A stretch of DNA of 64,000 nucleotides from Candidatus Nitrosotalea okcheonensis (GTDB lineage: Archaea > Thermoproteota > Nitrososphaeria > Nitrososphaerales > Nitrosopumilaceae). Positions 1 through 64,000 of this stretch are shown in pieces (within the stretch, counting starts at the first letter, position 1; each line of letters starts with the position of its first letter). The notes beneath the pieces are model-generated. The model was not told the DNA's origin, made no database searches, and was given only the letters and a program-made list of their open reading frames with translations. Made by a program: the position numbers and the translations under genes. The stretch lies in assembly GCF_900177045.1 (NCBI RefSeq), contig NZ_LT841358.1, positions 451,073 to 515,072 of the forward strand. The letters run 5' to 3'.

Positions 1-469
1 TTAGTGCCAATGCACTTCTACATGCAATATCAATTACAGACTCGACATGTTCTGGACTGTTGATCATATTGTTGTAAATTGTAACATCTGAAAATAGTTG
101 TAACAGATTTACATCTTGTTGATATTTTGTTCCCATCGTATCAGAATATGTGTTTCCTGTAATTGCAAGTACTGGAACGCCATCCGCTTTTGCATCATAT
201 AATCCAGTTAGCAGATGAGTTGCACCTGGTCCTGATGTAGCTACACAGACTCCAAGTTTGCCCGTATATTTGGCATATGCACATGCCATAAAGGCAGCTG
301 ATTCTTCATGTCTTACTAGAATGAATTTTATCTTATCTTGATGACGTCTCAATGCTTCAATTACCCCGTTGATTCCATCTCCCGGTAATCCGAAAATTAC
401 CTCTACTCCCCACCTGAGTAGACCTTCAACAATTATGTCTGATGTTTTGAGCCGGTCATATTTTGTCAT
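1..469 (-). CDS. Thiamine-pyrophosphate enzyme (acetolactate synthase/pyruvate oxidase-like), 3' end outside window
   Basis: Only the first ~156 residues are present; the frame stays open to the left edge. The ATG at 469 begins MTKYDRLKTSDIIVEGLLRW, followed by FGLPGDGING, the conserved HEESAAFMA segment with the catalytic-type glutamate, and TSGPGATHLLTGLYDA. These are the N-terminal pyrimidine-binding domain motifs of the TPP-dependent acetolactate synthase/pyruvate oxidase family. Members decarboxylate pyruvate or other 2-oxo acids. The substrate cannot be told without the rest of the protein. It stands alone on this strand and diverges from the small gene at 726. Confidence 0.85.
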   Translation of the reverse strand, partial: MTKYDRLKTSDIIVEGLLRWGVEVIFGLPGDGINGVIEALRRHQDKIKFILVRHEESAAFMACAYAKYTGKLGVCVATSGPGATHLLTGLYDAKADGVPVLAITGNTYSDTMGTKYQQDVNLLQLFSDVTIYNNMINSPEHVESVIDIACRSALAL

Positions 470-725
470 ACAGTAAACGACTCGTACTCGGATAAGAATA
501 TTCTTTAGATTATCAAATCATCTAGAATGCAAACCGCATGCTTTTTCCAATTTTGCAACCCTCCTGCCCGTATTTTGTAAATCTGTATCTGAGAGGTTTG
601 CGTTAATAACTACGATATTGTCAAGATCTGCATTTTTAAGATTAGTATCAGTTAGACTAACTCCTACATGTTTGATGTTTTTAGGCACTAACAAGATTTT
701 TTATCAAGGCCAAGTAATAACAACT

Positions 726-980
726 ATGAGTGAACTGTCAAGTGATGACAAATTAGTACTCCTTCAGCATGCCATTTCAAAATATGAGGATGAAAACACT
801 CTACTTGAAAAATTAAAGGCAGTATTACCTCAGAAGGACATTGATAGAGGCATCGCAACACTGATTGGGACACAAAGAGTACGAAGAATTGGCCCTGATG
901 TATTACAGAATAACATCAGTCACATTGGTGAGTTGCCAGAAATCCCTACACATATCAAAGAAATTATAGATGGTCTATAG
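726..980 (+). CDS. Small hypothetical protein (84 aa)
   Basis: Soluble, charged protein beginning MSELSSDDKLVLLQHAISKY and ending in IPTHIKEIIDGL. It has no transmembrane segment, cysteine pair or motif I recognise; the predicted content is mostly helical. The frame is open back to an ATG at 618, but those extra 36 residues look non-coding in composition and the ATG at 726 begins the regular helical part, so I chose 726. The next gene, 178 bp downstream on the same strand, is hbd. Function unknown. Confidence 0.6.
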   Translation: MSELSSDDKLVLLQHAISKYEDENTLLEKLKAVLPQKDIDRGIATLIGTQRVRRIGPDVLQNNISHIGELPEIPTHIKEIIDGL

Positions 981-1031
981 TTCAAACTTTTTAATATTTC
1001 CAGCATCTGCTTTTCAAATATGAATATCTCA

Positions 1032-1047
1032 TGAACAGAACTGTTCA
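1032..1047. promoter_or_regulatory. Perfect dyad upstream of hbd (TGAACAG-AA-CTGTTCA)
   Basis: Seven-base arms around a two-base centre, in the 177-bp gap between the small gene and hbd, about 118 bp before the hbd start. It could be a repressor or activator site, or a hairpin at the end of the upstream transcript. It lacks the fixed spacing of the motility-type dyad found later in the window. Confidence 0.35.
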
Positions 1048-1083
1048 GACAATACACAAGATAGTTTTTCAAGTTAAATATTT

Positions 1084-1100
1084 AAATGCAAATTGCATTT
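1084..1100. promoter_or_regulatory. Perfect dyad upstream of hbd (AAATGCAA-A-TTGCATTT)
   Basis: Eight-base arms around one central base, centred about 66 bp before the hbd start codon. With the dyad at 1032 it makes the hbd upstream region unusually rich in palindromes. A role as a transcription-factor site is inference. Confidence 0.35.
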
Positions 1101-1157
1101 CTTACATGTACTACAATGTCGAAAACTTACAAATAGATGTGATTCAAACCAGTACAC

Positions 1158-2300
1158 ATGATAATAAAAAATATTACAGTTTTGGGTTCTGGTATAATGG
1201 GTCATGGGATTGCCCAAGTTTCTGCAATGGCAGGATACAACGTAGTTCTTAGAGATATTGAAAAACAATTTCTTGATAAAGCAATGGAAAAGATCAAGTG
1301 GTCACTTGACAAACTAGTGTCGAAACAAAAAATTACGGAAGATCAGGGAAAAGAAATTCTTGCAAGAATTATGCCGATAGTAGATTTGGCTGAGGCATTA
1401 AAAGACTGTGATTTGATGATTGAAGTAGTACCTGAAATAATGGATTTGAAGAAAAAAGTTTATTCCGAAGTTGATAAAGTTGCGCAACAAAAGACAATGT
1501 TTGCATCAAACACCAGTACTTTACCTATAACTGAGATTGCAAGCACGACATCTAGGCCAGAAAGATTCATCGGGATTCATTTCTTCAACCCGCCGCAATT
1601 GATGAAACTAGTTGAAGTTATTCCAGGACAAAAGACATCGAAAGATCTAGTAGATACAACAATTAATTTTGTAAAATCAGTCGCAAAGGAACCAGTCTTG
1701 TGTAAAAAAGATGTGCCTGGGTTTATTGTAAACAGATTGTTCATTCCATTAGTCCACGAAGCTGCCTACGCCATGGATAGGACAGGTGCAACAAAAGAAG
1801 AGATTGATTCTGCAGTGAAATTTTCTCTTCATTTTCCAATGGGAATATTTGAACTTGCTGACTTTACTGGCATGGATGTGATCTACAAAGCTACACTTGA
1901 GATGCATTCACGTGACAAAAAAGTAGTCCATCCACATCCGTTGATTGAAAAATTATACAACGAAAAGAAACTAGGACAGAAAAGCGGTGAAGGTTTTTAC
2001 AAGTATTCTGGAGACAAGTATGAAAGAATAAATCTGACAGAAGATATGGCAAAGAAATTCAACCCTATACAATTGCTAGGAAACATACTAAACAACGCTG
2101 CATGGCTTGTTACAAACCAGGCAAGTGATGTTCCAGAAATTGAAAAAGCGTTGTCACTTGGAATGGGACTCAAAAAACCATTGTTTGATACCGCAAAACA
2201 ATTTGGTATGCAAAACATTGTACATGAATTACAAAAACTGGCAAAAGAAAACAAGTTCTATGAGCCAGACCAGTATTTGTTATCATTCAAACAGAATTAA
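1158..2300 (+). CDS. hbd: 3-hydroxyacyl-CoA (3-hydroxybutyryl-CoA) dehydrogenase
   Basis: A 380-residue NAD-dependent 3-hydroxyacyl-CoA dehydrogenase. The N-terminal Rossmann motif VLGSGIMGHGIAQ (residues 8-20) binds NAD; the catalytic region has SNTSTLPI and IGIHFFNPP with the active-site histidine near residue 141; the C-terminal helical dimerisation domain starts around DVPGFIVNRL. In ammonia-oxidising archaea this family oxidises (S)-3-hydroxybutyryl-CoA to acetoacetyl-CoA in the regeneration half of the 3-hydroxypropionate/4-hydroxybutyrate CO2-fixation cycle; that specific role here is inferred from lineage. The last 14 bases overlap the convergent gene at 2287. Two perfect dyads lie upstream. 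Confidence 0.93.
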   Translation: MIIKNITVLGSGIMGHGIAQVSAMAGYNVVLRDIEKQFLDKAMEKIKWSLDKLVSKQKITEDQGKEILARIMPIVDLAEALKDCDLMIEVVPEIMDLKKKVYSEVDKVAQQKTMFASNTSTLPITEIASTTSRPERFIGIHFFNPPQLMKLVEVIPGQKTSKDLVDTTINFVKSVAKEPVLCKKDVPGFIVNRLFIPLVHEAAYAMDRTGATKEEIDSAVKFSLHFPMGIFELADFTGMDVIYKATLEMHSRDKKVVHPHPLIEKLYNEKKLGQKSGEGFYKYSGDKYERINLTEDMAKKFNPIQLLGNILNNAAWLVTNQASDVPEIEKALSLGMGLKKPLFDTAKQFGMQNIVHELQKLAKENKFYEPDQYLLSFKQN

Positions 2301-2799
2301 TTTTTTCAAGAAGTACCTTGACTGCTTCTTTTGGTGATGATACACCTGTTATCAAGACGTTTTTTCTGTGATCAAGATATGTATCCGCATACTTTTCTGC
2401 AATGCCACCACTGTTTTTTATCGCAACAATTGGTTTGTTGTGCATATATGCTGCACATGTCTCAGATAATGTCCCAGCTCCTCCACCGATTATTATGACC
2501 CCGTCCCCAGAAAGCGCATTTAGAAAATCCCTTGCCAAACCCATCCCACTTGGAATGACAATATCACAATATTCATTTGCAGGAGAAGGTTCGTTTTGTG
2601 GAATAATTCCTACTGTGATACCTCCTCCATCTTTTGCACCGTGAGATGCAGCCTTCATTACTCCTTCCAATCCGCCCGTAATTAGGACAGCTCCTGATTT
2701 TGCAACTTCCATGCCTGTCTCATATGCAATTTTTTCAGTCTTAGGGGTAATTCCGTTCTGATTATGACCTATGATCAAAATTTGTATTTTCTTTGTCAT
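2287..2799 (-). CDS. TIGR00725/LOG-like (SLOG superfamily) nucleotide-binding protein
   Basis: A 170-residue Rossmann-like protein. It starts with ILIIGHNQNG, has AVLITGGLEGVMKAASHGAKDGGG, and carries IIIGGGAGTLSE, a variant of the PGGxGTxxE motif of LOG/SLOG proteins. The family includes cytokinin-type phosphoribohydrolases and ligand-binding sensors; the standard proline of the motif is Gly here, as in the TIGR00725 subgroup, whose substrate is not established. Convergent with hbd, overlapping by 14 bases. The gene stands alone. I would not assign phosphoribohydrolase activity from sequence alone. Confidence 0.8.
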   Translation of the reverse strand: MTKKIQILIIGHNQNGITPKTEKIAYETGMEVAKSGAVLITGGLEGVMKAASHGAKDGGGITVGIIPQNEPSPANEYCDIVIPSGMGLARDFLNALSGDGVIIIGGGAGTLSETCAAYMHNKPIVAIKNSGGIAEKYADTYLDHRKNVLITGVSSPKEAVKVLLEKINSV

Positions 2800-2872
2800 T
2801 GAAATACCATAAAAAAACAGATAATAAAAATTGTATTTTATAAAAATGAAAAGAGAACTGGAGAGAAAATAC

Positions 2873-4408
2873 CTAGGATGATGTACTAGTCTCTGTCTTT
2901 GGTGTCTCAGTTGTTGAAATCGTGCTTTCTGTTGGTTTTATTGTAGCAACAGTTTCAGTTTTCTTTTTTCGTGGTGCACGTGGTTTCTTTACCTTGACTT
3001 CTGTAGATGGTTTTATAGTTTTTTCAGTAGATGGTACGGTCTGTGGCTTTGATTGCTGTTTTTGTTGTGGGTGTTGTCCCTGCTGTGGTTTCTGACCTGA
3101 TCTTTGTCCTTGAGGTCTCTGACCATGTTGTGGAGGTCTCTGACCTTGAGGTCTTTGTTGTCCCTGTTGTGGTCTGTTACCCTGTTGTGGTCTGTTACCC
3201 TGTTGTGGTCTGTTACCCTGTTGTGGTCTGTTACCCTGTTGTGGTCTGTTACCCTGTTTATTTCCAGAATTTTGCTTTTGTCCATGTTTTGTATTCTGTA
3301 ACGATCCTGGAATTGGTCTCATCCTACTCCACAAGACACTCATTCTTGCCTTGTAGCCCACCCCGTATTCCAATTCGTCTGGAACTAAAGTTGCAGGATG
3401 AACAAACCCTTGACTTCTAATTGCAACAGCTCGTCTCATCGCTACATTTCTAACATAATCCCAGTCTTCAGTTCCGAATCCATCTATAGGACCTGTCAAA
3501 ATTCCATTATGCATTGAAAATACAAGTGCTGATACTATTGGAATGGCATAGTTGATGCTTGCGGGAGAATTGATTTTCACTGGCATCAATGGCATGTGAT
3601 GACTACCTCGGGTATTTCCTGCTACTAGATGAGGATTGTTAAATGCAGATCCTGCCTCTTCTGTTGCCGGAAAATCTTTCTGGGTTCGCACTATGCAAAT
3701 TGGATCGTCTTTTCCAACATAGGTTCCCGCAATATTATGCAGCCTATCAGTAGATGCTGCCAATATTGGTTGATTATCCTTGGTAGTTACAGTGGATATG
3801 ACATATCTTCCTGGATACATTAGAGCTGCTTCCAATGTGGGTTTGTCTTGCCACATTTCCAATGTAGCTACTTTACCCTTTTCTACATCCATTACTGAAA
3901 TTCTAACACCTCTTGCCAAATTCTGGTTTACAATCAAACCCGTATTGGATAGGGCATCAACAAACATTCTGTAGAATGGATAGTTGAATGCTCCGGGTTC
4001 CGTTTTATCTGCTGCATAAATCGTAAATGCTTCATTAGGTCTTTCATCAAATGTCATCTCTGCAACGCCTGGCCCCATGCCTTTTACATTTCCAGAAAAT
4101 GAATCCTTCAGCAAGTCTTGGCCTGCGCCGTAAAGTCCTTCACTTTTTGCTACGCGAGTTGCAGCCTCAAATGCGCGCCATGCTAGTCCATGGACTTGAG
4201 AATTATTAACGCCTTTAGTGTGAGTCATAACAATATGTATGTCATCTCCACAATACCCAATGTAGGAATCAATCAAGAGTCCTTTACCGTCTTTTCTTAC
4301 TTGTGGCTTTACAAGATTTTTTACAGCGTTTAGTAGACCATCGCTTGGTCTTGTATGTCCGCCGATTCCGCCAACATCAGCTTTGATTACTGTTACTGTG
4401 ATTTTCAT
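2873..4408 (-). CDS. fbp: Fructose-1,6-bisphosphate aldolase/phosphatase with long Gln/Pro/Arg-rich C-terminal tail
   Basis: Bifunctional gluconeogenic enzyme that condenses triose phosphates to FBP and dephosphorylates it to fructose 6-phosphate. Residues 1-~370 match the archaeal family: MKITVTVIKADVGGIGGHTRPS at the start with metal/substrate ligands, YCGDDIH, and Tyr230/Lys233 in GTYVGKDDP, the Schiff-base segment. The catalytic core normally ends near here (MRPIPGSL), but this protein runs on for about 140 residues: five GNRPQQ repeats, more Gln/Pro/Gly/Arg-rich sequence, a basic KVKKPRAPRKKKTE stretch, then a Ser/Thr-rich end. The tail is low complexity and likely disordered. Divergent from EF-1A. 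Confidence 0.93.
   Translation of the reverse strand: MKITVTVIKADVGGIGGHTRPSDGLLNAVKNLVKPQVRKDGKGLLIDSYIGYCGDDIHIVMTHTKGVNNSQVHGLAWRAFEAATRVAKSEGLYGAGQDLLKDSFSGNVKGMGPGVAEMTFDERPNEAFTIYAADKTEPGAFNYPFYRMFVDALSNTGLIVNQNLARGVRISVMDVEKGKVATLEMWQDKPTLEAALMYPGRYVISTVTTKDNQPILAASTDRLHNIAGTYVGKDDPICIVRTQKDFPATEEAGSAFNNPHLVAGNTRGSHHMPLMPVKINSPASINYAIPIVSALVFSMHNGILTGPIDGFGTEDWDYVRNVAMRRAVAIRSQGFVHPATLVPDELEYGVGYKARMSVLWSRMRPIPGSLQNTKHGQKQNSGNKQGNRPQQGNRPQQGNRPQQGNRPQQGNRPQQGQQRPQGQRPPQHGQRPQGQRSGQKPQQGQHPQQKQQSKPQTVPSTEKTIKPSTEVKVKKPRAPRKKKTETVATIKPTESTISTTETPKTETSTSS
3162..3251. repeat. Five tandem 18-bp units inside the FBP aldolase/phosphatase tail
   Basis: Five back-to-back copies of CCCTGTTGTGGTCTGTTA (plus-strand reading), encoding GNRPQQ on the minus strand. 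All five look identical by eye, so copy number may vary between strains by slippage without shifting the frame. The next residues continue with degenerate Gln/Pro-rich sequence. Confidence 0.95.
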
Positions 4409-4552
4409 TATTCATTGTGATGAAATAGTTCGATTTATACCATGTGAAAAAATTTGATCATGATGATCGAGTCAGAAAATAATTCAATTTTTGACCGGAA
4501 AAAAATCAAAAAATGAAAATGCTAATAAAGCCCTTCTCAAGTAACATCCAAC
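4409..4552. promoter_or_regulatory. Divergent promoter region between FBP aldolase/phosphatase and EF-1A
   Basis: This 144-bp gap separates two divergent housekeeping genes. A GATCAT-G-ATGATC dyad lies at 4456-4468. A TATA-like tgctaataaagc at 4518-4529 is the right distance for a nearly leaderless EF-1A transcript. No TGT-N13-ACA dyad is present. Confidence 0.4.
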
Positions 4553-5863
4553 ATGAGCACTGCAGCATCAAGAAAACCTCACTTGAACATGATTGTCGTA
4601 GGACATATTGATAACGGAAAATCTACAACCATGGGTCACTTTTTAATGGAACTAGGATTAGTAGATGAAAGAACAATTGCAGCACATGCAGCCGAATCCG
4701 AGAAGACCGGAAAAGGTGACACTTTCAAATATGCATGGGTCATGGACAATATCAAAGATGAAAGAGAAAGAGGTATCACTATAGATTTAGCATTTCAGAA
4801 ATTTGAATCGCCAAAGTACTTCTTTACATTAATTGACGCACCAGGTCATAGAGACTTTATCAAAAACATGATTACAGGAGCCTCAGAGGCAGACTGTGCA
4901 GTTCTAGTCTTATCTGCCAAAGAAGGTGAAACCGATACTGCAACCGCACCAGGTGGACAAGCAAGAGAACATGCTTTCTTACTTAGAACATTAGGTGTAG
5001 GACAATTAGTAGTAGCAATTAACAAAATGGATGACAGTAATTTCTCAGAAGCTGCATACAAAGTAGCCAAGGAAAAGGCAGAGAAATTATTAAAGTCAGT
5101 AGGTTACAAACTCGACAAGGTCGCAATCATCCCTGTGTCAGGTTGGAAAGGAGACAACTTGGTCAAGAAATCAGCAAATATGCCATGGTGGACAGGCAAA
5201 ACACTATTTGAAGCATTTGACGACTTTACAATGCCTGACAAACCCACAGGTAAACCACTTAGAATTCCAATACAAGACGTATATACAATCACAGGTGTTG
5301 GTACCGTCCCAGTAGGACGTGTTGAAACAGGTGTTGCAAAACCTGGTCAGAAGATCATCGTCATGCCATCAGGTGCGGTGGGCGAAATCAAATCTATTGA
5401 AACACATCATACAGAAATGCCATCTGCAGAACCAGGTGATAACATTGGATTCAATTTGAGAGGTATTGAAAAGAAAGACATCCACCGAGGAGACGTCATC
5501 GGAACATCTGACAATCCACCAAACGTAGCAAAAGAATTCAGAGCACAAATCATAGTTATTCATCATCCAACAGCAATTGCACCCGGATATACACCAGTAA
5601 TGCATGCACATACTGCTCAGGTTGCAGCAACAATAGTCGCTTTTGAAGCAAAAATAAATCCACAATCTGGTGCGATTGAGGAAGAGAATCCCAAATTCTT
5701 GAAAGCCGGAGATTCAGCAATTGTCAGAATAAAACCAGTTAGACCGTTGTGTATTGAGACATTCGGAGAATTTCCAGAAATGGGAAGATTTGCTCTCAGA
5801 GACATGGGTGCAACAATTGCAGCAGGAATTGTTAAAGAGATAACTGAGAAATACACCAAATAG
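4553..5863 (+). CDS. tuf: Translation elongation factor EF-1 alpha (aEF1A)
   Basis: A 436-residue GTPase that delivers aminoacyl-tRNA to the ribosome. P-loop GHIDNGKST at residues 17-25, with Asn where most EF-1A/EF-Tu have His; switch region RERGITIDLAF; DAPGHRDF (G3) and NKMD (G4) are intact. Domains 2 and 3 follow, ending GIVKEITEKYTK. The gene is followed after 8 bp by rps10 and then rpo12, giving a translation/transcription operon order common in archaea. Full length for the family. Confidence 0.97.
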   Translation: MSTAASRKPHLNMIVVGHIDNGKSTTMGHFLMELGLVDERTIAAHAAESEKTGKGDTFKYAWVMDNIKDERERGITIDLAFQKFESPKYFFTLIDAPGHRDFIKNMITGASEADCAVLVLSAKEGETDTATAPGGQAREHAFLLRTLGVGQLVVAINKMDDSNFSEAAYKVAKEKAEKLLKSVGYKLDKVAIIPVSGWKGDNLVKKSANMPWWTGKTLFEAFDDFTMPDKPTGKPLRIPIQDVYTITGVGTVPVGRVETGVAKPGQKIIVMPSGAVGEIKSIETHHTEMPSAEPGDNIGFNLRGIEKKDIHRGDVIGTSDNPPNVAKEFRAQIIVIHHPTAIAPGYTPVMHAHTAQVAATIVAFEAKINPQSGAIEEENPKFLKAGDSAIVRIKPVRPLCIETFGEFPEMGRFALRDMGATIAAGIVKEITEKYTK

Positions 5864-5871
5864 GGACTTGA

Positions 5872-6180
5872 ATGACCCAGACAGCCCGAATCAAATTGAC
5901 AAGTACTAGTCTTTTAAGGCTAGATGGGGTATGTACTGAAATCAAAGGTATAGGTGAAAAGACAGGTGTCAAAGTAAAAGGTCCGACACCATTGCCAGTA
6001 AAAACATTAAACGTTGTTACACGAAAATCGCCATGTGGTCAAGGCACAAACACATATGAAAAATGGGAAATGCGAATACACAGACGAGTCATAGACCTTG
6101 GTGCAGACGACAGAGCAATAAGACAACTCATGAGAATTAAAATTCCAAACGATGTATATATCGAACTTACTTTGAAATAG
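5872..6180 (+). CDS. rps10: Small-subunit ribosomal protein S10
   Basis: A 102-residue protein matching archaeal uS10: TARIKLTSTSLLRLDGVC, GPTPLPVKTLNVVTRKSPCGQGTNTYEKWEMRIHRR and the C-terminal IPNDVYIELTL. It is part of the 30S head and full length. It begins 8 bp after the EF-1A stop and ends just before rpo12, so the three genes are probably co-transcribed. Confidence 0.96.
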   Translation: MTQTARIKLTSTSLLRLDGVCTEIKGIGEKTGVKVKGPTPLPVKTLNVVTRKSPCGQGTNTYEKWEMRIHRRVIDLGADDRAIRQLMRIKIPNDVYIELTLK

Positions 6181-6188
6181 TGATAAAA

Positions 6189-6383
6189 ATGTCTGAACCA
6201 ATTCAAGAAATACCTGCAGAAGAAAAACCTACTAGCTTTAGTGTTTTTTACTCATGCATGCGTTGTGGAACTCAAGTATCACAATCCGAACTTACAAGAT
6301 TACCAGAAATAAAATGTATTTGTGGTTTTAGAGTATTTACAAAGGTCAGACCACCAGTAGTAAAAACAATCAAGGCATTCTAG
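6189..6383 (+). CDS. rpo12: RNA polymerase subunit Rpo12 (RpoP)
   Basis: A 64-residue zinc-ribbon subunit of archaeal RNA polymerase (P, homologous to eukaryotic Rpb12). Zinc ligands in YSCMRCG and the second pair KCICGFRVF, followed by the typical C-terminal TKVRPPVVKTIKAF. I take the ATG at 6189; a GTG at 6180 overlapping the rps10 stop is also in frame. Its stop overlaps the end of the convergent zinc-finger gene by 4 bp. Confidence 0.93.
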   Translation: MSEPIQEIPAEEKPTSFSVFYSCMRCGTQVSQSELTRLPEIKCICGFRVFTKVRPPVVKTIKAF

Positions 6384-6580
6384 ACATCTCTAGTCCCATT
6401 ATAGCTGTGGGCGCGTTGCATGTGTGTTCTCATCTCTTCCATGCTTGAAAAAAACTTGTTACATTCTTTACAATCGTAATGCTTGTCACAATGATGCAAC
6501 TGCTGGTGTAACATCAAGTATTCCTGCTGTCTAAATTTTGTACCGCATAAATCACACTTGAATTTTTTAAAAATATTCAT
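6380..6580 (-). CDS. Two-finger C2H2 zinc-finger protein (66 aa)
   Basis: Two classical C2H2 fingers: CDLCGTKFRQQEYLMLHQQLHH (Cys-x2-Cys ... His-x3/4-His) and CKECNKFFSSMEEMRTHMQRAH. This is eukaryote-like finger spacing, seen in small archaeal proteins. It may bind nucleic acid or protein; no target is visible. Its ATG directly abuts the stop of the zinc-ribbon protein at 6581, so the two are translated from one message, which suggests a shared role. Confidence 0.85.
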   Translation of the reverse strand: MNIFKKFKCDLCGTKFRQQEYLMLHQQLHHCDKHYDCKECNKFFSSMEEMRTHMQRAHSYNGTRDV

Positions 6581-6991
6581 CTAGCCCAACTTTGCCTTGT
6601 GAGAGTCCCAACATTCCCGACACAGTTGTCCGTCAAGCACCCATTTTTTTTTGGGTGTGTACCTTATCATGCCAAGTTTTTTTCCACATGTTTGGCAATT
6701 TGACCTCTGACTCTTGTAGGTAAGATCTTTTTTATCAAAACAAGGCTTGCATAATAACCCCGTCATGTCCCACTGGTATCGTGGCTCCCACAAATCAGGA
6801 ACGTCTTTTTCTATTCCACATATGACACATTTCTGTCTCAGGCTCTGTTCGTAGAACTTTTTCATCTGGGAAACATAGCAATCTCCACACAGTGAGCCCT
6901 CTATCTTCCACTCACTCTTTGGCTTATTCTTGTGGGCAGACTCTTTCTTACAAATGGTGCAGATGATGGGTTTTCGTGAAAACAAGTTCAT
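6581..6991 (-). CDS. Triple CxxC zinc-binding protein
   Basis: About 136 residues built from three similar units, each a CxxC pair, a spacer containing Trp-x-(I/L/M)-x-G-x-L-C, and a second CxxC: CTICKK...LCGDC, CVICGI...LCKPC, CQTCGK...LCREC. Each unit can coordinate one zinc, so three zinc ribbons or treble clefs are likely. I start at the ATG at 6991 (MNLFSRKPIICTIC), which lies closest to the first unit; an in-frame ATG at 7015 adds eight hydrophobic residues. It is upstream of, and abuts, the C2H2 protein. Function unknown. Confidence 0.75.
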   Translation of the reverse strand: MNLFSRKPIICTICKKESAHKNKPKSEWKIEGSLCGDCYVSQMKKFYEQSLRQKCVICGIEKDVPDLWEPRYQWDMTGLLCKPCFDKKDLTYKSQRSNCQTCGKKLGMIRYTPKKKWVLDGQLCRECWDSHKAKLG

Positions 6992-7043
6992 GGTATTGAA
7001 TATCACTAAATACATTAAATAGTTATCATAAAGGAAAGGAATT

Positions 7044-7059
7044 GAGAACGCTAGTTCTC
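7044..7059 (-). terminator. Hairpin GAGAAC-gcta-GTTCTC after the 40-aa gene
   Basis: Six-base perfect arms with a four-base loop, just past the stop of the small minus-strand gene at 7064. It could end that transcript or shield its 3' end; the following T-run is weak. Confidence 0.35.
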
Positions 7060-7063
7060 GGAT

Positions 7064-7186
7064 TTATTGTTCCAATGCTTCTTCTAGAAGCTGGCCTGCG
7101 TTTAACATTCCCTTTTGCTTTGCAATCTGTTCAATTTTTGCATATTGTTCAGATGTAAAACAAACTGGCATTGAACGGTCTTTCAT
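7064..7186 (-). CDS. Very small conserved-looking protein (40 aa)
   Basis: The ATG at 7186 opens MKDRSMPVCFTSEQYAKIEQ and runs to LLEEALEQ, 40 residues. Composition is clearly coding-like. The short strand (SMPVCFT) plus two helices resembles a ribbon-helix-helix half-unit, but this is only a shape-level similarity. It fills what would otherwise be a 245-bp empty gap between the zinc protein and HMG-CoA synthase. Confidence 0.55.
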   Translation of the reverse strand: MKDRSMPVCFTSEQYAKIEQIAKQKGMLNAGQLLEEALEQ

Positions 7187-7260
7187 GAATATCCACAGTC
7201 TTTGTGATTTTATATCCTTTTTGTTGATTTGCTTTGATCGTCAAGATCGATTTGTGTAAC

Positions 7261-8655
7261 CTATTCGTTAAACACGTACTTGCGCTGACCACGTAATTCT
7301 GGACTACTCCCTACTCCCACCAACACAAATTCTTTTTTCCCATCCAAAATGTTTTGGGTTGGACTCAGCTTGCTTTCATGAATCTGTTCATATTCTTCAA
7401 GAGATATTTTTCTCCTATCTCCTATTTCTGCTTCTAGATTCATGTTTTTGACAATTTCCTTATATCTATCCATTATAACTCCGCTGAAGACCATTGCACT
7501 ACTACCGCTTCCGTACGAGCCAAATCCAAATCTCTTTCCCTCAAGATCGGTGCCCTTTTGGAATTCAAATTCCAGACAACTTCTAAAGCCCATGTATAAT
7601 GAGGCAGTGTAAAGATTTCCTACCATGCTTGATGCAATAAGTGAACTTGCAAGTTTGGAATCATATGCTTCTTGGAATTCCTCAGTCATTGTAAATCGTT
7701 TCGTAAATTCGTGGTCTTTTTGCATGAATTCCTCGTCTGCAAGTATTGATTCTATTGTTCCACGTGGATCCTTTGGAATTGGTTCCTGCATTCCCATTTT
7801 TTCTACAATCCCTTTCCAGCGCGGTAAGCTTCTCCATTCATGTCTTAGCAAGTATGTCAAAGCTTTCTTACCCATGTTGCTGTATGGAAGATGCATGTTT
7901 ACAAAATCAATATAATCGAGAATTGTTTCTCCATCCTTTAATTTTATTATTCCAGTAGATAGCGCTTTTTCTTTGTATGCCATTAATGCCTTTTTCACCT
8001 GTATCATGTAAAGCAAGTTGGAATATTGACCGTTTACAATTGGTGTCTCTTTTCCAAATGGCCTGTAGAAATCATATTCATTTTTAATAGAAGTTGATGT
8101 AACCTTTGGATCAAAAGTCATCAGTCTAGGATTATCATTTAGAAGCATGGCAACAGCACCTGCACCCTGGGTATATTCTCCGCTTGAACCAAGATCATAT
8201 TTTGCAATATCTGATACTACAACGATGGCAGACTTGCCCTCTGCTTCTCCAGCTCTTACCCAATTGGCATTGTCGTACAAAGCATAAGAACCGCTAACAC
8301 ATGCAAACTTGCATTCAATTCCACCGCAATGCCCAAATGAATCATTACCATATACCTGCTCCAGCATGCCAATTACGTATGAGTTCATCGCTTTTGATTC
8401 ATCAAGTGCAGATTCTGTTGCAACATAGAGTCTACCAACGTCTTTTGGTGAAATTTTGTTTCTTTCCATTATTCTCATGCAGGCATTTGCAGCCATGCAT
8501 GCTGGATCTTGATTAGTATCTACGATAGCCATTTTTGATACACCAAGACCTCTTTGTAGCTTGTCGGGGTCCATACCACGAGCTTTTGCAAAGTCTCTTG
8601 CGTCTACAAACAATCTTGGAATGTAGATGGCAATGTCATCTATGCCTGCGGCCAA
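7261..8655 (-). CDS. mvaS: Hydroxymethylglutaryl-CoA synthase
   Basis: Condenses acetyl-CoA with acetoacetyl-CoA to HMG-CoA, the entry to the mevalonate pathway for archaeal isoprenoid lipids. The thiolase-fold motifs are present: VATESALDESKA with the general-base Glu81, and IECKFACVSGSYAL with the catalytic Cys119. The C-terminal half has GFGSYGSGSSAMVFSG. The length (464 residues) is longer than short archaeal forms (~350) and nearer bacterial/eukaryal-type enzymes. Single gene on the minus strand. Confidence 0.92.
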   Translation of the reverse strand: MAAGIDDIAIYIPRLFVDARDFAKARGMDPDKLQRGLGVSKMAIVDTNQDPACMAANACMRIMERNKISPKDVGRLYVATESALDESKAMNSYVIGMLEQVYGNDSFGHCGGIECKFACVSGSYALYDNANWVRAGEAEGKSAIVVVSDIAKYDLGSSGEYTQGAGAVAMLLNDNPRLMTFDPKVTSTSIKNEYDFYRPFGKETPIVNGQYSNLLYMIQVKKALMAYKEKALSTGIIKLKDGETILDYIDFVNMHLPYSNMGKKALTYLLRHEWRSLPRWKGIVEKMGMQEPIPKDPRGTIESILADEEFMQKDHEFTKRFTMTEEFQEAYDSKLASSLIASSMVGNLYTASLYMGFRSCLEFEFQKGTDLEGKRFGFGSYGSGSSAMVFSGVIMDRYKEIVKNMNLEAEIGDRRKISLEEYEQIHESKLSPTQNILDGKKEFVLVGVGSSPELRGQRKYVFNE

Positions 8656-8757
8656 TAGCTTCAGCTTTCTAATTGCAGATATAAGGATTATGAGAATCTA
8701 CTTTGATCTCAAAGAGTAATAATTTTTATCATATTATTACAAAATATGTGAAATCTC

Positions 8758-9483
8758 TTACGATTTTAGCTTGGATTTGAATAATTCATCAAACACGTTA
8801 AAGGGCTGGGCTCCAACAATTTTTGTCACAGTCTTGTCTGGCGCTATGATGAAAAAGTCAGGGGTTCCAGTCAATCCGAGATCCTTGGCGTTTGAAAGAC
8901 TGCCTTGGACAGTTGAAATATATCTGGACTGGGACATGCACTGCCCAAATTGAGTGTCATTCAACCCAACATCATTTGCAAACTTTAACAGATTGCTTGA
9001 TGATGCCCATCCGGTATTTTCTCCGGCCCAGTTATTGTATAGTGTATCATGATACTCCCAAAACTTGCCTTGTTCTTGTGCACAATGTGCGGCATGTGCT
9101 GCATTCACTGAGTCTTGACCAATTATAACAAAGTCCTTGAAGACCATGCGTACTTTTCCAGTGTCTATGTAGTTTTTAACGATATCAGGCTCGATTGTAT
9201 GATAAAACCGGTTACAATAAAAGCACTGATAGTCTCCGAATTCAATCATGGTAATCGGTGCATTATTTGAACCAAGCACTGGAGATGTATTGTCTGTCAG
9301 CAGGTTCATTGCTACTTTCGAAGATGATGCATCATTTTGTAATGTAGCATTATCAAGGGAAATAGTTTGTGTACTAGTTAATGCCATATGATTTGGAAAG
9401 ACTTGCCCGAATAAAGAAATCATGATTATAATGATAACAGTTGCACCGATCCCAATTCCTATTGATGGTAGATGAACCTTCAA
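8758..9483 (-). CDS. Membrane-anchored DsbA-like thiol oxidoreductase
   Basis: A 241-residue protein with an N-terminal hydrophobic anchor (IGIGIGATVIIIIMISLFG), a linker, then a DsbA/thioredoxin fold: IEFGDYQCFYCNRFY with redox pair Cys87/Cys90, a helical insertion, and the cis-proline loop LGLTGTPDFFI. Probably acts outside the cytoplasmic membrane in forming or reshuffling disulfides, or in metal-centre maturation; ammonia-oxidising archaea encode several such proteins. Divergent from GAPDH with an 80-bp gap. Confidence 0.9.
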   Translation of the reverse strand: MKVHLPSIGIGIGATVIIIIMISLFGQVFPNHMALTSTQTISLDNATLQNDASSSKVAMNLLTDNTSPVLGSNNAPITMIEFGDYQCFYCNRFYHTIEPDIVKNYIDTGKVRMVFKDFVIIGQDSVNAAHAAHCAQEQGKFWEYHDTLYNNWAGENTGWASSSNLLKFANDVGLNDTQFGQCMSQSRYISTVQGSLSNAKDLGLTGTPDFFIIAPDKTVTKIVGAQPFNVFDELFKSKLKS

Positions 9484-9563
9484 GAATTTGATTTAGGTCT
9501 ACAGATTATTTAGTTCTTGGCAAGTGTGCAACCAAATAAATAGGATTTTCCCTCAGAAATGAC

Positions 9564-10619
9564 ATGAAAAAGGTTTTTGTCAATGGGTATGGTTCTATTG
9601 GTAGCAGAATAACCCAGTTCATATCTGGTGACAAGGATATAGAGGTAATTGGGGTTGGCAAGTATTCTCCTGACGACAAGATTGCGGATGCAATATCTAG
9701 AGGATTTCATGTCTATGTCCCAAAGGAAAAAACTGGTGTTTTTAAAAACTATGAGATATCTGGGACGATTGAAGACATCATATCTAAAAGTGATCTAGTA
9801 ATAGACGCCTCCCCGGGTGGTGTTGGATATAAAAATAAAAAAATATTGTATGAACCAAAAAATGTTAATGCGATTTTTCAAGGCGGCGAAAAAATTGGCG
9901 GAGAGGAATCTGTTGCAAACCTAATATTCAACTCTCGTGTAAATTATGAAAAAGCATTTGATGCAAAATACGTGATGCAAGGAAGTTGCAACGTTACTGG
10001 AATGGGACGAATACTCCAGCCTCTCAAGGAAAAATATGGAAAAAAGATCAAGCGATTTGATGCTACATTACTGAGAAGATGGGCAGACCTTGAGGATTCG
10101 AAGACCCAAGTGAAAGACTCTGTTGAATGGACTAGAAAACCACATCACAATGATGATGTAAAAAGTTACATGGGTTCAGATACACCACTTTTCATTCGTG
10201 CTCTCAAAATTCCAACGAGACAAATGCATGTACACTTGATGGACATTCGTTTTGATTGTACCGCACCAAATTCGCAAGAAATTCTAGATCTATACAAAAA
10301 TGAATATGGTGTTGCAACATTATATGATGCAAAAGGAACAAAGGATATTAGAGATTACGCAGAATCCATAAAATTTAGTTTTAAAGATACCAACATGATT
10401 CACATTCATGCAGATGTTATTGAAGTTCAAGATGATACTGTTAAACTGACCTACTCTGATGATCAGACTGGCATAGTAGTACCTGAAAACCATCTTTTAA
10501 TGCAAGCAATGTTATTCAAGAGAAAAAGAGAAGATGCCTTCAAACATACTGAAGAGCTGTTTCACATGGAAGAAAAGAAAAAACTTTTGCAAGAACACTT
10601 TTCAAAGAAACGAGAATAA
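9564..10619 (+). CDS. gap: Glyceraldehyde-3-phosphate dehydrogenase, archaeal type II
   Basis: A 351-residue phosphorylating GAPDH. Rossmann motif VNGYGSIGSRI at residues 6-16; catalytic Cys142 in MQGSCNVTGMGR; typical archaeal-type segment IPTRQMHVHLMDI. It interconverts glyceraldehyde 3-phosphate and 1,3-bisphosphoglycerate in central carbon metabolism, here probably gluconeogenic together with the FBP aldolase/phosphatase. The lysine-rich C-terminus (KHTEELFHMEEKKKLLQEHF) is slightly extended. ATG start, short leader. Confidence 0.95.
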   Translation: MKKVFVNGYGSIGSRITQFISGDKDIEVIGVGKYSPDDKIADAISRGFHVYVPKEKTGVFKNYEISGTIEDIISKSDLVIDASPGGVGYKNKKILYEPKNVNAIFQGGEKIGGEESVANLIFNSRVNYEKAFDAKYVMQGSCNVTGMGRILQPLKEKYGKKIKRFDATLLRRWADLEDSKTQVKDSVEWTRKPHHNDDVKSYMGSDTPLFIRALKIPTRQMHVHLMDIRFDCTAPNSQEILDLYKNEYGVATLYDAKGTKDIRDYAESIKFSFKDTNMIHIHADVIEVQDDTVKLTYSDDQTGIVVPENHLLMQAMLFKRKREDAFKHTEELFHMEEKKKLLQEHFSKKRE

Positions 10620-10802
10620 TAATTTCACATGGAACAGTTTGTTATCAAAAACCCTTGATGATTAATGTGAACTTATAAAAGAGACAGTTCAAAAATGGTA
10701 TACACACCAATTGTTTGAAATTCAATCATCACATTTATCAGTTAAAACACAGAATTTAACATCAATACAATGTGGAAGGCATTCACATCGAGGTAATTAA
10801 TC

Positions 10803-12062
10803 GTGGATAGTGAGCTGATTTTAAAAATAATATTACTTGCATTATTAGTAGCTTTATCAGCCATTTTTAGTGGGGCTGAAATTGCATTAATTGCAACAAA
10901 CAAGGCCAAAGTTAACCAACTGTTAAAAGAAAAAGCAAGAGGTTCATCTTCCCTTGCCAAATTGAAATCCAATCCTAACAGAATGCTTGCAACCATAAAC
11001 CTTGGAACAGTATTGGCAAATGTAGGATCTTCTGCACTTGCCACGGAGGTTGCACTGAGTTTGTTTGGTAAAGGGGGTCTTGCAATGTCAATCGGAATAA
11101 TGACTTTCATACTTTTAATCTTTGGTGAAAATGCCCCCAAATCTTACTGTAATGCAAATCCAGTTAAAGTGTCGCTTTGGATAAGTGGCATTACACTTAC
11201 TTTTAGTTACATTTTTTATCCATTTGTCATATTATTTGAAAAAATCACACATGCAATACTTTGGATACTAAGAAGTCCTTATCACCCACCGCCAATTACA
11301 GAACAAGAAATTTACAATGTAATTGAACAAGGTCTAGAAGACAAGGCATTGAAAAAACATGAACGTGAATTGGTACACGGTGCGCTCAAGTTTGATGACA
11401 TTGTAATACGTGCAGTCATGACTCCGAGAACAAAAATGTTCATGCTTCCAGCAAAGATGATTTTGTTTGATGCAATGCCTCTGATAAGTAAAAGTGGCTA
11501 TTCAAGAATTCCGCTATACAAAGATACTACTGACCAAATTATAGGTATTTTACATGTACGAGACTTGTTAAAAAATTTAGAAAGGGATGAAAAAATAATT
11601 ACTTTGGAATCTCTTTCCAGAAAACCAATTTTTGTATCGCAAGAACAGAGAATAAGCAAACTTCTCAGGGAGATGCAAGGTAGGCAGACCCATATGGCAA
11701 TTGTAGTCGATGAGTTTGGAGGTGTAGAAGGTTGTGTTACACTTGAAGATCTATTGGAAGAGATCGTAGGTGAGATAATGGACGAAACGGACATGGAGGA
11801 ACTCAATTTCAAGATGTTAGACAAGAATACAATGCTTGCAAGTGGAGATGTTGAGATTGATACAGTAAATGAAATATTAAAATCAGACATACCGCAGGGC
11901 GATGACTATTCTACACTGAACGGTTTATTGCATGACAAATTAAAGGACATCCCAAGGGTGGGGGACAGGTTGATAATAGAGTCTGTCAAGATGACTGTGG
12001 AAGAAGCAGTAAATAATCAGGCAAGTAGAATAAAAATAGAAAAGGTTTCAAGCAACAGCTAG
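10803..12062 (+). CDS. CNNM/CorC-family (DUF21-CBS-CorC_HlyC) membrane protein
   Basis: About 419 residues from a GTG start. Residues ~1-170 hold the DUF21 transmembrane region (LALLVALSAIFSGAEIALIATN, then further hydrophobic segments). A CBS pair follows (~200-320: VMTPRTKMFML; ...HMAIVVDEFGGVEGCVTLEDLLEEIVGEIMDE), then the CorC_HlyC domain (~335-410, DYSTLNGLLHDKL). The family is linked to magnesium or other cation efflux. The last 4 bases overlap the convergent threonine synthase. Confidence 0.92.
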   Translation: MDSELILKIILLALLVALSAIFSGAEIALIATNKAKVNQLLKEKARGSSSLAKLKSNPNRMLATINLGTVLANVGSSALATEVALSLFGKGGLAMSIGIMTFILLIFGENAPKSYCNANPVKVSLWISGITLTFSYIFYPFVILFEKITHAILWILRSPYHPPPITEQEIYNVIEQGLEDKALKKHERELVHGALKFDDIVIRAVMTPRTKMFMLPAKMILFDAMPLISKSGYSRIPLYKDTTDQIIGILHVRDLLKNLERDEKIITLESLSRKPIFVSQEQRISKLLREMQGRQTHMAIVVDEFGGVEGCVTLEDLLEEIVGEIMDETDMEELNFKMLDKNTMLASGDVEIDTVNEILKSDIPQGDDYSTLNGLLHDKLKDIPRVGDRLIIESVKMTVEEAVNNQASRIKIEKVSSNS

Positions 12063-13390
12063 GTTCGTGGCGGGATTGCAAACTTGTTTTGTGGATTCTT
12101 GTGGTAATCTACAGGGATACTAGAGTCTTTTTGTCGTCCTGTCAATATTCCTACGACGGTTTCATCTTTTTTGATTATTCCTTCACCGATTAATTTTCTT
12201 ACGCCAGCTGGAACCGCGCCTGATGCCATTTCACAGTCAAACCCATTTAGGCCAACAAGTGCCATACCATCTAGCATCTCGGCATCAGATACCTGTGTTA
12301 CAACCCCGTTTGTAAAGTCAAGCGCACGTAATCCCTTGAGAATATTGGCAGGTTTTGCAATCTGGATTGCAGTAGCTTTGGTCTTGGGCCTGATCTGGTT
12401 TGCATCCATATGTTCATAATACTTTTTAATTAAATCGGTATCAGGTTTTCCATTATTCCATCGCAATTCAGTATTTTCGAATTTACCGTTGTACAAAGTA
12501 TACAAAGTATTTGCACCTTCAGAATTTACAATAGCAAGACGAGGTATTTTCTTTATCCACCCCCACTCGTACAACTCCATGAGTGCTTTGCCACAGCTTG
12601 ACGTATTTCCCAGTGCGCCTCCTGGGTACACTATCCAGTCAGGTGGATTCCAGTCCAAAAATTCCAAGGCCCTAAATACAATTGTTTTTTGTCCCTCGAT
12701 TCTAAATGGATTTACAGAATTTACTGTATACCCACCTACCTGTCCTGCCTGTTTTAGTGAAGCAGATAGTGCATCATCAAAATTTCCTTTGATTTCTACA
12801 ACTTGAGCTCCAAACTGAAATGCCTGGCTAAGTTTTCCAGGCGCAACTTCTCCTGCGGGTATGTATACATCACAATCCATGTTTTCATTTGCAGCATACA
12901 TTGCAGCAGATGCAGAAGTGTTACCAGTTGATGCGCATATTATTTTTTTAATTTTAACAAGTTTTGCATGTGTTACAGCAGTTGTCATACCATTATCTTT
13001 GAAGGAACCACTTGGATTGTATCCTTCAGGCTGCAGCCAGAAATTTTGTAGTCCAACATACTGCGATACACGTGACATGTGATATGGTTTTGAGAGCCTG
13101 CCTTCTGCACCGTCTAAAGATACAAGATATTTTGAGCATTGATCAATATCTTCAGTGTCAATCTGACAAAAATTCAAAAGCTCTCGAAAACGCCATACGC
13201 CGCTTTCATTGAAAATATTGTTTGCGTGATTTCTGCGTTTATAAAAAACTTCTTTTAATGAAATTGGTGGAATAGAACCATATTTGACATCAAGTAAGTG
13301 ACCTTTATCACATTCAATTCTGGTATCAGTGACAGGGTACTGTAGACCACATGCCGGATCTATGCATTTTAGATATGCCTGTGACTGCAT
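12059..13390 (-). CDS. thrC: Threonine synthase
   Basis: PLP enzyme converting O-phosphohomoserine to threonine. The N-terminal part has a zinc-ribbon-like CIDPACGLQYP...ECDKGH, common in the class with a Cys-rich head; Lys131 in YNPSGSFKDNGMT is the PLP-binding lysine; ICASTGNTSASAA and the Gly-rich YPGGALGNTSS phosphate loop follow. 443 residues, full length. Convergent with the CNNM gene (4-bp overlap). Confidence 0.92.
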   Translation of the reverse strand: MQSQAYLKCIDPACGLQYPVTDTRIECDKGHLLDVKYGSIPPISLKEVFYKRRNHANNIFNESGVWRFRELLNFCQIDTEDIDQCSKYLVSLDGAEGRLSKPYHMSRVSQYVGLQNFWLQPEGYNPSGSFKDNGMTTAVTHAKLVKIKKIICASTGNTSASAAMYAANENMDCDVYIPAGEVAPGKLSQAFQFGAQVVEIKGNFDDALSASLKQAGQVGGYTVNSVNPFRIEGQKTIVFRALEFLDWNPPDWIVYPGGALGNTSSCGKALMELYEWGWIKKIPRLAIVNSEGANTLYTLYNGKFENTELRWNNGKPDTDLIKKYYEHMDANQIRPKTKATAIQIAKPANILKGLRALDFTNGVVTQVSDAEMLDGMALVGLNGFDCEMASGAVPAGVRKLIGEGIIKKDETVVGILTGRQKDSSIPVDYHKNPQNKFAIPPRT

Positions 13391-13472
13391 TATGCAAAAG
13401 TTAGTTGGTTCGTATTTAAATCTAAAGAATTTACGTTTTAGACAAAAACCTCTGATACCATAAAAAAACTAA

Positions 13473-13586
13473 CTATTTTTTTGGGCCTGAACGCATGTGA
13501 AAGTTGATGCAACACTTACACTCTTTTGCAATGCATTCTTTTTCAGATACATGTCCGCAGATACCACATTCACAATGTGTTTGCAT
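13473..13586 (-). CDS. Tiny cysteine-rich protein (37 aa)
   Basis: The ATG at 13586 opens a 37-residue protein with seven cysteines, two of them in CECGICGH and four more in CIAKECKCC. The spacing suggests zinc or another metal. It is one of several tiny Cys-rich genes in this window (see 6581 and 19582). The cysteine density and lack of stops argue that it is real, but expression cannot be judged. Confidence 0.6.
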   Translation of the reverse strand: MQTHCECGICGHVSEKECIAKECKCCINFHMRSGPKK

Positions 13587-13638
13587 ATTTCTTCTGAAGA
13601 TTTATTGCATTTAACCAATATGAGGGTTCTTGTATGGT

Positions 13639-13998
13639 CTATTTTTTTGGTTTTTTAGGTTTTTCAGTGGATTTTTTTGCAGACTTGGCTTTGTCCTCTA
13701 GATGTTTTATCTTTGCCTCCTCTGTCTCTTTACTTTTTTCATCTACTGCTTTCATAACGGCCTGAATCAGACCATCCAGGTCGCTATCTGAAACTTCTGG
13801 TTCTACAGCCGATGCTATCTGAGTAATGGTATTTGATATGGCAGAGCTTACTTCGTCAAAACTTTCCGGATCTTCATATGCTGCATTATACAACGCTTTG
13901 AGTCTTCGGACATCCGAAAGCACCTGATCAGTCAGTGTTAAACGGTATTTTTTACCATTTATGGTAATTTCCTGGCTTATCATGCATGGACTCGCCAT
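13639..13998 (-). CDS. Hypothetical protein with lysine-rich C-terminus
   Basis: About 119 residues from the ATG at 13998 (MASPCMISQEITINGKKYRL), or 114 from an ATG at 13983. The first half has a beta-like GKKYRLTLTDQ; the middle is helical with SSAISNTITQIASAVEP; the last 40 residues are very charged (KTEEAKIKHLEDKAKSAKKS) and end in KPKKPKK. The frame is open further upstream but there overlaps the flavin reductase gene. Divergent from that gene with about 50 bp between. Function unknown; the basic tail might bind nucleic acid. Confidence 0.6.
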   Translation of the reverse strand: MASPCMISQEITINGKKYRLTLTDQVLSDVRRLKALYNAAYEDPESFDEVSSAISNTITQIASAVEPEVSDSDLDGLIQAVMKAVDEKSKETEEAKIKHLEDKAKSAKKSTEKPKKPKK

Positions 13999-14047
13999 CC
14001 TGCTTTCATAAAGTTTTCTGTGAAAAAGAACAATTACTGGAGATATA

Positions 14048-14950
14048 ATGAATAGGATCTTGACTAGGAAAGTTCCAAGTAAAGCAGAACGATATTTTTC
14101 CACAGGTGTAAGCATGATTACCTCAAGAGGCACAAAAGGCCCCAATATTATGGCAGCAGAATGGGTGATACAAATTTCATACAACCCCATTTTGATTGCC
14201 ATTTTTATCCAGAGTGGATCTCAAACCCTGAAGAACATAGAAAAAACAAAAGAATTCGGTGTAAATGTGGCATCAACAGATCAAACAACTGCAATAAATG
14301 TGGCAGGCGGATATTCAGGGTCAGAAATTGACAAGTTAAAAATCAAAAATGTTTTCAAAATTATCAAATCCAGAAAAATCAAAACAGTAATGATTTCGGG
14401 CTGCACTATAAATGCGGAATGTAAACTAGTCCGAAAAGAAAAAATTGGTGATCACATCATGCTAGTAGGAAAAGTTGTTTACATAAAACACAACGATGTC
14501 AAGAGCCCTTTGATATACCACAAGGGAAGATACTTTAGCCTAAATTCCATGATAGTGCAAGATAGAAAAGAGATTATAGTAAGTAAAGAGACATTAGAGT
14601 TTTTCACACGCCTCTCGTGCGGAAGATTTGTTTTAAAATGTACAGGAGTTCTAGTCAAGTTTAGACACAAAATTATGGTCATCAAATGGTCGACGACTGG
14701 ATTTGAAACCATACCGTTTATCACATCTCAAACAGGCAAAAATCAACGAGATCTCCTTATTAAATTTCTGAACAAAACTGGGCTTGACATTCAGGTAAAT
14801 ACAGAACCAATCATGAAAAGACTTATCCTACGAAACAAAAATAAAATTCAGAGAATAAATTTTGTGTTATTCAGTGGGAAAAGTAAAAAATTATCGCAGG
14901 CAGCAACATGGAAATCAATACACATGGATGTCATTGCAAACTCGATTTAA
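14048..14950 (+). CDS. Flavin reductase-like (FMN-binding split-barrel) protein with C-terminal extension
   Basis: Residues ~10-170 match the flavin reductase-like domain: a VSMITSRGTKGPNIMAAEW core, IFIQSGSQTLKNIEKTKEFGVN, and HIMLVGKVVYIKH, then YFSLN. Such proteins bind FMN and reduce free flavin or serve as a diffusible oxidoreductase. About 130 further residues (from ~170, including LSCGRFVLKCTGVLVKFRHK) are not part of the usual ~180-residue unit and I do not recognise them. The 3' end overlaps the convergent gene at 14947 by 4 bp. Confidence 0.8.
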   Translation: MNRILTRKVPSKAERYFSTGVSMITSRGTKGPNIMAAEWVIQISYNPILIAIFIQSGSQTLKNIEKTKEFGVNVASTDQTTAINVAGGYSGSEIDKLKIKNVFKIIKSRKIKTVMISGCTINAECKLVRKEKIGDHIMLVGKVVYIKHNDVKSPLIYHKGRYFSLNSMIVQDRKEIIVSKETLEFFTRLSCGRFVLKCTGVLVKFRHKIMVIKWSTTGFETIPFITSQTGKNQRDLLIKFLNKTGLDIQVNTEPIMKRLILRNKNKIQRINFVLFSGKSKKLSQAATWKSIHMDVIANSI

Positions 14951-15306
14951 ATTGTAATATAGTCCAATGCTACCGCATCAGCTAATAATGACGCGTGTCT
15001 TGAGTTAATGATGTACCCATTTTTTATATCTGTTGTTGGGACCCATCTATTTGTAGAACTATAGTGCCTTTTTTCTTTCATTTCTTTCTCAATGTCATGT
15101 AAATCACATTCTCCCTCCTCGATCTGTTGTGTGTTGATATGTTTTATTGTGATCAGGATTTTTTTTACTTTTACCCTGACCCCGAATCTCCAAATGTGGT
15201 CGGAGGTATCATCCTCAACTTCAAGCAACTTAAGTTTTATCTCCTTGGTGCCAAGTGCATCTCTGCTAACTAGGCTACGTTCATCAACAAAATCTTCAAA
15301 GCTCAT
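14947..15306 (-). CDS. Hypothetical protein (119 aa)
   Basis: A soluble protein starting MSFEDFVDERSLVSRDALGT. The middle is beta-rich (IKLKLLEVEDDTSDHIWRF), suggesting a small barrel or sandwich, and the end is INSRHASLLADAVALDYITI. No motif recognised. It lies 40 bp downstream of the Hjc-like gene on the same strand and may share its transcript. The ATG at 15306 is the only good start. Confidence 0.65.
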   Translation of the reverse strand: MSFEDFVDERSLVSRDALGTKEIKLKLLEVEDDTSDHIWRFGVRVKVKKILITIKHINTQQIEEGECDLHDIEKEMKEKRHYSSTNRWVPTTDIKNGYIINSRHASLLADAVALDYITI

Positions 15307-15346
15307 TATCTTGTGTTTATCACATCACATTAAAGAAGTATTCGAT

Positions 15347-15916
15347 CTAATTTACCTTCGATCTTTTAGTAAATGGCATGGTGCCTGATTCTAGTTTCAA
15401 TGATTGTCTCTTTCCATCATGCATGACATAAGTATCACCGTCATACGTACAAATAAAATCAGTTACAGGATATTTCTCGTCCCAAATTTTAAAGTATTCT
15501 CGAAGCTCGCGATGTTCGTATTTTCCTGTATCTATTCTTTTCTTGGATGAAAATTTGAATGCGATAATCATTTTTCTTGTCTGATATAGCTCAAAAGTAT
15601 GTATCCATTTCAGACAACGTTGTATTTGATCAGATGGAACTCTCAAAGTTGTATTTGTGCCAGATTTTGCCTCAATTGTATATATGACATTCTCCATAGT
15701 GCTGACCGCAAGTATGTCTGGCAATCCCACACTTGGAGATCCAAGTCTAAAGGCTTTCCAACCATCAACAGCATTAAATCTTTTTACTAACGTATCTTCC
15801 CAATTGTAACCTCTTTGCCTTCTAGTCCTAGCTATGATCTGGTTAGCTGTTTTGATATTTTTTTTACGTGATATGGCCTTGGAGTTGTAAAATCTAGATT
15901 GCTCTACGGACGTCAC
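15347..15916 (-). CDS. hjc: Holliday junction resolvase Hjc-like nuclease
   Basis: A 189-residue protein with the archaeal resolvase catalytic pattern: Glu40 in GYNWEDTLVKRF, Asp67 in GSPSVGLPDILAV, then Glu82 and Lys84 in YTIEAKSG (PD-(D/E)xK). These coordinate magnesium for cleavage of four-way DNA junctions in recombination. The N-terminal ~35 residues are basic and precede the core; the C-terminal ~60 exceed the ~130-residue minimal Hjc. Starts at GTG. Some divergence from classic Hjc is possible, so a broader archaeal resolvase label is safe. Confidence 0.82.
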   Translation of the reverse strand: MTSVEQSRFYNSKAISRKKNIKTANQIIARTRRQRGYNWEDTLVKRFNAVDGWKAFRLGSPSVGLPDILAVSTMENVIYTIEAKSGTNTTLRVPSDQIQRCLKWIHTFELYQTRKMIIAFKFSSKKRIDTGKYEHRELREYFKIWDEKYPVTDFICTYDGDTYVMHDGKRQSLKLESGTMPFTKRSKVN

Positions 15917-16063
15917 TTGCCTTCAATTTTATACAATGAATTTGATGATATAGACTAGGTGGTAATTATACTAACACCTGTGTACCTATTTTTTGTCACT
16001 ATCAGCTCAAATCAAAAACCCGTCTACAAAAACAATCTGAATTGTGTCTTAGCATTAATATGT

Positions 16064-16087
16064 CATGGTTCCAATAACAGAACCATG
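16064..16087. promoter_or_regulatory. Dyad CATGGTTC-N8-GAACCATG overlapping a start codon
   Basis: Perfect eight-base arms with an eight-base spacer. The right arm contains the ATG at 16085. As DNA it could be an operator; as RNA, the hairpin would bury the start codon. I cannot tell which. Confidence 0.4.
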
Positions 16088-16420
16088 GCCATAAATGAAA
16101 ATCAAGCAACATACTTGAAATACAAAGAGTACGGTGATCTTCTCAAAGTTATTTTATATTCCTCCCAGTCAGTTCTTGGCGCAGTTCCCTTGATCTATCA
16201 TTTGCACCACAGTGGTCAGAACATTATTTTCATACAAACAGGAACTATTGGTGGAAATGTGATCCATTATCTTGTAACAAATGGTCCACCAGCAAAGAAA
16301 TTCATTGAATTAAAGCGACTAACAGGAGATTATAGTTTTGTAGAAAAAATTGGAACCGATGGAATGTCACTCTATATTCCAATTTTAGAATTGGAAAAAT
16401 CAAATCTCCAATTCCCGTAA
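16085..16420 (+). CDS. Hypothetical protein (111 aa)
   Basis: Starts MAINENQATYLKYKEYGDLL. The central segment VLGAVPLIYHLHHSGQNIIF is moderately hydrophobic but too polar to be a clear membrane helix; VEKIGTDGMSLYIPILELEK follows. I chose the ATG at 16085 because the 42 upstream in-frame residues look non-coding and a perfect dyad sits over this ATG. Not recognised. Convergent with the DUF35 gene, 8 bp away. Confidence 0.55.
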   Translation: MAINENQATYLKYKEYGDLLKVILYSSQSVLGAVPLIYHLHHSGQNIIFIQTGTIGGNVIHYLVTNGPPAKKFIELKRLTGDYSFVEKIGTDGMSLYIPILELEKSNLQFP

Positions 16421-16428
16421 ACTACACT

Positions 16429-16746
16429 TCATCTAGTTTTGAATACAAACTGTGGTCTTTCATCATAGTTGCATTTTTCCAGAGTCAGGTTTTTATTGTG
16501 TTTTGTATGATTCCCTAAAAGGGAGCCAAATACTCGAATATGTCCCTCAAACTCTGCAATGCAAAAATATTTTCCATCAGCGCTAGAAACTTCAACAAGT
16601 TTTGCATTCCTTGACACTTGTTTCCACACTATATTTCCAAGACATTTATTGCAAAATTCACTTGTAGGCCATACAAAATGTTGACATTTCATACAATAAC
16701 TGCACACAAAGTTATTGTTTCTTAGTTCATCTTCAAATCTAGTCAT
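16429..16746 (-). CDS. DUF35-type zinc-ribbon/OB-fold thiolase partner
   Basis: A 105-residue protein: N-terminal rubredoxin-like zinc ribbon (CSYCMKCQHFVWP..EFCNKCL) followed by a small OB-like part (VEVSSADGKYFCIAEFEGHIRVFGSLLG). DUF35 proteins bind acyl-CoA or scaffold thiolases and HMG-CoA synthase in archaea. It is the last gene of a four-gene run; its start overlaps the thiolase stop by 4 bp, the usual thiolase-DUF35 pairing. Confidence 0.85.
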   Translation of the reverse strand: MTRFEDELRNNNFVCSYCMKCQHFVWPTSEFCNKCLGNIVWKQVSRNAKLVEVSSADGKYFCIAEFEGHIRVFGSLLGNHTKHNKNLTLEKCNYDERPQFVFKTR

Positions 16747-17852
16747 ACTTCTAACACCAACACAGTTGATGATGTAGAACCCGCAGACATGTTGTGAACA
16801 AGTCCAGTTTGTGCACCATCCACCTGTCTTTTCCCTGCCTTACCACTTAGTTGTTGATGTATTTCTACAACTTGTGCTATTCCGGTTGCACCAAGTGGAT
16901 GCCCAGCTCCAATCAGTCCTCCCCTTGGGTTTACCTTTTTATTATTTGTATCATGTAAATCTCGTACAAGTTTTGATCCATGTCCATTTCTACAAAATCC
17001 CATGTCTTCCAGTTCTATGATTTCACATATGCTAAACGCATCATGAAGCTCAACAACATCGATATCACAGGCAGTCTTGTTAGACATACGATAAGCATCA
17101 CCAACCGCACTTTTTGTCGATTCCATGGATGCCAAATCATTATTCTTTGTAAAACTTGCAGAGATAGTCTTCTGACCAATACCTGATATCCAGATTGGCA
17201 TATCTGTAAATTTTTTCGCTTTTTCTTCCGAACAAACCAAGACAGATGCTGCACCATCACATGGCATCGAACAGTCAAGTAACCGTAAATTTTCAGTGAG
17301 GTTTTTAGAACGCATCACATCATCAAGTGAAAATGGTTTCTCAAAATATGCATGTGGATTATCCAACGCATTTCTGTGGTTTTTCACAGACACGTATGCC
17401 AGATCTTCAAGGGTGGTACCGTATTTTCTCATGTGTGCACTTGTGAACATGGACGACCAAAAAATTGGATGCCTATATTCGCCGCGTGACATGTCCCAGT
17501 TTAGAACAAGGCCTGGATTGTCTGATTTATCAGCACCTACAACAAGTGCAACATCTGCAAGCCCTGAGGACACATAGGCATATGCTGAAACCAGAGAGTT
17601 CGTACCTGAATTACATAGACTTTCAACAGAATGCGATATTCTTGGTTTGATTCCAGATAACTCGGATATGATGTTTGCAAGATAGTTGCGATTTGCGTTT
17701 GTAGATGTAAGTAGAACATCAATGTCATCTTGTTCTAGATTCCGTGTATTCTCAAAAATTGGCCTGATTGATGAGAGCATTAGGGATTCAAGCGGTTTTT
17801 CACTCTTGTTGAACTTGGTAATGCCTACTGCAACGATTGCCACTTTTTTCAT
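16743..17852 (-). CDS. Thiolase-family protein (SCP2/acetyl-CoA acetyltransferase-like)
   Basis: A 369-residue thiolase fold: nucleophile region SVESLCNSGTNSLVSAY (Cys expected to be acylated), VDVVELHDAFSICEI, and NPRGGLIGAGHPLGATG with the conserved histidine. The second-cysteine position of biosynthetic thiolases near the C-terminus reads HNMSAGSTSSTVLVL, without that Cys, which fits the SCP2-like archaeal subgroup. With DUF35 downstream it may make acetoacetyl-CoA or act on another acyl-CoA. Overlaps both neighbours by 4 bp, so translational coupling is likely. Confidence 0.88.
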   Translation of the reverse strand: MKKVAIVAVGITKFNKSEKPLESLMLSSIRPIFENTRNLEQDDIDVLLTSTNANRNYLANIISELSGIKPRISHSVESLCNSGTNSLVSAYAYVSSGLADVALVVGADKSDNPGLVLNWDMSRGEYRHPIFWSSMFTSAHMRKYGTTLEDLAYVSVKNHRNALDNPHAYFEKPFSLDDVMRSKNLTENLRLLDCSMPCDGAASVLVCSEEKAKKFTDMPIWISGIGQKTISASFTKNNDLASMESTKSAVGDAYRMSNKTACDIDVVELHDAFSICEIIELEDMGFCRNGHGSKLVRDLHDTNNKKVNPRGGLIGAGHPLGATGIAQVVEIHQQLSGKAGKRQVDGAQTGLVHNMSAGSTSSTVLVLEV

Positions 17853-18829
17853 TGCATATCCCTTGCAAGAGTCTTGACAAGAAGTTCAAAGGATTCTTTT
17901 ACGTTCTCTACAGGATTGAATTGAAGTATAGGCAAGTCTATCCCAGTTTCAACAAACTGAAGCATTTTTCGTCTTACATCCTCAGGCGTTCCGCATATTG
18001 AGAGAGAGTTTACCATATCATCCGTCACAAACACATGGTTTCCGTTGAGGCCGTTTTTTTTATATTCTTCAAATATTACATCTGTCGCTTTTTTGAATCC
18101 ATGTGATGCTAGAAATTGTCGATAAGCTGTTCCAACTGAAACATAAAATGCAATGGTTTTCTTGGCACGAGTAATTGATTTTTCATAATCATTAGAAACA
18201 CATGTTATTAATTGACATGTAACATCAATTTTTCTTTTGGATTGCATCATTTCAATTGTTCCTTTTAATTCATGAAGTGGCCGGAGATAAAAAATTACCC
18301 CGTCTGCAATATCCCAAGTGAGTTTTACCATCTCTGGGTTTATTGCTGCAAGGTAGATTGGTATTTTGGTTCTCCTAGGTTTGATCAAAAGACCAAAGTT
18401 CTTCAAGTGAAAAAATTTGCCGTCATATGATACTTTTTTACCTGACATGACAAGACGAATAACATCCACATATTCCCGCATCCTGTGTAGCGGATTCTCA
18501 AACTTAATGCCATGCCAATCCTCGACAATTGGTTTACTGCTTGTACCTAGTCCTAACATGAATCGCCCATTAGATATAACATCAAGAGTAACTGCAGACA
18601 TGGCTACCAATGCAGGACTACGGGAATAGATATTGATGATGGATGAGCCTAACTTTGGCTCGTTTGCAATGCCAGATACATGTGATAAAACAGAGCAACA
18701 ATCCATTCCCCATGTCTCAGGAATCCAAATGGAATCCGCGTGATATTTGCTCAATATTTTTGCACAATCAAAAATCTCTTCAACCGACAAGAGAGAGCCC
18801 AGACTAAACCCCAGTCTCATGTCACTCAC
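17849..18829 (-). CDS. LLM-class (F420-dependent type) oxidoreductase
   Basis: A 326-residue luciferase-like TIM barrel: MRLGFSLGSLLSVEEIFDCA, ADSIWIPETWGMD, LGSSIINIYSRSP, MLGLGTSSKPIVEDWHG, IPIYLAAINPEMVKL. The pattern matches archaeal 5,10-methylene-H4MPT reductase-like and other F420-using enzymes; the substrate is unknown. I give the GTG at 18829, whose GTGA overlaps the stop of the upstream gene; an ATG lies three codons later. Operon with the nucleotidyltransferase, thiolase and DUF35 gene. Confidence 0.88.
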   Translation of the reverse strand: MSDMRLGFSLGSLLSVEEIFDCAKILSKYHADSIWIPETWGMDCCSVLSHVSGIANEPKLGSSIINIYSRSPALVAMSAVTLDVISNGRFMLGLGTSSKPIVEDWHGIKFENPLHRMREYVDVIRLVMSGKKVSYDGKFFHLKNFGLLIKPRRTKIPIYLAAINPEMVKLTWDIADGVIFYLRPLHELKGTIEMMQSKRKIDVTCQLITCVSNDYEKSITRAKKTIAFYVSVGTAYRQFLASHGFKKATDVIFEEYKKNGLNGNHVFVTDDMVNSLSICGTPEDVRRKMLQFVETGIDLPILQFNPVENVKESFELLVKTLARDMQ

Positions 18830-19515
18830 CTAGAAAAAATGAATTTTTCATATTTGTTAGTTTTGATAAGCAATTCGCATTCTTCCATATCTTTGTAAGA
18901 ATCAACGGATTTCCAAAAAACTCTGTCATATTTTACTGCGTATAACATTCCAGATTGGGAAAGAAATGGAAATGTGGTGCTTTCAAGATTACCGTTTTTT
19001 GGTAGATGTTTTAAAATATCCGTATTCAGATAATATATGCCTGCATTCATCCAATAATCAGACATCTCAGGCTTTTCTTCAAATCGTTCAACTTTGGTTC
19101 CATTAAGATGAACAATTCCAAACGATGTTCTAAGTGGTATTACCGCAATAGAATTGGAATGAGTCTTTAGTTTGTTCAAGTCAATATCGGTCAAGATGTC
19201 CCCATTTATAACGAAAAAATTCTCGGCATCAATATACTTACTTGCTTTTTTTATTGCACCAGCAGTACCAAGTGGATCGGTTTCAATTGAATATTCCAAA
19301 TGTACTCCAAGGTTTTTGCTTTCCAAGTGTTTTATCACTTGATCTGCCTTGTAACCTGCACATACTATGATATCATTTATTCCGAATTTCTTGAAATAAT
19401 GTATTTGCCACTCAATAATTGGATAATTATAAATCGGTATCAAAGGTTTTGGCAGATAATCTGTCAGTGGTTTGAGTCGCTTACCAAATCCACCGGAAAG
19501 AAGTATTGCTTTCAT
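18826..19515 (-). CDS. NDP-sugar pyrophosphorylase-like nucleotidyltransferase
   Basis: Begins MKAILLSGGFGKRLKPLTDY with the signature GGxGxRLxPLT and PKPLIPI of sugar-1-phosphate nucleotidyltransferases, then VINGDILTDID for metal binding. About 229 residues, the catalytic domain only, without the left-handed beta-helix of bifunctional enzymes. It activates a sugar phosphate with NTP for glycan or cell-surface synthesis; the exact sugar is unknown. ATG 19515 is preferred over 19533 because it begins right at the fold's first strand. First gene of the four-gene operon. Confidence 0.9.
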   Translation of the reverse strand: MKAILLSGGFGKRLKPLTDYLPKPLIPIYNYPIIEWQIHYFKKFGINDIIVCAGYKADQVIKHLESKNLGVHLEYSIETDPLGTAGAIKKASKYIDAENFFVINGDILTDIDLNKLKTHSNSIAVIPLRTSFGIVHLNGTKVERFEEKPEMSDYWMNAGIYYLNTDILKHLPKNGNLESTTFPFLSQSGMLYAVKYDRVFWKSVDSYKDMEECELLIKTNKYEKFIFSR

Positions 19516-19581
19516 AAATAATGAATTCTTCAATTTGAATTAAAAGATTTGGAAAGTCTCACATCTGATATTCCAAAAAAT

Positions 19582-19722
19582 TCAAGAATTACTTGCAGGT
19601 TTTTCCTCAGTAAGATAATAATGTAATTCAGTATAACATTCTACACAATACTCATGGCCACCAGTATGTTCACAATCATGTGTTTTACTTACATCCTGAC
19701 CACATTTAGAACAATTTGCCAC
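19582..19722 (-). CDS. Small zinc-binding protein (46 aa)
   Basis: GTG start at 19722, reading MANCSKCGQDVSKTHDCEHT and later HEYCVECYTELHYYL. The two CxxC pairs plus His/Cys between can bind one zinc. No ATG lies in frame nearby. It sits alone between the nucleotidyltransferase and a membrane protein. Function unknown. Confidence 0.6.
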   Translation of the reverse strand: MANCSKCGQDVSKTHDCEHTGGHEYCVECYTELHYYLTEEKPASNS

Positions 19723-19795
19723 ATGGTTAATTGCATGGCCTTGTCTTTGAATATTTCTTTAGACACACACTAGCTTAATGACTACGCTGGGAAAT

Positions 19796-20173
19796 CTATG
19801 ATTTTCGTATTTTAATTGCGCCCAAAATGGCAATGATGATGCCTATCCCTAAAACGGCGCCCATTTCTCGAATAGCACGAGTGTCTTGAGACTGGGCACT
19901 CTGCATTGCAACGATTATTCCAGTGCCAGCAAGTATCAGCACACCACCAATTATTATTAGCATCCCTAGTTTTTTAGATGGTTCTTTCCTAGTTATGAAG
20001 AAAGATATTATCAGCATTGCTGACGGAATTATTCCAAAAATTGATCCTCTTACAGATACATCCATTGGGAGAAATCCCGTTTTACTGCCATTGGCCACAA
20101 TTACGTCTGCGCCATAGATGCAAAGCATCACTATGGATATAACTGCCATTGCAATTGCAACCTTTAGTTTCAC
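19796..20173 (-). CDS. Small membrane protein, four predicted TM helices
   Basis: A 125-residue hydrophobic protein: MKLKVAIAMAVISIVMLCIY (TM1), FGIIPSAMLIISFFI (TM2), LGMLIIIGGVLILAGTGIIVAM (TM3) and LGIGIIIAILGAIKI (TM4), with short loops and basic cytoplasmic ends (KIRKS). No catalytic motif. Function unknown; not obviously linked to its neighbours. Confidence 0.7.
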   Translation of the reverse strand: MKLKVAIAMAVISIVMLCIYGADVIVANGSKTGFLPMDVSVRGSIFGIIPSAMLIISFFITRKEPSKKLGMLIIIGGVLILAGTGIIVAMQSAQSQDTRAIREMGAVLGIGIIIAILGAIKIRKS

Positions 20174-20242
20174 AACTAGGCGTTTTTTTTTACAACTAAT
20201 AAACCTTAGATTAGAAAACCCAGAGACGCTAAATAATGGACA

Positions 20243-20935
20243 TCAATAAAATGTCTTGATAATGTTAATGATTACATCTCCATAAACAAGTTGGATGATA
20301 AACCCTCCTAAAATATAGATCATGTATGGAATTCCAGGTGTAACCCAAGTGTCCGGCGAAGAACAAAATTCTCCATTGTCCGCATTTTTTAATGCAAAGT
20401 CCAACTTGCGCATACCTCCTTCTCTTTTTTCGATGGAAAAACTAAATTTTGGATTTTTTGAACGATGTCCTATAAACATGGCAATTATTTTGTTTTTTCT
20501 GGTATCATTTTCAAAACCCTTGAAGATATCTTCATGTCTTAGTATTGAAATGATGTTTCTTGTTATGTTTGCTATCACTGGAATTATTGAAAGTAATACA
20601 GTGTTCAACAATGTAGTAAATGGATTCACCTGAGAGATAGAAAAGGTAGATTCAGGAGCAAGTGCGGCGAGAACAATCAGTGCAAAAGCATCCGCACCTC
20701 CAAAAAAACCAATGCGCCAAACAAATATTGCAATCGGTACTATGATTAGTGAAAATCCAACTGTGGTAAGAGAATTAAATATATTGGGCGTGAAAAATAA
20801 AAGGAATACTGCCAGTCCACCAAAGATCATCCATATCTTGTCGTCTATCTCTCGCTTTTTGATATCGGTGTATGATGCAATTCCTAACATTAGTAGTGCC
20901 ATTATAACTCGGATATCAGTTACATCAAGAGGCAT
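20243..20935 (-). CDS. flaK: Prepilin/prearchaellin peptidase (A24 family, FlaK/PibD-like)
   Basis: A 230-residue polytopic membrane aspartyl protease. The two catalytic aspartates are visible: Asp24 in SYTDIKKREI and Asp82 in FFGGADAF (the GxxD motif, here GGAD). It removes class III signal peptides after Gly in the [KR]G|xxxxE context, which the five archaellins of this window carry (RRG|VIGIE). It lies 27 kb from the archaellin cluster and no TGT-N13-ACA dyad is seen upstream, so it is probably not controlled with them. Other type IV pilins may also be substrates. Confidence 0.87.
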   Translation of the reverse strand: MPLDVTDIRVIMALLMLGIASYTDIKKREIDDKIWMIFGGLAVFLLFFTPNIFNSLTTVGFSLIIVPIAIFVWRIGFFGGADAFALIVLAALAPESTFSISQVNPFTTLLNTVLLSIIPVIANITRNIISILRHEDIFKGFENDTRKNKIIAMFIGHRSKNPKFSFSIEKREGGMRKLDFALKNADNGEFCSSPDTWVTPGIPYMIYILGGFIIQLVYGDVIINIIKTFY

Positions 20936-21731
20936 ACTAATGATGAGAAAGTTACATTCATCAATAAATTAAGATTTCTCAAATTTATTTACTGATATGC
21001 CTAATTATTTGGAATCATTTTCCAGTGAACATGATCAATCATATCAAGAATTAAACATCCGCATTGATATCGTCTTGCCGCATAATTCCATATGATGTAA
21101 AATGATGTCGTGTTTACTTTCGTATTTCATAATATTGTTCAAAGTAAGACGCAATCATTGGTTTCATCAGATATGGCAGATCATAAATCTAACATGTAAC
21201 TTATGACATTTCTACTAGTATTTGAAGACTGTAATATATTCAAAGTTTTTAATTTAATGATATGACATAATGAGACATTATTGTTTTCTCCAATGGACTC
21301 ATTGTGTATTACAACAATGACAAGATATTTCCTAAAATATGATAACTGGAATTGTTCGTACCATCTAAAATTTATTTTTAATAAAAATATTCTCAAGCAC
21401 GGCTTCTCTCCCTGTTTGCGTTTGTTTATTTTATACAAACAATTGCTCATATCACTGTATGATTCTACATCACTATGATGAATTTCCTCTCATTAACCAT
21501 GAATTATAAAACAATTGTCAATGGCATTAGACAAAAAAGGAATGTCGTGGGATCAATCTACTTATATACTTACAAAAGTAGAATCCGATCTACAATGTAT
21601 CAGAGTTCAGAACTCAAATCATATCAAACGGAGGGCAGTTCCATGCTTAAAATAGATAAAAATGCAGTATCCTCCTGTCTTTTTATGCATTATTTCGATC
21701 ATGAATTTTCTAGTTTTAGGAGTGTTTTGTT
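20936..21731. other. Long AT-rich gap without a convincing gene
   Basis: Nearly 800 bp with no supported CDS, tRNA or recognisable RNA. Short open frames (for example 21475-21735) are low complexity and lack family features. On the minus strand at 21001-21126 a startless frame reads WNYAARRYQCGCLILDMIDH and ends at a stop; it looks gene-like and might be a decayed fragment. The last ~100 bp should hold the promoter of the TrmB-like gene. Confidence 0.4.
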
Positions 21732-22544
21732 TTGAATACTGAAGAAGATCTATTTTCAACATTAAAGTACTTTGGTTTAGAAGGAGATGATGCCAAAATT
21801 TACTTGGGTTTGCTCCGAACTGGAGAGGTCACAGTTGGAAGCCTCTCTGCAAAACTAGATGTGGATAGAGGCAAGGCATATCGAGCACTTACAAAGTTAC
21901 GAAACCTAGGGTTGATTACAACTACGTTATCAAATCCTACAATTTGCAAGTCAGTAAATCCAGAAGAAGCATTCAAGGGCATAATACAGAAAAAGCAAGA
22001 CGAGATTACAACGATGGAAAAACTGTCAAAACAGGTTGTTGCCAATCTTGAAGAATTAAAACGCCCCACTCCAGACAATTCCATGTCATCATTTTCAATC
22101 ATACAGGGCAGATCTAATATTTATGCAAGAATTGGAAAATTGATAAACGAAGCAAGTGATGTTGTATATGTAGTAAGTACTGTAGAAGACATAATGAGGA
22201 TGTACCATACCGCAATACCTGAAAAGATAAAAGATTGTATCAAAAAAGGTGGAGAAGTCAGAATAATCACGGAAGTTGAAAACAAACAGGCGATCAGTTT
22301 GGTACAGAAACTTGGTGCAACTGATACCAGAGTAGGCAAGCTGCCATCTAAGGGAAGAATGGTTGCAGAAAAAGACAAACAGATTGTAATGTCTGGTTCA
22401 ATGAAAGGCACCATGGATCTAAATGATGATGCAGATTCCATAGTTCACACAAATTCTACAGAGATTGTAAACAACATCTTTAGTCTATGTGAGCATTTGT
22501 GGAAAAAATCAAAACCCATTGAAGTTGTATATCAATCCGCATAA
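21732..22544 (+). CDS. TrmB-like transcriptional regulator
   Basis: About 270 residues from a TTG start. The N-terminal winged helix-turn-helix (residues ~5-75: LKYFGLEGDDAKIYLGLLRT, VDRGKAYRALTKLRNLGLI) is typical of the archaeal TrmB family. A helical segment and a ligand-binding/dimer part similar to phospholipase-D-fold TrmB C-terminal domains follow (NIYARIGKLINEASDVVYVV, GGEVRIITEV). TrmB proteins sense sugars or other metabolites; the ligand is unknown here. It precedes the secreted protein at 22634. Confidence 0.87.
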   Translation: MNTEEDLFSTLKYFGLEGDDAKIYLGLLRTGEVTVGSLSAKLDVDRGKAYRALTKLRNLGLITTTLSNPTICKSVNPEEAFKGIIQKKQDEITTMEKLSKQVVANLEELKRPTPDNSMSSFSIIQGRSNIYARIGKLINEASDVVYVVSTVEDIMRMYHTAIPEKIKDCIKKGGEVRIITEVENKQAISLVQKLGATDTRVGKLPSKGRMVAEKDKQIVMSGSMKGTMDLNDDADSIVHTNSTEIVNNIFSLCEHLWKKSKPIEVVYQSA

Positions 22545-22633
22545 GGTTTTCCAGTTTAGTTTTAGAAGTTTAAATTTCGTTCAGATTAATCACACACCAT
22601 CTTATATCACATTTTAAGGTATTTTGCATAGCA

Positions 22634-25045
22634 TTGAGGACTATATTTCTAATTCTAATTATAATTTTCAGTGTTGGAATCATGAAATCGTATGCCGATA
22701 GTGATTACAGTTTCGGAGTAAGAATAATGCCTGATAAACTAATCGAGAATTCGGATGGAGTATTGCAAGTGTATGCCTTACATAGTGGCAACATATACCC
22801 TCAAAAAATTGAAAACATGGTATTTTCTTCGACGGATTCCTCAATCATACAGGTAATAGGAGTGGAATCTGGCGACAATTTCATTACAAATATTAAATTA
22901 AAGACAGTAGGACAGGGCAGTGCAAAAATTGAGATTGGTGCACCGGGTTTTGTCTCTCAAGAGGTTCCAATAACCGTGTACGGAAATCAAAATTATCCAG
23001 TGAAACTAGCTGTTCAATCAACCCCGTCAATTTTTTCAATTAATGGTCCACATACAGGATATTTTACAGTAGAACTGATAAATAATAATGGTTCACCTGC
23101 TACTGCAAAAAACGACATTCTTGTCAATCTGGATACAACAGATAGCAGGGTTGTAAAACTTGCAGACACCCATCTCTTGATAAAAGCAGGAGAGTATTAC
23201 GGAATAGAAAAATTTGAAGTAATGCAAATTGGAACTACACAAATATTTGCATCTGCCGACTCACTCCAGTCTTCAAGTGCTACCGTTACCGTTAATCAAA
23301 TAGGATCGCCCATAATACACATGTATGTATATCCTAAAAAGATCAACAATTATCAATCTTCGACATCTTATGCTATTGCGCAGTTGACAGATGCTTCTGG
23401 AAATCTTACTCCCGCAAAAAAAGACATTGTGATTCCAGTGAACATAAATAATCCCAATGCAATTTTGACAAATTCAAGTCCCATAATACAAAATGTAGAA
23501 GCAAATGCACCAATAATAATAAAGAAAGGGTCCTATTGGGGATATACAAACATCGCTGTCAGTGCAGGAGCAAATGGAACATACAATGTCTTATCATCGA
23601 CGCCAAATGGATATGTCAATTCCGGGCCAAGCCAGATAACTACATTTACAACTAAATTTTATGATGACAAATCAGCTAGAATAGATCTTTTACCAATATT
23701 AGCAACTGGAAAAGATGAATTGATTGGAGTTTTACATTTGGAAGACGAAAATGGAAATCCAATAATAGCAAGCCACGACATGCAGATAGAGATTGATTCG
23801 TCTGATGCAAATTCGCTTGCAGTTGATAATGTGATACTGAACAAAGGATCAGGTGTTGCACCAGTGTTTGCCAAGGTGGGTACCGCCATTCCCGTTTCAA
23901 TATCATTACACGTTGTAACATACAATGATCAGACTGTTAGTCCAGTAATTTCATTGCCAGCAAGTAACTCGCTCAAGGTACAGTCTTTGGTGCCAGAGAT
24001 ATTGAGCAACACAAACTTTCCGATTGCAGCATATCCTACAGACTCTACAGGTATGCCGGTTTACTTTACAAATGATTCTGCTCTAGAAGTAATACCTAAC
24101 AATTATTTTTCAGTCAAACAGACTATGATCCACAAAGGTGACTCGATAATCTTGGCAGATTCCAATTCTTTAAAATCTGGTACTTCGACTGTAAACATAC
24201 TTTCGGATAATAGTCAGACTTCCATTGCATTACAATCGTTCAGCAATTCACCTTCACAGGTGGTTTTGAATTACCCAAATCCAATTTTTATGGATATGCA
24301 AAATGCATTGGTAATCCAGATTTTGGATTCTAATGGAAAACCCGTATTTGCTCAAAAGGACATCACTCTAAAACTCATTTCAAGCAACAAAGATGTTTTA
24401 ACACTTCCTACAAACATCACAATTGCGAAAGGACAATACTATGCACCATTAGACGTAACTCCAAGTTCTACTGGAACATCACAGGTATCAGTATTTGCCA
24501 ATGATATGCCACTTTCTACTTATGTTATTAAGGTGGATAGCTTTTCTCCTACCCTTAGTCTAGAAGCTCCAAAATCCACCCTGCCTGGAGAATCATTAAT
24601 TGCGAACGTCACTGCACAATATCATGGATATCCACTAAAGAATATGATGATACAGTGGAAAACAAGTGGTGCCATTATCCAGAATAGCGATGCAGTGACA
24701 AATCAGAATGGAACCGCAAATATTGTCCTACTAGCAAATTCCAATAGTAGCACCATAAATCTAAATGTCAACGCAACTGGTTTAGGATATATTCCATCAC
24801 ATGCAAGTACACTGATAAACATTAATGGAACCAATGTATATGCGTCAGGTGTCAATGTAACGGCAGCAAAATTATCACCACTTGGAAACATCCAGGAAAA
24901 TTTGAAAACATTCAAAGTTGGAGGAATTGACACGCTACCAATAATGGTACTTGGCACAATTGTGATAAGCGGTATTTTAATCAAGAGAAAGAGTTTACCA
25001 TCATTTAAGAAAATGTCATCGCGCATAAACACGCAATCAAAATAA
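22634..25045 (+). CDS. Large cell-surface protein with Ig-like repeats and C-terminal membrane anchor
   Basis: An 803-residue exported protein. N-terminal signal peptide MRTIFLILIIIFSVGIMKSY from a TTG start; several beta-sandwich repeats (invasin/Ig-like, with recurring Thr/Ser-rich strands such as VNLDTTDSRVVKLADTHLLI and repeated GNP(I/V)xAxxD turns such as ASGNLTPAKKDIVIPV and SNGKPVFAQKDITLKL); C-terminal anchor LPIMVLGTIVISGILI followed by a basic tail. Likely an S-layer-associated or adhesion protein. It follows the TrmB regulator by 89 bp. No enzyme motif. Confidence 0.8.
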   Translation: MRTIFLILIIIFSVGIMKSYADSDYSFGVRIMPDKLIENSDGVLQVYALHSGNIYPQKIENMVFSSTDSSIIQVIGVESGDNFITNIKLKTVGQGSAKIEIGAPGFVSQEVPITVYGNQNYPVKLAVQSTPSIFSINGPHTGYFTVELINNNGSPATAKNDILVNLDTTDSRVVKLADTHLLIKAGEYYGIEKFEVMQIGTTQIFASADSLQSSSATVTVNQIGSPIIHMYVYPKKINNYQSSTSYAIAQLTDASGNLTPAKKDIVIPVNINNPNAILTNSSPIIQNVEANAPIIIKKGSYWGYTNIAVSAGANGTYNVLSSTPNGYVNSGPSQITTFTTKFYDDKSARIDLLPILATGKDELIGVLHLEDENGNPIIASHDMQIEIDSSDANSLAVDNVILNKGSGVAPVFAKVGTAIPVSISLHVVTYNDQTVSPVISLPASNSLKVQSLVPEILSNTNFPIAAYPTDSTGMPVYFTNDSALEVIPNNYFSVKQTMIHKGDSIILADSNSLKSGTSTVNILSDNSQTSIALQSFSNSPSQVVLNYPNPIFMDMQNALVIQILDSNGKPVFAQKDITLKLISSNKDVLTLPTNITIAKGQYYAPLDVTPSSTGTSQVSVFANDMPLSTYVIKVDSFSPTLSLEAPKSTLPGESLIANVTAQYHGYPLKNMMIQWKTSGAIIQNSDAVTNQNGTANIVLLANSNSSTINLNVNATGLGYIPSHASTLININGTNVYASGVNVTAAKLSPLGNIQENLKTFKVGGIDTLPIMVLGTIVISGILIKRKSLPSFKKMSSRINTQSK

Positions 25046-25219
25046 GACCGACCAAACACTAGATGTTTAAATTTTCAAAAACAATGTGTTCCAATAATTA
25101 AACCAAACACAAGTCTGTTCAATGCGAACATACTAAAAAATATCATTTCAAAGTTTTAATTAAGATTTGTGAAGCCTTACATTTATTTAAACAAACATTT
25201 CGCCTCAGGAGCATTTTAG

Positions 25220-26107
25220 ATGGTCAGGGGATTCTTAACCGATTTACATGACTTGATATATGATAAAATGAAAAATCACAATAAAAAAGAGTCAATACTT
25301 TTTTCTCCTTCCACATTGGGCAAGGATCTCAATCATTGTACAATTGAGGAGATTTTACCACACTTGTTGGTATGTTCATCAATGGCAACAATTGAAAGTA
25401 AGGAAAAAGTTTGGGTAGCAACATCCATGTTAGTACGCTTTCTTGCAACGCATACCAATAATTTGGTAGTGATGGAAAACGATACTCCAGTTGGAATGGT
25501 TGGAAGTAGAGAAGTTTTACAAGGCCTGTATTCAAACCCGAATCATGCTTTTTTTTCAGAACAGGCAGTAAACAACATAATGAACAGAGATTTAGAAATG
25601 GTATCAGCAAAAATGCGAGTTTATGATTTACTAAAAAGAATGAATGACATTAGAAGAGATTTTGCATTAGTGCAAACAACAGATGGTGAATTTTCAACAA
25701 TTTCAGCAAGACGACTACTAGAGGTTGGAATACTGTGTGACACAAGAATAAAAGTTGCAGACATACCATCAAAAAAAGTTGTTACTTTTCAAAAAGAGGA
25801 TAGCATAGGTTTTCTAATAGGTGAAATGTTAAGAAATAATACTGATGTTGTGATCTTGGAGAAAACACCATTATTTGTTACTCCGCAGATGATATTTGAA
25901 AAAATATCTGAATTAAACTATCTTGAGGATGTTGACGACTTTCTGGATTCTAAGGCAAGCATATTGAATTTGAAGAATGGTCGAATAATATCTGACAATA
26001 TCACAGTACCTGAGATGTGTAAGATAATGTTAGGAATGAAAAATGCATTTGTAATGACACAGAATAACGTATTGACTCCTTGGGATGTTATTACAACATT
26101 AGCATAG
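25220..26107 (+). CDS. CBS-domain protein (295 aa)
   Basis: Two or more CBS-type modules are likely: ATSMLVRFLATHTNNLVVME with GMVGSREVLQGL and MNRDLEMVSAKMRVYDLLKR form the first pair; SKKVVTFQKEDSIGFLIGEM with DVVILEKTPLFVTP a second, diverged pair. CBS domains bind adenosyl ligands and sense energy status. The first ~40 residues (LTDLHDLIYDKMKNHNKKES) are a variable head. A TATA-like ATTTATTTAA lies about 34 bp before the ATG. The metalloprotease-like gene starts 14 bp downstream, so the two are probably co-transcribed. Confidence 0.75.
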   Translation: MVRGFLTDLHDLIYDKMKNHNKKESILFSPSTLGKDLNHCTIEEILPHLLVCSSMATIESKEKVWVATSMLVRFLATHTNNLVVMENDTPVGMVGSREVLQGLYSNPNHAFFSEQAVNNIMNRDLEMVSAKMRVYDLLKRMNDIRRDFALVQTTDGEFSTISARRLLEVGILCDTRIKVADIPSKKVVTFQKEDSIGFLIGEMLRNNTDVVILEKTPLFVTPQMIFEKISELNYLEDVDDFLDSKASILNLKNGRIISDNITVPEMCKIMLGMKNAFVMTQNNVLTPWDVITTLA

Positions 26108-26121
26108 GAGAATGAGCAAAC

Positions 26122-27114
26122 ATGACCCAAAGAATGCAAACCAGGGAAAATTCCATAAAACACTTACGTAGTCATCTTGAACATTTAACAAACGAGCTTA
26201 ACAAGACCACAGAGTACATCCAACTATTAGAACTACAAGATGAAGTAAAATCAGAAAAAGAGCAACTAGATTTTGAACCCAAACAAGAAATCAGTGAATT
26301 ACTACAAAAACAAAACATGGTTTCACACGAAATCATACTAGTTAAAAAAAGAATTCAGAAGCTGAGTGCAAAAGCTATACTCAAGGTAGAATTGTTGATA
26401 TTGCCCATTGTGGTCATCTTGCTATTTTTTGTGGCAGAAAATTATGTAATTCAACCATCAGGCACAGATTCACACATAAAAACGCGGTACGTGACAGAAA
26501 ACCTTCAAGGAGGTACGCTAAACGACTTCAAATATTGGAATATCAGCACACAAATGCCATTGGTTGTAAATATAGAAAACAGTGCCAAGGTAAGCAACCA
26601 AAAGATTAATGCAGTAGAAAAATCAATAATGTCAACAGAAACAATGTCGGGAGATACTTCTCAGGCATATCATTCAAATTCTGGAATCACAAAATATTTC
26701 ATCGGGTGGCAAGGTGCACTACAGGCTACATCTCACACAAAACACTACATTCCAGAGAGGTTCAACATAATCCAGTCCCCTAATGGTGATGGCCAGATAG
26801 TCATAACACTTTCCACAATCAAGAACACTGATGGATACAATGGAATTACAAAAACAATAGTAAGCGGCAACCAGATACTAAAGGTATTCATCACCATATA
26901 TGATGCCGGTAATCTGACTGATACTCAAATAGAATCCATCGTAAGACATGAATTTGGGCATGCACTAGGTTTACCATCTACAAGTAATATGGAAGATCTC
27001 ATGCGTGAATCAATTTCAACAGATAATTCATACATATCAGAGTGTGACATCAACGCACTAGAGAAATTATACAACGGTACAAAACCTCCTAGTGATTTTT
27101 GCAATATTGCATAG
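26122..27114 (+). CDS. Membrane-anchored metalloprotease-like (matrixin/metzincin-type) protein
   Basis: A 330-residue protein: long N-terminal coiled coil (~10-85), a membrane span at ~88-104 (VELLILPIVVILLFFV), then an extracellular domain. The zinc site is HEFGHALGLPS (His276, Glu277, His280, Gly283), but residue 286, where metzincins carry the third His (HExxHxxGxxH), is Ser. The downstream methionines SNMEDLM could form the Met-turn. A different third ligand, or loss of activity, is possible. Just after the CBS gene (14 bp) and likely in its operon. Confidence 0.75.
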   Translation: MTQRMQTRENSIKHLRSHLEHLTNELNKTTEYIQLLELQDEVKSEKEQLDFEPKQEISELLQKQNMVSHEIILVKKRIQKLSAKAILKVELLILPIVVILLFFVAENYVIQPSGTDSHIKTRYVTENLQGGTLNDFKYWNISTQMPLVVNIENSAKVSNQKINAVEKSIMSTETMSGDTSQAYHSNSGITKYFIGWQGALQATSHTKHYIPERFNIIQSPNGDGQIVITLSTIKNTDGYNGITKTIVSGNQILKVFITIYDAGNLTDTQIESIVRHEFGHALGLPSTSNMEDLMRESISTDNSYISECDINALEKLYNGTKPPSDFCNIA

Positions 27115-27151
27115 TTTTCGCATTGTGACATGATGACATCATGTCAAGACT

Positions 27152-27670
27152 TTAGAATGTTCGTCCCTTTTGTAACTGACATAATACATCAAAATATGCT
27201 TTAATCTGAGCATGAGATGGATTGAGTTCTTTAATTGCAGCTATATCCACGTTTAGTTTCTCAAGTTTTTGATAAATCTCCTTGTCTTCCAGCGTATCCA
27301 CCAATGCTTGTAGGTGAAATGGTTTTTTCATTATCTCTGTTATTTGCTTGAGATTTTTTATAGATTCAAAAAAAGTCTCTTGAACAAAACCCGAGGCAAA
27401 TATTATCCTCTGGTGCGAGTTCATTTCCAGAATTTCTTTTGCTGTATCAAGCCCGTTTTTTAGCGGCATCTGGTAATCCAAAATAACGGCGTCAAACGGA
27501 GGAAGAAGATCATTTGATTTTTTATTATTTTCATATTCTACACGATAAATTTTAACACATTCGTCCCCATTCTTAGAGATTGTCACCTTGTGACCTTTGT
27601 CTTCCAGCATGTCTTTATATTGATCCAGAAGATCTTTTTCATCTTCGGCTATCAGAATGTGCATAGACAT
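27152..27670 (-). CDS. Single-domain response regulator
   Basis: A 172-residue CheY-like receiver: acidic pocket IAEDEKD, phospho-acceptor Asp65 in VILDYQMPLKNG, IIFASGF, and the conserved Lys in MKKPFHLQALVDTL. The last ~45 residues are helical (LNPSHAQIKAYFDVLCQLQK) with no DNA-binding or enzyme domain. Its partner kinase is unknown. A TGT-N13-ACA-type dyad (one mismatch) sits 47 bp upstream, as for the other signalling genes. Confidence 0.9.
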   Translation of the reverse strand: MSMHILIAEDEKDLLDQYKDMLEDKGHKVTISKNGDECVKIYRVEYENNKKSNDLLPPFDAVILDYQMPLKNGLDTAKEILEMNSHQRIIFASGFVQETFFESIKNLKQITEIMKKPFHLQALVDTLEDKEIYQKLEKLNVDIAAIKELNPSHAQIKAYFDVLCQLQKGRTF

Positions 27671-27707
27671 AACAGAAATGTCTTACATATACTAATTTAC
27701 CGTAGCT

Positions 27708-27726
27708 CGTTTGTTTTAAACAGACA
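27708..27726 (-). promoter_or_regulatory. Regulon dyad, response regulator 27152
   Basis: Plus strand CGTTTGTTTTAAACAGACA: the CGT-N13-ACA form of the shared dyad, with one mismatch in the first base. Its centre is 47 bp before the ATG at 27670. A TATA-like TTAGTATATGTAAG lies about 29 bp nearer the gene. Confidence 0.55.
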
Positions 27727-27907
27727 TAGATTAATCTAAAACTACTGATTAAACATGTTAGATCTGAGGATTGGCCTATCATCCCAACAGAAACGCCAGA
27801 GTTCTCAGTTCTTGCTTTTTTCTAGAAAACAGGCCAAATTGGAACCATTTTTATAAACATTATTGCAGATTGTTATATGAACGAGAAAAAGAATAAGACT
27901 GTAAGGT

Positions 27908-29512
27908 TTGAACAATCAGAAATACGTATTCATAATAAGTATTATTGTAGCAAGCAGCCTTTCAGCCCACCTAGCATACGCAGCGACCAGCATAGACATT
28001 GGCTGGGGAAGCAGAGGAATAGGGATCAATCCTACTACAAATAAAATATATGCCATAAACTCAGTCACAGGTGTTCTAGATACGATTGATGGCTTTACAA
28101 ACAAGGTTGTAGACCACATTCAACTCAATCAAGGATCAATACTTCCAGACACTGGAGCAGCACGTGTTGATGTAAATCCCACTACAAATATTATTTATGT
28201 AACAGATAGACTAAGGGGCAATGTCATATCCATAAACGGAAGCACTGACAAGGTAATTGCAAATGTAGCGGTAGCGAACAATCCGTGGGGAGTTACCGTG
28301 AATCCAGCTACCAACCAGATTTATGTTACAAATCTACTTTCAAATTCAGTCTCTGTAATTAACGGCGAGACAAACAGTTTGATCACAAACATCCCAGTGC
28401 AAAGCGGACCATGGGGGATTGTTGTAAACCCAACAACCAATCGCATTTATGTTGCAAATAGTCTCTCAAATTCGGTTTCAGTCATAGATGGTTCTAACAA
28501 TAGTGTAATTGACACAATACATGCTGATGGAGGTCCGTGGGGAATTGCAGTCAATCCAGTAACCAATCTGGTGTACGTAAGTCATTGGGGAGCAGGTGTA
28601 GTTTCAGTGATAAATGGAACTAATAATCATGTGATAGTAGACATACCTACCAATGCTGGCTCGTGGGGAATAGTAACAAATCCTCTAACAAACAAGATCT
28701 TCCAGACAAACGAACAGACTGGAGAAATTTTTGAAATAGATGGAAATACGAATACTGTCATAAATAAATTCAATTCAGGTATTGCTGCTCAATACCTAGC
28801 GATAAATCCAGTAACAAACAAACTCTATGTTTCAAGCCTATTTTCAAACAATCTTGAAGTGATTGATATCCCTACAGTGAACACAGGTCAACCACTCCCA
28901 TCAAACTATACAAGTCAGTTTCCAAGCTATGCAAATATGACCAATGTGATAAAGATTACACCGCAACAGCTTGCCAATTTGATTGGAAACAATACTAACC
29001 TAAGCATAACTCCAAAACAACTGTCAGAAATGATGGGCAACAGCACGAATCTTAACATGAGTCCAGAACAGTTATCAAAAATTCTAGGAAACGACTCAGC
29101 ATTGTCAAAATACCTCAACAGTACAACCCTGCAAGATTCAGAAATGACGATAACTCCAAAACAACTGTCAGAAATGATGGGCAACAGCACGAATCTTAAC
29201 ATGAGTCCAGAACAATTATCAAAAATTCTAGGGGACAATGCCACACTTGATCTAACTCCCAACACATTACAAGAATTTTTGAATAACAAGACGATGGGAA
29301 ATTTCAATGCTAGTCTTTCATTTTCGCCCAGTGAATTGGCAAATCTGACCAAATCTCTGGACCGCATCAAAGAAAGTAACTTTACAGGCATTAATCAGAC
29401 TAGTTTTAACGATACACTTCTACATGTAATATGTATTGTAAAGTCAGGCGAGTTGAGCAAGCTTTTTGACAGCATGGCAATACCACTATCAAGCTGTCAA
29501 ATTAAAGAGTAG
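27908..29512 (+). CDS. Secreted YVTN beta-propeller protein with C-terminal repeats
   Basis: A 534-residue exported protein from a TTG start; signal peptide NNQKYVFIISIIVASSLSAH ending in ...AYA. Residues ~30-310 are YVTN-type propeller repeats (NPTTNKIYAINSV, NPATNQIYVTNLLSNSVSV, GPWGIAVNP), the fold of archaeal surface-layer propellers. The C-terminal ~200 residues repeat a helical unit (ITPKQLSEMMGNSTNLNMSP) at least twice, with related LANLIGNN segments. Likely binds surface or extracellular ligands. No dyad of the motility type is upstream; a TATA-like tttataaac is at ~27852. Confidence 0.8.
   Translation: MNNQKYVFIISIIVASSLSAHLAYAATSIDIGWGSRGIGINPTTNKIYAINSVTGVLDTIDGFTNKVVDHIQLNQGSILPDTGAARVDVNPTTNIIYVTDRLRGNVISINGSTDKVIANVAVANNPWGVTVNPATNQIYVTNLLSNSVSVINGETNSLITNIPVQSGPWGIVVNPTTNRIYVANSLSNSVSVIDGSNNSVIDTIHADGGPWGIAVNPVTNLVYVSHWGAGVVSVINGTNNHVIVDIPTNAGSWGIVTNPLTNKIFQTNEQTGEIFEIDGNTNTVINKFNSGIAAQYLAINPVTNKLYVSSLFSNNLEVIDIPTVNTGQPLPSNYTSQFPSYANMTNVIKITPQQLANLIGNNTNLSITPKQLSEMMGNSTNLNMSPEQLSKILGNDSALSKYLNSTTLQDSEMTITPKQLSEMMGNSTNLNMSPEQLSKILGDNATLDLTPNTLQEFLNNKTMGNFNASLSFSPSELANLTKSLDRIKESNFTGINQTSFNDTLLHVICIVKSGELSKLFDSMAIPLSSCQIKE
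29006..29232. repeat. Near-exact 83-bp direct repeat inside the propeller gene
   Basis: Copies at 29006-29088 and 29150-29232, 144 bp apart, differ at one base by eye. They encode the repeated segment ITPKQLSEMMGNSTNLNMSP plus EQLSKILG, so this is a recent internal duplication. Confidence 0.9.
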
Positions 29513-29627
29513 ATTTACAAAATCAGCGAAAGCTCATCACATCTAAACAATCACGTGTTTTTAAACTACTCTTGTATAGTTTCTACATGAATGATAAATT
29601 TTACAATCATTCATCGTGGATGATCAT

Positions 29628-31457
29628 ATGAGTCTGGAGGATGAAAAAACACACATTCAGTTAAATGTGATGACAAGGATACTGGAAAAGGAATTGTCCT
29701 CAATAGGACTATTGACAGACTTTGACTTGATCCAGTCACAAACACCAATTAATATTGAAAGGTGTCTGCCTGAAATAATACTTTATGAGCAAATTATAAG
29801 AAAATCATTACTTAAAGAGATAAGAAAACAACATGGATTCGATAAAGTATTTTTCGGCATGATAAACTTTCATTATAACTCAAAAAAATACTCAAAGGCA
29901 TTAGAACTTTTAGATTTTATGCTACTAATCATCCCTAGTAATTTCAAGATTCATTACAACAAGGGGAGATTGTATGAATTATTAGACCAACCGAAAAAAG
30001 CACTAGAATGCTATGAGGCTGTATTGAAGATAAAACCAGACCATGTATCTGCGTTATATAAGAAGAGTCTGATTGATACGCAATTTAGAAAACAAGATGA
30101 AGCAGTAATATCCTTAGATAGACTAGTCACGATAGATCCCAAAAACTCGACTGCGTACTATGATAAGGCAATCATTCTACTAAAAAAGAATAATTTTGAA
30201 GATGCAATAACATGTTTTGACAAGGTGCTTGATACAAAACCAAGGCATGTTGAAGCATTATACCACAAAGGCATTGCATTAGAAACTTTAGCACAATACC
30301 CTGATTCACTAGAATGCTATGAGGCTGTATTGAAGATAAAACCAGACCACGTATCTGCATTACATCATGAAAAAATGCTCTGTGATAAGATATGCCATAC
30401 CAATTGTTCGCCTGAAGTATTAGATAGAATAATAGAGATAAACCCAAAACATGTTTTGGCCCAGTATAACAAGGGAATATTACATCTCAAAACAGGACAA
30501 TGTACAGATGCAATAACATGTTTTGACAAGGTGCTGGATACAAAACCAAGACACTTGTCTGCATTATACAACAAGGGAGTTGCCTTGGAATCGTTGTCAA
30601 GATTTGAAGAGGCGTTGAAGTGTTATGAAACAATATTGGATGCAAGACCAGACCATGTATCTGCATTATACAGCAAGAGTGTGCTTGATGCAAGGGCTGG
30701 AAGATACAACCAAGCAATAACATCGTTGGATAGACTAGTAATGATAAACCCAAAACATGTTTTGGCATTGTTTGACAAGAGTGTGTTATTACTGGAGGTG
30801 AATCAATTTAAAGAAGCAATCACATATTTGAACAAGGTTTTAGAAATAAACCCGGTACACTTGTCTGCATTGTACAACAAAGGGGTTGCCTTGGAATCGT
30901 TGTCAAGATTTGAAGAGGCGTTGAAGTGTTATGAATCAGTGATAAATATCAAACCGGATCATGCATCTGCTTTATCACATAGAAAATCATTATTTGATAA
31001 ATTAGGCTCATATAGTAAAGGCATGATGCTATTTGAAATTGGGCAATTTGAGGAAGCAATTATGTATTTTAACGACATATTGAATTCTTATCCAAAATAC
31101 ATACCTGCACTATACAGTAAGGGAATTGCATCAGAATCATTGTCCGATTTTGATGAGGCCCTAACATGCTATCAATCAATAATAAATCAAAATCCTCAGT
31201 ATAAGGAAGTGATCTTACAAGCTGGAAGAATTTTAGCTTCTTTAGAAAGACATGACGAGGCGATAGAACACTATGATTTGGTTTTAAAATCAAACCCGAA
31301 TAATGCTAGTGCATTATATTGCAAATCATTCAGTACACTCAAACAAGGAAAAGAGAAGGAACTAATACCATTGATTGAGCACATGATTTCATTAGATTCT
31401 AGATATGTCACATTCTTGCAAAATGAAACAGATTTTGAGAAATATTTGAAAGTCTGA
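29628..31457 (+). CDS. TPR-repeat protein (about 14 repeats)
   Basis: About 609 residues, mostly tetratricopeptide repeats with the W-A-Y-type pattern (AxYxKGxxLxxLxxFEEALKCYExxL): e.g. ALYNKGVALESLSRFEEALK, with VLxIKPDHVSALYxKS between. TPR arrays bind partner proteins. I prefer the ATG at 29628; a GTG at 29616 is also in frame. Several DNA units are nearly identical, showing recent repeat exchange. It lies beside the response regulator/kinase genes, so it may scaffold signalling proteins; this is inference. Confidence 0.85.
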   Translation: MSLEDEKTHIQLNVMTRILEKELSSIGLLTDFDLIQSQTPINIERCLPEIILYEQIIRKSLLKEIRKQHGFDKVFFGMINFHYNSKKYSKALELLDFMLLIIPSNFKIHYNKGRLYELLDQPKKALECYEAVLKIKPDHVSALYKKSLIDTQFRKQDEAVISLDRLVTIDPKNSTAYYDKAIILLKKNNFEDAITCFDKVLDTKPRHVEALYHKGIALETLAQYPDSLECYEAVLKIKPDHVSALHHEKMLCDKICHTNCSPEVLDRIIEINPKHVLAQYNKGILHLKTGQCTDAITCFDKVLDTKPRHLSALYNKGVALESLSRFEEALKCYETILDARPDHVSALYSKSVLDARAGRYNQAITSLDRLVMINPKHVLALFDKSVLLLEVNQFKEAITYLNKVLEINPVHLSALYNKGVALESLSRFEEALKCYESVINIKPDHASALSHRKSLFDKLGSYSKGMMLFEIGQFEEAIMYFNDILNSYPKYIPALYSKGIASESLSDFDEALTCYQSIINQNPQYKEVILQAGRILASLERHDEAIEHYDLVLKSNPNNASALYCKSFSTLKQGKEKELIPLIEHMISLDSRYVTFLQNETDFEKYLKV

Positions 31458-31490
31458 CCGACTATAATTGATATGATGTGAATATCAGGC

Positions 31491-31509
31491 TGTGCGATTA
31501 AAACACACA
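31491..31509 (+). promoter_or_regulatory. Regulon dyad, response regulator 31543
   Basis: TGTGCGATTAAAACACACA fits TGT-N13-ACA. Its centre is 43 bp before the GTG start, with TATA-like cctaagtaatt about 20 bp further on. A TGT-N9-ACA reading of the same block is also possible. Confidence 0.5.
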
Positions 31510-31542
31510 AACTCCTAAGTAATTTGGGGTAGATGGAATCAC

Positions 31543-32022
31543 GTGACTCTTAGAATATTGGTTGCAGAAGATTACAAAGATTTGGCAGACTCGTATAAAA
31601 TTGCACTAGAAGGAAGAGGTCACGAGGTAATCATGACAGGAAACGGTATAGAATGTCAAAGAACATACAAACAATATACAAAACAAATGGACGGTCAGAT
31701 AAAACCATATTTTGATGTGGTCATACTTGATCAAAACATGCCAGGAATGGATGGAATTGAGACTGCAAAAGAAATTCAAAAAGTAAATTCAAAGCAAAGA
31801 ATACTTTTCATAACTGGATACGGAATAGAGGTGATACAAAAGCTCAAGCAATTAACAAGTAACGCATCAGTTATGAATAAACCATTTACTGTTGAAGCTT
31901 TGCTTGCGGAAGTTGAAGGATGGCCAGTCTCAAAATTGCGTGAAATGTTAAAAAAAGGATTGAAGGAGTGGGATGGACATACCGGCACGTCAGTTCCAGT
32001 AGGCCCTAGCAGAGCAGGGTAA
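31543..32022 (+). CDS. Single-domain response regulator, copy 1 of a tandem pair
   Basis: A 159-residue receiver from a GTG start: acidic pair in LVAEDYKD, phospho-Asp63 in VVILDQNMPGMDG, FITGYG, and Lys in MNKPFTVEALL. After the receiver comes a ~30-residue tail WDGHTGTSVPVGPSRAG. The downstream paralogue shares both the receiver and this tail, so the tail is under selection, perhaps as a docking peptide. No DNA-binding domain. Kinase partner not known, but HK 32716 is three genes along. Confidence 0.9.
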   Translation: MTLRILVAEDYKDLADSYKIALEGRGHEVIMTGNGIECQRTYKQYTKQMDGQIKPYFDVVILDQNMPGMDGIETAKEIQKVNSKQRILFITGYGIEVIQKLKQLTSNASVMNKPFTVEALLAEVEGWPVSKLREMLKKGLKEWDGHTGTSVPVGPSRAG

Positions 32023-32051
32023 GAATTCAAAAATATTTGATATTTCCAATT

Positions 32052-32070
32052 TGTTTACTTTGAACATACA
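32052..32070 (+). promoter_or_regulatory. Regulon dyad, response regulator 32106
   Basis: TGTTTACTTTGAACATACA, TGT-N13-ACA; its inner part TGTTTA-CTT-TGAACA is near-palindromic. Its centre is 45 bp before the chosen TTG at 32106 and about 18 bp before TATA-like actaaatta (32075-32083). Confidence 0.6.
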
Positions 32071-32105
32071 AGATACTAAATTAGATTGTAATATTGTTAA
32101 AAGTA

Positions 32106-32594
32106 TTGAAAGATTGGTCGCTGAGGATACTGGTAGCAGAAGATTACAAAGATTTGGCAGACTCGTATAAAATTGCACTAGAAGAAAGAGGACATCTAGT
32201 AATAACAACAAGAGATGGTATTGAATGCCTACAGATATACAATGATTACGTAAAACAAGGCACTGATAATGAAAAACCATATTTTGATGTGGTCATACTT
32301 GACCAAAACATGCCAGGAATGGATGGAATTGATGTGGCAAAAGAGATACAAAAAATAAATTTCAAGCAAAGAATAATCTTCATAACAGGATATGGTAACA
32401 GTCTGATAAAAAAACTCAGACAATTAAGTGAGACAGTTGAGGTCATGAACAAACCATTTACATTACAAGCCCTAATCACACAAATTGAAGGCTGGCCAAT
32501 TTATCTATGGAGAGAGAAGGCCAAACAAGGATTCAAAGGGTGGGATGGATACGAAGGCACTTCGGTCCCAGTTGGTCCAAGCAGAACTGGTTGA
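32106..32594 (+). CDS. Single-domain response regulator, copy 2 of a tandem pair
   Basis: Paralogue of the 31543 gene: LRILVAEDYKDLADSYKIAL is shared word for word, then VVILDQNMPGMDG with the phospho-Asp, ITGYGNS, Lys in MNKPFTLQALI, and the same tail (WDGYEGTSVPVGPSRTG). Several in-frame TTG/GTA codons precede the domain (TTG at 32094 and 32106). I use 32106 because the upstream dyad and TATA-like box place a leaderless transcript start there. Likely arose by tandem duplication. Confidence 0.88.
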   Translation: MKDWSLRILVAEDYKDLADSYKIALEERGHLVITTRDGIECLQIYNDYVKQGTDNEKPYFDVVILDQNMPGMDGIDVAKEIQKINFKQRIIFITGYGNSLIKKLRQLSETVEVMNKPFTLQALITQIEGWPIYLWREKAKQGFKGWDGYEGTSVPVGPSRTG

Positions 32595-32652
32595 TACAAA
32601 AATGAAAGTATTGATTGTTTGTCTGTTTTATACACATAAGGACATACAAATT

Positions 32653-32671
32653 AGTTTGTAAATATTAAACA
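32653..32671 (+). promoter_or_regulatory. Regulon dyad, histidine kinase 32716
   Basis: AGTTTGTAAATATTAAACA: one mismatch in the first base of the TGT-N13-ACA pattern, with an alternate TGT-N9-ACA at 32657-32671. Centre 54 bp before the TTG start. Confidence 0.45.
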
Positions 32672-32715
32672 GGTGATAGTTCATGCATAACATCAAACTA
32701 TGTTCTAGGAGATAG

Positions 32716-34188
32716 TTGATTTTGCAAAATCACAAGACAAGCACCAGCTTAAGAATTGGGATATCAGTTGCAATGATAATAATGATGTTGGGTCTTGCAT
32801 TAGCCCTTAATGCTTTTACAACATATGCGATTACAAACCAGATGAAGGTCTTATCAAATTTGAACATGCCGGTGAGTCAAGAAGTAACACGAATATATGC
32901 AATACAGCAAATGCAACAACATGATATTTCCGACATGGTAACATATCAAAAAATGTCTAGCAAGGCAAACTATGAAATTTCAAAAAGCCAATTCGAGTCA
33001 CATGATCAGGAGTGGAATTATGAAGTCAAAAAAATCAAAGATCTGATAGATACATTTCTAAATTATGGATCAGACTATGGAACTGCAGGGAATATTTCAA
33101 CTCTGAGTACAAACTTAAATGATATAGAATCAGCACATTTGCAATACGTGCAGAAAGTAGATCAGATCTTTGGTACATATGGAGGTAACACAAATAACTT
33201 GAATTCTGTTGTAACAGGTTTGGAAACACAACAGAGCCAAATTAGCCTGAGAATAATCCTGTTAAATGACGAAGTTCAGAAATTAACTGACAATCTTAAC
33301 GCAGGAGTTGATGAGAGCAAGCAGAAAGCATTTACGTGGCAGTTGATAATAATTACGTCAGCTGGGATAATGTCCTTAGCTTTGGGATATTTCCTCAATT
33401 TGATAAACAAAGACTTGGTACGAGAGGTGATTAGAAAGACAAGGTCACTTCAAAAAGCAAACAAAAAACTAGAAAAGATGAATATTTTAAAAGATGATTT
33501 CATAAACGTTGCATCACATGAGTTAAAGAGTCCTCTTCACCCAATATACGGTTTTGTGGAACTTGCACAAAACGGAGACATTGGAGCAGATGAGGCTCTT
33601 GCTGGAATATCAAAACAAGCAAGACAATTAGAAGAAATAGCCAACAGAATTCTAGACATTAGTAGAATAGACAATGGATCATTGTATTTATCATATGAAA
33701 AGTTTGATCTTAGTAACCTTCTATTGGAGATAACTTCATCACAGGGATTAAATCTAAATGAAAAAATAAAAATTGAAACAAGTCTTGAAAAAGGAATAGA
33801 TGTAGAAGCAGACAGAGTGAGAATCGGCCAGGTGGTTCGTAATTTACTAAATAACGCATTAAAGTTTACTGAGGATGGAATCATACGAGTCATTATACGA
33901 TATAATTTACAAAAGAATTTGGTCGAAGTCACCATAAGGGATTGTGGTCAAGGCATACATCCCGAGATACTACCAAAATTGTTCAACAAGTTCATAACAA
34001 AAGGACCCAAAACAGAATCTTGGAAAGGTAATGGACTTGGGTTATATCTTAGTAGAGAAATAATAAATGCGCATGGTGGACATATTTTTGCATATAACAA
34101 CAAAGAAGCTGGCGCTACATTCAAATTCACAATCCCAATTATGCGGCATATAAATGCCATAGAATTGCATGAAAAAATAATGAATTAA
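32716..34188 (+). CDS. Membrane-bound sensor histidine kinase
   Basis: A 490-residue kinase. TM1 at ~13-35 (IGISVAMIIMMLGLALALNA), an extracytoplasmic four-helix-type sensor (~36-205), TM2 at ~208-228. After a short coiled linker comes HisKA with phospho-His268 in NVASHELKSPLHPIYGF, then the ATPase: N box LLNNALKF, G1 RDCGQGI, G2 GNGLGLYLS. TTG start. It lies between single-domain response regulators, which are the likely targets. Confidence 0.93.
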   Translation: MILQNHKTSTSLRIGISVAMIIMMLGLALALNAFTTYAITNQMKVLSNLNMPVSQEVTRIYAIQQMQQHDISDMVTYQKMSSKANYEISKSQFESHDQEWNYEVKKIKDLIDTFLNYGSDYGTAGNISTLSTNLNDIESAHLQYVQKVDQIFGTYGGNTNNLNSVVTGLETQQSQISLRIILLNDEVQKLTDNLNAGVDESKQKAFTWQLIIITSAGIMSLALGYFLNLINKDLVREVIRKTRSLQKANKKLEKMNILKDDFINVASHELKSPLHPIYGFVELAQNGDIGADEALAGISKQARQLEEIANRILDISRIDNGSLYLSYEKFDLSNLLLEITSSQGLNLNEKIKIETSLEKGIDVEADRVRIGQVVRNLLNNALKFTEDGIIRVIIRYNLQKNLVEVTIRDCGQGIHPEILPKLFNKFITKGPKTESWKGNGLGLYLSREIINAHGGHIFAYNNKEAGATFKFTIPIMRHINAIELHEKIMN

Positions 34189-34206
34189 GTATGTTCAGAG
34201 TGAACA
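34188..34206 (+). promoter_or_regulatory. Regulon dyad, response regulator 34253
   Basis: AGTATGTTCAGAGTGAACA with a perfect inner dyad TGTTCA-GAG-TGAACA at 34192-34206. Its centre is about 55 bp before the ATG. It begins at the last base of the upstream kinase stop codon. Confidence 0.55.
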
Positions 34207-34252
34207 CACGAATCTTAATCAAACAAATTAGTTAAATCAAACATGACAGCAA

Positions 34253-34657
34253 ATGGGATTACGCATCTTAGCCGCAGACGACAACGAGTTTGCAGGACTA
34301 CAGTATAAAAAAATCTTCGAGAAACACCAACATGACATAACAATAGCAAAGGATGGCGAGGCATGTGTTGAGATATACAAGAAAAAACTTGACGAGAATC
34401 GATCTGATGCGGATCCATTCAATGTAATTTTACTGGATTTTGTAATGCCAAAGAAGAATGGAGTGCGAGTAGCAAAAGAAATCTTGGAATTGCGCCCTCA
34501 TCAAAAGATAATTTTTGTCTCGGCCTTTGGAAACGGTATTCTAGATGACGCCTCGATATTTCTAAAAGATGACGTAGAGATAATCCAAAAGCCATTTTCT
34601 CTAGAGTTTTTGGTTAATAAGATAGAAAGTAGCCACGCACTAAGAAATATGCGCTAA
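34253..34657 (+). CDS. Single-domain response regulator
   Basis: A 134-residue receiver: LAADDNEF pocket, phospho-Asp62 in ILLDFVMPKKNG, FVSAFGN, and Lys in IQKPFSLEFL. It stops soon after the fold, so it has no output domain. 64 bp after the kinase at 32716, with its own dyad; probable partner of that kinase. It differs from the 31543/32106 pair in tail and in insertion (DENRSDADPF). Confidence 0.9.
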   Translation: MGLRILAADDNEFAGLQYKKIFEKHQHDITIAKDGEACVEIYKKKLDENRSDADPFNVILLDFVMPKKNGVRVAKEILELRPHQKIIFVSAFGNGILDDASIFLKDDVEIIQKPFSLEFLVNKIESSHALRNMR

Positions 34658-34742
34658 AACACATATTTCTTCCATTTTGGATACTGTTAATCAAAAAAAT
34701 TGCAGAGCACCTTATTTATAGAAAATCAGTACTTACATGTGA

Positions 34743-35042
34743 TTGTCTGATACGTTAACACTAGATCTTCCACATGCCATGATCCAAGGCATTGATAAAG
34801 CTTGTAAAAAAGACGGGTATACAAGCCAAGAATTTATCCGGACTGCAATATCCAAGATGCTTTTTGAGCAGTTCAAACCAGCTCCCGAATCAAACGTTCT
34901 TGTCGCAAAAGAGACGATGGTATCAAATGATAATGTAAACAATCCATGTTATGAGATTCCATTAGAAAGAATAATTGCTGTAAGATATACTCTTGACGAT
35001 GGAAAAATAATACACATAATGCGTGGAAAAAAATCCTGCTGA
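34743..35042 (+). CDS. Small protein with ribbon-helix-helix-like N-terminus
   Basis: 99 residues from a TTG: SDTLTLDLPHAMIQGIDKAC then KKDGYTSQEFIRTAISKMLF resembles a CopG/MetJ-type RHH (beta strand, two helices, the second beginning TSQEF). The C-terminal half (YEIPLERIIAVRYTLDDGKI) is unfamiliar. RHH proteins bind short palindromes as dimers of dimers. It lies in the signalling island, so it is one candidate to bind the TGT-N13-ACA dyad; this is inference only. Confidence 0.6.
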   Translation: MSDTLTLDLPHAMIQGIDKACKKDGYTSQEFIRTAISKMLFEQFKPAPESNVLVAKETMVSNDNVNNPCYEIPLERIIAVRYTLDDGKIIHIMRGKKSC

Positions 35043-35068
35043 GTCTTTTATGCAAATTTTTTGTTAAT

Positions 35069-36160
35069 CTAGAGAGTATAATTACCATCCAGATTATACT
35101 TGGGAGCTATGTTTTTCGGCAATCTTACGGTGAAAACAGTTGGTGGTGACTTTACTGTTAGTGTACCACCATGCTGTTCTACAATATTTTTACATATTGA
35201 AAGTCCTAGACCAGTGCCGGTTTGTTTTGTAGTGAACAATGGATCAAATATCTTTGACTGGATTTCAAGTGGAATCCCAGGACCGGTATCTTCAAATTCA
35301 ATCTGTATGTTATAACCTAAATCCATTACACGGATCTTTATTTCCCCCTTATCATCCATTGCTTGTACTGCATTACTTATCAAGTTGGAAAATACAGCTT
35401 CGAGTTTTCGCGAATCACAATTTATTGCTATGTCAGTATGTGGTTTTAATATTAAAACTTCAGGAGGCAACAGGGTATTACTAATTGCACTGTCAACCAT
35501 TGAAAGTAATGATGTTTGTTGTAACAAGAGTTCAGATCTTTTTACAAAGTTTAGAACATCGTCTATCTGATGCGTCATTCTCTGAATGGCTCTGTCAAAC
35601 CTTCCAAAATGTGGTAATTTTTCCTCAATACGCATGTTTGGTTTTGCTCTCATTATGTCCATTGTATTTTTAACAACAGATAATGGATTTCGGAGGTCAT
35701 GTGCAAGCCTTGCTGCCAATTCTCCTATCACTGTGAATTTTTCAGCGTTTATAAGATCTTGTGTCTTTTCATCCACTTGTTTTGCGAGAAAGTCTCGTTG
35801 CATAGATAATTCTTTTTCTTTTGATAGTACAGTGTCTAATTTAGACTTTAAATCCCTAGTCATTTGATCATAATGAAATTTCTGCTTCTCAAGTTCTAGA
35901 TTAGACCTGATTAATTCGTCATTTTTCTTATTCAAAGATGCGCTAATATCAAGTAAAAACCCCACCTTGTCTTGTAAATCATGGTTGATGGTAGATAATT
36001 CTTTGATCTTCTCCATCGATTCGTTTGCAATATTTGTCAGACGTCGTTCTTTTTCTTGTAATTCACACCTTGTTGCATCAAGCTCTTTGAAGGCTTTACC
36101 AGTTAATGTACTTAGATCTTCTAAAAGAGTCTTCTGTGGCTCAGGCTGAGATTGCGACAA
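35069..36160 (-). CDS. Soluble histidine kinase with long coiled coil
   Basis: A 363-residue cytosolic kinase from a TTG start. Residues ~25-140 are a coiled coil; HisKA has phospho-His154 in ELAARLAHDLRNPLSVVKNT; ATPase N box NLISNAVQAM, G1 FEDTGPGIP, G2 TGTGLGLSICKNIV. There are no TM helices or recognised sensor domain, so input may come through the coiled coil. Its own TGT-N13-ACA dyad lies 52 bp upstream. Partner regulators are probably the single-domain ones nearby. Confidence 0.92.
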   Translation of the reverse strand: MSQSQPEPQKTLLEDLSTLTGKAFKELDATRCELQEKERRLTNIANESMEKIKELSTINHDLQDKVGFLLDISASLNKKNDELIRSNLELEKQKFHYDQMTRDLKSKLDTVLSKEKELSMQRDFLAKQVDEKTQDLINAEKFTVIGELAARLAHDLRNPLSVVKNTMDIMRAKPNMRIEEKLPHFGRFDRAIQRMTHQIDDVLNFVKRSELLLQQTSLLSMVDSAISNTLLPPEVLILKPHTDIAINCDSRKLEAVFSNLISNAVQAMDDKGEIKIRVMDLGYNIQIEFEDTGPGIPLEIQSKIFDPLFTTKQTGTGLGLSICKNIVEQHGGTLTVKSPPTVFTVRLPKNIAPKYNLDGNYTL

Positions 36161-36202
36161 TCCAATTTTTAATCACGTATCAGATACATTAACCCTTGTG
36201 GT

Positions 36203-36221
36203 TGTTTATTTCAAACAAACA
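36203..36221 (-). promoter_or_regulatory. Regulon dyad, histidine kinase 35069
   Basis: Plus strand TGTTTATTTCAAACAAACA fits TGT-N13-ACA; inner TGTTTA-TTT-CAAACA is near-palindromic. Centre 52 bp before the TTG start, TATA-like TTAATGTATCTG about 23 bp nearer the gene. Confidence 0.6.
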
Positions 36222-36283
36222 CAATGCTGTAATGAACTCATTTTCAACACATATTTAACAAATGACCAATCCTAAAAATAAAT

Positions 36284-36300
36284 ACATGGTCATACCATGT
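36284..36300 (+). promoter_or_regulatory. Perfect dyad ACATGGT-CAT-ACCATGT upstream of the stress protein
   Basis: Seven-base arms and a three-base centre, ~75 bp before the universal stress protein start. It is unlike the TGT-N13-ACA dyads and probably binds another factor. Confidence 0.45.
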
Positions 36301-36366
36301 TTTTAACACAAACAAGCTAAGTTATTTCCACACCTATTCACCACTAGTAATAATGCTGGTGAAATA

Positions 36367-36795
36367 GTGTTCAAACACATTTTTGTGCCATATGACGGTT
36401 CCAATTATTCAAAGCATGCATTTCAGGTAGCATTAGAAATTGCAACAAAATTTGGATCCAAAATTACACTTGTCACCTGTTTGTTTAGGCCGCCTGAAGA
36501 TGAATCGTTTTACATTTCAGAGCACATAAAGAATATGGACAGTCTAAAAAATAATGCAATAATAGATCTAGCAAGGCTACAAGAAATTGCAAAAGTAAAC
36601 AAGATTTCTGCAGATGTGCATGTCATGTCATGTAATTCAGCAGTTGAAGCGTTGACAACATTTGCCAATTCCAACAAAGTTGATCTCATAGTCATGGGGA
36701 CCAGAGGAAATACTGGATTCAAGCCACTGCTCTTAGGTAGTGTTTCAATAGGAGTGTCTCAACATGCAACATGTCCAATACTTCTTGTAAAGTAA
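36367..36795 (+). CDS. Universal stress protein (UspA family)
   Basis: A 142-residue protein from a GTG start: FKHIFVPYDGSNYSKHAFQVAL, LVTCLF, and the ATP-binding-type motif VMGTRGNTGFKPLLLGSVS (GxxGx9GS), then ATCPILLVK. USPs bind nucleotides and respond to stress or energy state. Between the kinase and a membrane protein; a separate perfect dyad lies upstream. Confidence 0.92.
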   Translation: MFKHIFVPYDGSNYSKHAFQVALEIATKFGSKITLVTCLFRPPEDESFYISEHIKNMDSLKNNAIIDLARLQEIAKVNKISADVHVMSCNSAVEALTTFANSNKVDLIVMGTRGNTGFKPLLLGSVSIGVSQHATCPILLVK

Positions 36796-36825
36796 AATTA
36801 TCGAAAACATGGACAATGACAAAAA

Positions 36826-37383
36826 TTAGTTTAACACCAATGTTTTTGGCAAATTGTAAATTTTTCTATACACAATTATAAATACTAGAAATTCAAATTG
36901 TTCTACAAGAAGTATTGTATCCAAGTTGACCATCCACCCTCCCATCATATCATTCATTATGGCATAAGTCATTGATATTATGTGATCTGCATAGTTAACA
37001 TATGATACATCAAACACCATATTTCCTTGCTTGATATCCATAATTTTATGAATGTCACTAGGACTCATTTTATTTGTGTCATAATTTGAAAATAACATAT
37101 TTGATATCAAATGTTTTTCATCAGAGTATACAGTATTTCCTCGTTCAATCCATACGAGAGTACTTGTAAAATATGCAATTAAAACAAGCGAGAGCGTAAT
37201 TGCAACTTTACCAGATTTTCCTTTTATTGTTTTTGTCATTTGACTCAAAAACAAATTACCAAAACGCCCAAGTTTTTGTTTGTGAGCCAAAAATATCAAT
37301 ACAAACATAAGCGAAGAAACAAGGCCCAGGCTACCAATCCAGTGAGCTGAAAAATACTCATAGAAAACCATCCGTACAGGCAA
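36826..37383 (-). CDS. Hypothetical membrane protein (185 aa)
   Basis: Three or so membrane segments: WIGSLGLVSSLMFVLIFLAH (~15-34), VAITLSLVLIAYFTSTLVWI (~59-78), and the C-terminal FEFLVFIIVYRKI region. The loop at ~85-135 is polar and could face outside. No motif recognised. Convergent with the stress protein, with about 30 bp between. Confidence 0.6.
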   Translation of the reverse strand: MPVRMVFYEYFSAHWIGSLGLVSSLMFVLIFLAHKQKLGRFGNLFLSQMTKTIKGKSGKVAITLSLVLIAYFTSTLVWIERGNTVYSDEKHLISNMLFSNYDTNKMSPSDIHKIMDIKQGNMVFDVSYVNYADHIISMTYAIMNDMMGGWMVNLDTILLVEQFEFLVFIIVYRKIYNLPKTLVLN

Positions 37384-37597
37384 AAATATGCCAGTAATTA
37401 CTGCAAATACAATTAGCTTTTCCTTAATATCAGATAGCCTGTCCCTCAGTGCCTATCATTCCCACAGATCGTTTGGACAAGGTTTGATATCTATTTATCT
37501 AAGAAATCATTCTTTTGTGCATATTCAAACTCCTAATTTACTAGTCAGTAACGGCAACTTAGATTAGTGCAATGGAACATTCAAACATATGATAAAA

Positions 37598-38095
37598 TCA
37601 GATAGTTTTTTCAAATTTTTTAAGATTTGATGCAACAAGCATCTCACCCGAACGCAAATTAAATCGAACCCATCTCCCAAAATTTTCACCTGTGTCTTCA
37701 GAGACTAGAGGAATGTTATTTTCCTCTAAGATCTCTTTCAAGAATGCTATGTTTTTTGGTCCAACATTGAATAGATTGGTTTCAGATTCATGGGCAAATA
37801 TTGTAGCCCCTCCTGCCATTTTTGCTTTAATTCTCTTTGGATCTGCACCTTTGTGAATCATATTGTCAACCATGTACGAGAGTGCTTCATCAGCATATTT
37901 TCCAATGTCATTTTTCCCAGTAAATTGTATACCATCAGATTTTTTTGGTAACATGATATGAGCCATGCCTGCAACTTTTGACACTAGATCAAATAAACAA
38001 ATGGCAACACATGAACCAACAAAAGTTTTCAATTCTTTTGTTTCATCAGTTATTATTTCCAAGCCTCCCATTTTTATTTCAATCACGTTATTCAT
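37598..38095 (-). CDS. cheD: Chemoreceptor glutamine deamidase CheD
   Basis: A 165-residue CheD. The catalytic Cys lies in FVGSCVAICLFD and the His in AGMAHIMLPK. CheD deamidates specific glutamines of chemoreceptors and also binds CheC. Last gene of the cheY1-cheC1-cheD unit, 14 bp after cheC1. Confidence 0.93.
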   Translation of the reverse strand: MNNVIEIKMGGLEIITDETKELKTFVGSCVAICLFDLVSKVAGMAHIMLPKKSDGIQFTGKNDIGKYADEALSYMVDNMIHKGADPKRIKAKMAGGATIFAHESETNLFNVGPKNIAFLKEILEENNIPLVSEDTGENFGRWVRFNLRSGEMLVASNLKKFEKTI

Positions 38096-38109
38096 TGAAA
38101 AATCAAACT

Positions 38110-38700
38110 CTATATCAAAAGTTTTTTTATTTCAGAAGGATCTTGAATAAGGAGTATTTGTACGTGTAGACCAGAATTTATCCCATGAAGTTCTACAGTT
38201 GACATAATCAAAGAATCAGACTTATTTTCAAAATCTGATACTACTGCTTCTAGTAGTGTTCTGAAGAATTCAATGGCGTAACCAGGAACTGATGAACATA
38301 TTTTATATCCAGTACCAATTGATATTGCATTGATTAGTGATGCAGTAAGTATGTTTCCAATTTCAGATATTGACGACGTAGCAAGTCCAACAAATTCTTC
38401 AGATATTGGCTTACCAAGTAATTTTTCAGCTAATATTTTTGATTCATGTTCTGGCAGGTATAACAATACCCCCATATGAATATCTCCTACGCATTTTATG
38501 TACACCGCGGACATGGCATTCGTTTCTTCAAGATCTTGAATTATCACATCCAAATTCATTATTGGGATTTCTCGAGTCTTCCGTAAAATGTGTGTTACAG
38601 GTTCTTCTAACAGAGAACTAAGCGATGGAATTGTTTTGTAAACGATGAAAGAATCAAGAGTAGAATTTAATTTTTGCAGATCATTGTTTCTAGTACTCAA
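38110..38700 (-). CDS. cheC: CheC-type CheY-P phosphatase, copy 1
   Basis: A 196-residue CheC family member. The phosphatase helix shows the S/D-x3-E-x2-N pattern in SSISEIGNILTASLINAI; a second copy of the motif is not evident. It removes phosphate from CheY-P and pairs with CheD. It lies between cheY1 (78 bp upstream) and cheD. Compare cheC2 at 40275. Confidence 0.88.
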   Translation of the reverse strand: MSTRNNDLQKLNSTLDSFIVYKTIPSLSSLLEEPVTHILRKTREIPIMNLDVIIQDLEETNAMSAVYIKCVGDIHMGVLLYLPEHESKILAEKLLGKPISEEFVGLATSSISEIGNILTASLINAISIGTGYKICSSVPGYAIEFFRTLLEAVVSDFENKSDSLIMSTVELHGINSGLHVQILLIQDPSEIKKLLI

Positions 38701-38770
38701 AATTTTTACAACTCACCATTCATCATGCAAAAAAATGTAATTTTTGAAACACAGAGTATTTTATGAAATA

Positions 38771-39174
38771 TCATCATGTTATTTAGACCTGATAACCTTG
38801 CTCATCACCATTGCCACGTTAGATCTATCAAATGGTTTTATCACATAGTCTCTTGCACCAGATTTTATAGCATCCTGCACAATGTGTTTTTGCTCGACTG
38901 ATGTAACCATGATTACTTTTGCCCTAGGATTGAACTGTATTATTGCCTTGAGAGCCTGGATTCCATCTGCCTTGGGCATGTTTACATCCATTGTGACAAT
39001 ATCTGGCTTGAATTGCTTGTATGCCTCTACTGCAGCAACGCCATCTCCGGCTTCATGGATTTGCGATACCAGTCCATGAGAGACCAGTATATCTTTTAGT
39101 ACAACTCTCATAAATGATGCATCATCTACAATCAGGACTTTGACTGCGCTAGTGGTAGACATGATTATGCCTCC
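38771..39174. repeat. 404-bp exact direct repeat, copy A (cheY1)
   Basis: Identical by eye to 43502-43905; it covers the whole cheY gene plus 8 bp beyond its stop and 12 bp before its start. Outside these limits the sequences differ. Exactness at third codon positions implies recent duplication or gene conversion. Confidence 0.93.
38779..39162 (-). CDS. cheY: Chemotaxis response regulator CheY, copy 1
   Basis: A 127-residue receiver: Asp13/14 pocket in VLIVDDASFMR, phospho-Asp59 in VTMDVNMPKADG, the Thr/Ser in VTSVEQ and Lys in YVIKPFDRS. Phosphorylated by CheA, it should act on the archaellum motor through adaptors. Its protein is identical to CheY2 (43510). The upstream 19-bp dyad is 149 bp away, with a TATA-like box near 39278. 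Confidence 0.95.
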   Translation of the reverse strand: MSTTSAVKVLIVDDASFMRVVLKDILVSHGLVSQIHEAGDGVAAVEAYKQFKPDIVTMDVNMPKADGIQALKAIIQFNPRAKVIMVTSVEQKHIVQDAIKSGARDYVIKPFDRSNVAMVMSKVIRSK

Positions 39175-39301
39175 ACATCTTTTTCAGATATTTTTCACAA
39201 GTTCTCAGTAAAAAAGGTTCACCAGTATCAAGTGCTATAGAATACAAAAATACAAACACCATCAAGAGTTTTTTTAATAAAGATTGTAATATCGGTACGT
39301 T

Positions 39302-39320
39302 TGTTCAATTTGATCATACA
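39302..39320 (-). promoter_or_regulatory. Regulon dyad, cheY1-cheC1-cheD unit
   Basis: Plus strand TGTTCAATTTGATCATACA, nearly the same as the MCP site (TGTTTGAATTGATCATACA). It sits 149 bp before cheY1, but about 31 bp before a TATA-like CTTTATTAAAA, so the cheY1 message would have a longer leader. Confidence 0.55.
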
Positions 39321-39362
39321 AGAATAAATTACATGAATTTTTCAATTTCTGAAAATAGCGTT

Positions 39363-40208
39363 TTAATTATTTTGCGGTAAGACTTTTTGATAAATTCTTT
39401 CTCTTGCCATTAAAGGATTAAATAATTTTTGACATCTCCGTCCAAACATAGTTTCGTCCATTCCCAATACTAAATACCCTGATTCCTTCAAACCATTATA
39501 GAACTTTGTAAAGATTAATTCTTGTGCTTCTTTTTCATAATATATTAATACATTTCTACAAAATATTACATCAAAATACTGTATCGCATAAGACAAAATA
39601 TCACCAACTTTGAAGGTTACCATATTTTTTATGGTTGATATGACTTCATATTCCACATTATTGTCAGCGCTATTTCTTTGTTGAAAATTATTTGATATCA
39701 CATTAACTGGTAAACTTTCCACGCTTTTTGCAGGATATATTCCGCGTTGTGCAAATTCAATTGCAAATTTGTTAACATCATTTGCAATAATTTCGACCTT
39801 AAGATTAGATATTTTTTCGGTAGCTTGTTTGAACATCATTGCAATAGAATATGGTTCCTCACCTGAAGCACAACCTGCACTCCAAACACGTATTTTATTA
39901 TCTCTAAGATCTGACAATATTTTAGGCAATATTGATAACTGAAATCTGTCAAATACTGCAGAATCTCTAAAAAAATTTGTTACATTAATAGAAAGCGATG
40001 CAAATATTTCCTCAAATTCTTTACGGTCATCTCTTAGTGTGAGAAGATATTTTGAGTATTCAGAAATGTTCAGTATTCTCATCCTTCTATCCAATCTTCT
40101 TTTTATAAAGGCAGGTTTGTATCTGGCAAGATCTAGTCCATAACTTGCAAAAACTTTGTTAAATTCAGCCATGATATTTGGATCAAGGGTCAGATCATTT
40201 AGGCTCAA
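39363..40208 (-). CDS. cheR: Chemotaxis protein methyltransferase CheR
   Basis: A 281-residue SAM-dependent enzyme that methylates receptor glutamates. N-terminal helical part (DRRMRILNISEYSKYLLTLR), SAM-binding WSAGCASGEEPYSIAMMFK, and FCRNVLIYYEKEAQ. Last gene in the MCP-cheW-cheY2-cheB-cheA-cheC2-cheR run, 66 bp after cheC2; no dyad of its own. Confidence 0.94.
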   Translation of the reverse strand: MSLNDLTLDPNIMAEFNKVFASYGLDLARYKPAFIKRRLDRRMRILNISEYSKYLLTLRDDRKEFEEIFASLSINVTNFFRDSAVFDRFQLSILPKILSDLRDNKIRVWSAGCASGEEPYSIAMMFKQATEKISNLKVEIIANDVNKFAIEFAQRGIYPAKSVESLPVNVISNNFQQRNSADNNVEYEVISTIKNMVTFKVGDILSYAIQYFDVIFCRNVLIYYEKEAQELIFTKFYNGLKESGYLVLGMDETMFGRRCQKLFNPLMARERIYQKVLPQNN

Positions 40209-40274
40209 TTTTTTTCACCAAAACCATCAATCATATTCATAGAATAACCAACAGTGAGTTTTTCCATACACTTG

Positions 40275-40874
40275 TCACCTTTTAGGATTCATTAGTTTTC
40301 TTGCATTATCATAATCTTGGATTATCAGCATGTGTAATCGTAAACCACTATTGTTTCCAGTAAATTCAACTTCGGTGACTATATCACTAGTAGGACATAC
40401 AAATTCAGATGCATGTGGCTCCAATAATGCAGAAATGGATGTCATAGCAAAATCAGGAGTAGAAAGTTCTACCTTTAATCCAGTATGATCAGATAGTGCA
40501 TTAAAAAATGAACCTGACATTATATTTCCTACTTCAGATATCGCAGATTTGGATAAATCGTCAAGAGAATCTATTTTATCAATACACATTAGTTTTGCAG
40601 CAAGTTGTTTTGCATCTTGTTCTGGTATAGTGTACAAAATACCGAGACGGATATCACCTCCGCCATATAGAAATACAGAGCAAGCCACTATTTCTTTTAC
40701 AACTTTATTCATATCGCCAATCTTAGAAATTTCCACATGTGTTTGTTTTACAGCATGTCGAATTGATTCTCCAAGAAGTGAAGATAGCGCAACGGATGTT
40801 TTTTGAGTTATGTATGAATCAAGAACTCCCTCAAGAACATTCAATTCAACAGAATTTAACGCATTAGCTGGCAT
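40275..40874 (-). CDS. cheC: CheC-type CheY-P phosphatase, copy 2
   Basis: A 199-residue CheC homologue with the phosphatase motif in SAISEVGNIMSGSFFNAL. Related to cheC1 at 38110 but clearly diverged. Two CheC proteins may split phosphatase and CheD-binding roles. Begins 8 bp after cheA, in the main che operon. Confidence 0.88.
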   Translation of the reverse strand: MPANALNSVELNVLEGVLDSYITQKTSVALSSLLGESIRHAVKQTHVEISKIGDMNKVVKEIVACSVFLYGGGDIRLGILYTIPEQDAKQLAAKLMCIDKIDSLDDLSKSAISEVGNIMSGSFFNALSDHTGLKVELSTPDFAMTSISALLEPHASEFVCPTSDIVTEVEFTGNNSGLRLHMLIIQDYDNARKLMNPKR

Positions 40875-40882
40875 TTTCGTTT

Positions 40883-42448
40883 TTACACCAACAATGACGG
40901 TTCTAGAATTAATGCTACTTTACCATCAGGCAATATCGTAGCATCGGAAAATGCATTAGATGAATTTGATAATCCATCAAGACGTTTTATTACAACTTCT
41001 TGTTCTCGTTCAAGTGAATCCACAATCAAACCATAAGATTTACCATCTTTATCCACTACTACAATATTTATCTGAGAGTTAGATACCTCATCAAGTGTAG
41101 AAACTAAGCCGAGAATTTGTGATGCCCTAATTACAGGTACAACCTTGTCTCTAAGTGTTATCATTTCTTTTCCATGTACATTTTTTATCTCATTTTTGTC
41201 TACCGTGATAGTAGTAGATATGCTAGAAAGTGGGAGTACATATTTTTGATTGGATATATTTACAAGCAAGCCACCAATTATGGCCAAACTCATTGGAATT
41301 GTTAGTACTATGCTAGTACCGCTTCCTTTCGTGGTGAGGATCTTTACCTGCCCCCCTACATTTTTCACCTGTGTCATGACTACGTCCATTCCTACTCCAC
41401 GACCAGAAATATCAGTAACTGCTTTTGCGGTTGAAAGCCCAGGAGTTCCAATCAGACCGATGATTTCCTCATCAGACATGTGTGCAATCCCCTCAGCTGT
41501 AGCAATTTGTTTTTCTAATGCTTTTGCTTTGATAGCTTCAAGATCAATCCCCCTTCCATCATCTTCCACATAGATTTCTACGCGATCTCCAATCCTACTT
41601 GCACGGAGTCGTATGGTACCGGTTGCCGGTTTCCCCTTTTCTCTTCGTTCAGAGGGAGTTTCAAGCCCATGATCCACTGCATTTCGGAGCATGTGAAGAA
41701 GTGGATCAGTTATGGCATCTAATACAGTACGGTCAAGCTCAATGCCAGAATCATCTACATCAAGTTTCACTTCTTTTCCAAGCGAAGTTGAAACATCCCT
41801 TATCATTCGTGAAAATCTATTGAAGACTTGATCAATTGGGACCAATCTGATTTTCATTGTTTGATATTGAATATCAGTTATCAATCGGCCCAGAGTCATT
41901 AGAATCTCTCGGCCTTCATCGGAGTCGTGAGTGTGTAATATCTGTTCTAGTCTCATTTTTGATATCATCATCTCACCCACCAAGTTTACAAGTGAATCCA
42001 AATCTTGCATTTTCACTCTAACTGTTGGTGATTTCACCTGCGGGGTCAATGTAGTTTCTGATTCATCATGATTTTGTTTTAGATCTGAGGGATTTTTCAC
42101 ATAATTGAGAAATTCATCAAGATTAATTATTTTTGTTTCATCATGTATTAGTTGTTTTAAGAGATCAATTCCATAAAATATCACATTACCAAGTTCCGTG
42201 GTTATTGTTTCTTCACCTTTTCTAAATTTGTCAAAAATTTCTTCAATTGTTTTACAGATCTCACGAATCTGATCATAACTCATAGTTGCAGCCATGCCTT
42301 TTATCGTATGAGCAGATCTAAACAGCACATCAACATGTTCCCGTACATTTGGTTCTTCTTCAAATTTTAAGAGATGTTGGTTTAAACTTTCAACATGCTC
42401 TAATGCCTCTTGCACAAACATCTCACGGTATTTACTGTTTTCAGACAA
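40883..42448 (-). CDS. cheA: Chemotaxis histidine kinase CheA
   Basis: A 521-residue kinase. P1 Hpt domain with phospho-His47 in RSAHTIKGMAATM; a P2 CheY/CheB-binding domain is not evident between P1 and P3, which makes the linker short (~110-145). P3 dimerisation (DLDSLVNLVGEMMISKMRLE), P4 ATPase (HMLRNAVDHGLETPSER; DDGRGID; GRGVGMDVV), P5 CheW-like domain to the end. Autophosphorylates and passes phosphate to CheY and CheB. Overlaps cheB by 8 bp. Confidence 0.95.
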   Translation of the reverse strand: MSENSKYREMFVQEALEHVESLNQHLLKFEEEPNVREHVDVLFRSAHTIKGMAATMSYDQIREICKTIEEIFDKFRKGEETITTELGNVIFYGIDLLKQLIHDETKIINLDEFLNYVKNPSDLKQNHDESETTLTPQVKSPTVRVKMQDLDSLVNLVGEMMISKMRLEQILHTHDSDEGREILMTLGRLITDIQYQTMKIRLVPIDQVFNRFSRMIRDVSTSLGKEVKLDVDDSGIELDRTVLDAITDPLLHMLRNAVDHGLETPSERREKGKPATGTIRLRASRIGDRVEIYVEDDGRGIDLEAIKAKALEKQIATAEGIAHMSDEEIIGLIGTPGLSTAKAVTDISGRGVGMDVVMTQVKNVGGQVKILTTKGSGTSIVLTIPMSLAIIGGLLVNISNQKYVLPLSSISTTITVDKNEIKNVHGKEMITLRDKVVPVIRASQILGLVSTLDEVSNSQINIVVVDKDGKSYGLIVDSLEREQEVVIKRLDGLSNSSNAFSDATILPDGKVALILEPSLLV

Positions 42449-43508
42449 TTTGTTTGACCACCTTTACAATTTCATGTGCCAGGTTATCAGCGTCAACCAT
42501 TTTGTCAACTGCATGAAGATCACTTGCAGCTTTTGCCATACCATATACTACCGAAGAGGATTCATTTTGAGCAAGCGTAATACCACTTCTTTTTTTCACC
42601 ATCTTCATCCCAAAAGCTCCATCTTGTCCCATGCCAGACAACAGTACCCCTATAGTACTTGCCCCAAATACTTCAGAAGCAGATACCATTGTAACATTTA
42701 CTGCCGGCCTTACTCCAAATCTTTTTGGTCCATGATCCAATTGGATTTGATGCGATGGAGACACCACCATATGCATATCACCAGGAGCAAGTAATGCAGT
42801 TCCTTCCATTATTTGGTCACCTTCTACTGCCTGTTTTACGTGCAATTTGGAAATTGCATCAAGTCTTTGTGCAAAAGTTGAAACGAATTCCTTATTCATG
42901 TGTTGTACAATCAAAAATCCGGCAGGAATGTCACTCGGTATATCTTTTAGAATGTTGGTGATTATTCTAGGCGCCCCAGTAGATGCACCAATTACTACAA
43001 CAGTGGATGCCATTCCATCAGATACGATATCGGTATTTTTAGATGGTCTCAGTTTTGAAATTGCCTTTGGAATAAGTGCATCTCTATTGGATTTGGATGC
43101 AACCTCTATTTTTGACAGTAATGTTCCCTTGAGTTTTTCAACTACATGTGGATCATCAGGAGGTATTGAGATAAAATCTACTGCACCAAGTTCAAGGGAA
43201 TCTAGAATAAGTTTGGCGTTAGATGGACTGTAATTACTAACTACAATAATACGCAAGTTTTTTTCCGGTAGGAGATTTACATTTTCAATAAAAGTTAATC
43301 CATCCATATTTGGCATTTCCATATCTAAGAGTACGATATCAGGTGATAGATGTCGTAATTTTCGTAATGCTTCCAATCCATCGCGCGCAGTCTCTACTAT
43401 TTTGATATGATGTTCAGAAGATAATAAATCACTTAGAAGAGATACCATGTAAGGAGAATCATTTACTATCATTACGCTTATCTGATTTTTCTCAGATGTG
43501 GTCATCAT
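42441..43508 (-). CDS. cheB: Chemotaxis methylesterase/response regulator CheB
   Basis: A 355-residue two-domain protein. Receiver with phospho-Asp in IVLLDMEMPNMDG, then the methylesterase: catalytic Ser in VIGASTGAP, His in IVQHMNKEF and Asp in LSGMGQDGAFG. It removes methyl groups from MCPs when phosphorylated by CheA. Downstream of cheY2 with 1 bp between, and overlaps cheA. Confidence 0.95.
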   Translation of the reverse strand: MMTTSEKNQISVMIVNDSPYMVSLLSDLLSSEHHIKIVETARDGLEALRKLRHLSPDIVLLDMEMPNMDGLTFIENVNLLPEKNLRIIVVSNYSPSNAKLILDSLELGAVDFISIPPDDPHVVEKLKGTLLSKIEVASKSNRDALIPKAISKLRPSKNTDIVSDGMASTVVVIGASTGAPRIITNILKDIPSDIPAGFLIVQHMNKEFVSTFAQRLDAISKLHVKQAVEGDQIMEGTALLAPGDMHMVVSPSHQIQLDHGPKRFGVRPAVNVTMVSASEVFGASTIGVLLSGMGQDGAFGMKMVKKRSGITLAQNESSSVVYGMAKAASDLHAVDKMVDADNLAHEIVKVVKQIV

Positions 43509-43905
43509 GTTATTTAGACCTGATAACCTTGCTCATCACCATTGCCACGTTAGATCTATCAAATGGTTTTATCACATAGTCTCTTGCACCAGATTTTATA
43601 GCATCCTGCACAATGTGTTTTTGCTCGACTGATGTAACCATGATTACTTTTGCCCTAGGATTGAACTGTATTATTGCCTTGAGAGCCTGGATTCCATCTG
43701 CCTTGGGCATGTTTACATCCATTGTGACAATATCTGGCTTGAATTGCTTGTATGCCTCTACTGCAGCAACGCCATCTCCGGCTTCATGGATTTGCGATAC
43801 CAGTCCATGAGAGACCAGTATATCTTTTAGTACAACTCTCATAAATGATGCATCATCTACAATCAGGACTTTGACTGCGCTAGTGGTAGACATGATTATG
43901 CCTCC
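43502..43905. repeat. 404-bp exact direct repeat, copy B (cheY2)
   Basis: Pairs with 38771-39174, 4.7 kb away in the same orientation. It spans cheY2 and the cheB start and cheW stop junctions. Confidence 0.93.
43510..43893 (-). CDS. cheY: Chemotaxis response regulator CheY, copy 2
   Basis: A 127-residue receiver with the same amino-acid sequence as CheY1, including Asp59. It sits in the main che operon, 2 bp after cheW and 1 bp before cheB. The duplicate may raise CheY dose or put CheY under two promoters. Confidence 0.95.
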   Translation of the reverse strand: MSTTSAVKVLIVDDASFMRVVLKDILVSHGLVSQIHEAGDGVAAVEAYKQFKPDIVTMDVNMPKADGIQALKAIIQFNPRAKVIMVTSVEQKHIVQDAIKSGARDYVIKPFDRSNVAMVMSKVIRSK

Positions 43906-44375
43906 TGCACAGATGTAGTATCTTTCAAAAGTTTTTCCATATCTAAAAGTACAACTAATCTACCTGAAATTTTTGCTACACCTTTGACATATTCTAGCGA
44001 TTCAAGACCTCCAGAAAGATTTGTTTCTACTTCTTTTGATGTGATTCTCATTACTTGATCAACTTCGTCAATCAAAAGACCAGTAAGATGTCCTTCCACA
44101 TCAGCTACAAGAACACGTGCTTTTGGACTTGATGTACCATCACTTGAGAAACCAAGTTTTTCTTTTACATCTATTACTGGAACAATCATACCTCTCAAAT
44201 TCATCACTCCAAGAACATAGCTTTTTGCATTAGGTACCTTGGTGATAGACTCCAGAGGACGTATCTCTCGTACCTGTTCGATCAAAACACCATATTCTTC
44301 TTTTTTATGCAACTTGGAATCAAGTAGGCTGAATACAACAATCTGTAGATTTCCTTCAATGATTGTCTCACTCAT
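43896..44375 (-). CDS. cheW: Chemotaxis coupling protein CheW
   Basis: A 159-residue Che[21 protein letters not shown] then [40 protein letters not shown] and [11 protein letters not shown]. It links receptors to CheA. Its start overlaps the MCP stop by 4 bp (ATGA), so the two are coupled. Confidence 0.94.
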
Positions 44376-45721
44376 CGTACAATTACCTCCTTTTTTATTT
44401 CATCATAGTTTCTTGGTTTGGATTCAGAGTTTTCTGGGAGTTTGAAACCAGCAGTAATCTTTGTAAGATCATCTGCCATGACTGCCATTTTTTGTACAGA
44501 CGCTGCAATTTCTTGAGTTCCTGCAGTTTGTTGTTCAGTAGCAGCAGAGGCCTCTTCAGTTGCGGAAGCATTTTGCTCAGAAACTGCCGCGATTTCAGAA
44601 GCAGCCTTTGACAATTGTTCTATTGCACCAACTTGGACTTGTGTGATATTTGCCACATCTAGTACGTTTACTGATACTTCGGTTACTTTGGAAGCTATTT
44701 CATTTAGTGCCTTTAGTGCTTTATCTATCACAATTCGGCCTTCAGACACTTCCTTTGTTCCTCCCTCTATACTCAGTACAGTTGCCTTGGCATCTTCCTG
44801 TATCTGTTTTATCAGACCATCTATTTCTTCAGATGATTTTGCAGAGCCCTCTGCAAGTCTTTTAACTTCATCTGCGACTACTGCAAATCCTCTTCCAGCT
44901 TCACCCGCACGAGCTGCTTCTATTGCAGCATTGAGTGCAAGTAAATTAGTCTGATCTGCAATTTTTCGTATCACGTCCACAACGGCTGTAATTTCTCCAC
45001 TTCTCTCTGCCAGTTCTTTGATCTTTTTTGCAGATTCGTTTGTGACACTGATTATTTTTGACATTCTAAAGTCTGCTTCTGATGCAGATTTGGAACCTGT
45101 TGCAGATATCAATCCAACTTCTTTTGTGAGATCCGCAGTCGTTCCAGCTTTTGAAGCCAATTTTTTCATTTCTCCTGTAAGTTTGACCACAACCTTGCTT
45201 GTTTCCTCCAGTTCATGGGCCTGCGTCTGTGAGCCTTTTGATATCTGTTCAATAGTTGAAGAGATTTGTTGTACAGATGAATTCATTTGTTCCGTTGAAG
45301 ACACTACCTGTTCAGAATTTGACGCAACTAGTGATGAGCCATCTCTTACCTGAGATACCAATTGACGTAAACTTACAACCATGTTGCCAAACTCATTAGT
45401 TAGTTTTCCAAGTTCATCATTTGATTTTGACATTGATAAATCTACTGTAAGATCACCGCGGCTAATTTTTTCTGCAACTTCTGCCATTTTCAATATAGGT
45501 CGTGCAATAGAGCGTGCCATAAAATATGCAGAAATACCTACTACTCCTTGCATTATGACACCAGTTATGATATATCGCGCAGTATCATCATTACCAGAAG
45601 CATGACCAGCAGCAGAATAGCTTGCAACAGATATAGTTGCTATAGATATGGCCGAGGCTACATTGACCATTGCAATAATTTTTGTCTTGAGACTTTTTTG
45701 GAAAATCGACTTGAAGTTCAT
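44372..45721 (-). CDS. Membrane methyl-accepting chemotaxis protein without an external sensor domain
   Basis: A 449-residue MCP. Two membrane segments lie close together ([20 protein letters not shown], ~14-33, and the ~47-67 [20 protein letters not shown]), leaving only a ~15-residue loop, so no ligand-binding domain. HAMP follows ([20 protein letters not shown]), then the long coiled coil with hairpin tip [20 protein letters not shown] and adaptation helices. It must sense something in the membrane or cytoplasm, such as energy state. First gene of the main che operon; dyad 53 bp upstream. Confidence 0.93.
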
Positions 45722-45764
45722 TTAACATCAATTTATCAGGCTAGAGTCATAATATGTTCACGTA

Positions 45765-45783
45765 TGTTTGAATTGATCATACA
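45765..45783 (-). promoter_or_regulatory. Regulon dyad, main che operon
   Basis: Plus strand TGTTTGAATTGATCATACA. Centre 53 bp before the MCP ATG, about 22 bp before the TATA-like CATATTATGA. Differs from the cheY1 site in three positions. Confidence 0.65.
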
Positions 45784-45848
45784 TAGAAATTACTAATTTC
45801 AATACTAGTTTTTTTACATTAAAATGATTAAAATTAAAAATCAGAATT

Positions 45849-46112
45849 TTATTTTTGTAGATCCGCTAGTTTCTTTCTGAGTTCTTCTTCAGCCTCTATT
45901 GCCCGTAGTTTTGAAGAAACAATGTCATGAAGTAATTCGACATCATGTCTTGCTAATGCTCGCTCCTCCAACTTTATCAATTCCCTTTTGACATATTCCA
46001 GATTAGATAGGCCCCAACGATATCCGTCTTCTTTACTTAACGGTTCTAGATCTGGGACCCTCATTTTGCCCCATATGTCATCAAATGGATAGCCATTTGA
46101 GATATTATTCAT
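45849..46112 (-). CDS. Small charged helical protein in the chemotaxis locus
   Basis: About 87 residues from the ATG at 46112 (MNNISNGYPFDDIWGKMRVP). The rest is strongly helical (EYVKRELIKLEERALARHDV, IVSSKLRAIEAEEELRKKLA). An ATG at 46133 adds seven residues. Not recognised. Its place between two receptor genes suggests a chemotaxis role; no CheF is seen in the window, so an adaptor function is a guess. Confidence 0.6.
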   Translation of the reverse strand: MNNISNGYPFDDIWGKMRVPDLEPLSKEDGYRWGLSNLEYVKRELIKLEERALARHDVELLHDIVSSKLRAIEAEEELRKKLADLQK

Positions 46113-46244
46113 TACGGGATAATACGAACACACGGATTAAAGTAATTACGCATGTTTTGGCTTTATTTTAGACCATTTTGGCGCCAAATGTGTTTGATCG
46201 CCTCCAAGATGGTAGTTTTTACAGTTCCTACCAAGACTGCAAAA

Positions 46245-47360
46245 CTAGGCCTTTAGTTTTTGAATGATCACTGAATGCCACCCAGAGGCATATGTCTCAT
46301 AACCAGTAGAAAGAGCATGTGCAATACAGCATTTTTCATCGTTATAATCCGATATTGCAAAACCCTTTTTCTCCTTGAAAAGTTCATTTTTGCCCAAAAA
46401 TTCTATTTTATCTTCAAGCAACAGATCCTTTGAATCTGCAAGAAGTAGACCGTTTTCATCCACTATGCATATCCTTGTTTTGTCTTTTTCTTCATCAGCA
46501 ATCGGTACACCTTTTACAATTTTTTGTGCCAGATCCTCCCAACGAAATATTACTCCAAGCACTCCTATCACAGAACCATTTTGTTCACCATGTTCACGAA
46601 CAGTACAAGAAAACACAAGACTTAGATCATTGTTCACCATAGGACATTTGTTGACTGTTTGGAAACCAAATTCTTTTCCACTGCTAGTAGATTTCATAGC
46701 ACTTGAAAACCATTCAGAGTTTTTCACATTCATGCCAACAGATCTATAACTTTCAGGTCTTCCATTTGCCATTACATTTCCATCAAGATCACATAAGACT
46801 AGATCAAAATACACCGTATAAGAATTCAATATTATACCAAGTCGTTTTGATACAAGATCATAACTTTCTTTTGTCTTTTTATGTAATGCATTGACAATGG
46901 TATCATCTGTTGCCCACCAACGTACATCACATGATCGTTCATACAAGTTTCTGTCAATTAGATCAATGTTAGTCAATGCAAGATCAGAAAATCTAGTACC
47001 CCTAACATTAGTTGCCTGTGTTTTAATTAGATTGCCCAATTCGTCAATAGAACCACGACTTTCATTTCGCATCTTCTTGCTTACTATACCAATTTTACCC
47101 GAAAGGTCATTCATTTGTTCAGCTACAACCGAAAATGCTTTTCCTGCCATGCCTGCTCTACTTGCCTCGATTCTTGCGTTGATTGCAATCATATGAGTCT
47201 GACCGTTTAGTCTTTCAATTTCATTTATTGCAGATTCCACCTTGCTTGCAAGAATTTCAGATAGTTCTGCAACCCTTTCAAGTGTAAAATTTCCGCCTTT
47301 TTCCTTACCCTGTTTTAGAGAATGCATTGCATCATCAGGTTTTAACAGAGTGTTACTCAT
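46245..47360 (-). CDS. Cytosolic MCP-like protein with C-terminal Cache domain
   Basis: A 371-residue soluble protein. Its N-terminus holds an MCP hairpin tip (EIERLNGQTHMIAINARIEA then SRAGMAGKAFSVVAEQMNDL, ~48-88) with only short helices either side. A Cache-like sensor follows at ~150-360 (VYFDLVLCDLDGNVMANGRP, IFRWEDLAQKIVKGVP, ICIVDENGLLLADS). The order is reversed relative to standard MCPs, and there is no TM segment. It probably signals through CheW/CheA from a cytosolic ligand. Dyad 110 bp upstream, near a TATA-like CTCTATATGATT. Confidence 0.8.
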   Translation of the reverse strand: MSNTLLKPDDAMHSLKQGKEKGGNFTLERVAELSEILASKVESAINEIERLNGQTHMIAINARIEASRAGMAGKAFSVVAEQMNDLSGKIGIVSKKMRNESRGSIDELGNLIKTQATNVRGTRFSDLALTNIDLIDRNLYERSCDVRWWATDDTIVNALHKKTKESYDLVSKRLGIILNSYTVYFDLVLCDLDGNVMANGRPESYRSVGMNVKNSEWFSSAMKSTSSGKEFGFQTVNKCPMVNNDLSLVFSCTVREHGEQNGSVIGVLGVIFRWEDLAQKIVKGVPIADEEKDKTRICIVDENGLLLADSKDLLLEDKIEFLGKNELFKEKKGFAISDYNDEKCCIAHALSTGYETYASGWHSVIIQKLKA

Positions 47361-47460
47361 TGCAATTTACTCCATGAGAGAAAACACCTAGTAGACAATA
47401 AGTAAAATAATACATTTTTTGTCATCTTTTAGCCTTATTTCAATCATATAGAGTAGCGTA

Positions 47461-47479
47461 TGTACAGAATAAACACACA
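47461..47479 (-). promoter_or_regulatory. Regulon dyad, soluble MCP-like gene
   Basis: TGTACAGAATAAACACACA in plus orientation. 110 bp before the ATG at 47360 but 22 bp before a TATA-like box at ~47448, so the message would have a ~65-nt leader. It could also serve flaB1, which starts ~127 bp to the right. Confidence 0.45.
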
Positions 47480-47538
47480 TGTTAGGCACTAATTTTATCC
47501 AGAATTACTAAACATGGACAATTTTTGTACCAATCCAT

Positions 47539-47557
47539 TGTTTGTTCAAATCACACA
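47539..47557 (+). promoter_or_regulatory. Regulon dyad, flaB1
   Basis: TGTTTGTTCAAATCACACA, TGT-N13-ACA. Centre 49 bp before the flaB1 ATG and ~20 bp before a TATA-like ttgataatacc. Confidence 0.6.
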
Positions 47558-47596
47558 GACTTGTTGATAATACCACCTAGCACAATTCCAAAAACA

Positions 47597-48298
47597 ATGA
47601 ACTCGGCAGTAAGAAGCAGAAAGACTCGTAGAGGAGTCATCGGTATAGAGTCTGCAATAGTTATGATAGCATTCGTAATCGTTGCTGCAGCTTTAGCCTT
47701 TGTCGTTCTCAACATGGGTTTTTCAACAACACAAAAGGCAAAGACAGCAATTTCATCATCTGTCACAGAAGCAAGCAGTGCACTTGAAATTGCAGGTAAG
47801 GTAACAGGGTTTGGCGACATTGCTCATTCTCAACTCAACGCCACAGTGGTACCACTCAAGGTAGCAGGTGGTGGAGACGCAGTAAGTCTTGATCCTACTT
47901 TGACTGACATCAAGTATTACAGCAACAGCGTAAGATATGACAACATCTTTGGAGTAGGTTGTGCATTAGGAAGTAGTGGAAACATCATAAATGCTTCCGG
48001 TGCAGTAGCAATTGCCAAGATTGGAAATGCATGCATAAACCATGATCCACTCACTAATCTAGGTGACAATCAATATCCGAACAGCACCAAGGCAATGATT
48101 TACTGGGATGTAAACAAGAACAACAACAACATACTTGACCAGGGTGAACATGCAAACCTGATAATTGTTTACAAGAACGGTGACCAGCCAAAACAACTAG
48201 ACAACATCAAGGCTGAAGTCATAGTACCAACCGGTTCTGCATTGACTGTGGAAAGACAGGTGCCAGCAATTACAACAACAACAGTGGACCTAGGGTAG
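47597..48298 (+). CDS. flaB: Archaellin FlaB1 (type A)
   Basis: A 233-residue archaellin from the ATG at 47597; the open frame extends to 47525 but the upstream residues are not archaellin-like. Class III signal peptide MNSAVRSRKTRRG, cleaved before VIGIESA (Glu at +5), then the hydrophobic helix IVMIAFVIVAAALAFVVLNM. The globular part has NATVVPLKVAGGGDAVSLDP and ends VERQVPAITTTTVDLG. From SRKTRR on the protein is identical to FlaB5. Followed by a T-rich run. Confidence 0.95.
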   Translation: MNSAVRSRKTRRGVIGIESAIVMIAFVIVAAALAFVVLNMGFSTTQKAKTAISSSVTEASSALEIAGKVTGFGDIAHSQLNATVVPLKVAGGGDAVSLDPTLTDIKYYSNSVRYDNIFGVGCALGSSGNIINASGAVAIAKIGNACINHDPLTNLGDNQYPNSTKAMIYWDVNKNNNNILDQGEHANLIIVYKNGDQPKQLDNIKAEVIVPTGSALTVERQVPAITTTTVDLG

Positions 48299-48303
48299 GT
48301 AGA
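47611..48303. repeat. 693-bp exact direct repeat, copy A (flaB1)
   Basis: By eye identical to 52261-52953, 4650 bp away in the same orientation. It starts 14 bp into flaB1 and runs 5 bp past the stop. Upstream regions differ, so promoters are separate. Confidence 0.93.
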
Positions 48304-48319
48304 AAACTTACTCAACAGT

Positions 48320-48333
48320 CTTTTTTATTTTTA
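48320..48333 (+). terminator. T-rich terminator after flaB1
   Basis: cttttttatttttaa directly downstream of flaB1; archaeal RNA polymerase ends at such T-runs. The same kind of run follows each tandem archaellin. Confidence 0.5.
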
Positions 48334-48445
48334 ATTAACTCCTGAAATCATATTACATTGTATCAGAAAATCACCCAGTCATTTGATTGTGATACTAAAT
48401 CTAATATTTAAAATAACGCAGCACTCACGATTACAATCAACACAA

Positions 48446-48464
48446 TGTTCGTTCAGTTGTCACA
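48446..48464 (+). promoter_or_regulatory. Regulon dyad, flaB2
   Basis: TGTTCGTTCAGTTGTCACA, TGT-N13-ACA, 49 bp before the flaB2 start. It overlaps the left edge of the 902-bp repeat, so only its last three bases are shared with the flaB3/flaB4 sites; the rest of the site evolved separately yet keeps the pattern and spacing. Confidence 0.55.
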
Positions 48465-48503
48465 CACTGTTGGATATGTATATGACATATTATACTACAA
48501 CTA

Positions 48504-49196
48504 ATGAATTCTACAATAAGAAGTAGAAAGACTCGTAGAGGAGTCATCGGTATAGAGTCTGCAATAGTTATGATAGCATTCGTAATCGTTGCTGCAGCTT
48601 TAGCCTTTGTCGTTCTCAACATGGGTTTTTCAACAACACAAAAGGCAAAGACAGCAATTTCATCATCTGTCACAGAAGCAAGCAGTGCACTTGAGATTGC
48701 AGGTAAGGTAACTGGTATAGGATATGTCTCAGGTGGAGTACTCAACGCCACAGTGATACCACTCAAGGTAGCAGGTGGTGGAGACGCAGTAAGTCTTGAT
48801 CCTACCTTGGCAGACATCAAGTATTACAGCAACACCATAAGATATGACAACATCTACAAGAGTGCATGTGTTTTGTCAAGTACATCATATACTACAGTAT
48901 CAGCAGCAGTTGCTGCTGCAGTTACAGCAGGATGTACTGATCATAATGCAGTAAATGGAACAGCATCAGTAGCACCAACAACTACGCAAGCAATTGTGTA
49001 CTGGGATGTAAACAAGAACAACAACGCCATACTTGACCAGGGTGAACATGCAAACTTGGTAATTCAATACAAGAGTGCAGACAGACCATCACAACTAGAC
49101 AACATCAAGGCTGAAGTTGTACTACCAACCGGTTCTGCATTGACTGTGGAAAGACAGGTGCCAGCAATTACAACAACTGTAGTAGACCTAGGGTAA
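48504..49196 (+). CDS. flaB: Archaellin FlaB2 (type B)
   Basis: A 230-residue archaellin, MNSTIRSRKTRRG|VIGIESA at the start. Same N-terminal helix as FlaB1; after it TGIGYVSGGVLNATVIPLKV, then a Ala/Thr-rich variable part (AAVAAAVTAGCTDHNAVNGT) and the common end VERQVPAITTTVVDLG. Its protein is identical to FlaB4. Own dyad and T-rich terminator. Confidence 0.95.
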   Translation: MNSTIRSRKTRRGVIGIESAIVMIAFVIVAAALAFVVLNMGFSTTQKAKTAISSSVTEASSALEIAGKVTGIGYVSGGVLNATVIPLKVAGGGDAVSLDPTLADIKYYSNTIRYDNIYKSACVLSSTSYTTVSAAVAAAVTAGCTDHNAVNGTASVAPTTTQAIVYWDVNKNNNAILDQGEHANLVIQYKSADRPSQLDNIKAEVVLPTGSALTVERQVPAITTTVVDLG

Positions 49197-49219
49197 GCAG
49201 AAAACTTACTCAACAGTCC

Positions 49220-49236
49220 CTCTTTTTTATTTTTAA
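49220..49236 (+). terminator. T-rich terminator after flaB2
   Basis: ctcttttttatttttaa downstream of the stop. Part of the 902-bp unit. Confidence 0.5.
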
Positions 49237-49347
49237 TAAAGTTCAAGATCTGTTATACCACTGTTAGAAATTATTTTTTTATTACAATTATTCCATTATG
49301 TTTTCATGACATATGTGAGAGCAAAACATTGTTTAACTCAGATTGAA

Positions 49348-49366
49348 TGTTTGATCATTTTATACA
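49348..49366 (+). promoter_or_regulatory. Regulon dyad, flaB3
   Basis: TGTTTGATCATTTTATACA: the left half-site is exactly that of flaB5 and the right half ends TACA. Centre 49 bp before the start; TATA-like gtatatgac about 27 bp on. Confidence 0.6.
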
Positions 49367-49405
49367 CACTGTTGGATATGTATATGACATATTATACTAC
49401 AACTA

Positions 49406-50098
49406 ATGAATTCTACAATAAGAAGTAGAAAGACTCGTAGAGGAGTCATCGGTATAGAGTCTGCAATAGTTATGATAGCATTCGTAATCGTTGCTGCAGC
49501 TTTAGCCTTTGTCGTTCTCAACATGGGTTTTTCAACAACACAAAAGGCAAAGACAGCAATTTCATCATCTGTCACAGAAGCAAGCAGTGCACTTGAGATT
49601 GCAGGTAAGGTAACTGGTATAGGATATGTCTCAGGTGGAGTACTCAACGCCACAGTGATACCACTCAAGGTAGCAGGTGGTGGAGACGCAGTAAGTCTTG
49701 ATCCTACCTTGGCAGACATCAAGTATTACAGCAACACCATAAGATATGACAACATCTACAAGAGTGCATGTGTTTTGTCAAGTACATCATATACTACAGT
49801 ATCAGCAGCAGTTGCTGCTGCAGTTACAGCAGGATGTACCAATCAAAACGCAGTGAATGGAACAACAGCATCAGCACCAGCAACTACGCAAGCAATTGTG
49901 TACTGGGATGTAAACAAGAACAACAACGCCATACTTGACCAGGGTGAACATGCAAACTTGGTAATTCAATACAAGAGTGCAGACAGACCATCACAACTAG
50001 ACAACATCAAGGCTGAAGTTGTACTACCAACCGGTTCTGCATTGACTGTGGAAAGACAGGTGCCAGCAATTACAACAACTGTAGTAGACCTAGGGTAA
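49406..50098 (+). CDS. flaB: Archaellin FlaB3 (type B, variant patch)
   Basis: As FlaB2, 230 residues, but the variable part reads CTNQNAVNGTTASAPATTQ in place of CTDHNAVNGTASVAPTTTQ. The 902-bp spacing is kept, so the patch arose by substitution or gene conversion rather than by indels. Same signal peptide and end. Own dyad. Confidence 0.95.
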   Translation: MNSTIRSRKTRRGVIGIESAIVMIAFVIVAAALAFVVLNMGFSTTQKAKTAISSSVTEASSALEIAGKVTGIGYVSGGVLNATVIPLKVAGGGDAVSLDPTLADIKYYSNTIRYDNIYKSACVLSSTSYTTVSAAVAAAVTAGCTNQNAVNGTTASAPATTQAIVYWDVNKNNNAILDQGEHANLVIQYKSADRPSQLDNIKAEVVLPTGSALTVERQVPAITTTVVDLG

Positions 50099-50121
50099 GC
50101 AGAAAACTTACTCAACAGTCC

Positions 50122-50138
50122 CTCTTTTTTATTTTTAA
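50122..50138 (+). terminator. T-rich terminator after flaB3
   Basis: Same T-rich run as after flaB2, 902 bp further on. Confidence 0.5.
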
Positions 50139-50249
50139 TAAAGTTCAAGATCTGTTATACCACTGTTAGAAATTATTTTTTTATTACAATTATTCCATTA
50201 TGTTTTCATGACATATGTGAGAGCAAAACATTGTTTAACTCAGATTGAA

Positions 50250-50268
50250 TGTTTGATCATTTTATACA
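50250..50268 (+). promoter_or_regulatory. Regulon dyad, flaB4
   Basis: Same sequence as the flaB3 site, 902 bp further on; centre 49 bp before flaB4. Confidence 0.6.
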
Positions 50269-50307
50269 CACTGTTGGATATGTATATGACATATTATACT
50301 ACAACTA

Positions 50308-51000
50308 ATGAATTCTACAATAAGAAGTAGAAAGACTCGTAGAGGAGTCATCGGTATAGAGTCTGCAATAGTTATGATAGCATTCGTAATCGTTGCTGCA
50401 GCTTTAGCCTTTGTCGTTCTCAACATGGGTTTTTCAACAACACAAAAGGCAAAGACAGCAATTTCATCATCTGTCACAGAAGCAAGCAGTGCACTTGAGA
50501 TTGCAGGTAAGGTAACTGGTATAGGATATGTCTCAGGTGGAGTACTCAACGCCACAGTGATACCACTCAAGGTAGCAGGTGGTGGAGACGCAGTAAGTCT
50601 TGATCCTACCTTGGCAGACATCAAGTATTACAGCAACACCATAAGATATGACAACATCTACAAGAGTGCATGTGTTTTGTCAAGTACATCATATACTACA
50701 GTATCAGCAGCAGTTGCTGCTGCAGTTACAGCAGGATGTACTGATCATAATGCAGTAAATGGAACAGCATCAGTAGCACCAACAACTACGCAAGCAATTG
50801 TGTACTGGGATGTAAACAAGAACAACAACGCCATACTTGACCAGGGTGAACATGCAAACTTGGTAATTCAATACAAGAGTGCAGACAGACCATCACAACT
50901 AGACAACATCAAGGCTGAAGTTGTACTACCAACCGGTTCTGCATTGACTGTGGAAAGACAGGTGCCAGCAATTACAACAACTGTAGTAGACCTAGGGTAA
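50308..51000 (+). CDS. flaB: Archaellin FlaB4 (type B)
   Basis: 230 residues, identical to FlaB2. Last gene of the tandem array; the repeat ends shortly after its T-run at 51044. Same class III signal peptide RRG|VIGIESA. Confidence 0.95.
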   Translation: MNSTIRSRKTRRGVIGIESAIVMIAFVIVAAALAFVVLNMGFSTTQKAKTAISSSVTEASSALEIAGKVTGIGYVSGGVLNATVIPLKVAGGGDAVSLDPTLADIKYYSNTIRYDNIYKSACVLSSTSYTTVSAAVAAAVTAGCTDHNAVNGTASVAPTTTQAIVYWDVNKNNNAILDQGEHANLVIQYKSADRPSQLDNIKAEVVLPTGSALTVERQVPAITTTVVDLG

Positions 51001-51023
51001 GCAGAAAACTTACTCAACAGTCC

Positions 51024-51040
51024 CTCTTTTTTATTTTTAA
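51024..51040 (+). terminator. T-rich terminator after flaB4
   Basis: Third copy of the T-run; the repeat homology ends at 51044, just past it. Confidence 0.5.
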
Positions 51041-51167
51041 TAAAATATCCTCGAGCGATCAACCAACAGATACCAAAATACAAACAACATTTTGTTCAAA
51101 AAATTATCCCATTAGTCTAATTTGGGTAATCGTCATCCTCTTTTCTTATTTTTTTGATATTTTTTAT

Positions 51168-52163
51168 GTGATCTTGTTTCAATATGCCATCATAATGCTA
51201 TTTGTCATGCTCATCACAATACCAATATCACATGTATTTGCGTACAATTCAACAATACCATGGAAAATCACGATAAAGACAAATCCGGGAGTAAATAGTA
51301 CATCGTTTTTGCCCACTGAATTAAACGCAAGACAAAATGAAACAGTACAATGGATAAACAACGACACTGTTGCGCACACAGTTACAAGTGGTGTTCTAGA
51401 TCATCCAGATTATGCCGGAAAAATATTTGACAGCGGTATCATAAAGCCTGGAGGAATTTTTTCTTTGAAAATTCCTGCAGACATGTGGTCTGGCTACTAT
51501 TATTTTTGTAAAATTCATCCCTGGATGAGTGGAAAAATCGACGCTGGAATAGCATATTTGGGAGTATCACCAGACTTCAGTATCGAGACAGATAAGAAAT
51601 CATATTCATCAGGAGACACTATCAGAATTTCAGGTATTGCAAATAACACATATCAGATTACACCTATTACCATTCAAGTATTTGACAGTCAGAGAAATCT
51701 AGTCTACACAAATAAAACCAATTTACTTGCAGATAATAGCTTTCTGTATGAATTCAAAGCTACAAACTCTATTTTTAAGACTAGTGATAATTACAAGATA
51801 AAATCATTTTTTGGGTTTCCATCCACCATAACAGATGCCAATATCTGGGTTAACAGCACATGGCCTACATCATCATCCATCCCAATACAAGATGCATATA
51901 CCATACATTATTGGATGAAAAACAGTGCAAGACTGTGGTCTACTGGAGAAATAACAAACAGTGAATTTGTCAATGCAGTTCAATATTTGATCGAAAACGG
52001 TTACATGGCAATCCACACCCAAAGCGTAGCAAAAATTAATTCAAATATAATTCCAGAATGGGTAAAGACCAAGGCAGAAGGATGGTCAAACAATACAGTA
52101 TCAGATAACGAATTTGTATTCAGCATCCAATATTTAATAACGCATGGAATTATCCAGTTGTAA
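51168..52163 (+). CDS. Exported cupredoxin (type 1 copper) protein inside the archaellin cluster
   Basis: A 331-residue protein from a GTG start. Signal peptide IIMLFVMLITIPISHVFAYN; a plastocyanin-like domain at ~30-130 with ligands His70 (VAHTVTSG), Cys114, His117 and Met120 (YYFCKIHPWMSGK). A beta domain follows (~140-240), then a C-terminal pair of PEWVKTKAEGWSNNTVSDNE-type repeats common in exported thaumarchaeal proteins. Likely an extracytoplasmic electron carrier or copper site. No archaellum role is known; its place between flaB4 and flaB5 is odd. Confidence 0.88.
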   Translation: MILFQYAIIMLFVMLITIPISHVFAYNSTIPWKITIKTNPGVNSTSFLPTELNARQNETVQWINNDTVAHTVTSGVLDHPDYAGKIFDSGIIKPGGIFSLKIPADMWSGYYYFCKIHPWMSGKIDAGIAYLGVSPDFSIETDKKSYSSGDTIRISGIANNTYQITPITIQVFDSQRNLVYTNKTNLLADNSFLYEFKATNSIFKTSDNYKIKSFFGFPSTITDANIWVNSTWPTSSSIPIQDAYTIHYWMKNSARLWSTGEITNSEFVNAVQYLIENGYMAIHTQSVAKINSNIIPEWVKTKAEGWSNNTVSDNEFVFSIQYLITHGIIQL

Positions 52164-52187
52164 GATTTTGTAAATATTCAAACCTCA

Positions 52188-52206
52188 TGTTTGATCATAT
52201 CAAACA
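52188..52206 (+). promoter_or_regulatory. Regulon dyad, flaB5 operon (best palindrome)
   Basis: TGTTTGATCATATCAAACA is near-perfectly symmetric, with eight-base arms (nine if the flanking A/T is counted). Centre 50 bp before the flaB5 TTG, about 30 bp before TATA-like taaatatg. It should drive flaB5 and the archaellum motor genes. Confidence 0.7.
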
Positions 52207-52246
52207 TACTTCATGATTAAAACCTAAATATGATATATTACAAATA

Positions 52247-52948
52247 TTGAGACCCAGATCAAGAAGCAGAAAGACTCGTAGAGGAGTCATCGGTATAGAG
52301 TCTGCAATAGTTATGATAGCATTCGTAATCGTTGCTGCAGCTTTAGCCTTTGTCGTTCTCAACATGGGTTTTTCAACAACACAAAAGGCAAAGACAGCAA
52401 TTTCATCATCTGTCACAGAAGCAAGCAGTGCACTTGAAATTGCAGGTAAGGTAACAGGGTTTGGCGACATTGCTCATTCTCAACTCAACGCCACAGTGGT
52501 ACCACTCAAGGTAGCAGGTGGTGGAGACGCAGTAAGTCTTGATCCTACTTTGACTGACATCAAGTATTACAGCAACAGCGTAAGATATGACAACATCTTT
52601 GGAGTAGGTTGTGCATTAGGAAGTAGTGGAAACATCATAAATGCTTCCGGTGCAGTAGCAATTGCCAAGATTGGAAATGCATGCATAAACCATGATCCAC
52701 TCACTAATCTAGGTGACAATCAATATCCGAACAGCACCAAGGCAATGATTTACTGGGATGTAAACAAGAACAACAACAACATACTTGACCAGGGTGAACA
52801 TGCAAACCTGATAATTGTTTACAAGAACGGTGACCAGCCAAAACAACTAGACAACATCAAGGCTGAAGTCATAGTACCAACCGGTTCTGCATTGACTGTG
52901 GAAAGACAGGTGCCAGCAATTACAACAACAACAGTGGACCTAGGGTAG
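52247..52948 (+). CDS. flaB: Archaellin FlaB5 (type A)
   Basis: A 233-residue archaellin beginning at TTG (no ATG in frame nearby): MRPRSRSRKTRRG|VIGIESA. From SRKTRR to the end it is identical to FlaB1. It is 12 bp upstream of the FlaD/E-like gene, so it leads the motor operon flaB5-flaD/E-flaG-flaF-flaH-flaI-flaJ, while flaB1-flaB4 have their own promoters. Confidence 0.93.
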   Translation: MRPRSRSRKTRRGVIGIESAIVMIAFVIVAAALAFVVLNMGFSTTQKAKTAISSSVTEASSALEIAGKVTGFGDIAHSQLNATVVPLKVAGGGDAVSLDPTLTDIKYYSNSVRYDNIFGVGCALGSSGNIINASGAVAIAKIGNACINHDPLTNLGDNQYPNSTKAMIYWDVNKNNNNILDQGEHANLIIVYKNGDQPKQLDNIKAEVIVPTGSALTVERQVPAITTTTVDLG

Positions 52949-52953
52949 GTAGA
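52261..52953. repeat. 693-bp exact direct repeat, copy B (flaB5)
   Basis: Partner of 47611-48303. The repeats flank flaB2-flaB4 and the cupredoxin gene. Confidence 0.93.
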
Positions 52954-52960
52954 TTGTGAT

Positions 52961-54175
52961 TTGAAGATCGGTATATCAAATCCACTCTTTTTGATAACAA
53001 AACTATCAAGTAAAACACGAATATTTGCAACAGTTAGCATAATGGCATGTTATGGTTTATTCCTCTACGAACTTTTGCCAGAATATCTATTTAGTTTTCC
53101 TACAACAATATACTATTTTATAATTCCAGTCGTAGTCATTGCAGCAATATTTGTAGGCATCCCAAAATTCACGGCAAAGAAAATGCCTAATAGGTCTGAT
53201 CAAAACTTGGACCAAGGAATAGAACAAACAGCATCTCCAACTGAAAGCGTTTCTTTTGAAGCACCAAAACAAGAAAGTGGTATGATCATGACAAATAACA
53301 CTCCCAGTGGAATGTCAGACATGATCATGCCTTCTCCTGCATCACCCGGTGAAACCATGGTTGCCCCAGCTATGACAAACCCCGTAGTTGATGAAAATGT
53401 CTTAAATGATATGGTAACACGTGCAGTGGATCCATTTCAAAGAGAATTAGTAAGAATGCAAGACACTGTAAGTGATGTGAGAGCTGAAATCAATTCAATT
53501 CGAAGTACAATCCAAGATCTGACACTAACATTTGAAACATCATTGACTGATCTCAAGGCATTTCAGACAGAGATAGCAAATCCCCTAAATTTCATGCGCA
53601 AATATTTTGATTCCATAGATATCAAAGGATTATCAGATCCAACACTTCCACTTCATGCAGAGCAATCACCAATACATATTGTTAACAGTGCAGAAAATTC
53701 CATGCCAAATAGTCAAGATCAACAAACAGAATCCAGTCAGACCGTGACAACAAACAACAATTTACCCACAACAACTACAAAACAAATAGAGGAGATTCAA
53801 CCAAAACAAGAATTACATGAATCAATTCCATTTACCCAGTTGTTCAACGGTAGTCTCACTCTTGGCAAACTTATGACAACGACTACAATATTGGAAGAAA
53901 TTCTTCAAACAGTAGATAGAAACTCGATTGACATCCTAATAGAACAATGCAAATTGATGGGTCTCAGACAAGAAGATGAACGAGTCATATACAATATCAT
54001 TAGTTTGATGGACCAATCAGGATTATCAGTTAAAGAGATACTCGTAATGCTGTACAAGTTTGGTAAAGTCATGGGAATAGCAGACACGGAGGCTGATTTG
54101 ACATATGCTAAACTCATGATGAATCAAGGTAAGTCACAGGGTTCGCTTGTGACAGTGGAATCAAAGGTGAAATAG
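52961..54175 (+). CDS. FlaD/E-like archaellum protein with two N-terminal membrane helices
   Basis: 404 residues from a TTG start. Two membrane helices at ~21-36 (IFATVSIMACYGLFLY) and ~48-68 (TTIYYFIIPVVVIAAIFVGI). After a Met/Pro/Ser-rich linker comes a coiled coil (LVRMQDTVSDVRAEINSIRS, ~160-200), and the C-terminal ~110 residues (NGSLTLGKLMTTTTILEEIL...) look like a diverged FlaD/E domain. In euryarchaea FlaC/D/E link CheF/CheY to the motor and lack such helices. Its place before FlaG supports the assignment; the family call is moderate. Confidence 0.65.
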   Translation: MKIGISNPLFLITKLSSKTRIFATVSIMACYGLFLYELLPEYLFSFPTTIYYFIIPVVVIAAIFVGIPKFTAKKMPNRSDQNLDQGIEQTASPTESVSFEAPKQESGMIMTNNTPSGMSDMIMPSPASPGETMVAPAMTNPVVDENVLNDMVTRAVDPFQRELVRMQDTVSDVRAEINSIRSTIQDLTLTFETSLTDLKAFQTEIANPLNFMRKYFDSIDIKGLSDPTLPLHAEQSPIHIVNSAENSMPNSQDQQTESSQTVTTNNNLPTTTTKQIEEIQPKQELHESIPFTQLFNGSLTLGKLMTTTTILEEILQTVDRNSIDILIEQCKLMGLRQEDERVIYNIISLMDQSGLSVKEILVMLYKFGKVMGIADTEADLTYAKLMMNQGKSQGSLVTVESKVK

Positions 54176-54643
54176 ATGGGTTCAGCAGTATTTACAGAAG
54201 CAATTCTTATCATAGCATCCGTTATTATAGCTGCGGGCCTTGCTGGAGTAGTTATGACAAAGGTAGGCACATTCCAATCCACTTTTACCCAGACAACTGA
54301 GAACCAGAAACAGACCATACTGACAAATATCAAAATCATTTATGCCCAGAATCCTACATCTACAAGCGTAAACGCATGGGTGAAAAATATTGGGACATAC
54401 TCTATTACCAATACACAGAACATTGATGTGTATTTTGGACAAACTGGTGCAATGCAGAGAATCCCGTACAATGTAGGATCGCCATCATGGACATTTTCCA
54501 GCCAGGTCACTAGTTGGGACAAGGCAAATACTGTACAGATCAACCTTTCAAATTTACCCACCATTCAATGTAGTAATGTATACGAGTTACAAGTAACAAC
54601 ACCAAACGGCGTTAGCGATGAATACTTCGCCACATTCTGCTAG
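54176..54643 (+). CDS. flaG: Archaellum protein FlaG
   Basis: A 155-residue protein with one N-terminal membrane helix (ILIIASVIIAAGLAGVVMTK) and a beta-sandwich (SVNAWVKNIGTYSITNTQNI) of the FlaF/FlaG type. FlaG forms an outer stator filament component with FlaF. Its ATG directly follows the FlaD/E stop (TAGATG). Confidence 0.85.
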   Translation: MGSAVFTEAILIIASVIIAAGLAGVVMTKVGTFQSTFTQTTENQKQTILTNIKIIYAQNPTSTSVNAWVKNIGTYSITNTQNIDVYFGQTGAMQRIPYNVGSPSWTFSSQVTSWDKANTVQINLSNLPTIQCSNVYELQVTTPNGVSDEYFATFC

Positions 54644-54653
54644 GTGATGGGCA

Positions 54654-55178
54654 GTGGGATTGAGTATTGCAATCTCAGGTGGAATTGTTACCTTTACAAT
54701 AGTATATGCCATGATGTCATTTCCAGCAATACTTGATGATACAGCAAAAATAAGCAGATCTTCGTCAGAAATGTCAAACACCTTAGATGCGATAATACAC
54801 ACAAACATTAGTATTTCTAATCTTGTAGATACTGCAGCCACGGCAACCGCCACTTTTAGTATAACCAATACAGGAAATACAATTCTATGGAATTACAAAC
54901 AATTTGACGCGATAGCATCATACCCTCCACTATTGCCAGGTAATCGAGTTACCAGTGTTCTGCAATATTCAAGTAGTTGCACCGGATTAACAGCTGGACA
55001 TTGGTGCATTAATAGCATAACAAATGATTTGAATCATCCAGGACTTTTGGATCCTGGTGAAACTGCCAATATAAAGATGATTTCATCAAATCAGGCTATT
55101 ACTTCAGGTGGTACTTTTACAATTAATTTTGGAACAGATAACGGTGTAATAGATACAAGTTCGGTGATAATAACATGA
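54654..55178 (+). CDS. flaF: Archaellum protein FlaF
   Basis: A 174-residue protein from a GTG; one N-terminal helix (ISGGIVTFTIVYAMMSFPAI), then a beta-sandwich with ATATFSITNTGNTILWNYKQ. FlaF binds the S-layer and anchors the motor. Overlaps flaH by 4 bp. FlaF and FlaG are similar, so the labels could be swapped; gene order follows the usual G-F-H. Confidence 0.8.
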   Translation: MGLSIAISGGIVTFTIVYAMMSFPAILDDTAKISRSSSEMSNTLDAIIHTNISISNLVDTAATATATFSITNTGNTILWNYKQFDAIASYPPLLPGNRVTSVLQYSSSCTGLTAGHWCINSITNDLNHPGLLDPGETANIKMISSNQAITSGGTFTINFGTDNGVIDTSSVIIT

Positions 55179-55876
55179 TAAAAACAATCCCAACAGGTAA
55201 TGAAGAGGTGGACAGGCAACTAGCAGGTGGAATCCCAACTCCATGCCTTATGATGATCGAAGGAGAACACGGTACAGGAAAGAGTGCGCTAGGGGCACAA
55301 TTCATCCAAGGCATGCTATCATCAAAGATGAAGGTGCTGTGTGTAACAGAGAACACAGTCAAAGACTATATCGAAAAGATGAAGACAATTACTTTTAACT
55401 TTACAACGGCATTTTTACAAAATCGGTTTTCCATACTTCCACTACATGTATACGGAGCAGTGTGGTCACAGAAACAATCGTCATATCTGCTGCCAGTAAT
55501 TGGTAGATACATCAGTAGTAATTCCAAGAACTTTGACTGTGTCATAATTGATTCCATATCACTTTTAACAATGTATGCAGATGCAGGACAGATACTTGAT
55601 TTTCTAACCAGATGTAAGCACCTTGTTTCAACTGGCATGACTGTAATACTCACAATGCACGAAACATCAACTCCAAAAGACATTTCTTTGAGAATAAAAT
55701 CTGCGTGTGACGTATACTTTTCTCTCAGTACGGCAAGCATTGGTGGAAAAGCAGTAAAGGTAATGAAGGTCATAAAATTGATTGGCTCAAGCGAAGCATC
55801 CGAGTCATCATTTGCTTTTGAGATTGATACCAATTTTGGAATCAAGATTGTACCAATATCCACAGCTAATGCATAA
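55175..55876 (+). CDS. flaH: Archaellum regulatory ATPase FlaH
   Basis: A 233-residue RecA/KaiC-like protein. Walker A EGEHGTGKSALG, Walker B DCVIIDSISLL. FlaH binds ATP and regulates FlaI at the cytoplasmic ring. It overlaps flaF by 4 bp (ATGA) and flaI begins 40 bp downstream. Confidence 0.93.
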   Translation: MIKTIPTGNEEVDRQLAGGIPTPCLMMIEGEHGTGKSALGAQFIQGMLSSKMKVLCVTENTVKDYIEKMKTITFNFTTAFLQNRFSILPLHVYGAVWSQKQSSYLLPVIGRYISSNSKNFDCVIIDSISLLTMYADAGQILDFLTRCKHLVSTGMTVILTMHETSTPKDISLRIKSACDVYFSLSTASIGGKAVKVMKVIKLIGSSEASESSFAFEIDTNFGIKIVPISTANA

Positions 55877-55916
55877 TAGGGCGAAATTACGAGAACAAGA
55901 AATCCGGTGAAATAAA

Positions 55917-57587
55917 ATGGTACTAAGTCTATCTCTAGTAAGTGATAAGAAATTCTCAGAGGCATTGAAAAAATCTACGCACTTGTTAAATTACCTATCA
56001 ACATATGTTGAGAAAGGTAACCCCATTCCGTTATTTACAGAAAAACTAGAGGGTGAGCATAAGAAACTCAAAGACCCCAATCTGATATATCCAATATCTG
56101 ATAATACATACATCCACATCAATCCACATTCCAACTCTGCTGATGGGTATGTGGAATATGCAATCATAGAGCCAGATGAACCAGACCGTGCATTAATGGA
56201 GAATGCGGACAAGTTATTTGCATTACACGCCGGAACTATGAATCCACCGATTGAGCTTACGGAGAGATTCAACATGATAGACCAATATCTAGACAAGACA
56301 ATATTGTCCACAAATTCTTCTATTGACTATTCCAAGTTTGATGTATTCAAATCAAAAAATTTGTCAGTATTTGAAAAAGACATACCTAGCCTGAAATATC
56401 ATTTTTTACGCAAGCGTGCAGGAATGGGATTGCTTGATCCATTTCTAACGGATCCACATTTGGAAGACATTTCAATAGTTGGAGCAGGCAACATGTACGT
56501 AATCCACAAGATGTTTGGAGCACTAAAATGCCCTGTCTTTTTGAGTGTGGAAGAAATTGATGATCTCATTGTCAGTATGGCAGAACAATTTGGTAAAACC
56601 GTATCTCATGCAAAACCAGTCATAGATGCTACGCTTCCAGAGGGCTCTAGAATCAACATTGTATTTGGAAAAGATGTAAGCAGAAAGGGGACAAATGCTA
56701 CAATCAGAAGATTTGCAAGTACTCCTCTATCAATAACACAGATTATTCCAAGTAAATCTTTACTCGCAATAGAAGCCGCCTATCTATGGATGATGCTTGC
56801 AGAGGGAATGAGTGTGTTCATTAATGGAGAAACGGCATCAGGAAAGACCACAACCATGATGGCACTAACTGCATTTATCCCATCCAACTGGAAAATTGTT
56901 AGTATTGAAGATACACCTGAGCTCACATTGCCTCACTCCAACTGGATCAGTGAGGTTACAAGAGATACAGGAAATGCAAATTCAAGCGTGACAATGTTTG
57001 ATCTTTTAAAGGCTGCATTAAGACAGAGACCAAATTACATATTTGTGGGAGAAATTAGAGGCGCGGAGGCAAACATTGCATTTGGTGCAATGCAAACAGG
57101 TCACCCAGTAATCAGTACATTTCACGCAGCAAACATGACTGCATTGATTCAAAGAATTACCAACCCTCCAATGAACATACCAAAGACAAACGTTGAGAAC
57201 CTAAACCTTGCAATGTTTCAAGCAGCAGTTACAGGTCCAGACGGCAAACGAGTAAGAAGAGTCTTATCGATAAATGAGGTAATTGGATTCAATCCAGATG
57301 GGAACAACGTAATGTTCATTCCAGTATTCAACTGGGACCCAGGAAGTGATACGGTCAAGTTCAGAGGTAAAGGAAGTAGTGCACTATTCATTTCAAAAGT
57401 TTTAGAAAAAAGAGGAATGTCACGAAAAGATGAGGGCTTGCTATATGAAGAGCTTGCACTTAGAACCAAGATTTTGGACAAGATGGTTGAAAAGAAAATT
57501 TTCAATTTTTATGATGTTTATGATTCCATATCTCGTTGCAGAGAAATCGGTCTTGAACAATTTATGAAGGAGCTCAATGCATTATGA
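55917..57587 (+). CDS. flaI: Archaellum assembly/rotation ATPase FlaI
   Basis: A 556-residue secretion ATPase. N-terminal helical domain (~1-200), then the RecA core: Walker A FINGETASGKTTTMMAL, Asp box SIEDTPEL, Walker B FVGEIRGAEA, and His box TGHPVISTFHAANM. It powers archaellum assembly and rotation with FlaJ. Overlaps flaJ by 4 bp. Confidence 0.96.
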   Translation: MVLSLSLVSDKKFSEALKKSTHLLNYLSTYVEKGNPIPLFTEKLEGEHKKLKDPNLIYPISDNTYIHINPHSNSADGYVEYAIIEPDEPDRALMENADKLFALHAGTMNPPIELTERFNMIDQYLDKTILSTNSSIDYSKFDVFKSKNLSVFEKDIPSLKYHFLRKRAGMGLLDPFLTDPHLEDISIVGAGNMYVIHKMFGALKCPVFLSVEEIDDLIVSMAEQFGKTVSHAKPVIDATLPEGSRINIVFGKDVSRKGTNATIRRFASTPLSITQIIPSKSLLAIEAAYLWMMLAEGMSVFINGETASGKTTTMMALTAFIPSNWKIVSIEDTPELTLPHSNWISEVTRDTGNANSSVTMFDLLKAALRQRPNYIFVGEIRGAEANIAFGAMQTGHPVISTFHAANMTALIQRITNPPMNIPKTNVENLNLAMFQAAVTGPDGKRVRRVLSINEVIGFNPDGNNVMFIPVFNWDPGSDTVKFRGKGSSALFISKVLEKRGMSRKDEGLLYEELALRTKILDKMVEKKIFNFYDVYDSISRCREIGLEQFMKELNAL

Positions 57588-59098
57588 TGGAAAAACTTTC
57601 TATCAAGGAAAAACTTGCAGAGCTTCGAAGAACAGACGAAGATTTGTTGTATTTCATTGCATTTCTTTATGCATTATCTACTGGTGAAGTTGGCTCAGTT
57701 GAGATGATAAAAAGTGGCCAGTCTTCAGGATATGGTCGGTATTCAAACTCATTCAAAGAAGTATTCAGGCTGGGAGTAGGATGGGGGTATGGATTGGCAA
57801 GATCTTGTGAAATGATTGCCGCAAAAATAAAAGACAATGCAGACCCATTAAAGCAACTTTTGGTAAAATTATCACAAGTAATAAGACTTGGAGACGAATT
57901 GAAGGTATTTTTTACAGACGAAATGGCTTTTGCTATTCATACATTTACAATACGCTATGAGCGCAACTTGGAAACCCAGAAGCTTTTTCTTGAAATGTTT
58001 TACACAATTTCGTCAACTGCATCTTTTATGATTGCAGCCAATTCCATCATGGCAATGCTTATGGGAAGTTCCAACTCCGAGTCAGTCTTTACAATGTCTT
58101 TTGTTGGCGTCATAGTAAGCATGGGTTCGTTCATTGTAATTATGTACATGATATTTCCAAAAGACAGGTTAGCATCTGGAAAGCATTCCAAAACACAAAA
58201 ATTCAGAATGTCGTTGTTTGCAGCACTTGGCGTAGGAATTTCCATCGGAGTTGTACTAACCTTGACCAACATGGTTCCCCTTACATTGGTCGTAGTCATT
58301 GCAGTGGCACCCTTGTTCATTCCAGGATTCTTAGCTAAAAGACTAGAGACAGAATTGCGTGGCAATGATGAATGGTATCCTCCATTTATCAGACATTTTG
58401 GAGAGATTTACACAATGGTAGGCTCCATGGGACAATCACTTGATGCCGTACTTAGAAGTAATTTTGGACCATTGCAAAAACAGATTGTTGCTTTTAAGAA
58501 TCGTGTGAAGAATAGAATAGATCCTGAGATATGCTTTGAAATATTTTCGATGGAGGCTGGAACCTCCGTGATTGAGTCAGGTAACACCATAATGTCAAGA
58601 GCACTTCTCAAGGGATCGGATATGAATCAAGTAGGCAACAAAGTTGCCGAGATTTCAGCAAAATTAAATGAGCTTCGATCAAAGAGGATGCAGACATCTA
58701 GAACTTTTGAGACAATCATAATTGTATTACACGGACTTACAATGGCAATCTTTGGCTTGATGAGTACATTAATTGAGGTATTTCATACCTTATTATCAAC
58801 AGTCCCAGTATCAAACCAGGCATTTACACTCAGTCCAATTGATCCAAATTTTATACACATGATGTTACCAATAGTAATACTTGTAACTTCAACCATCAAT
58901 GCATTGGCAGTAAAAGTAGGCCAGGGAGGGCTATTCAAGACAGTATGGTTCAATATCGCTATGCTAACGGCGCTTGGAGGAATTACAATGTATGGCACAA
59001 CTGCTGCACTATCGCAATTTCTCACACATCACATATTGGATACATATGCACCAAGTGTCGCTGCAGGCACTCTCCCAGGAATTGGTTCAGGAACCTAA
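57584..59098 (+). CDS. flaJ: Archaellum membrane platform FlaJ
   Basis: A 504-residue polytopic protein with GspF-like cytoplasmic segments. Membrane clusters at ~145-220 (FVGVIVSMGSFIVIMYMIF, MSLFAALGVGISIGVVLTLT) and the C-terminal third (IIIVLHGLTMAIFGLMSTLI, IVILVTSTINALAVK). It carries the rotating platform driven by FlaI. Last gene of the motor operon. Confidence 0.94.
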   Translation: MMEKLSIKEKLAELRRTDEDLLYFIAFLYALSTGEVGSVEMIKSGQSSGYGRYSNSFKEVFRLGVGWGYGLARSCEMIAAKIKDNADPLKQLLVKLSQVIRLGDELKVFFTDEMAFAIHTFTIRYERNLETQKLFLEMFYTISSTASFMIAANSIMAMLMGSSNSESVFTMSFVGVIVSMGSFIVIMYMIFPKDRLASGKHSKTQKFRMSLFAALGVGISIGVVLTLTNMVPLTLVVVIAVAPLFIPGFLAKRLETELRGNDEWYPPFIRHFGEIYTMVGSMGQSLDAVLRSNFGPLQKQIVAFKNRVKNRIDPEICFEIFSMEAGTSVIESGNTIMSRALLKGSDMNQVGNKVAEISAKLNELRSKRMQTSRTFETIIIVLHGLTMAIFGLMSTLIEVFHTLLSTVPVSNQAFTLSPIDPNFIHMMLPIVILVTSTINALAVKVGQGGLFKTVWFNIAMLTALGGITMYGTTAALSQFLTHHILDTYAPSVAAGTLPGIGSGT

Positions 59099-59161
59099 AG
59101 ATTTTTTTCAAAAAACAAGACATGATAAATAAATCATCATGTGATCAAGAAATAGTCAGTG

Positions 59162-59578
59162 CTAGATACTAGACGTACTACAAATAGTCTTTGCAAGCAA
59201 ATTATGAGCCGTCTGCATTACAGACTGCATGTCAAAAGGCTTGTAGATTATTGCATCTGCGCCCAATTGTTCTAATCTGGATATAGTGTCAAGCCTCACA
59301 TCACCAGTTATCATCACTACGATTGCCTTTGGATTCATCTTTTTGATATTTTCAAGTGCATAGAAACCATCATAGTCAGGCATCATCACATCAGAGAAAA
59401 CAATGTTAGGTATCATGTCGTTGTAAATTGTGACTGCCTGCTTTCCATCGAATGCCTTGCCTATCACAGCAATATCATAAATTTCTAAAAATTCTGTAAA
59501 AAGATTAACAGTATCCTCATCATCATCAACTACAAGTGCAGTATACGCAGGGTGTTCCATGTTATTGTCATCAGGCAT
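59162..59578 (-). CDS. Single-domain response regulator at the archaellum end
   Basis: A 138-residue receiver from the ATG at 59578 (MPDDNNMEHPAYTALVVDDD): acidic cluster VVDDDEDT, phospho-Asp in NIVFSDVMMPDYDG, Thr in MITGDVRLD, Lys in IYKPFDMQS. An upstream ATG at 59599 is open, but the TATA-like TTAATATTAG at ~59608 and the dyad at 59619 point to a leaderless start at 59578. It faces flaJ, convergent by 63 bp. No output domain. Confidence 0.9.
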   Translation of the reverse strand: MPDDNNMEHPAYTALVVDDDEDTVNLFTEFLEIYDIAVIGKAFDGKQAVTIYNDMIPNIVFSDVMMPDYDGFYALENIKKMNPKAIVVMITGDVRLDTISRLEQLGADAIIYKPFDMQSVMQTAHNLLAKTICSTSSI

Positions 59579-59618
59579 ATAATTATTGTGAACGTCCATA
59601 TTCTAATATTAATCAGTG

Positions 59619-59637
59619 TGTCGACATCAGACAAACA
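59619..59637 (-). promoter_or_regulatory. Regulon dyad, response regulator 59162
   Basis: Plus strand TGTCGACATCAGACAAACA, TGT-N13-ACA; centre 50 bp before the chosen ATG at 59578 and ~20 bp before the TATA-like box. Confidence 0.55.
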
Positions 59638-59738
59638 GTTTGAGAATAAGATTATGACATATGTTAAATGGTAATCAAAACATCTTTTTGAGATTTATCA
59701 TAGAAACAGGTAACTATTTTTAAAACCATGCTTAAGGC

Positions 59739-60893
59739 ATGCAGTTGACCAAAAATTTAGGAATAATTGGAGGCGGGCAGCTTGGAATGATGTTAACCGA
59801 GGCAGCAAAAAATATGCCCGAGCATATATCAGACGTCATAATTTTAGATCCTACAAAAAATTGTCCGGCATCAATAGTAGGTGCAAAACAAATTGTTGCT
59901 GATTTCAAAGACAAAAATGCCATTGTGGAATTGTCTCTCCAATCAGACATCATCACATATGAAATAGAATCTGGAGACAGCGAAGTATTAGAATCATTAC
60001 ATGGTGAAGTCTCAATAAATCCCTCCCCCAATACTCTGAAAATAATACAAGACAAGTATATTCAAAAACAATTCTTACGCAAAAATAACATCCCTGTTGC
60101 AGATTTCGATATAATAGAATCATTAGATGATCTTGAAAAAAAAATTACAGATTTTCAATATCCTGCACTACTAAAGGCAAGACGTGACGCATATGATGGC
60201 AGGGGAAATTTCAAGATAGAAAACAGTTCCCAAATAGAAACAGCATATCAGAAATTTTCCGGAAGACATACCATGATTGAAAAATTTGTTGATTTTAAGA
60301 TGGAAGTATCAGTCATAGCGGCAAGAAACATTCATGGTGAAATTGCAACATACCAGCTGGTAGAAAACATTCACAAAGACAACATACTAGAGTACACAAT
60401 TGCCCCTGCACGAGTTGACAGTAAGATCTCATCAGAGGCAGATAAAATCGCCAAAAAAACAATGGATGTACTGCAGGGTGCAGGAGTTTTTGGGATAGAA
60501 ATGTTTGTGACAAAAGATGACAAAGTACTGATAAATGAGATTGCTCCCAGAGTACACAATTCAGGACACCACACTTTGCAATCAAGTGACACCTCACAGT
60601 TTGAACAGCATCTGAGAGCAATACTGGGATTGCCGCTTGGTAGTACAAAATTAAGACATGCTACAATCATGTGCAACATTTTGGGACCAAAGGACTTTAT
60701 TGGCAGATACAAGCCAATCACACTTGAACAAAAAGGTGTGTATCTCAAAATGTATCACAAGAATGATGCTAGACCACAAAGAAAACTTGGACATTTCAAT
60801 GTAGTAGATGAATCAGATACAAATGACGTGAAATCATTACTTGAAAGGACCAAAGAGATAAAAAATTCCATCCAGTTTATTTCGCAGGACTGA
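59739..60893 (+). CDS. purK: N5-carboxyaminoimidazole ribonucleotide synthase PurK
   Basis: A 384-residue ATP-grasp enzyme: IIGGGQLGMMLTEAAKNM at the start, FQYPALLKARRDAYDGRGNF in the ATP-binding domain, and MFVTKDDKVLINEIAPRVHN, GHHTLQSSDTSQFEQHLRAI. It carboxylates AIR with bicarbonate and ATP in purine synthesis, upstream of PurE. purE lies 660 bp on, with a membrane protein gene on the other strand between them. Confidence 0.95.
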   Translation: MQLTKNLGIIGGGQLGMMLTEAAKNMPEHISDVIILDPTKNCPASIVGAKQIVADFKDKNAIVELSLQSDIITYEIESGDSEVLESLHGEVSINPSPNTLKIIQDKYIQKQFLRKNNIPVADFDIIESLDDLEKKITDFQYPALLKARRDAYDGRGNFKIENSSQIETAYQKFSGRHTMIEKFVDFKMEVSVIAARNIHGEIATYQLVENIHKDNILEYTIAPARVDSKISSEADKIAKKTMDVLQGAGVFGIEMFVTKDDKVLINEIAPRVHNSGHHTLQSSDTSQFEQHLRAILGLPLGSTKLRHATIMCNILGPKDFIGRYKPITLEQKGVYLKMYHKNDARPQRKLGHFNVVDESDTNDVKSLLERTKEIKNSIQFISQD

Positions 60894-60894
60894 G

Positions 60895-61455
60895 TTACTT
60901 TTTGACTAGTGCAAAGACACCACCTGCACCATAAGCAACTGCTATCATTATTCTAGAGGTGATCACTGCAGTTGTTTGGTTGGATATTAGTGATGTGTCA
61001 AGCATTATTGCAAGTGGTATTGCAGCAAGAGATATTGCCCCTACAATGATTTGCTCCATATTTACAAGGCCACTGTATTTTTTCATAAAGAAAAACGTGG
61101 ATGTGTTTCCAAGACCAATTCCGAACAATATCAAATACTGGTACAGATGAGGAACTATTCCTATTGCTGCAAAGGGTGCAGCCCAGCACAATCCATTTAT
61201 GGCCTTTACTGCAGGAGGCCATTGTACACTATTTTTCATCCTTCCTTTTATGGATGACAGAATGGTCCTGAATTTTCCGAGAATTATTCCAAACGTTATT
61301 GCAAAACTACCAAACCAAATTATTCCATAGTAAAGCATCGGCTCCTTGTATTCAAATGAGATCTCACTTAGAATAGAAGCAGAGCCAACTGCTATTGCCA
61401 CGCCTACAAATAAAACGCCAAAGGCACGCCTTACTTCTAGAGGAGATTTTTGCAC
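60895..61455 (-). CDS. Hypothetical membrane protein between purK and purE
   Basis: A 186-residue protein with about five membrane helices (FGVLFVGVAIAVGSASILSE, MLYYGIIWFGSFAITFGIIL, LCWAAPFAAIGIVPHLYQYL, IIVGAISLAAIPLAIML, IMIAVAYGAGGVFALV). Not recognised. It converges on purK (1 bp between stops) and diverges from purE, so any purine link is by position only. Confidence 0.7.
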   Translation of the reverse strand: MQKSPLEVRRAFGVLFVGVAIAVGSASILSEISFEYKEPMLYYGIIWFGSFAITFGIILGKFRTILSSIKGRMKNSVQWPPAVKAINGLCWAAPFAAIGIVPHLYQYLILFGIGLGNTSTFFFMKKYSGLVNMEQIIVGAISLAAIPLAIMLDTSLISNQTTAVITSRIMIAVAYGAGGVFALVKK

Positions 61456-61555
61456 ACCTAAGAGTCAAATTCACCTCAGATATAATTTAAGAGATTGAGT
61501 TGCAGAAAGTGAATAACACCTTGTGCTAAAACGTTGAGTTTAATTATTTAATTCC

Positions 61556-62143
61556 ATGCTGTCTAATCCTATGTCATATTCAAAAAATCCTCTTGTTGGC
61601 ATCATAATGGGATCTAGTTCAGACAGTAAAGTAATGCATTCGGCAGCAATAGCCTTGGATGAATTTGGAATAAAACATGAGGATCAGATTGTTTCTGCCC
61701 ATAGGACACCTACAAGATTGCCAGACTATGCAAAACATGCAGAAAAACAAGGATTCAAAGTAATCATCGCAGGAGCAGGAGGTTCGGCTCATCTGCCAGG
61801 CATGATTGCGTCACATACAACAATTCCAGTAATAGGAGTTCCAATAATGGTTTACAATGACAAGATAAATTCTGACAAGTTCAAGTTTTCTGCATTTGGA
61901 GGACTAGATGCGCTGTTATCAATATCGGAGATGCCAACGGGTTCTCCTGTTGTTACAGTAGGTGTAAACAAAGCTGCAAATGCAGGACTGTATGCAATAA
62001 AGATTCTTGCAAATGAATTTCCAGAATTAAAAACCAAGCTAAAAAAACATAAAGAAATGCAACACAAATCAGTTCTAAAAGAATCAGACGAAATGAAAAA
62101 ACTTGGCCTTGTTCGATTTGCAGATAAGAAACTCAAGAAATAG
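61556..62143 (+). CDS. purE: N5-CAIR mutase PurE
   Basis: Moves the carboxylate of N5-CAIR to give CAIR, the step after PurK. Motifs: IIMGSSSDSKVMHSAAIALD, VSAHRTPTRLPDYA, GAGGSAHLPGMIASHT. About 195 residues from 61556; a second ATG at 61571 fits a leaderless start behind TATA-like tttaattattt (~61540), so the shorter form is possible. The last ~30 residues are lysine-rich. Confidence 0.94.
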   Translation: MLSNPMSYSKNPLVGIIMGSSSDSKVMHSAAIALDEFGIKHEDQIVSAHRTPTRLPDYAKHAEKQGFKVIIAGAGGSAHLPGMIASHTTIPVIGVPIMVYNDKINSDKFKFSAFGGLDALLSISEMPTGSPVVTVGVNKAANAGLYAIKILANEFPELKTKLKKHKEMQHKSVLKESDEMKKLGLVRFADKKLKK

Positions 62144-62144
62144 A

Positions 62145-63419
62145 TTAGAGGTGATTAGATATCTGCATTACAGGAATTGAAAAGTATATCGGATATATTT
62201 TTCCAGTAGTCGGATGTGTATAGTTCCATCTTTTGTCCTGAGGATCAATTTTCATAAACTGTGTGGCCATATCAGACGATAACATTTTGTATGCTTCTTC
62301 CCCTATTGTCATCTGGTTTGGTTGTGCAAGAGGTAAAATCTTTGAAGCAATTGTAATGCTGTGTCCAATCAAATCAGGTTCAGAGCCAAGAACAACAATC
62401 CTATTTTTTCCAACATCTATTCCAATTCTTACATTGATTTTCGGCAGACCAAAGCTTGCAAACATGGGATTTAGTGAGTGTGTAACCAGCATGTTCATGG
62501 ATCGAGCACAACGTACAGCATTTGCTGCCATATTCCCAAAGTCTTTGAGTTCTGGGAAAAATGCAATCACTGCATCTCCTGTATACTTTAGAACAAAACC
62601 TGCATGCTTTGATACTACTACTGACATCTCTTCAGAAAATACCTTGATCAGCCCAGAAAGATCATCGGAGCTAAGTGATGTTGCAATTTTGGTAGATCCT
62701 ACAATATCAACATATAGAATGGCTGTATTGATTTCGTTTTCAGGCCACAGACTCAAGAATCTGTTTGAGACGTATTTGAGAAATGCTTGAGAATATGAAT
62801 CACTTTGTTTCCTCTTGTATAACGAAAAGTTTCTTTGTATTCTGGTTAGACTTTGAATCACAAATGCGTCATCAGGAGTAAGAATTTGAAAACTTTCAAC
62901 CGGTTTTACTTGAGATATTACAGACTCTAAGCTTTCAAGTGGAACAAACTTCTTTTCTATAACATCATAATACCCTTTTTCCCCCTCTATTACTTGTGGC
63001 TCAAGTTTTACTTTGCTAGTGGTAAGACCAAAAGGAAATGATGTTTTTTGTTTATTTGCCGCAATTAGTATGACACTATCATATTCACTTAATGCTAATC
63101 CTTGTTCATTTTCTACTCCTGAACTAATATCAATTATACGAGAGATTGGAAATATTGAAATTTTTCCAGTGTTTGAGTTTGCCCTTATTACTTCAATTAC
63201 ATCATGTTCTGAGTTATCAGATACAGTTGTTTGGAGAATGAACTTGTCCCTGAATTCAGAACGATACATACCAGTACCCTTTGCTGCATGGACTTCAGAG
63301 CCAACCGTGGTTCCCCTACTCTTAACTTTGACAACATTTACGGTAATTCCCATCATGTCAAGAGCGTCAGTTACTGCAGTAAGGTCATTTCTTGGCAACT
63401 CTGCCTCTATTCGTATCAT
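62145..63419 (-). CDS. P-II-like domain fused to a class III nucleotide cyclase
   Basis: A 424-residue protein. Residues 1-~101 look like P-II (GlnB/GlnK): MIRIEAELPRNDLTAVTDAL strand-helix, VVKVKSRG then a T-loop-like stretch ending GTGMYRSEFRDKF, ILQTTVSDNSEHDVIEVIRA, and TGKISIFPISRIIDISSG. The B-loop Gly-Asp-Gly is missing. A ~130-residue linker follows. The C-terminal domain (~232-395) is an adenylate/guanylate cyclase: metal Asp238 in ILYVDIVGSTKIA and Asp282 in YTGDAVIAFFPE, with INVRIGIDVGKN. Likely a nitrogen/energy-sensing cyclase; the fusion is unusual. Confidence 0.82.
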   Translation of the reverse strand: MIRIEAELPRNDLTAVTDALDMMGITVNVVKVKSRGTTVGSEVHAAKGTGMYRSEFRDKFILQTTVSDNSEHDVIEVIRANSNTGKISIFPISRIIDISSGVENEQGLALSEYDSVILIAANKQKTSFPFGLTTSKVKLEPQVIEGEKGYYDVIEKKFVPLESLESVISQVKPVESFQILTPDDAFVIQSLTRIQRNFSLYKRKQSDSYSQAFLKYVSNRFLSLWPENEINTAILYVDIVGSTKIATSLSSDDLSGLIKVFSEEMSVVVSKHAGFVLKYTGDAVIAFFPELKDFGNMAANAVRCARSMNMLVTHSLNPMFASFGLPKINVRIGIDVGKNRIVVLGSEPDLIGHSITIASKILPLAQPNQMTIGEEAYKMLSSDMATQFMKIDPQDKRWNYTHPTTGKIYPIYFSIPVMQISNHL

Positions 63420-63512
63420 TCTAGTCCTAGATCGTTTATTATAATTAGTAATTTAAACTAGTTTTTTAATTTGCATTTAGTGCCACTTTTAATCACAACT
63501 TTAATTTACGAT

Positions 63513-64000
63513 ATGCCAAATAGTGATGTCTTGGAACTAAGCGAGATTCTGCCCAATATCATTTCAGAGTATGGAGAACAGAGAATACTTTCAGACATAG
63601 TACAAGGCGAAAGCACAGAAGTCATAAAAAGCATTTTTGAACATTGCATGTCAAAAATAGAAAAAACAGACGGAATAAAACCAGACACTTGCATTACAGT
63701 TTCAGAAGGGTTACTACACTATTTGCTTACAATTACCATGATTCCAAGTAAGCGAAAAACTATGTTCCATTCAGTTGATATCGACATTGCAATTCCTGAT
63801 ACCATAACACTTGGAACATCCCCGCAAGATGTCATCGTGATCTCTTTTCCAAAAACAAATGATGTGAATACAATAAAGTCTCAGATTGAAAACATAAAAA
63901 AAGTTCAACCAAACAAAGATAACATATGGGTAGTTCTTGAGGAAGACATGCAGTGCGGTGCAAAAGTATACACGTTAAGTGGTTCTATGACATTTGCAAA
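63513..64000 (+). CDS. Hypothetical protein, 3' end outside window
   Basis: Open from the ATG at 63513 (MPNSDVLELSEILPNIISEY) to the right edge, 162 complete codons with no stop. Includes IAIPDTITLGTSPQDVIVIS and DNIWVVLEEDMQCGAKVYTL. Soluble alpha/beta in look; no motif I recognise. Divergent from the P-II/cyclase gene with 93 bp between. Confidence 0.6.
   Translation, partial: MPNSDVLELSEILPNIISEYGEQRILSDIVQGESTEVIKSIFEHCMSKIEKTDGIKPDTCITVSEGLLHYLLTITMIPSKRKTMFHSVDIDIAIPDTITLGTSPQDVIVISFPKTNDVNTIKSQIENIKKVQPNKDNIWVVLEEDMQCGAKVYTLSGSMTFA

Follow-up and report, generated by a model that had tools for sequence, protein, structure and literature searches.

The DNA analysed here, a window of 64,000 nucleotides (positions 451073-515072 of the 1.97-Mb single-contig genome of Candidatus Nitrosotalea okcheonensis), encodes what is certainly a real P-II domain covalently linked to a class III nucleotide cyclase. 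The gene is a single open frame with an ATG start and no internal stop (Table 1). P-II proteins normally work as separate trimers. Nitrosotalea species are acid-tolerant ammonia-oxidising archaea (AOA) whose whole energy supply is ammonia. In such an organism a P-II domain that apparently no longer senses ATP or 2-oxoglutarate might serve as a plug-in adapter, through which an adenylyl cyclase would read the state of the ammonium transporter, either directly on Amt1 or via mixed P-II trimers. As no cAMP receptor is recognised in this archaeon, the circuit would be one in which a second messenger tracks ammonium supply without a known target. We advance this full reading tentatively, at a probability well short of even.

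Table 1. Features of the fusion gene and its neighbours (positions within the window).
Feature	Coordinates	Strand	Basis or remark
P-II/class III cyclase fusion gene	62145..63419	-	424 aa; ORF, Pfam, orthologues
P-II domain, residues 1-101	63117..63419	-	PF00543, AlphaFold2, fold matches, tree
T-loop, residues 36-58, HAAKGT motif	63246..63314	-	alignments; dN/dS 0.079
Site of missing B-loop residues, between T84 and G85	63165..63170	-	alignments; common to whole Amt1-linked P-II clade
Linker, residues 109-228	62736..63095	-	conserved 'GYYDxxEKxFVP' element; helix ends just ahead of cyclase (low-confidence model)
Class III nucleotide cyclase domain, residues 229-414	62178..62735	-	PF00211, fold, D238, K278, D282, D349, T356, K360
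purE (presumed), convergent neighbour of fusion	61556..62143	+	borders empty site in fusion-less genomes
Divergent neighbour of fusion, no family assigned	63513..64000	+	runs beyond window end; directly after purE where fusion missing

Pfam assigns the C-terminal part of the protein to Guanylate_cyc (PF00211, E 6.4e-11, residues 231-387). The N-terminal match to P-II (PF00543, E 1.5e-4, residues 2-99) reached 22.5 bits against a cut-off of 25 bits and, in a search of the genome, 25.6 bits, slightly over the cut-off; taken alone, membership of this family is borderline. The preliminary description had read residues 1-101 as P-II and recommended a fold comparison, and both sequence (42% identity to a stand-alone P-II of the same genome that itself scores above the cut-off) and predicted fold agree with it. 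In the AlphaFold2 model, residues 1-91 mostly have pLDDT values of 72-87 outside the T-loop. Foldseek against the PDB ranked P-II proteins first for this domain (GlnZ, 4co3, E 2.0e-7), and VIA-align gave Z ~12 with P-II proteins and, tied with them, with the c-di-AMP-binding PII-like PstA/DarA. Because the alignment was shallow, the full-length model was poor beyond the P-II part, and residues 109-424 were modelled separately. The cyclase core of this second model reached pLDDT 66-84, with CyaC as its best Foldseek match (1wc1, E 1.8e-8; VIA Z 15.6) and a VIA Z of 16.1 with 6yii, titled a class III cyclase-like ATP-binding protein and tied with active cyclases. PF00211, the predicted fold and the invariant D238 and D282 thus bear out the earlier assignment of a class III cyclase with both metal aspartates. 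For the linker, no convincing sequence match was found among solved structures and model confidence is low; from about residue 122 onwards it goes with the cyclase in alignments with stand-alone AOA relatives.

The preliminary description had raised the possibility that a frameshift or an assembly error joined two genes. We regard the probability of this as next to nil. It finds no support in this genome, and frameshifted copies occur in two other records (L048, L123), but the joined frame recurs in independent assemblies, including the single-contig chromosome of Ca. N. devanaterra. The fusion is present, always next to purE, in 24 of 37 Nitrosotalea genomes, namely as 22 open frames of 420-439 aa, in G249 and, frameshifted, in G303, whose assembly has a broken purE as well. 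It also occurs in 13 named contigs from independent projects, one of which (L048) is frameshifted. A set of 300 genomes of the order includes 20 from the genus, and 16 of these have the gene at full length. The P-II part, the linker and the cyclase have median pairwise dN/dS values of 0.058, 0.068 and 0.056; the gene is under purifying selection along its whole length (dN/dS ~0.06), which also argues against an artefact. On the independent contigs and the 24 genus genomes we reject an assembly error. The covalent link is genuine and has been kept under purifying selection.

Outside the genus, none of the 300 order genomes has a full-length fusion, and a profile search of 398 genomes from the phylum found none either; in the latter set the P-II and cyclase parts match separately. 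Sought in other archaea, as had been proposed, the architecture thus recurs within Nitrosotalea and in no other genus of these two sets. Two scans of viral contigs yielded no viral relatives (in one query alignment, row 1 began with ILLAAN for VILIAAN). The fusion is vertically inherited and, among the genomes searched, restricted to the genus.

The gene is convergent to the one we take to be purE. In six genomes (G200, G214, G227, G240, G302 and G316) the site is empty: purE is followed by the gene that elsewhere lies on the far side of the fusion. Mapped on a purE tree, presence and absence of the fusion require four changes by parsimony, at least two of them forced by well-supported branches, and the fusion was therefore gained or lost more than once. 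We read this as an early origin in the genus followed by repeated loss, on a purE tree rooted at the midpoint only. In G214 (L117, 1810-2330), about 500 bp of other sequence separate purE from that gene, in the place of the fusion.

Four stand-alone P-IIs are encoded in the same genome. Two of them stand in tandem and divergent from Amt1 (L088), a third belongs to the AMO region, which also has a second Amt, and the fourth (L051), which is very divergent, is flanked by two solute transporters downstream of a urease gene; the names Amt1, AMO, Amt, transporter and urease are our own reading of the translations. All four (L088, L089 and L090 regions) are near apparent nitrogen transporters. A tree of 41 P-II sequences places the fusion P-IIs inside a clade of 12 with 100/100 support, together with the tandem P-IIs and two P-IIs from two other genera; the latter two adjoin Amt1 orthologues (73-78% identity). 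None of the 12 members has a GDG B-loop, so the loss of the B-loop is older than the fusion. Within the genome, GDG is absent from the fusion and from three of the four stand-alone P-IIs. The absence had been pointed out before as a sign of changed ligand binding; it is real, but it marks the Amt1-linked P-II subfamily, and we rejected it as a novelty of the fusion. Residues ~122-417, comprising cyclase and linker, match stand-alone class III cyclases of AOA (Nitrososphaeria; L022-L035) at 32-53% identity and with nearly the same catalytic pattern; these relatives are without P-II. The fusion is an Amt1-subfamily P-II joined to an AOA stand-alone class III cyclase, with the cyclase's own linker kept.

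In archaeal GlnK, nucleotide is contacted by Thr29, Ile38, Gln39, Gly87, Asp88, Lys90, residue 64, Phe92, Arg101 and Arg103, and 2-oxoglutarate by Gln39, Gly41, Arg9 and Lys58 (PMC8395244). In our alignment the fusion has Pro for Arg9, Asn28 for Thr29, Thr38 for Gln39, Ser88 for Phe92, Asp97 for Arg101 and Ser99 for Arg103, and Gly87-Asp88 are deleted; only Lys58 (K59), Lys90 (K86) and Gly41 (G40) are kept. The exchange of Arg101 for Asp is also found in all four stand-alone P-IIs. With almost every ATP- and 2-oxoglutarate-binding side chain changed, classical ATP/ADP/2-oxoglutarate sensing by this domain is unlikely. The T-loop is present and conserved across 13 orthologues, and its HAAKGT motif is common to the fusion and one Amt1-linked P-II. 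K47 of the fusion aligns with Arg47 of GlnK, the residue that enters the AmtB pore in the AmtB-GlnK structure and by which GlnK plugs the transporter. To judge from these residues, the fusion P-II probably reads ammonium transport in a non-classical way.

On the cyclase side, the metal aspartates D238 and D282 are invariant among fusion orthologues and aligned AOA relatives, and the adenine pair K278 and D349 is present in every aligned AOA relative. ATP is most likely the substrate, and the enzyme is a probable adenylyl cyclase. The catalytic (transition-state) Asn/Arg of class III cyclases is Thr356/Lys360 in the fusion and, in AOA relatives, mostly Ser/Thr (Asn in two rows) with Lys; given Thr/Lys at these positions, cyclase activity is not assured. 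PycC (Pycsar) models match the fusion at 6.3e-25 and, at 6e-28 and 1e-29, also CyaC and CyaB, which are adenylyl cyclases, so the match is uninformative on pyrimidines. Tyr236 lies two residues ahead of the first metal Asp, where PycC has Phe/Tyr and CyaC and CyaB also have Phe. We do not favour a role in Pycsar defence, as the PycC models also match true adenylyl cyclases and no Pycsar-type effector was seen among the neighbouring genes inspected. The preliminary description had recommended a search for cNMP-binding proteins: none with a cNMP_binding domain (PF00027) was found in the genome, and the same search gave matches in 10 of 14 control genomes. Class III cyclase matches in the genome number four, one of them partial. 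A cyclase fusion of another kind, in which a response-regulator receiver domain comes after the class III cyclase domain, is seen in L056 (G000:C1:733749-734273(-)), where the domains were checked, and by similarity in L043:2119-3234(-).

Across 30 genomes, Amt1 was found in 23 of the 24 that carry the fusion and in none of the six with an empty site (Fisher p 1.2e-5); with near-complete genomes only, the counts were 15/15 and 0/4. The two control genes that were run did not track the fusion (cheA, p 0.18; ureC, p 1). G303, which is 70% complete, has the frameshifted fusion and no Amt1 match. In three incomplete genomes (G305, G306 and G314) Amt1 was found without the fusion, and purE is missing from these assemblies too. 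The near-complete genomes without the fusion are also without intact tandem P-IIs and without a second Amt1-like gene (72-75% identity). In G227, the one genome used for this comparison of gene content, 29 of 102 sampled genes were absent or only distantly matched. Since gene loss is common, the genomes are related and only two controls were run, the association with Amt1 may reflect a shared niche.

How might such a protein work? We consider it possible, at somewhat less than an even chance, that it links the state of Amt1 and its P-IIs to the probable adenylyl cyclase. The P-II part would act as a docking and oligomerisation adapter, whose T-loop would bind the low-affinity ammonium transporter Amt1, or which would enter mixed trimers with the two Amt1-linked P-IIs, or both. 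The state of ammonium transport would thereby set the pairing of cyclase domains, and the cyclase would then make cAMP for some receptor; cAMP is proposed as the product because the Lys-Asp adenine pair is kept. In support of this adapter are the position of the fusion within the Amt1-linked P-II clade, including the two members from other genera beside Amt1 orthologues, the loss of the ligand residues together with the retained T-loop and K47, and dN/dS values of 0.056-0.068 in all three parts. The co-occurrence with Amt1, the empty purE sites in six genomes and the conservation of D238, D282, K278 and D349 point the same way. Mixed trimers have a precedent in E. coli GlnB/GlnK, according to the passage of PMC5448240 that cites van Heeswijk 2000. 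Against it, binding to Amt1 or to other P-IIs is conjectural, the link with Amt1 may come from the niche, as set out above, with G303 as a fusion without an Amt1 match, and catalytic Asn/Arg are Thr/Lys. Moreover, P-II forms trimers and the cyclase dimers, a mismatch of symmetry that only mixed trimers or larger assemblies would resolve.

Other readings concern the input as well as the output. The P-II domain might bind another small ligand in the manner of PII-like proteins, perhaps cAMP as feedback; SbtB with adenyl nucleotides and PstA/DarA with c-di-AMP are precedents, and the latter are among the top structural matches (Z 11.5-12.5), but PstA merely ties with ordinary P-II at 14-16% identity, and we hold this to be unlikely. 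A little more doubtful still is that the cyclase domain makes no cNMP and is an ATP-binding signalling domain instead. Asn to Thr356 and Arg to Lys360 and the best VIA match, 6yii, would fit such a function, but that match is tied with active cyclases, and neither the two metal aspartates nor the Lys-Asp pair vary. Most of the AOA cyclase family also has Ser/Thr with Lys, and purifying selection acts on the fusion, so this combination may be the family's working version. The preliminary description had assumed that P-II senses ATP/ADP and 2-oxoglutarate and directly gates cNMP synthesis. The P-II fold and the retained equivalents of Lys58 and Lys90 speak for it, but the replacement or deletion of Arg9, Thr29, Gln39, Gly87-Asp88, Phe92, Arg101 and Arg103 makes this assumption improbable. 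As to the product, Pfam gives PF00211 and PF00543 in the fusion and no GGDEF domain. Diguanylate cyclases carry the GGDEF domain, which is of another family than PF00211 (class III). A published mention of the fusion suggests c-di-GMP (PMC7646526), but this is the wrong enzyme class, for which we rejected it, and c-di-GMP was not detected in two archaea tested (PMC8646023); its chances are very remote.

The fusion can be set beside several known systems. CyaC (Spirulina) and CyaB (Pseudomonas) share the fold, both metal aspartates and the adenine Lys with the fusion, but they have Thr at the second adenine position, where the fusion has Asp, and the catalytic Asn/Arg, where it has Thr/Lys; they carry other sensory domains. 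The Amt1-linked AOA P-IIs (GlnB/GlnK, PF00543) resemble the fusion in fold, T-loop and lack of GDG, with one of the same genome 42% identical. They are separate proteins, however, and the 42% one keeps Thr29 and Phe92, both of which are lost in the enzyme-linked fusion. In Azospirillum, GlnZ acts in trans on c-di-GMP enzymes (PMC7646526), likewise a P-II on second-messenger enzymes, but the proteins are separate, 2-oxoglutarate responsive and concerned with c-di-GMP, whereas the fusion joins P-II to a cNMP-type enzyme. The NIF3-family protein SA1388 (PMC1779786) also has a PII-like domain within a larger protein; it is unrelated and has this domain in its middle. The Nitrosotalea fusion itself was mentioned in one sentence in 2020 as possible c-di-GMP signalling (PMC7646526), which is a misreading. 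Thus, of the new signalling device that the preliminary description had envisaged, the architecture is real and its existence was already in print. In the literature searched we found no account of the class of the cyclase, the loss of its partner's ligand site, the origin from Amt1-linked P-IIs, the empty sites or the association with Amt1.

A fixed P-II-cyclase link for once identifies the input module of an archaeal second-messenger pathway together with its output enzyme, and one gene gives a concrete hypothesis in which the state of ammonium transport would set cAMP in organisms fuelled by ammonia. The presence of cAMP in archaea is decades-old knowledge. Few archaeal cyclases are of class III, and the makers of archaeal cAMP are mostly unknown (PMC8646023). 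For the Amt1-linked AOA P-II subfamily without the B-loop GDG, 2-oxoglutarate sensing should not be assumed.

Another P-II variant of AOA, 196-237 aa long, consists of P-II and a C-terminal extension (RSRLVPLQKFTL...YRIKSFSDFVNFCILEYLP) that has no Pfam match. It is found at L063/L087 (G009), L078 (G114) and L073/L082 (G001), near an Amt gene in G114 and G001. The window also contains, at 37598-44375 (-), a chemotaxis cluster of cheD, cheY, cheR, a cheC-like gene, cheA, cheB, cheY and cheW; cheA has a patchy distribution, occurring in 17 of 37 genomes of the genus. All 384 bases agree between the two cheY ORFs (38779-39162 and 43510-43893), and the identity ends 8 and 12 bases outside them, which we read as recent duplication, gene conversion or strong homogenisation.
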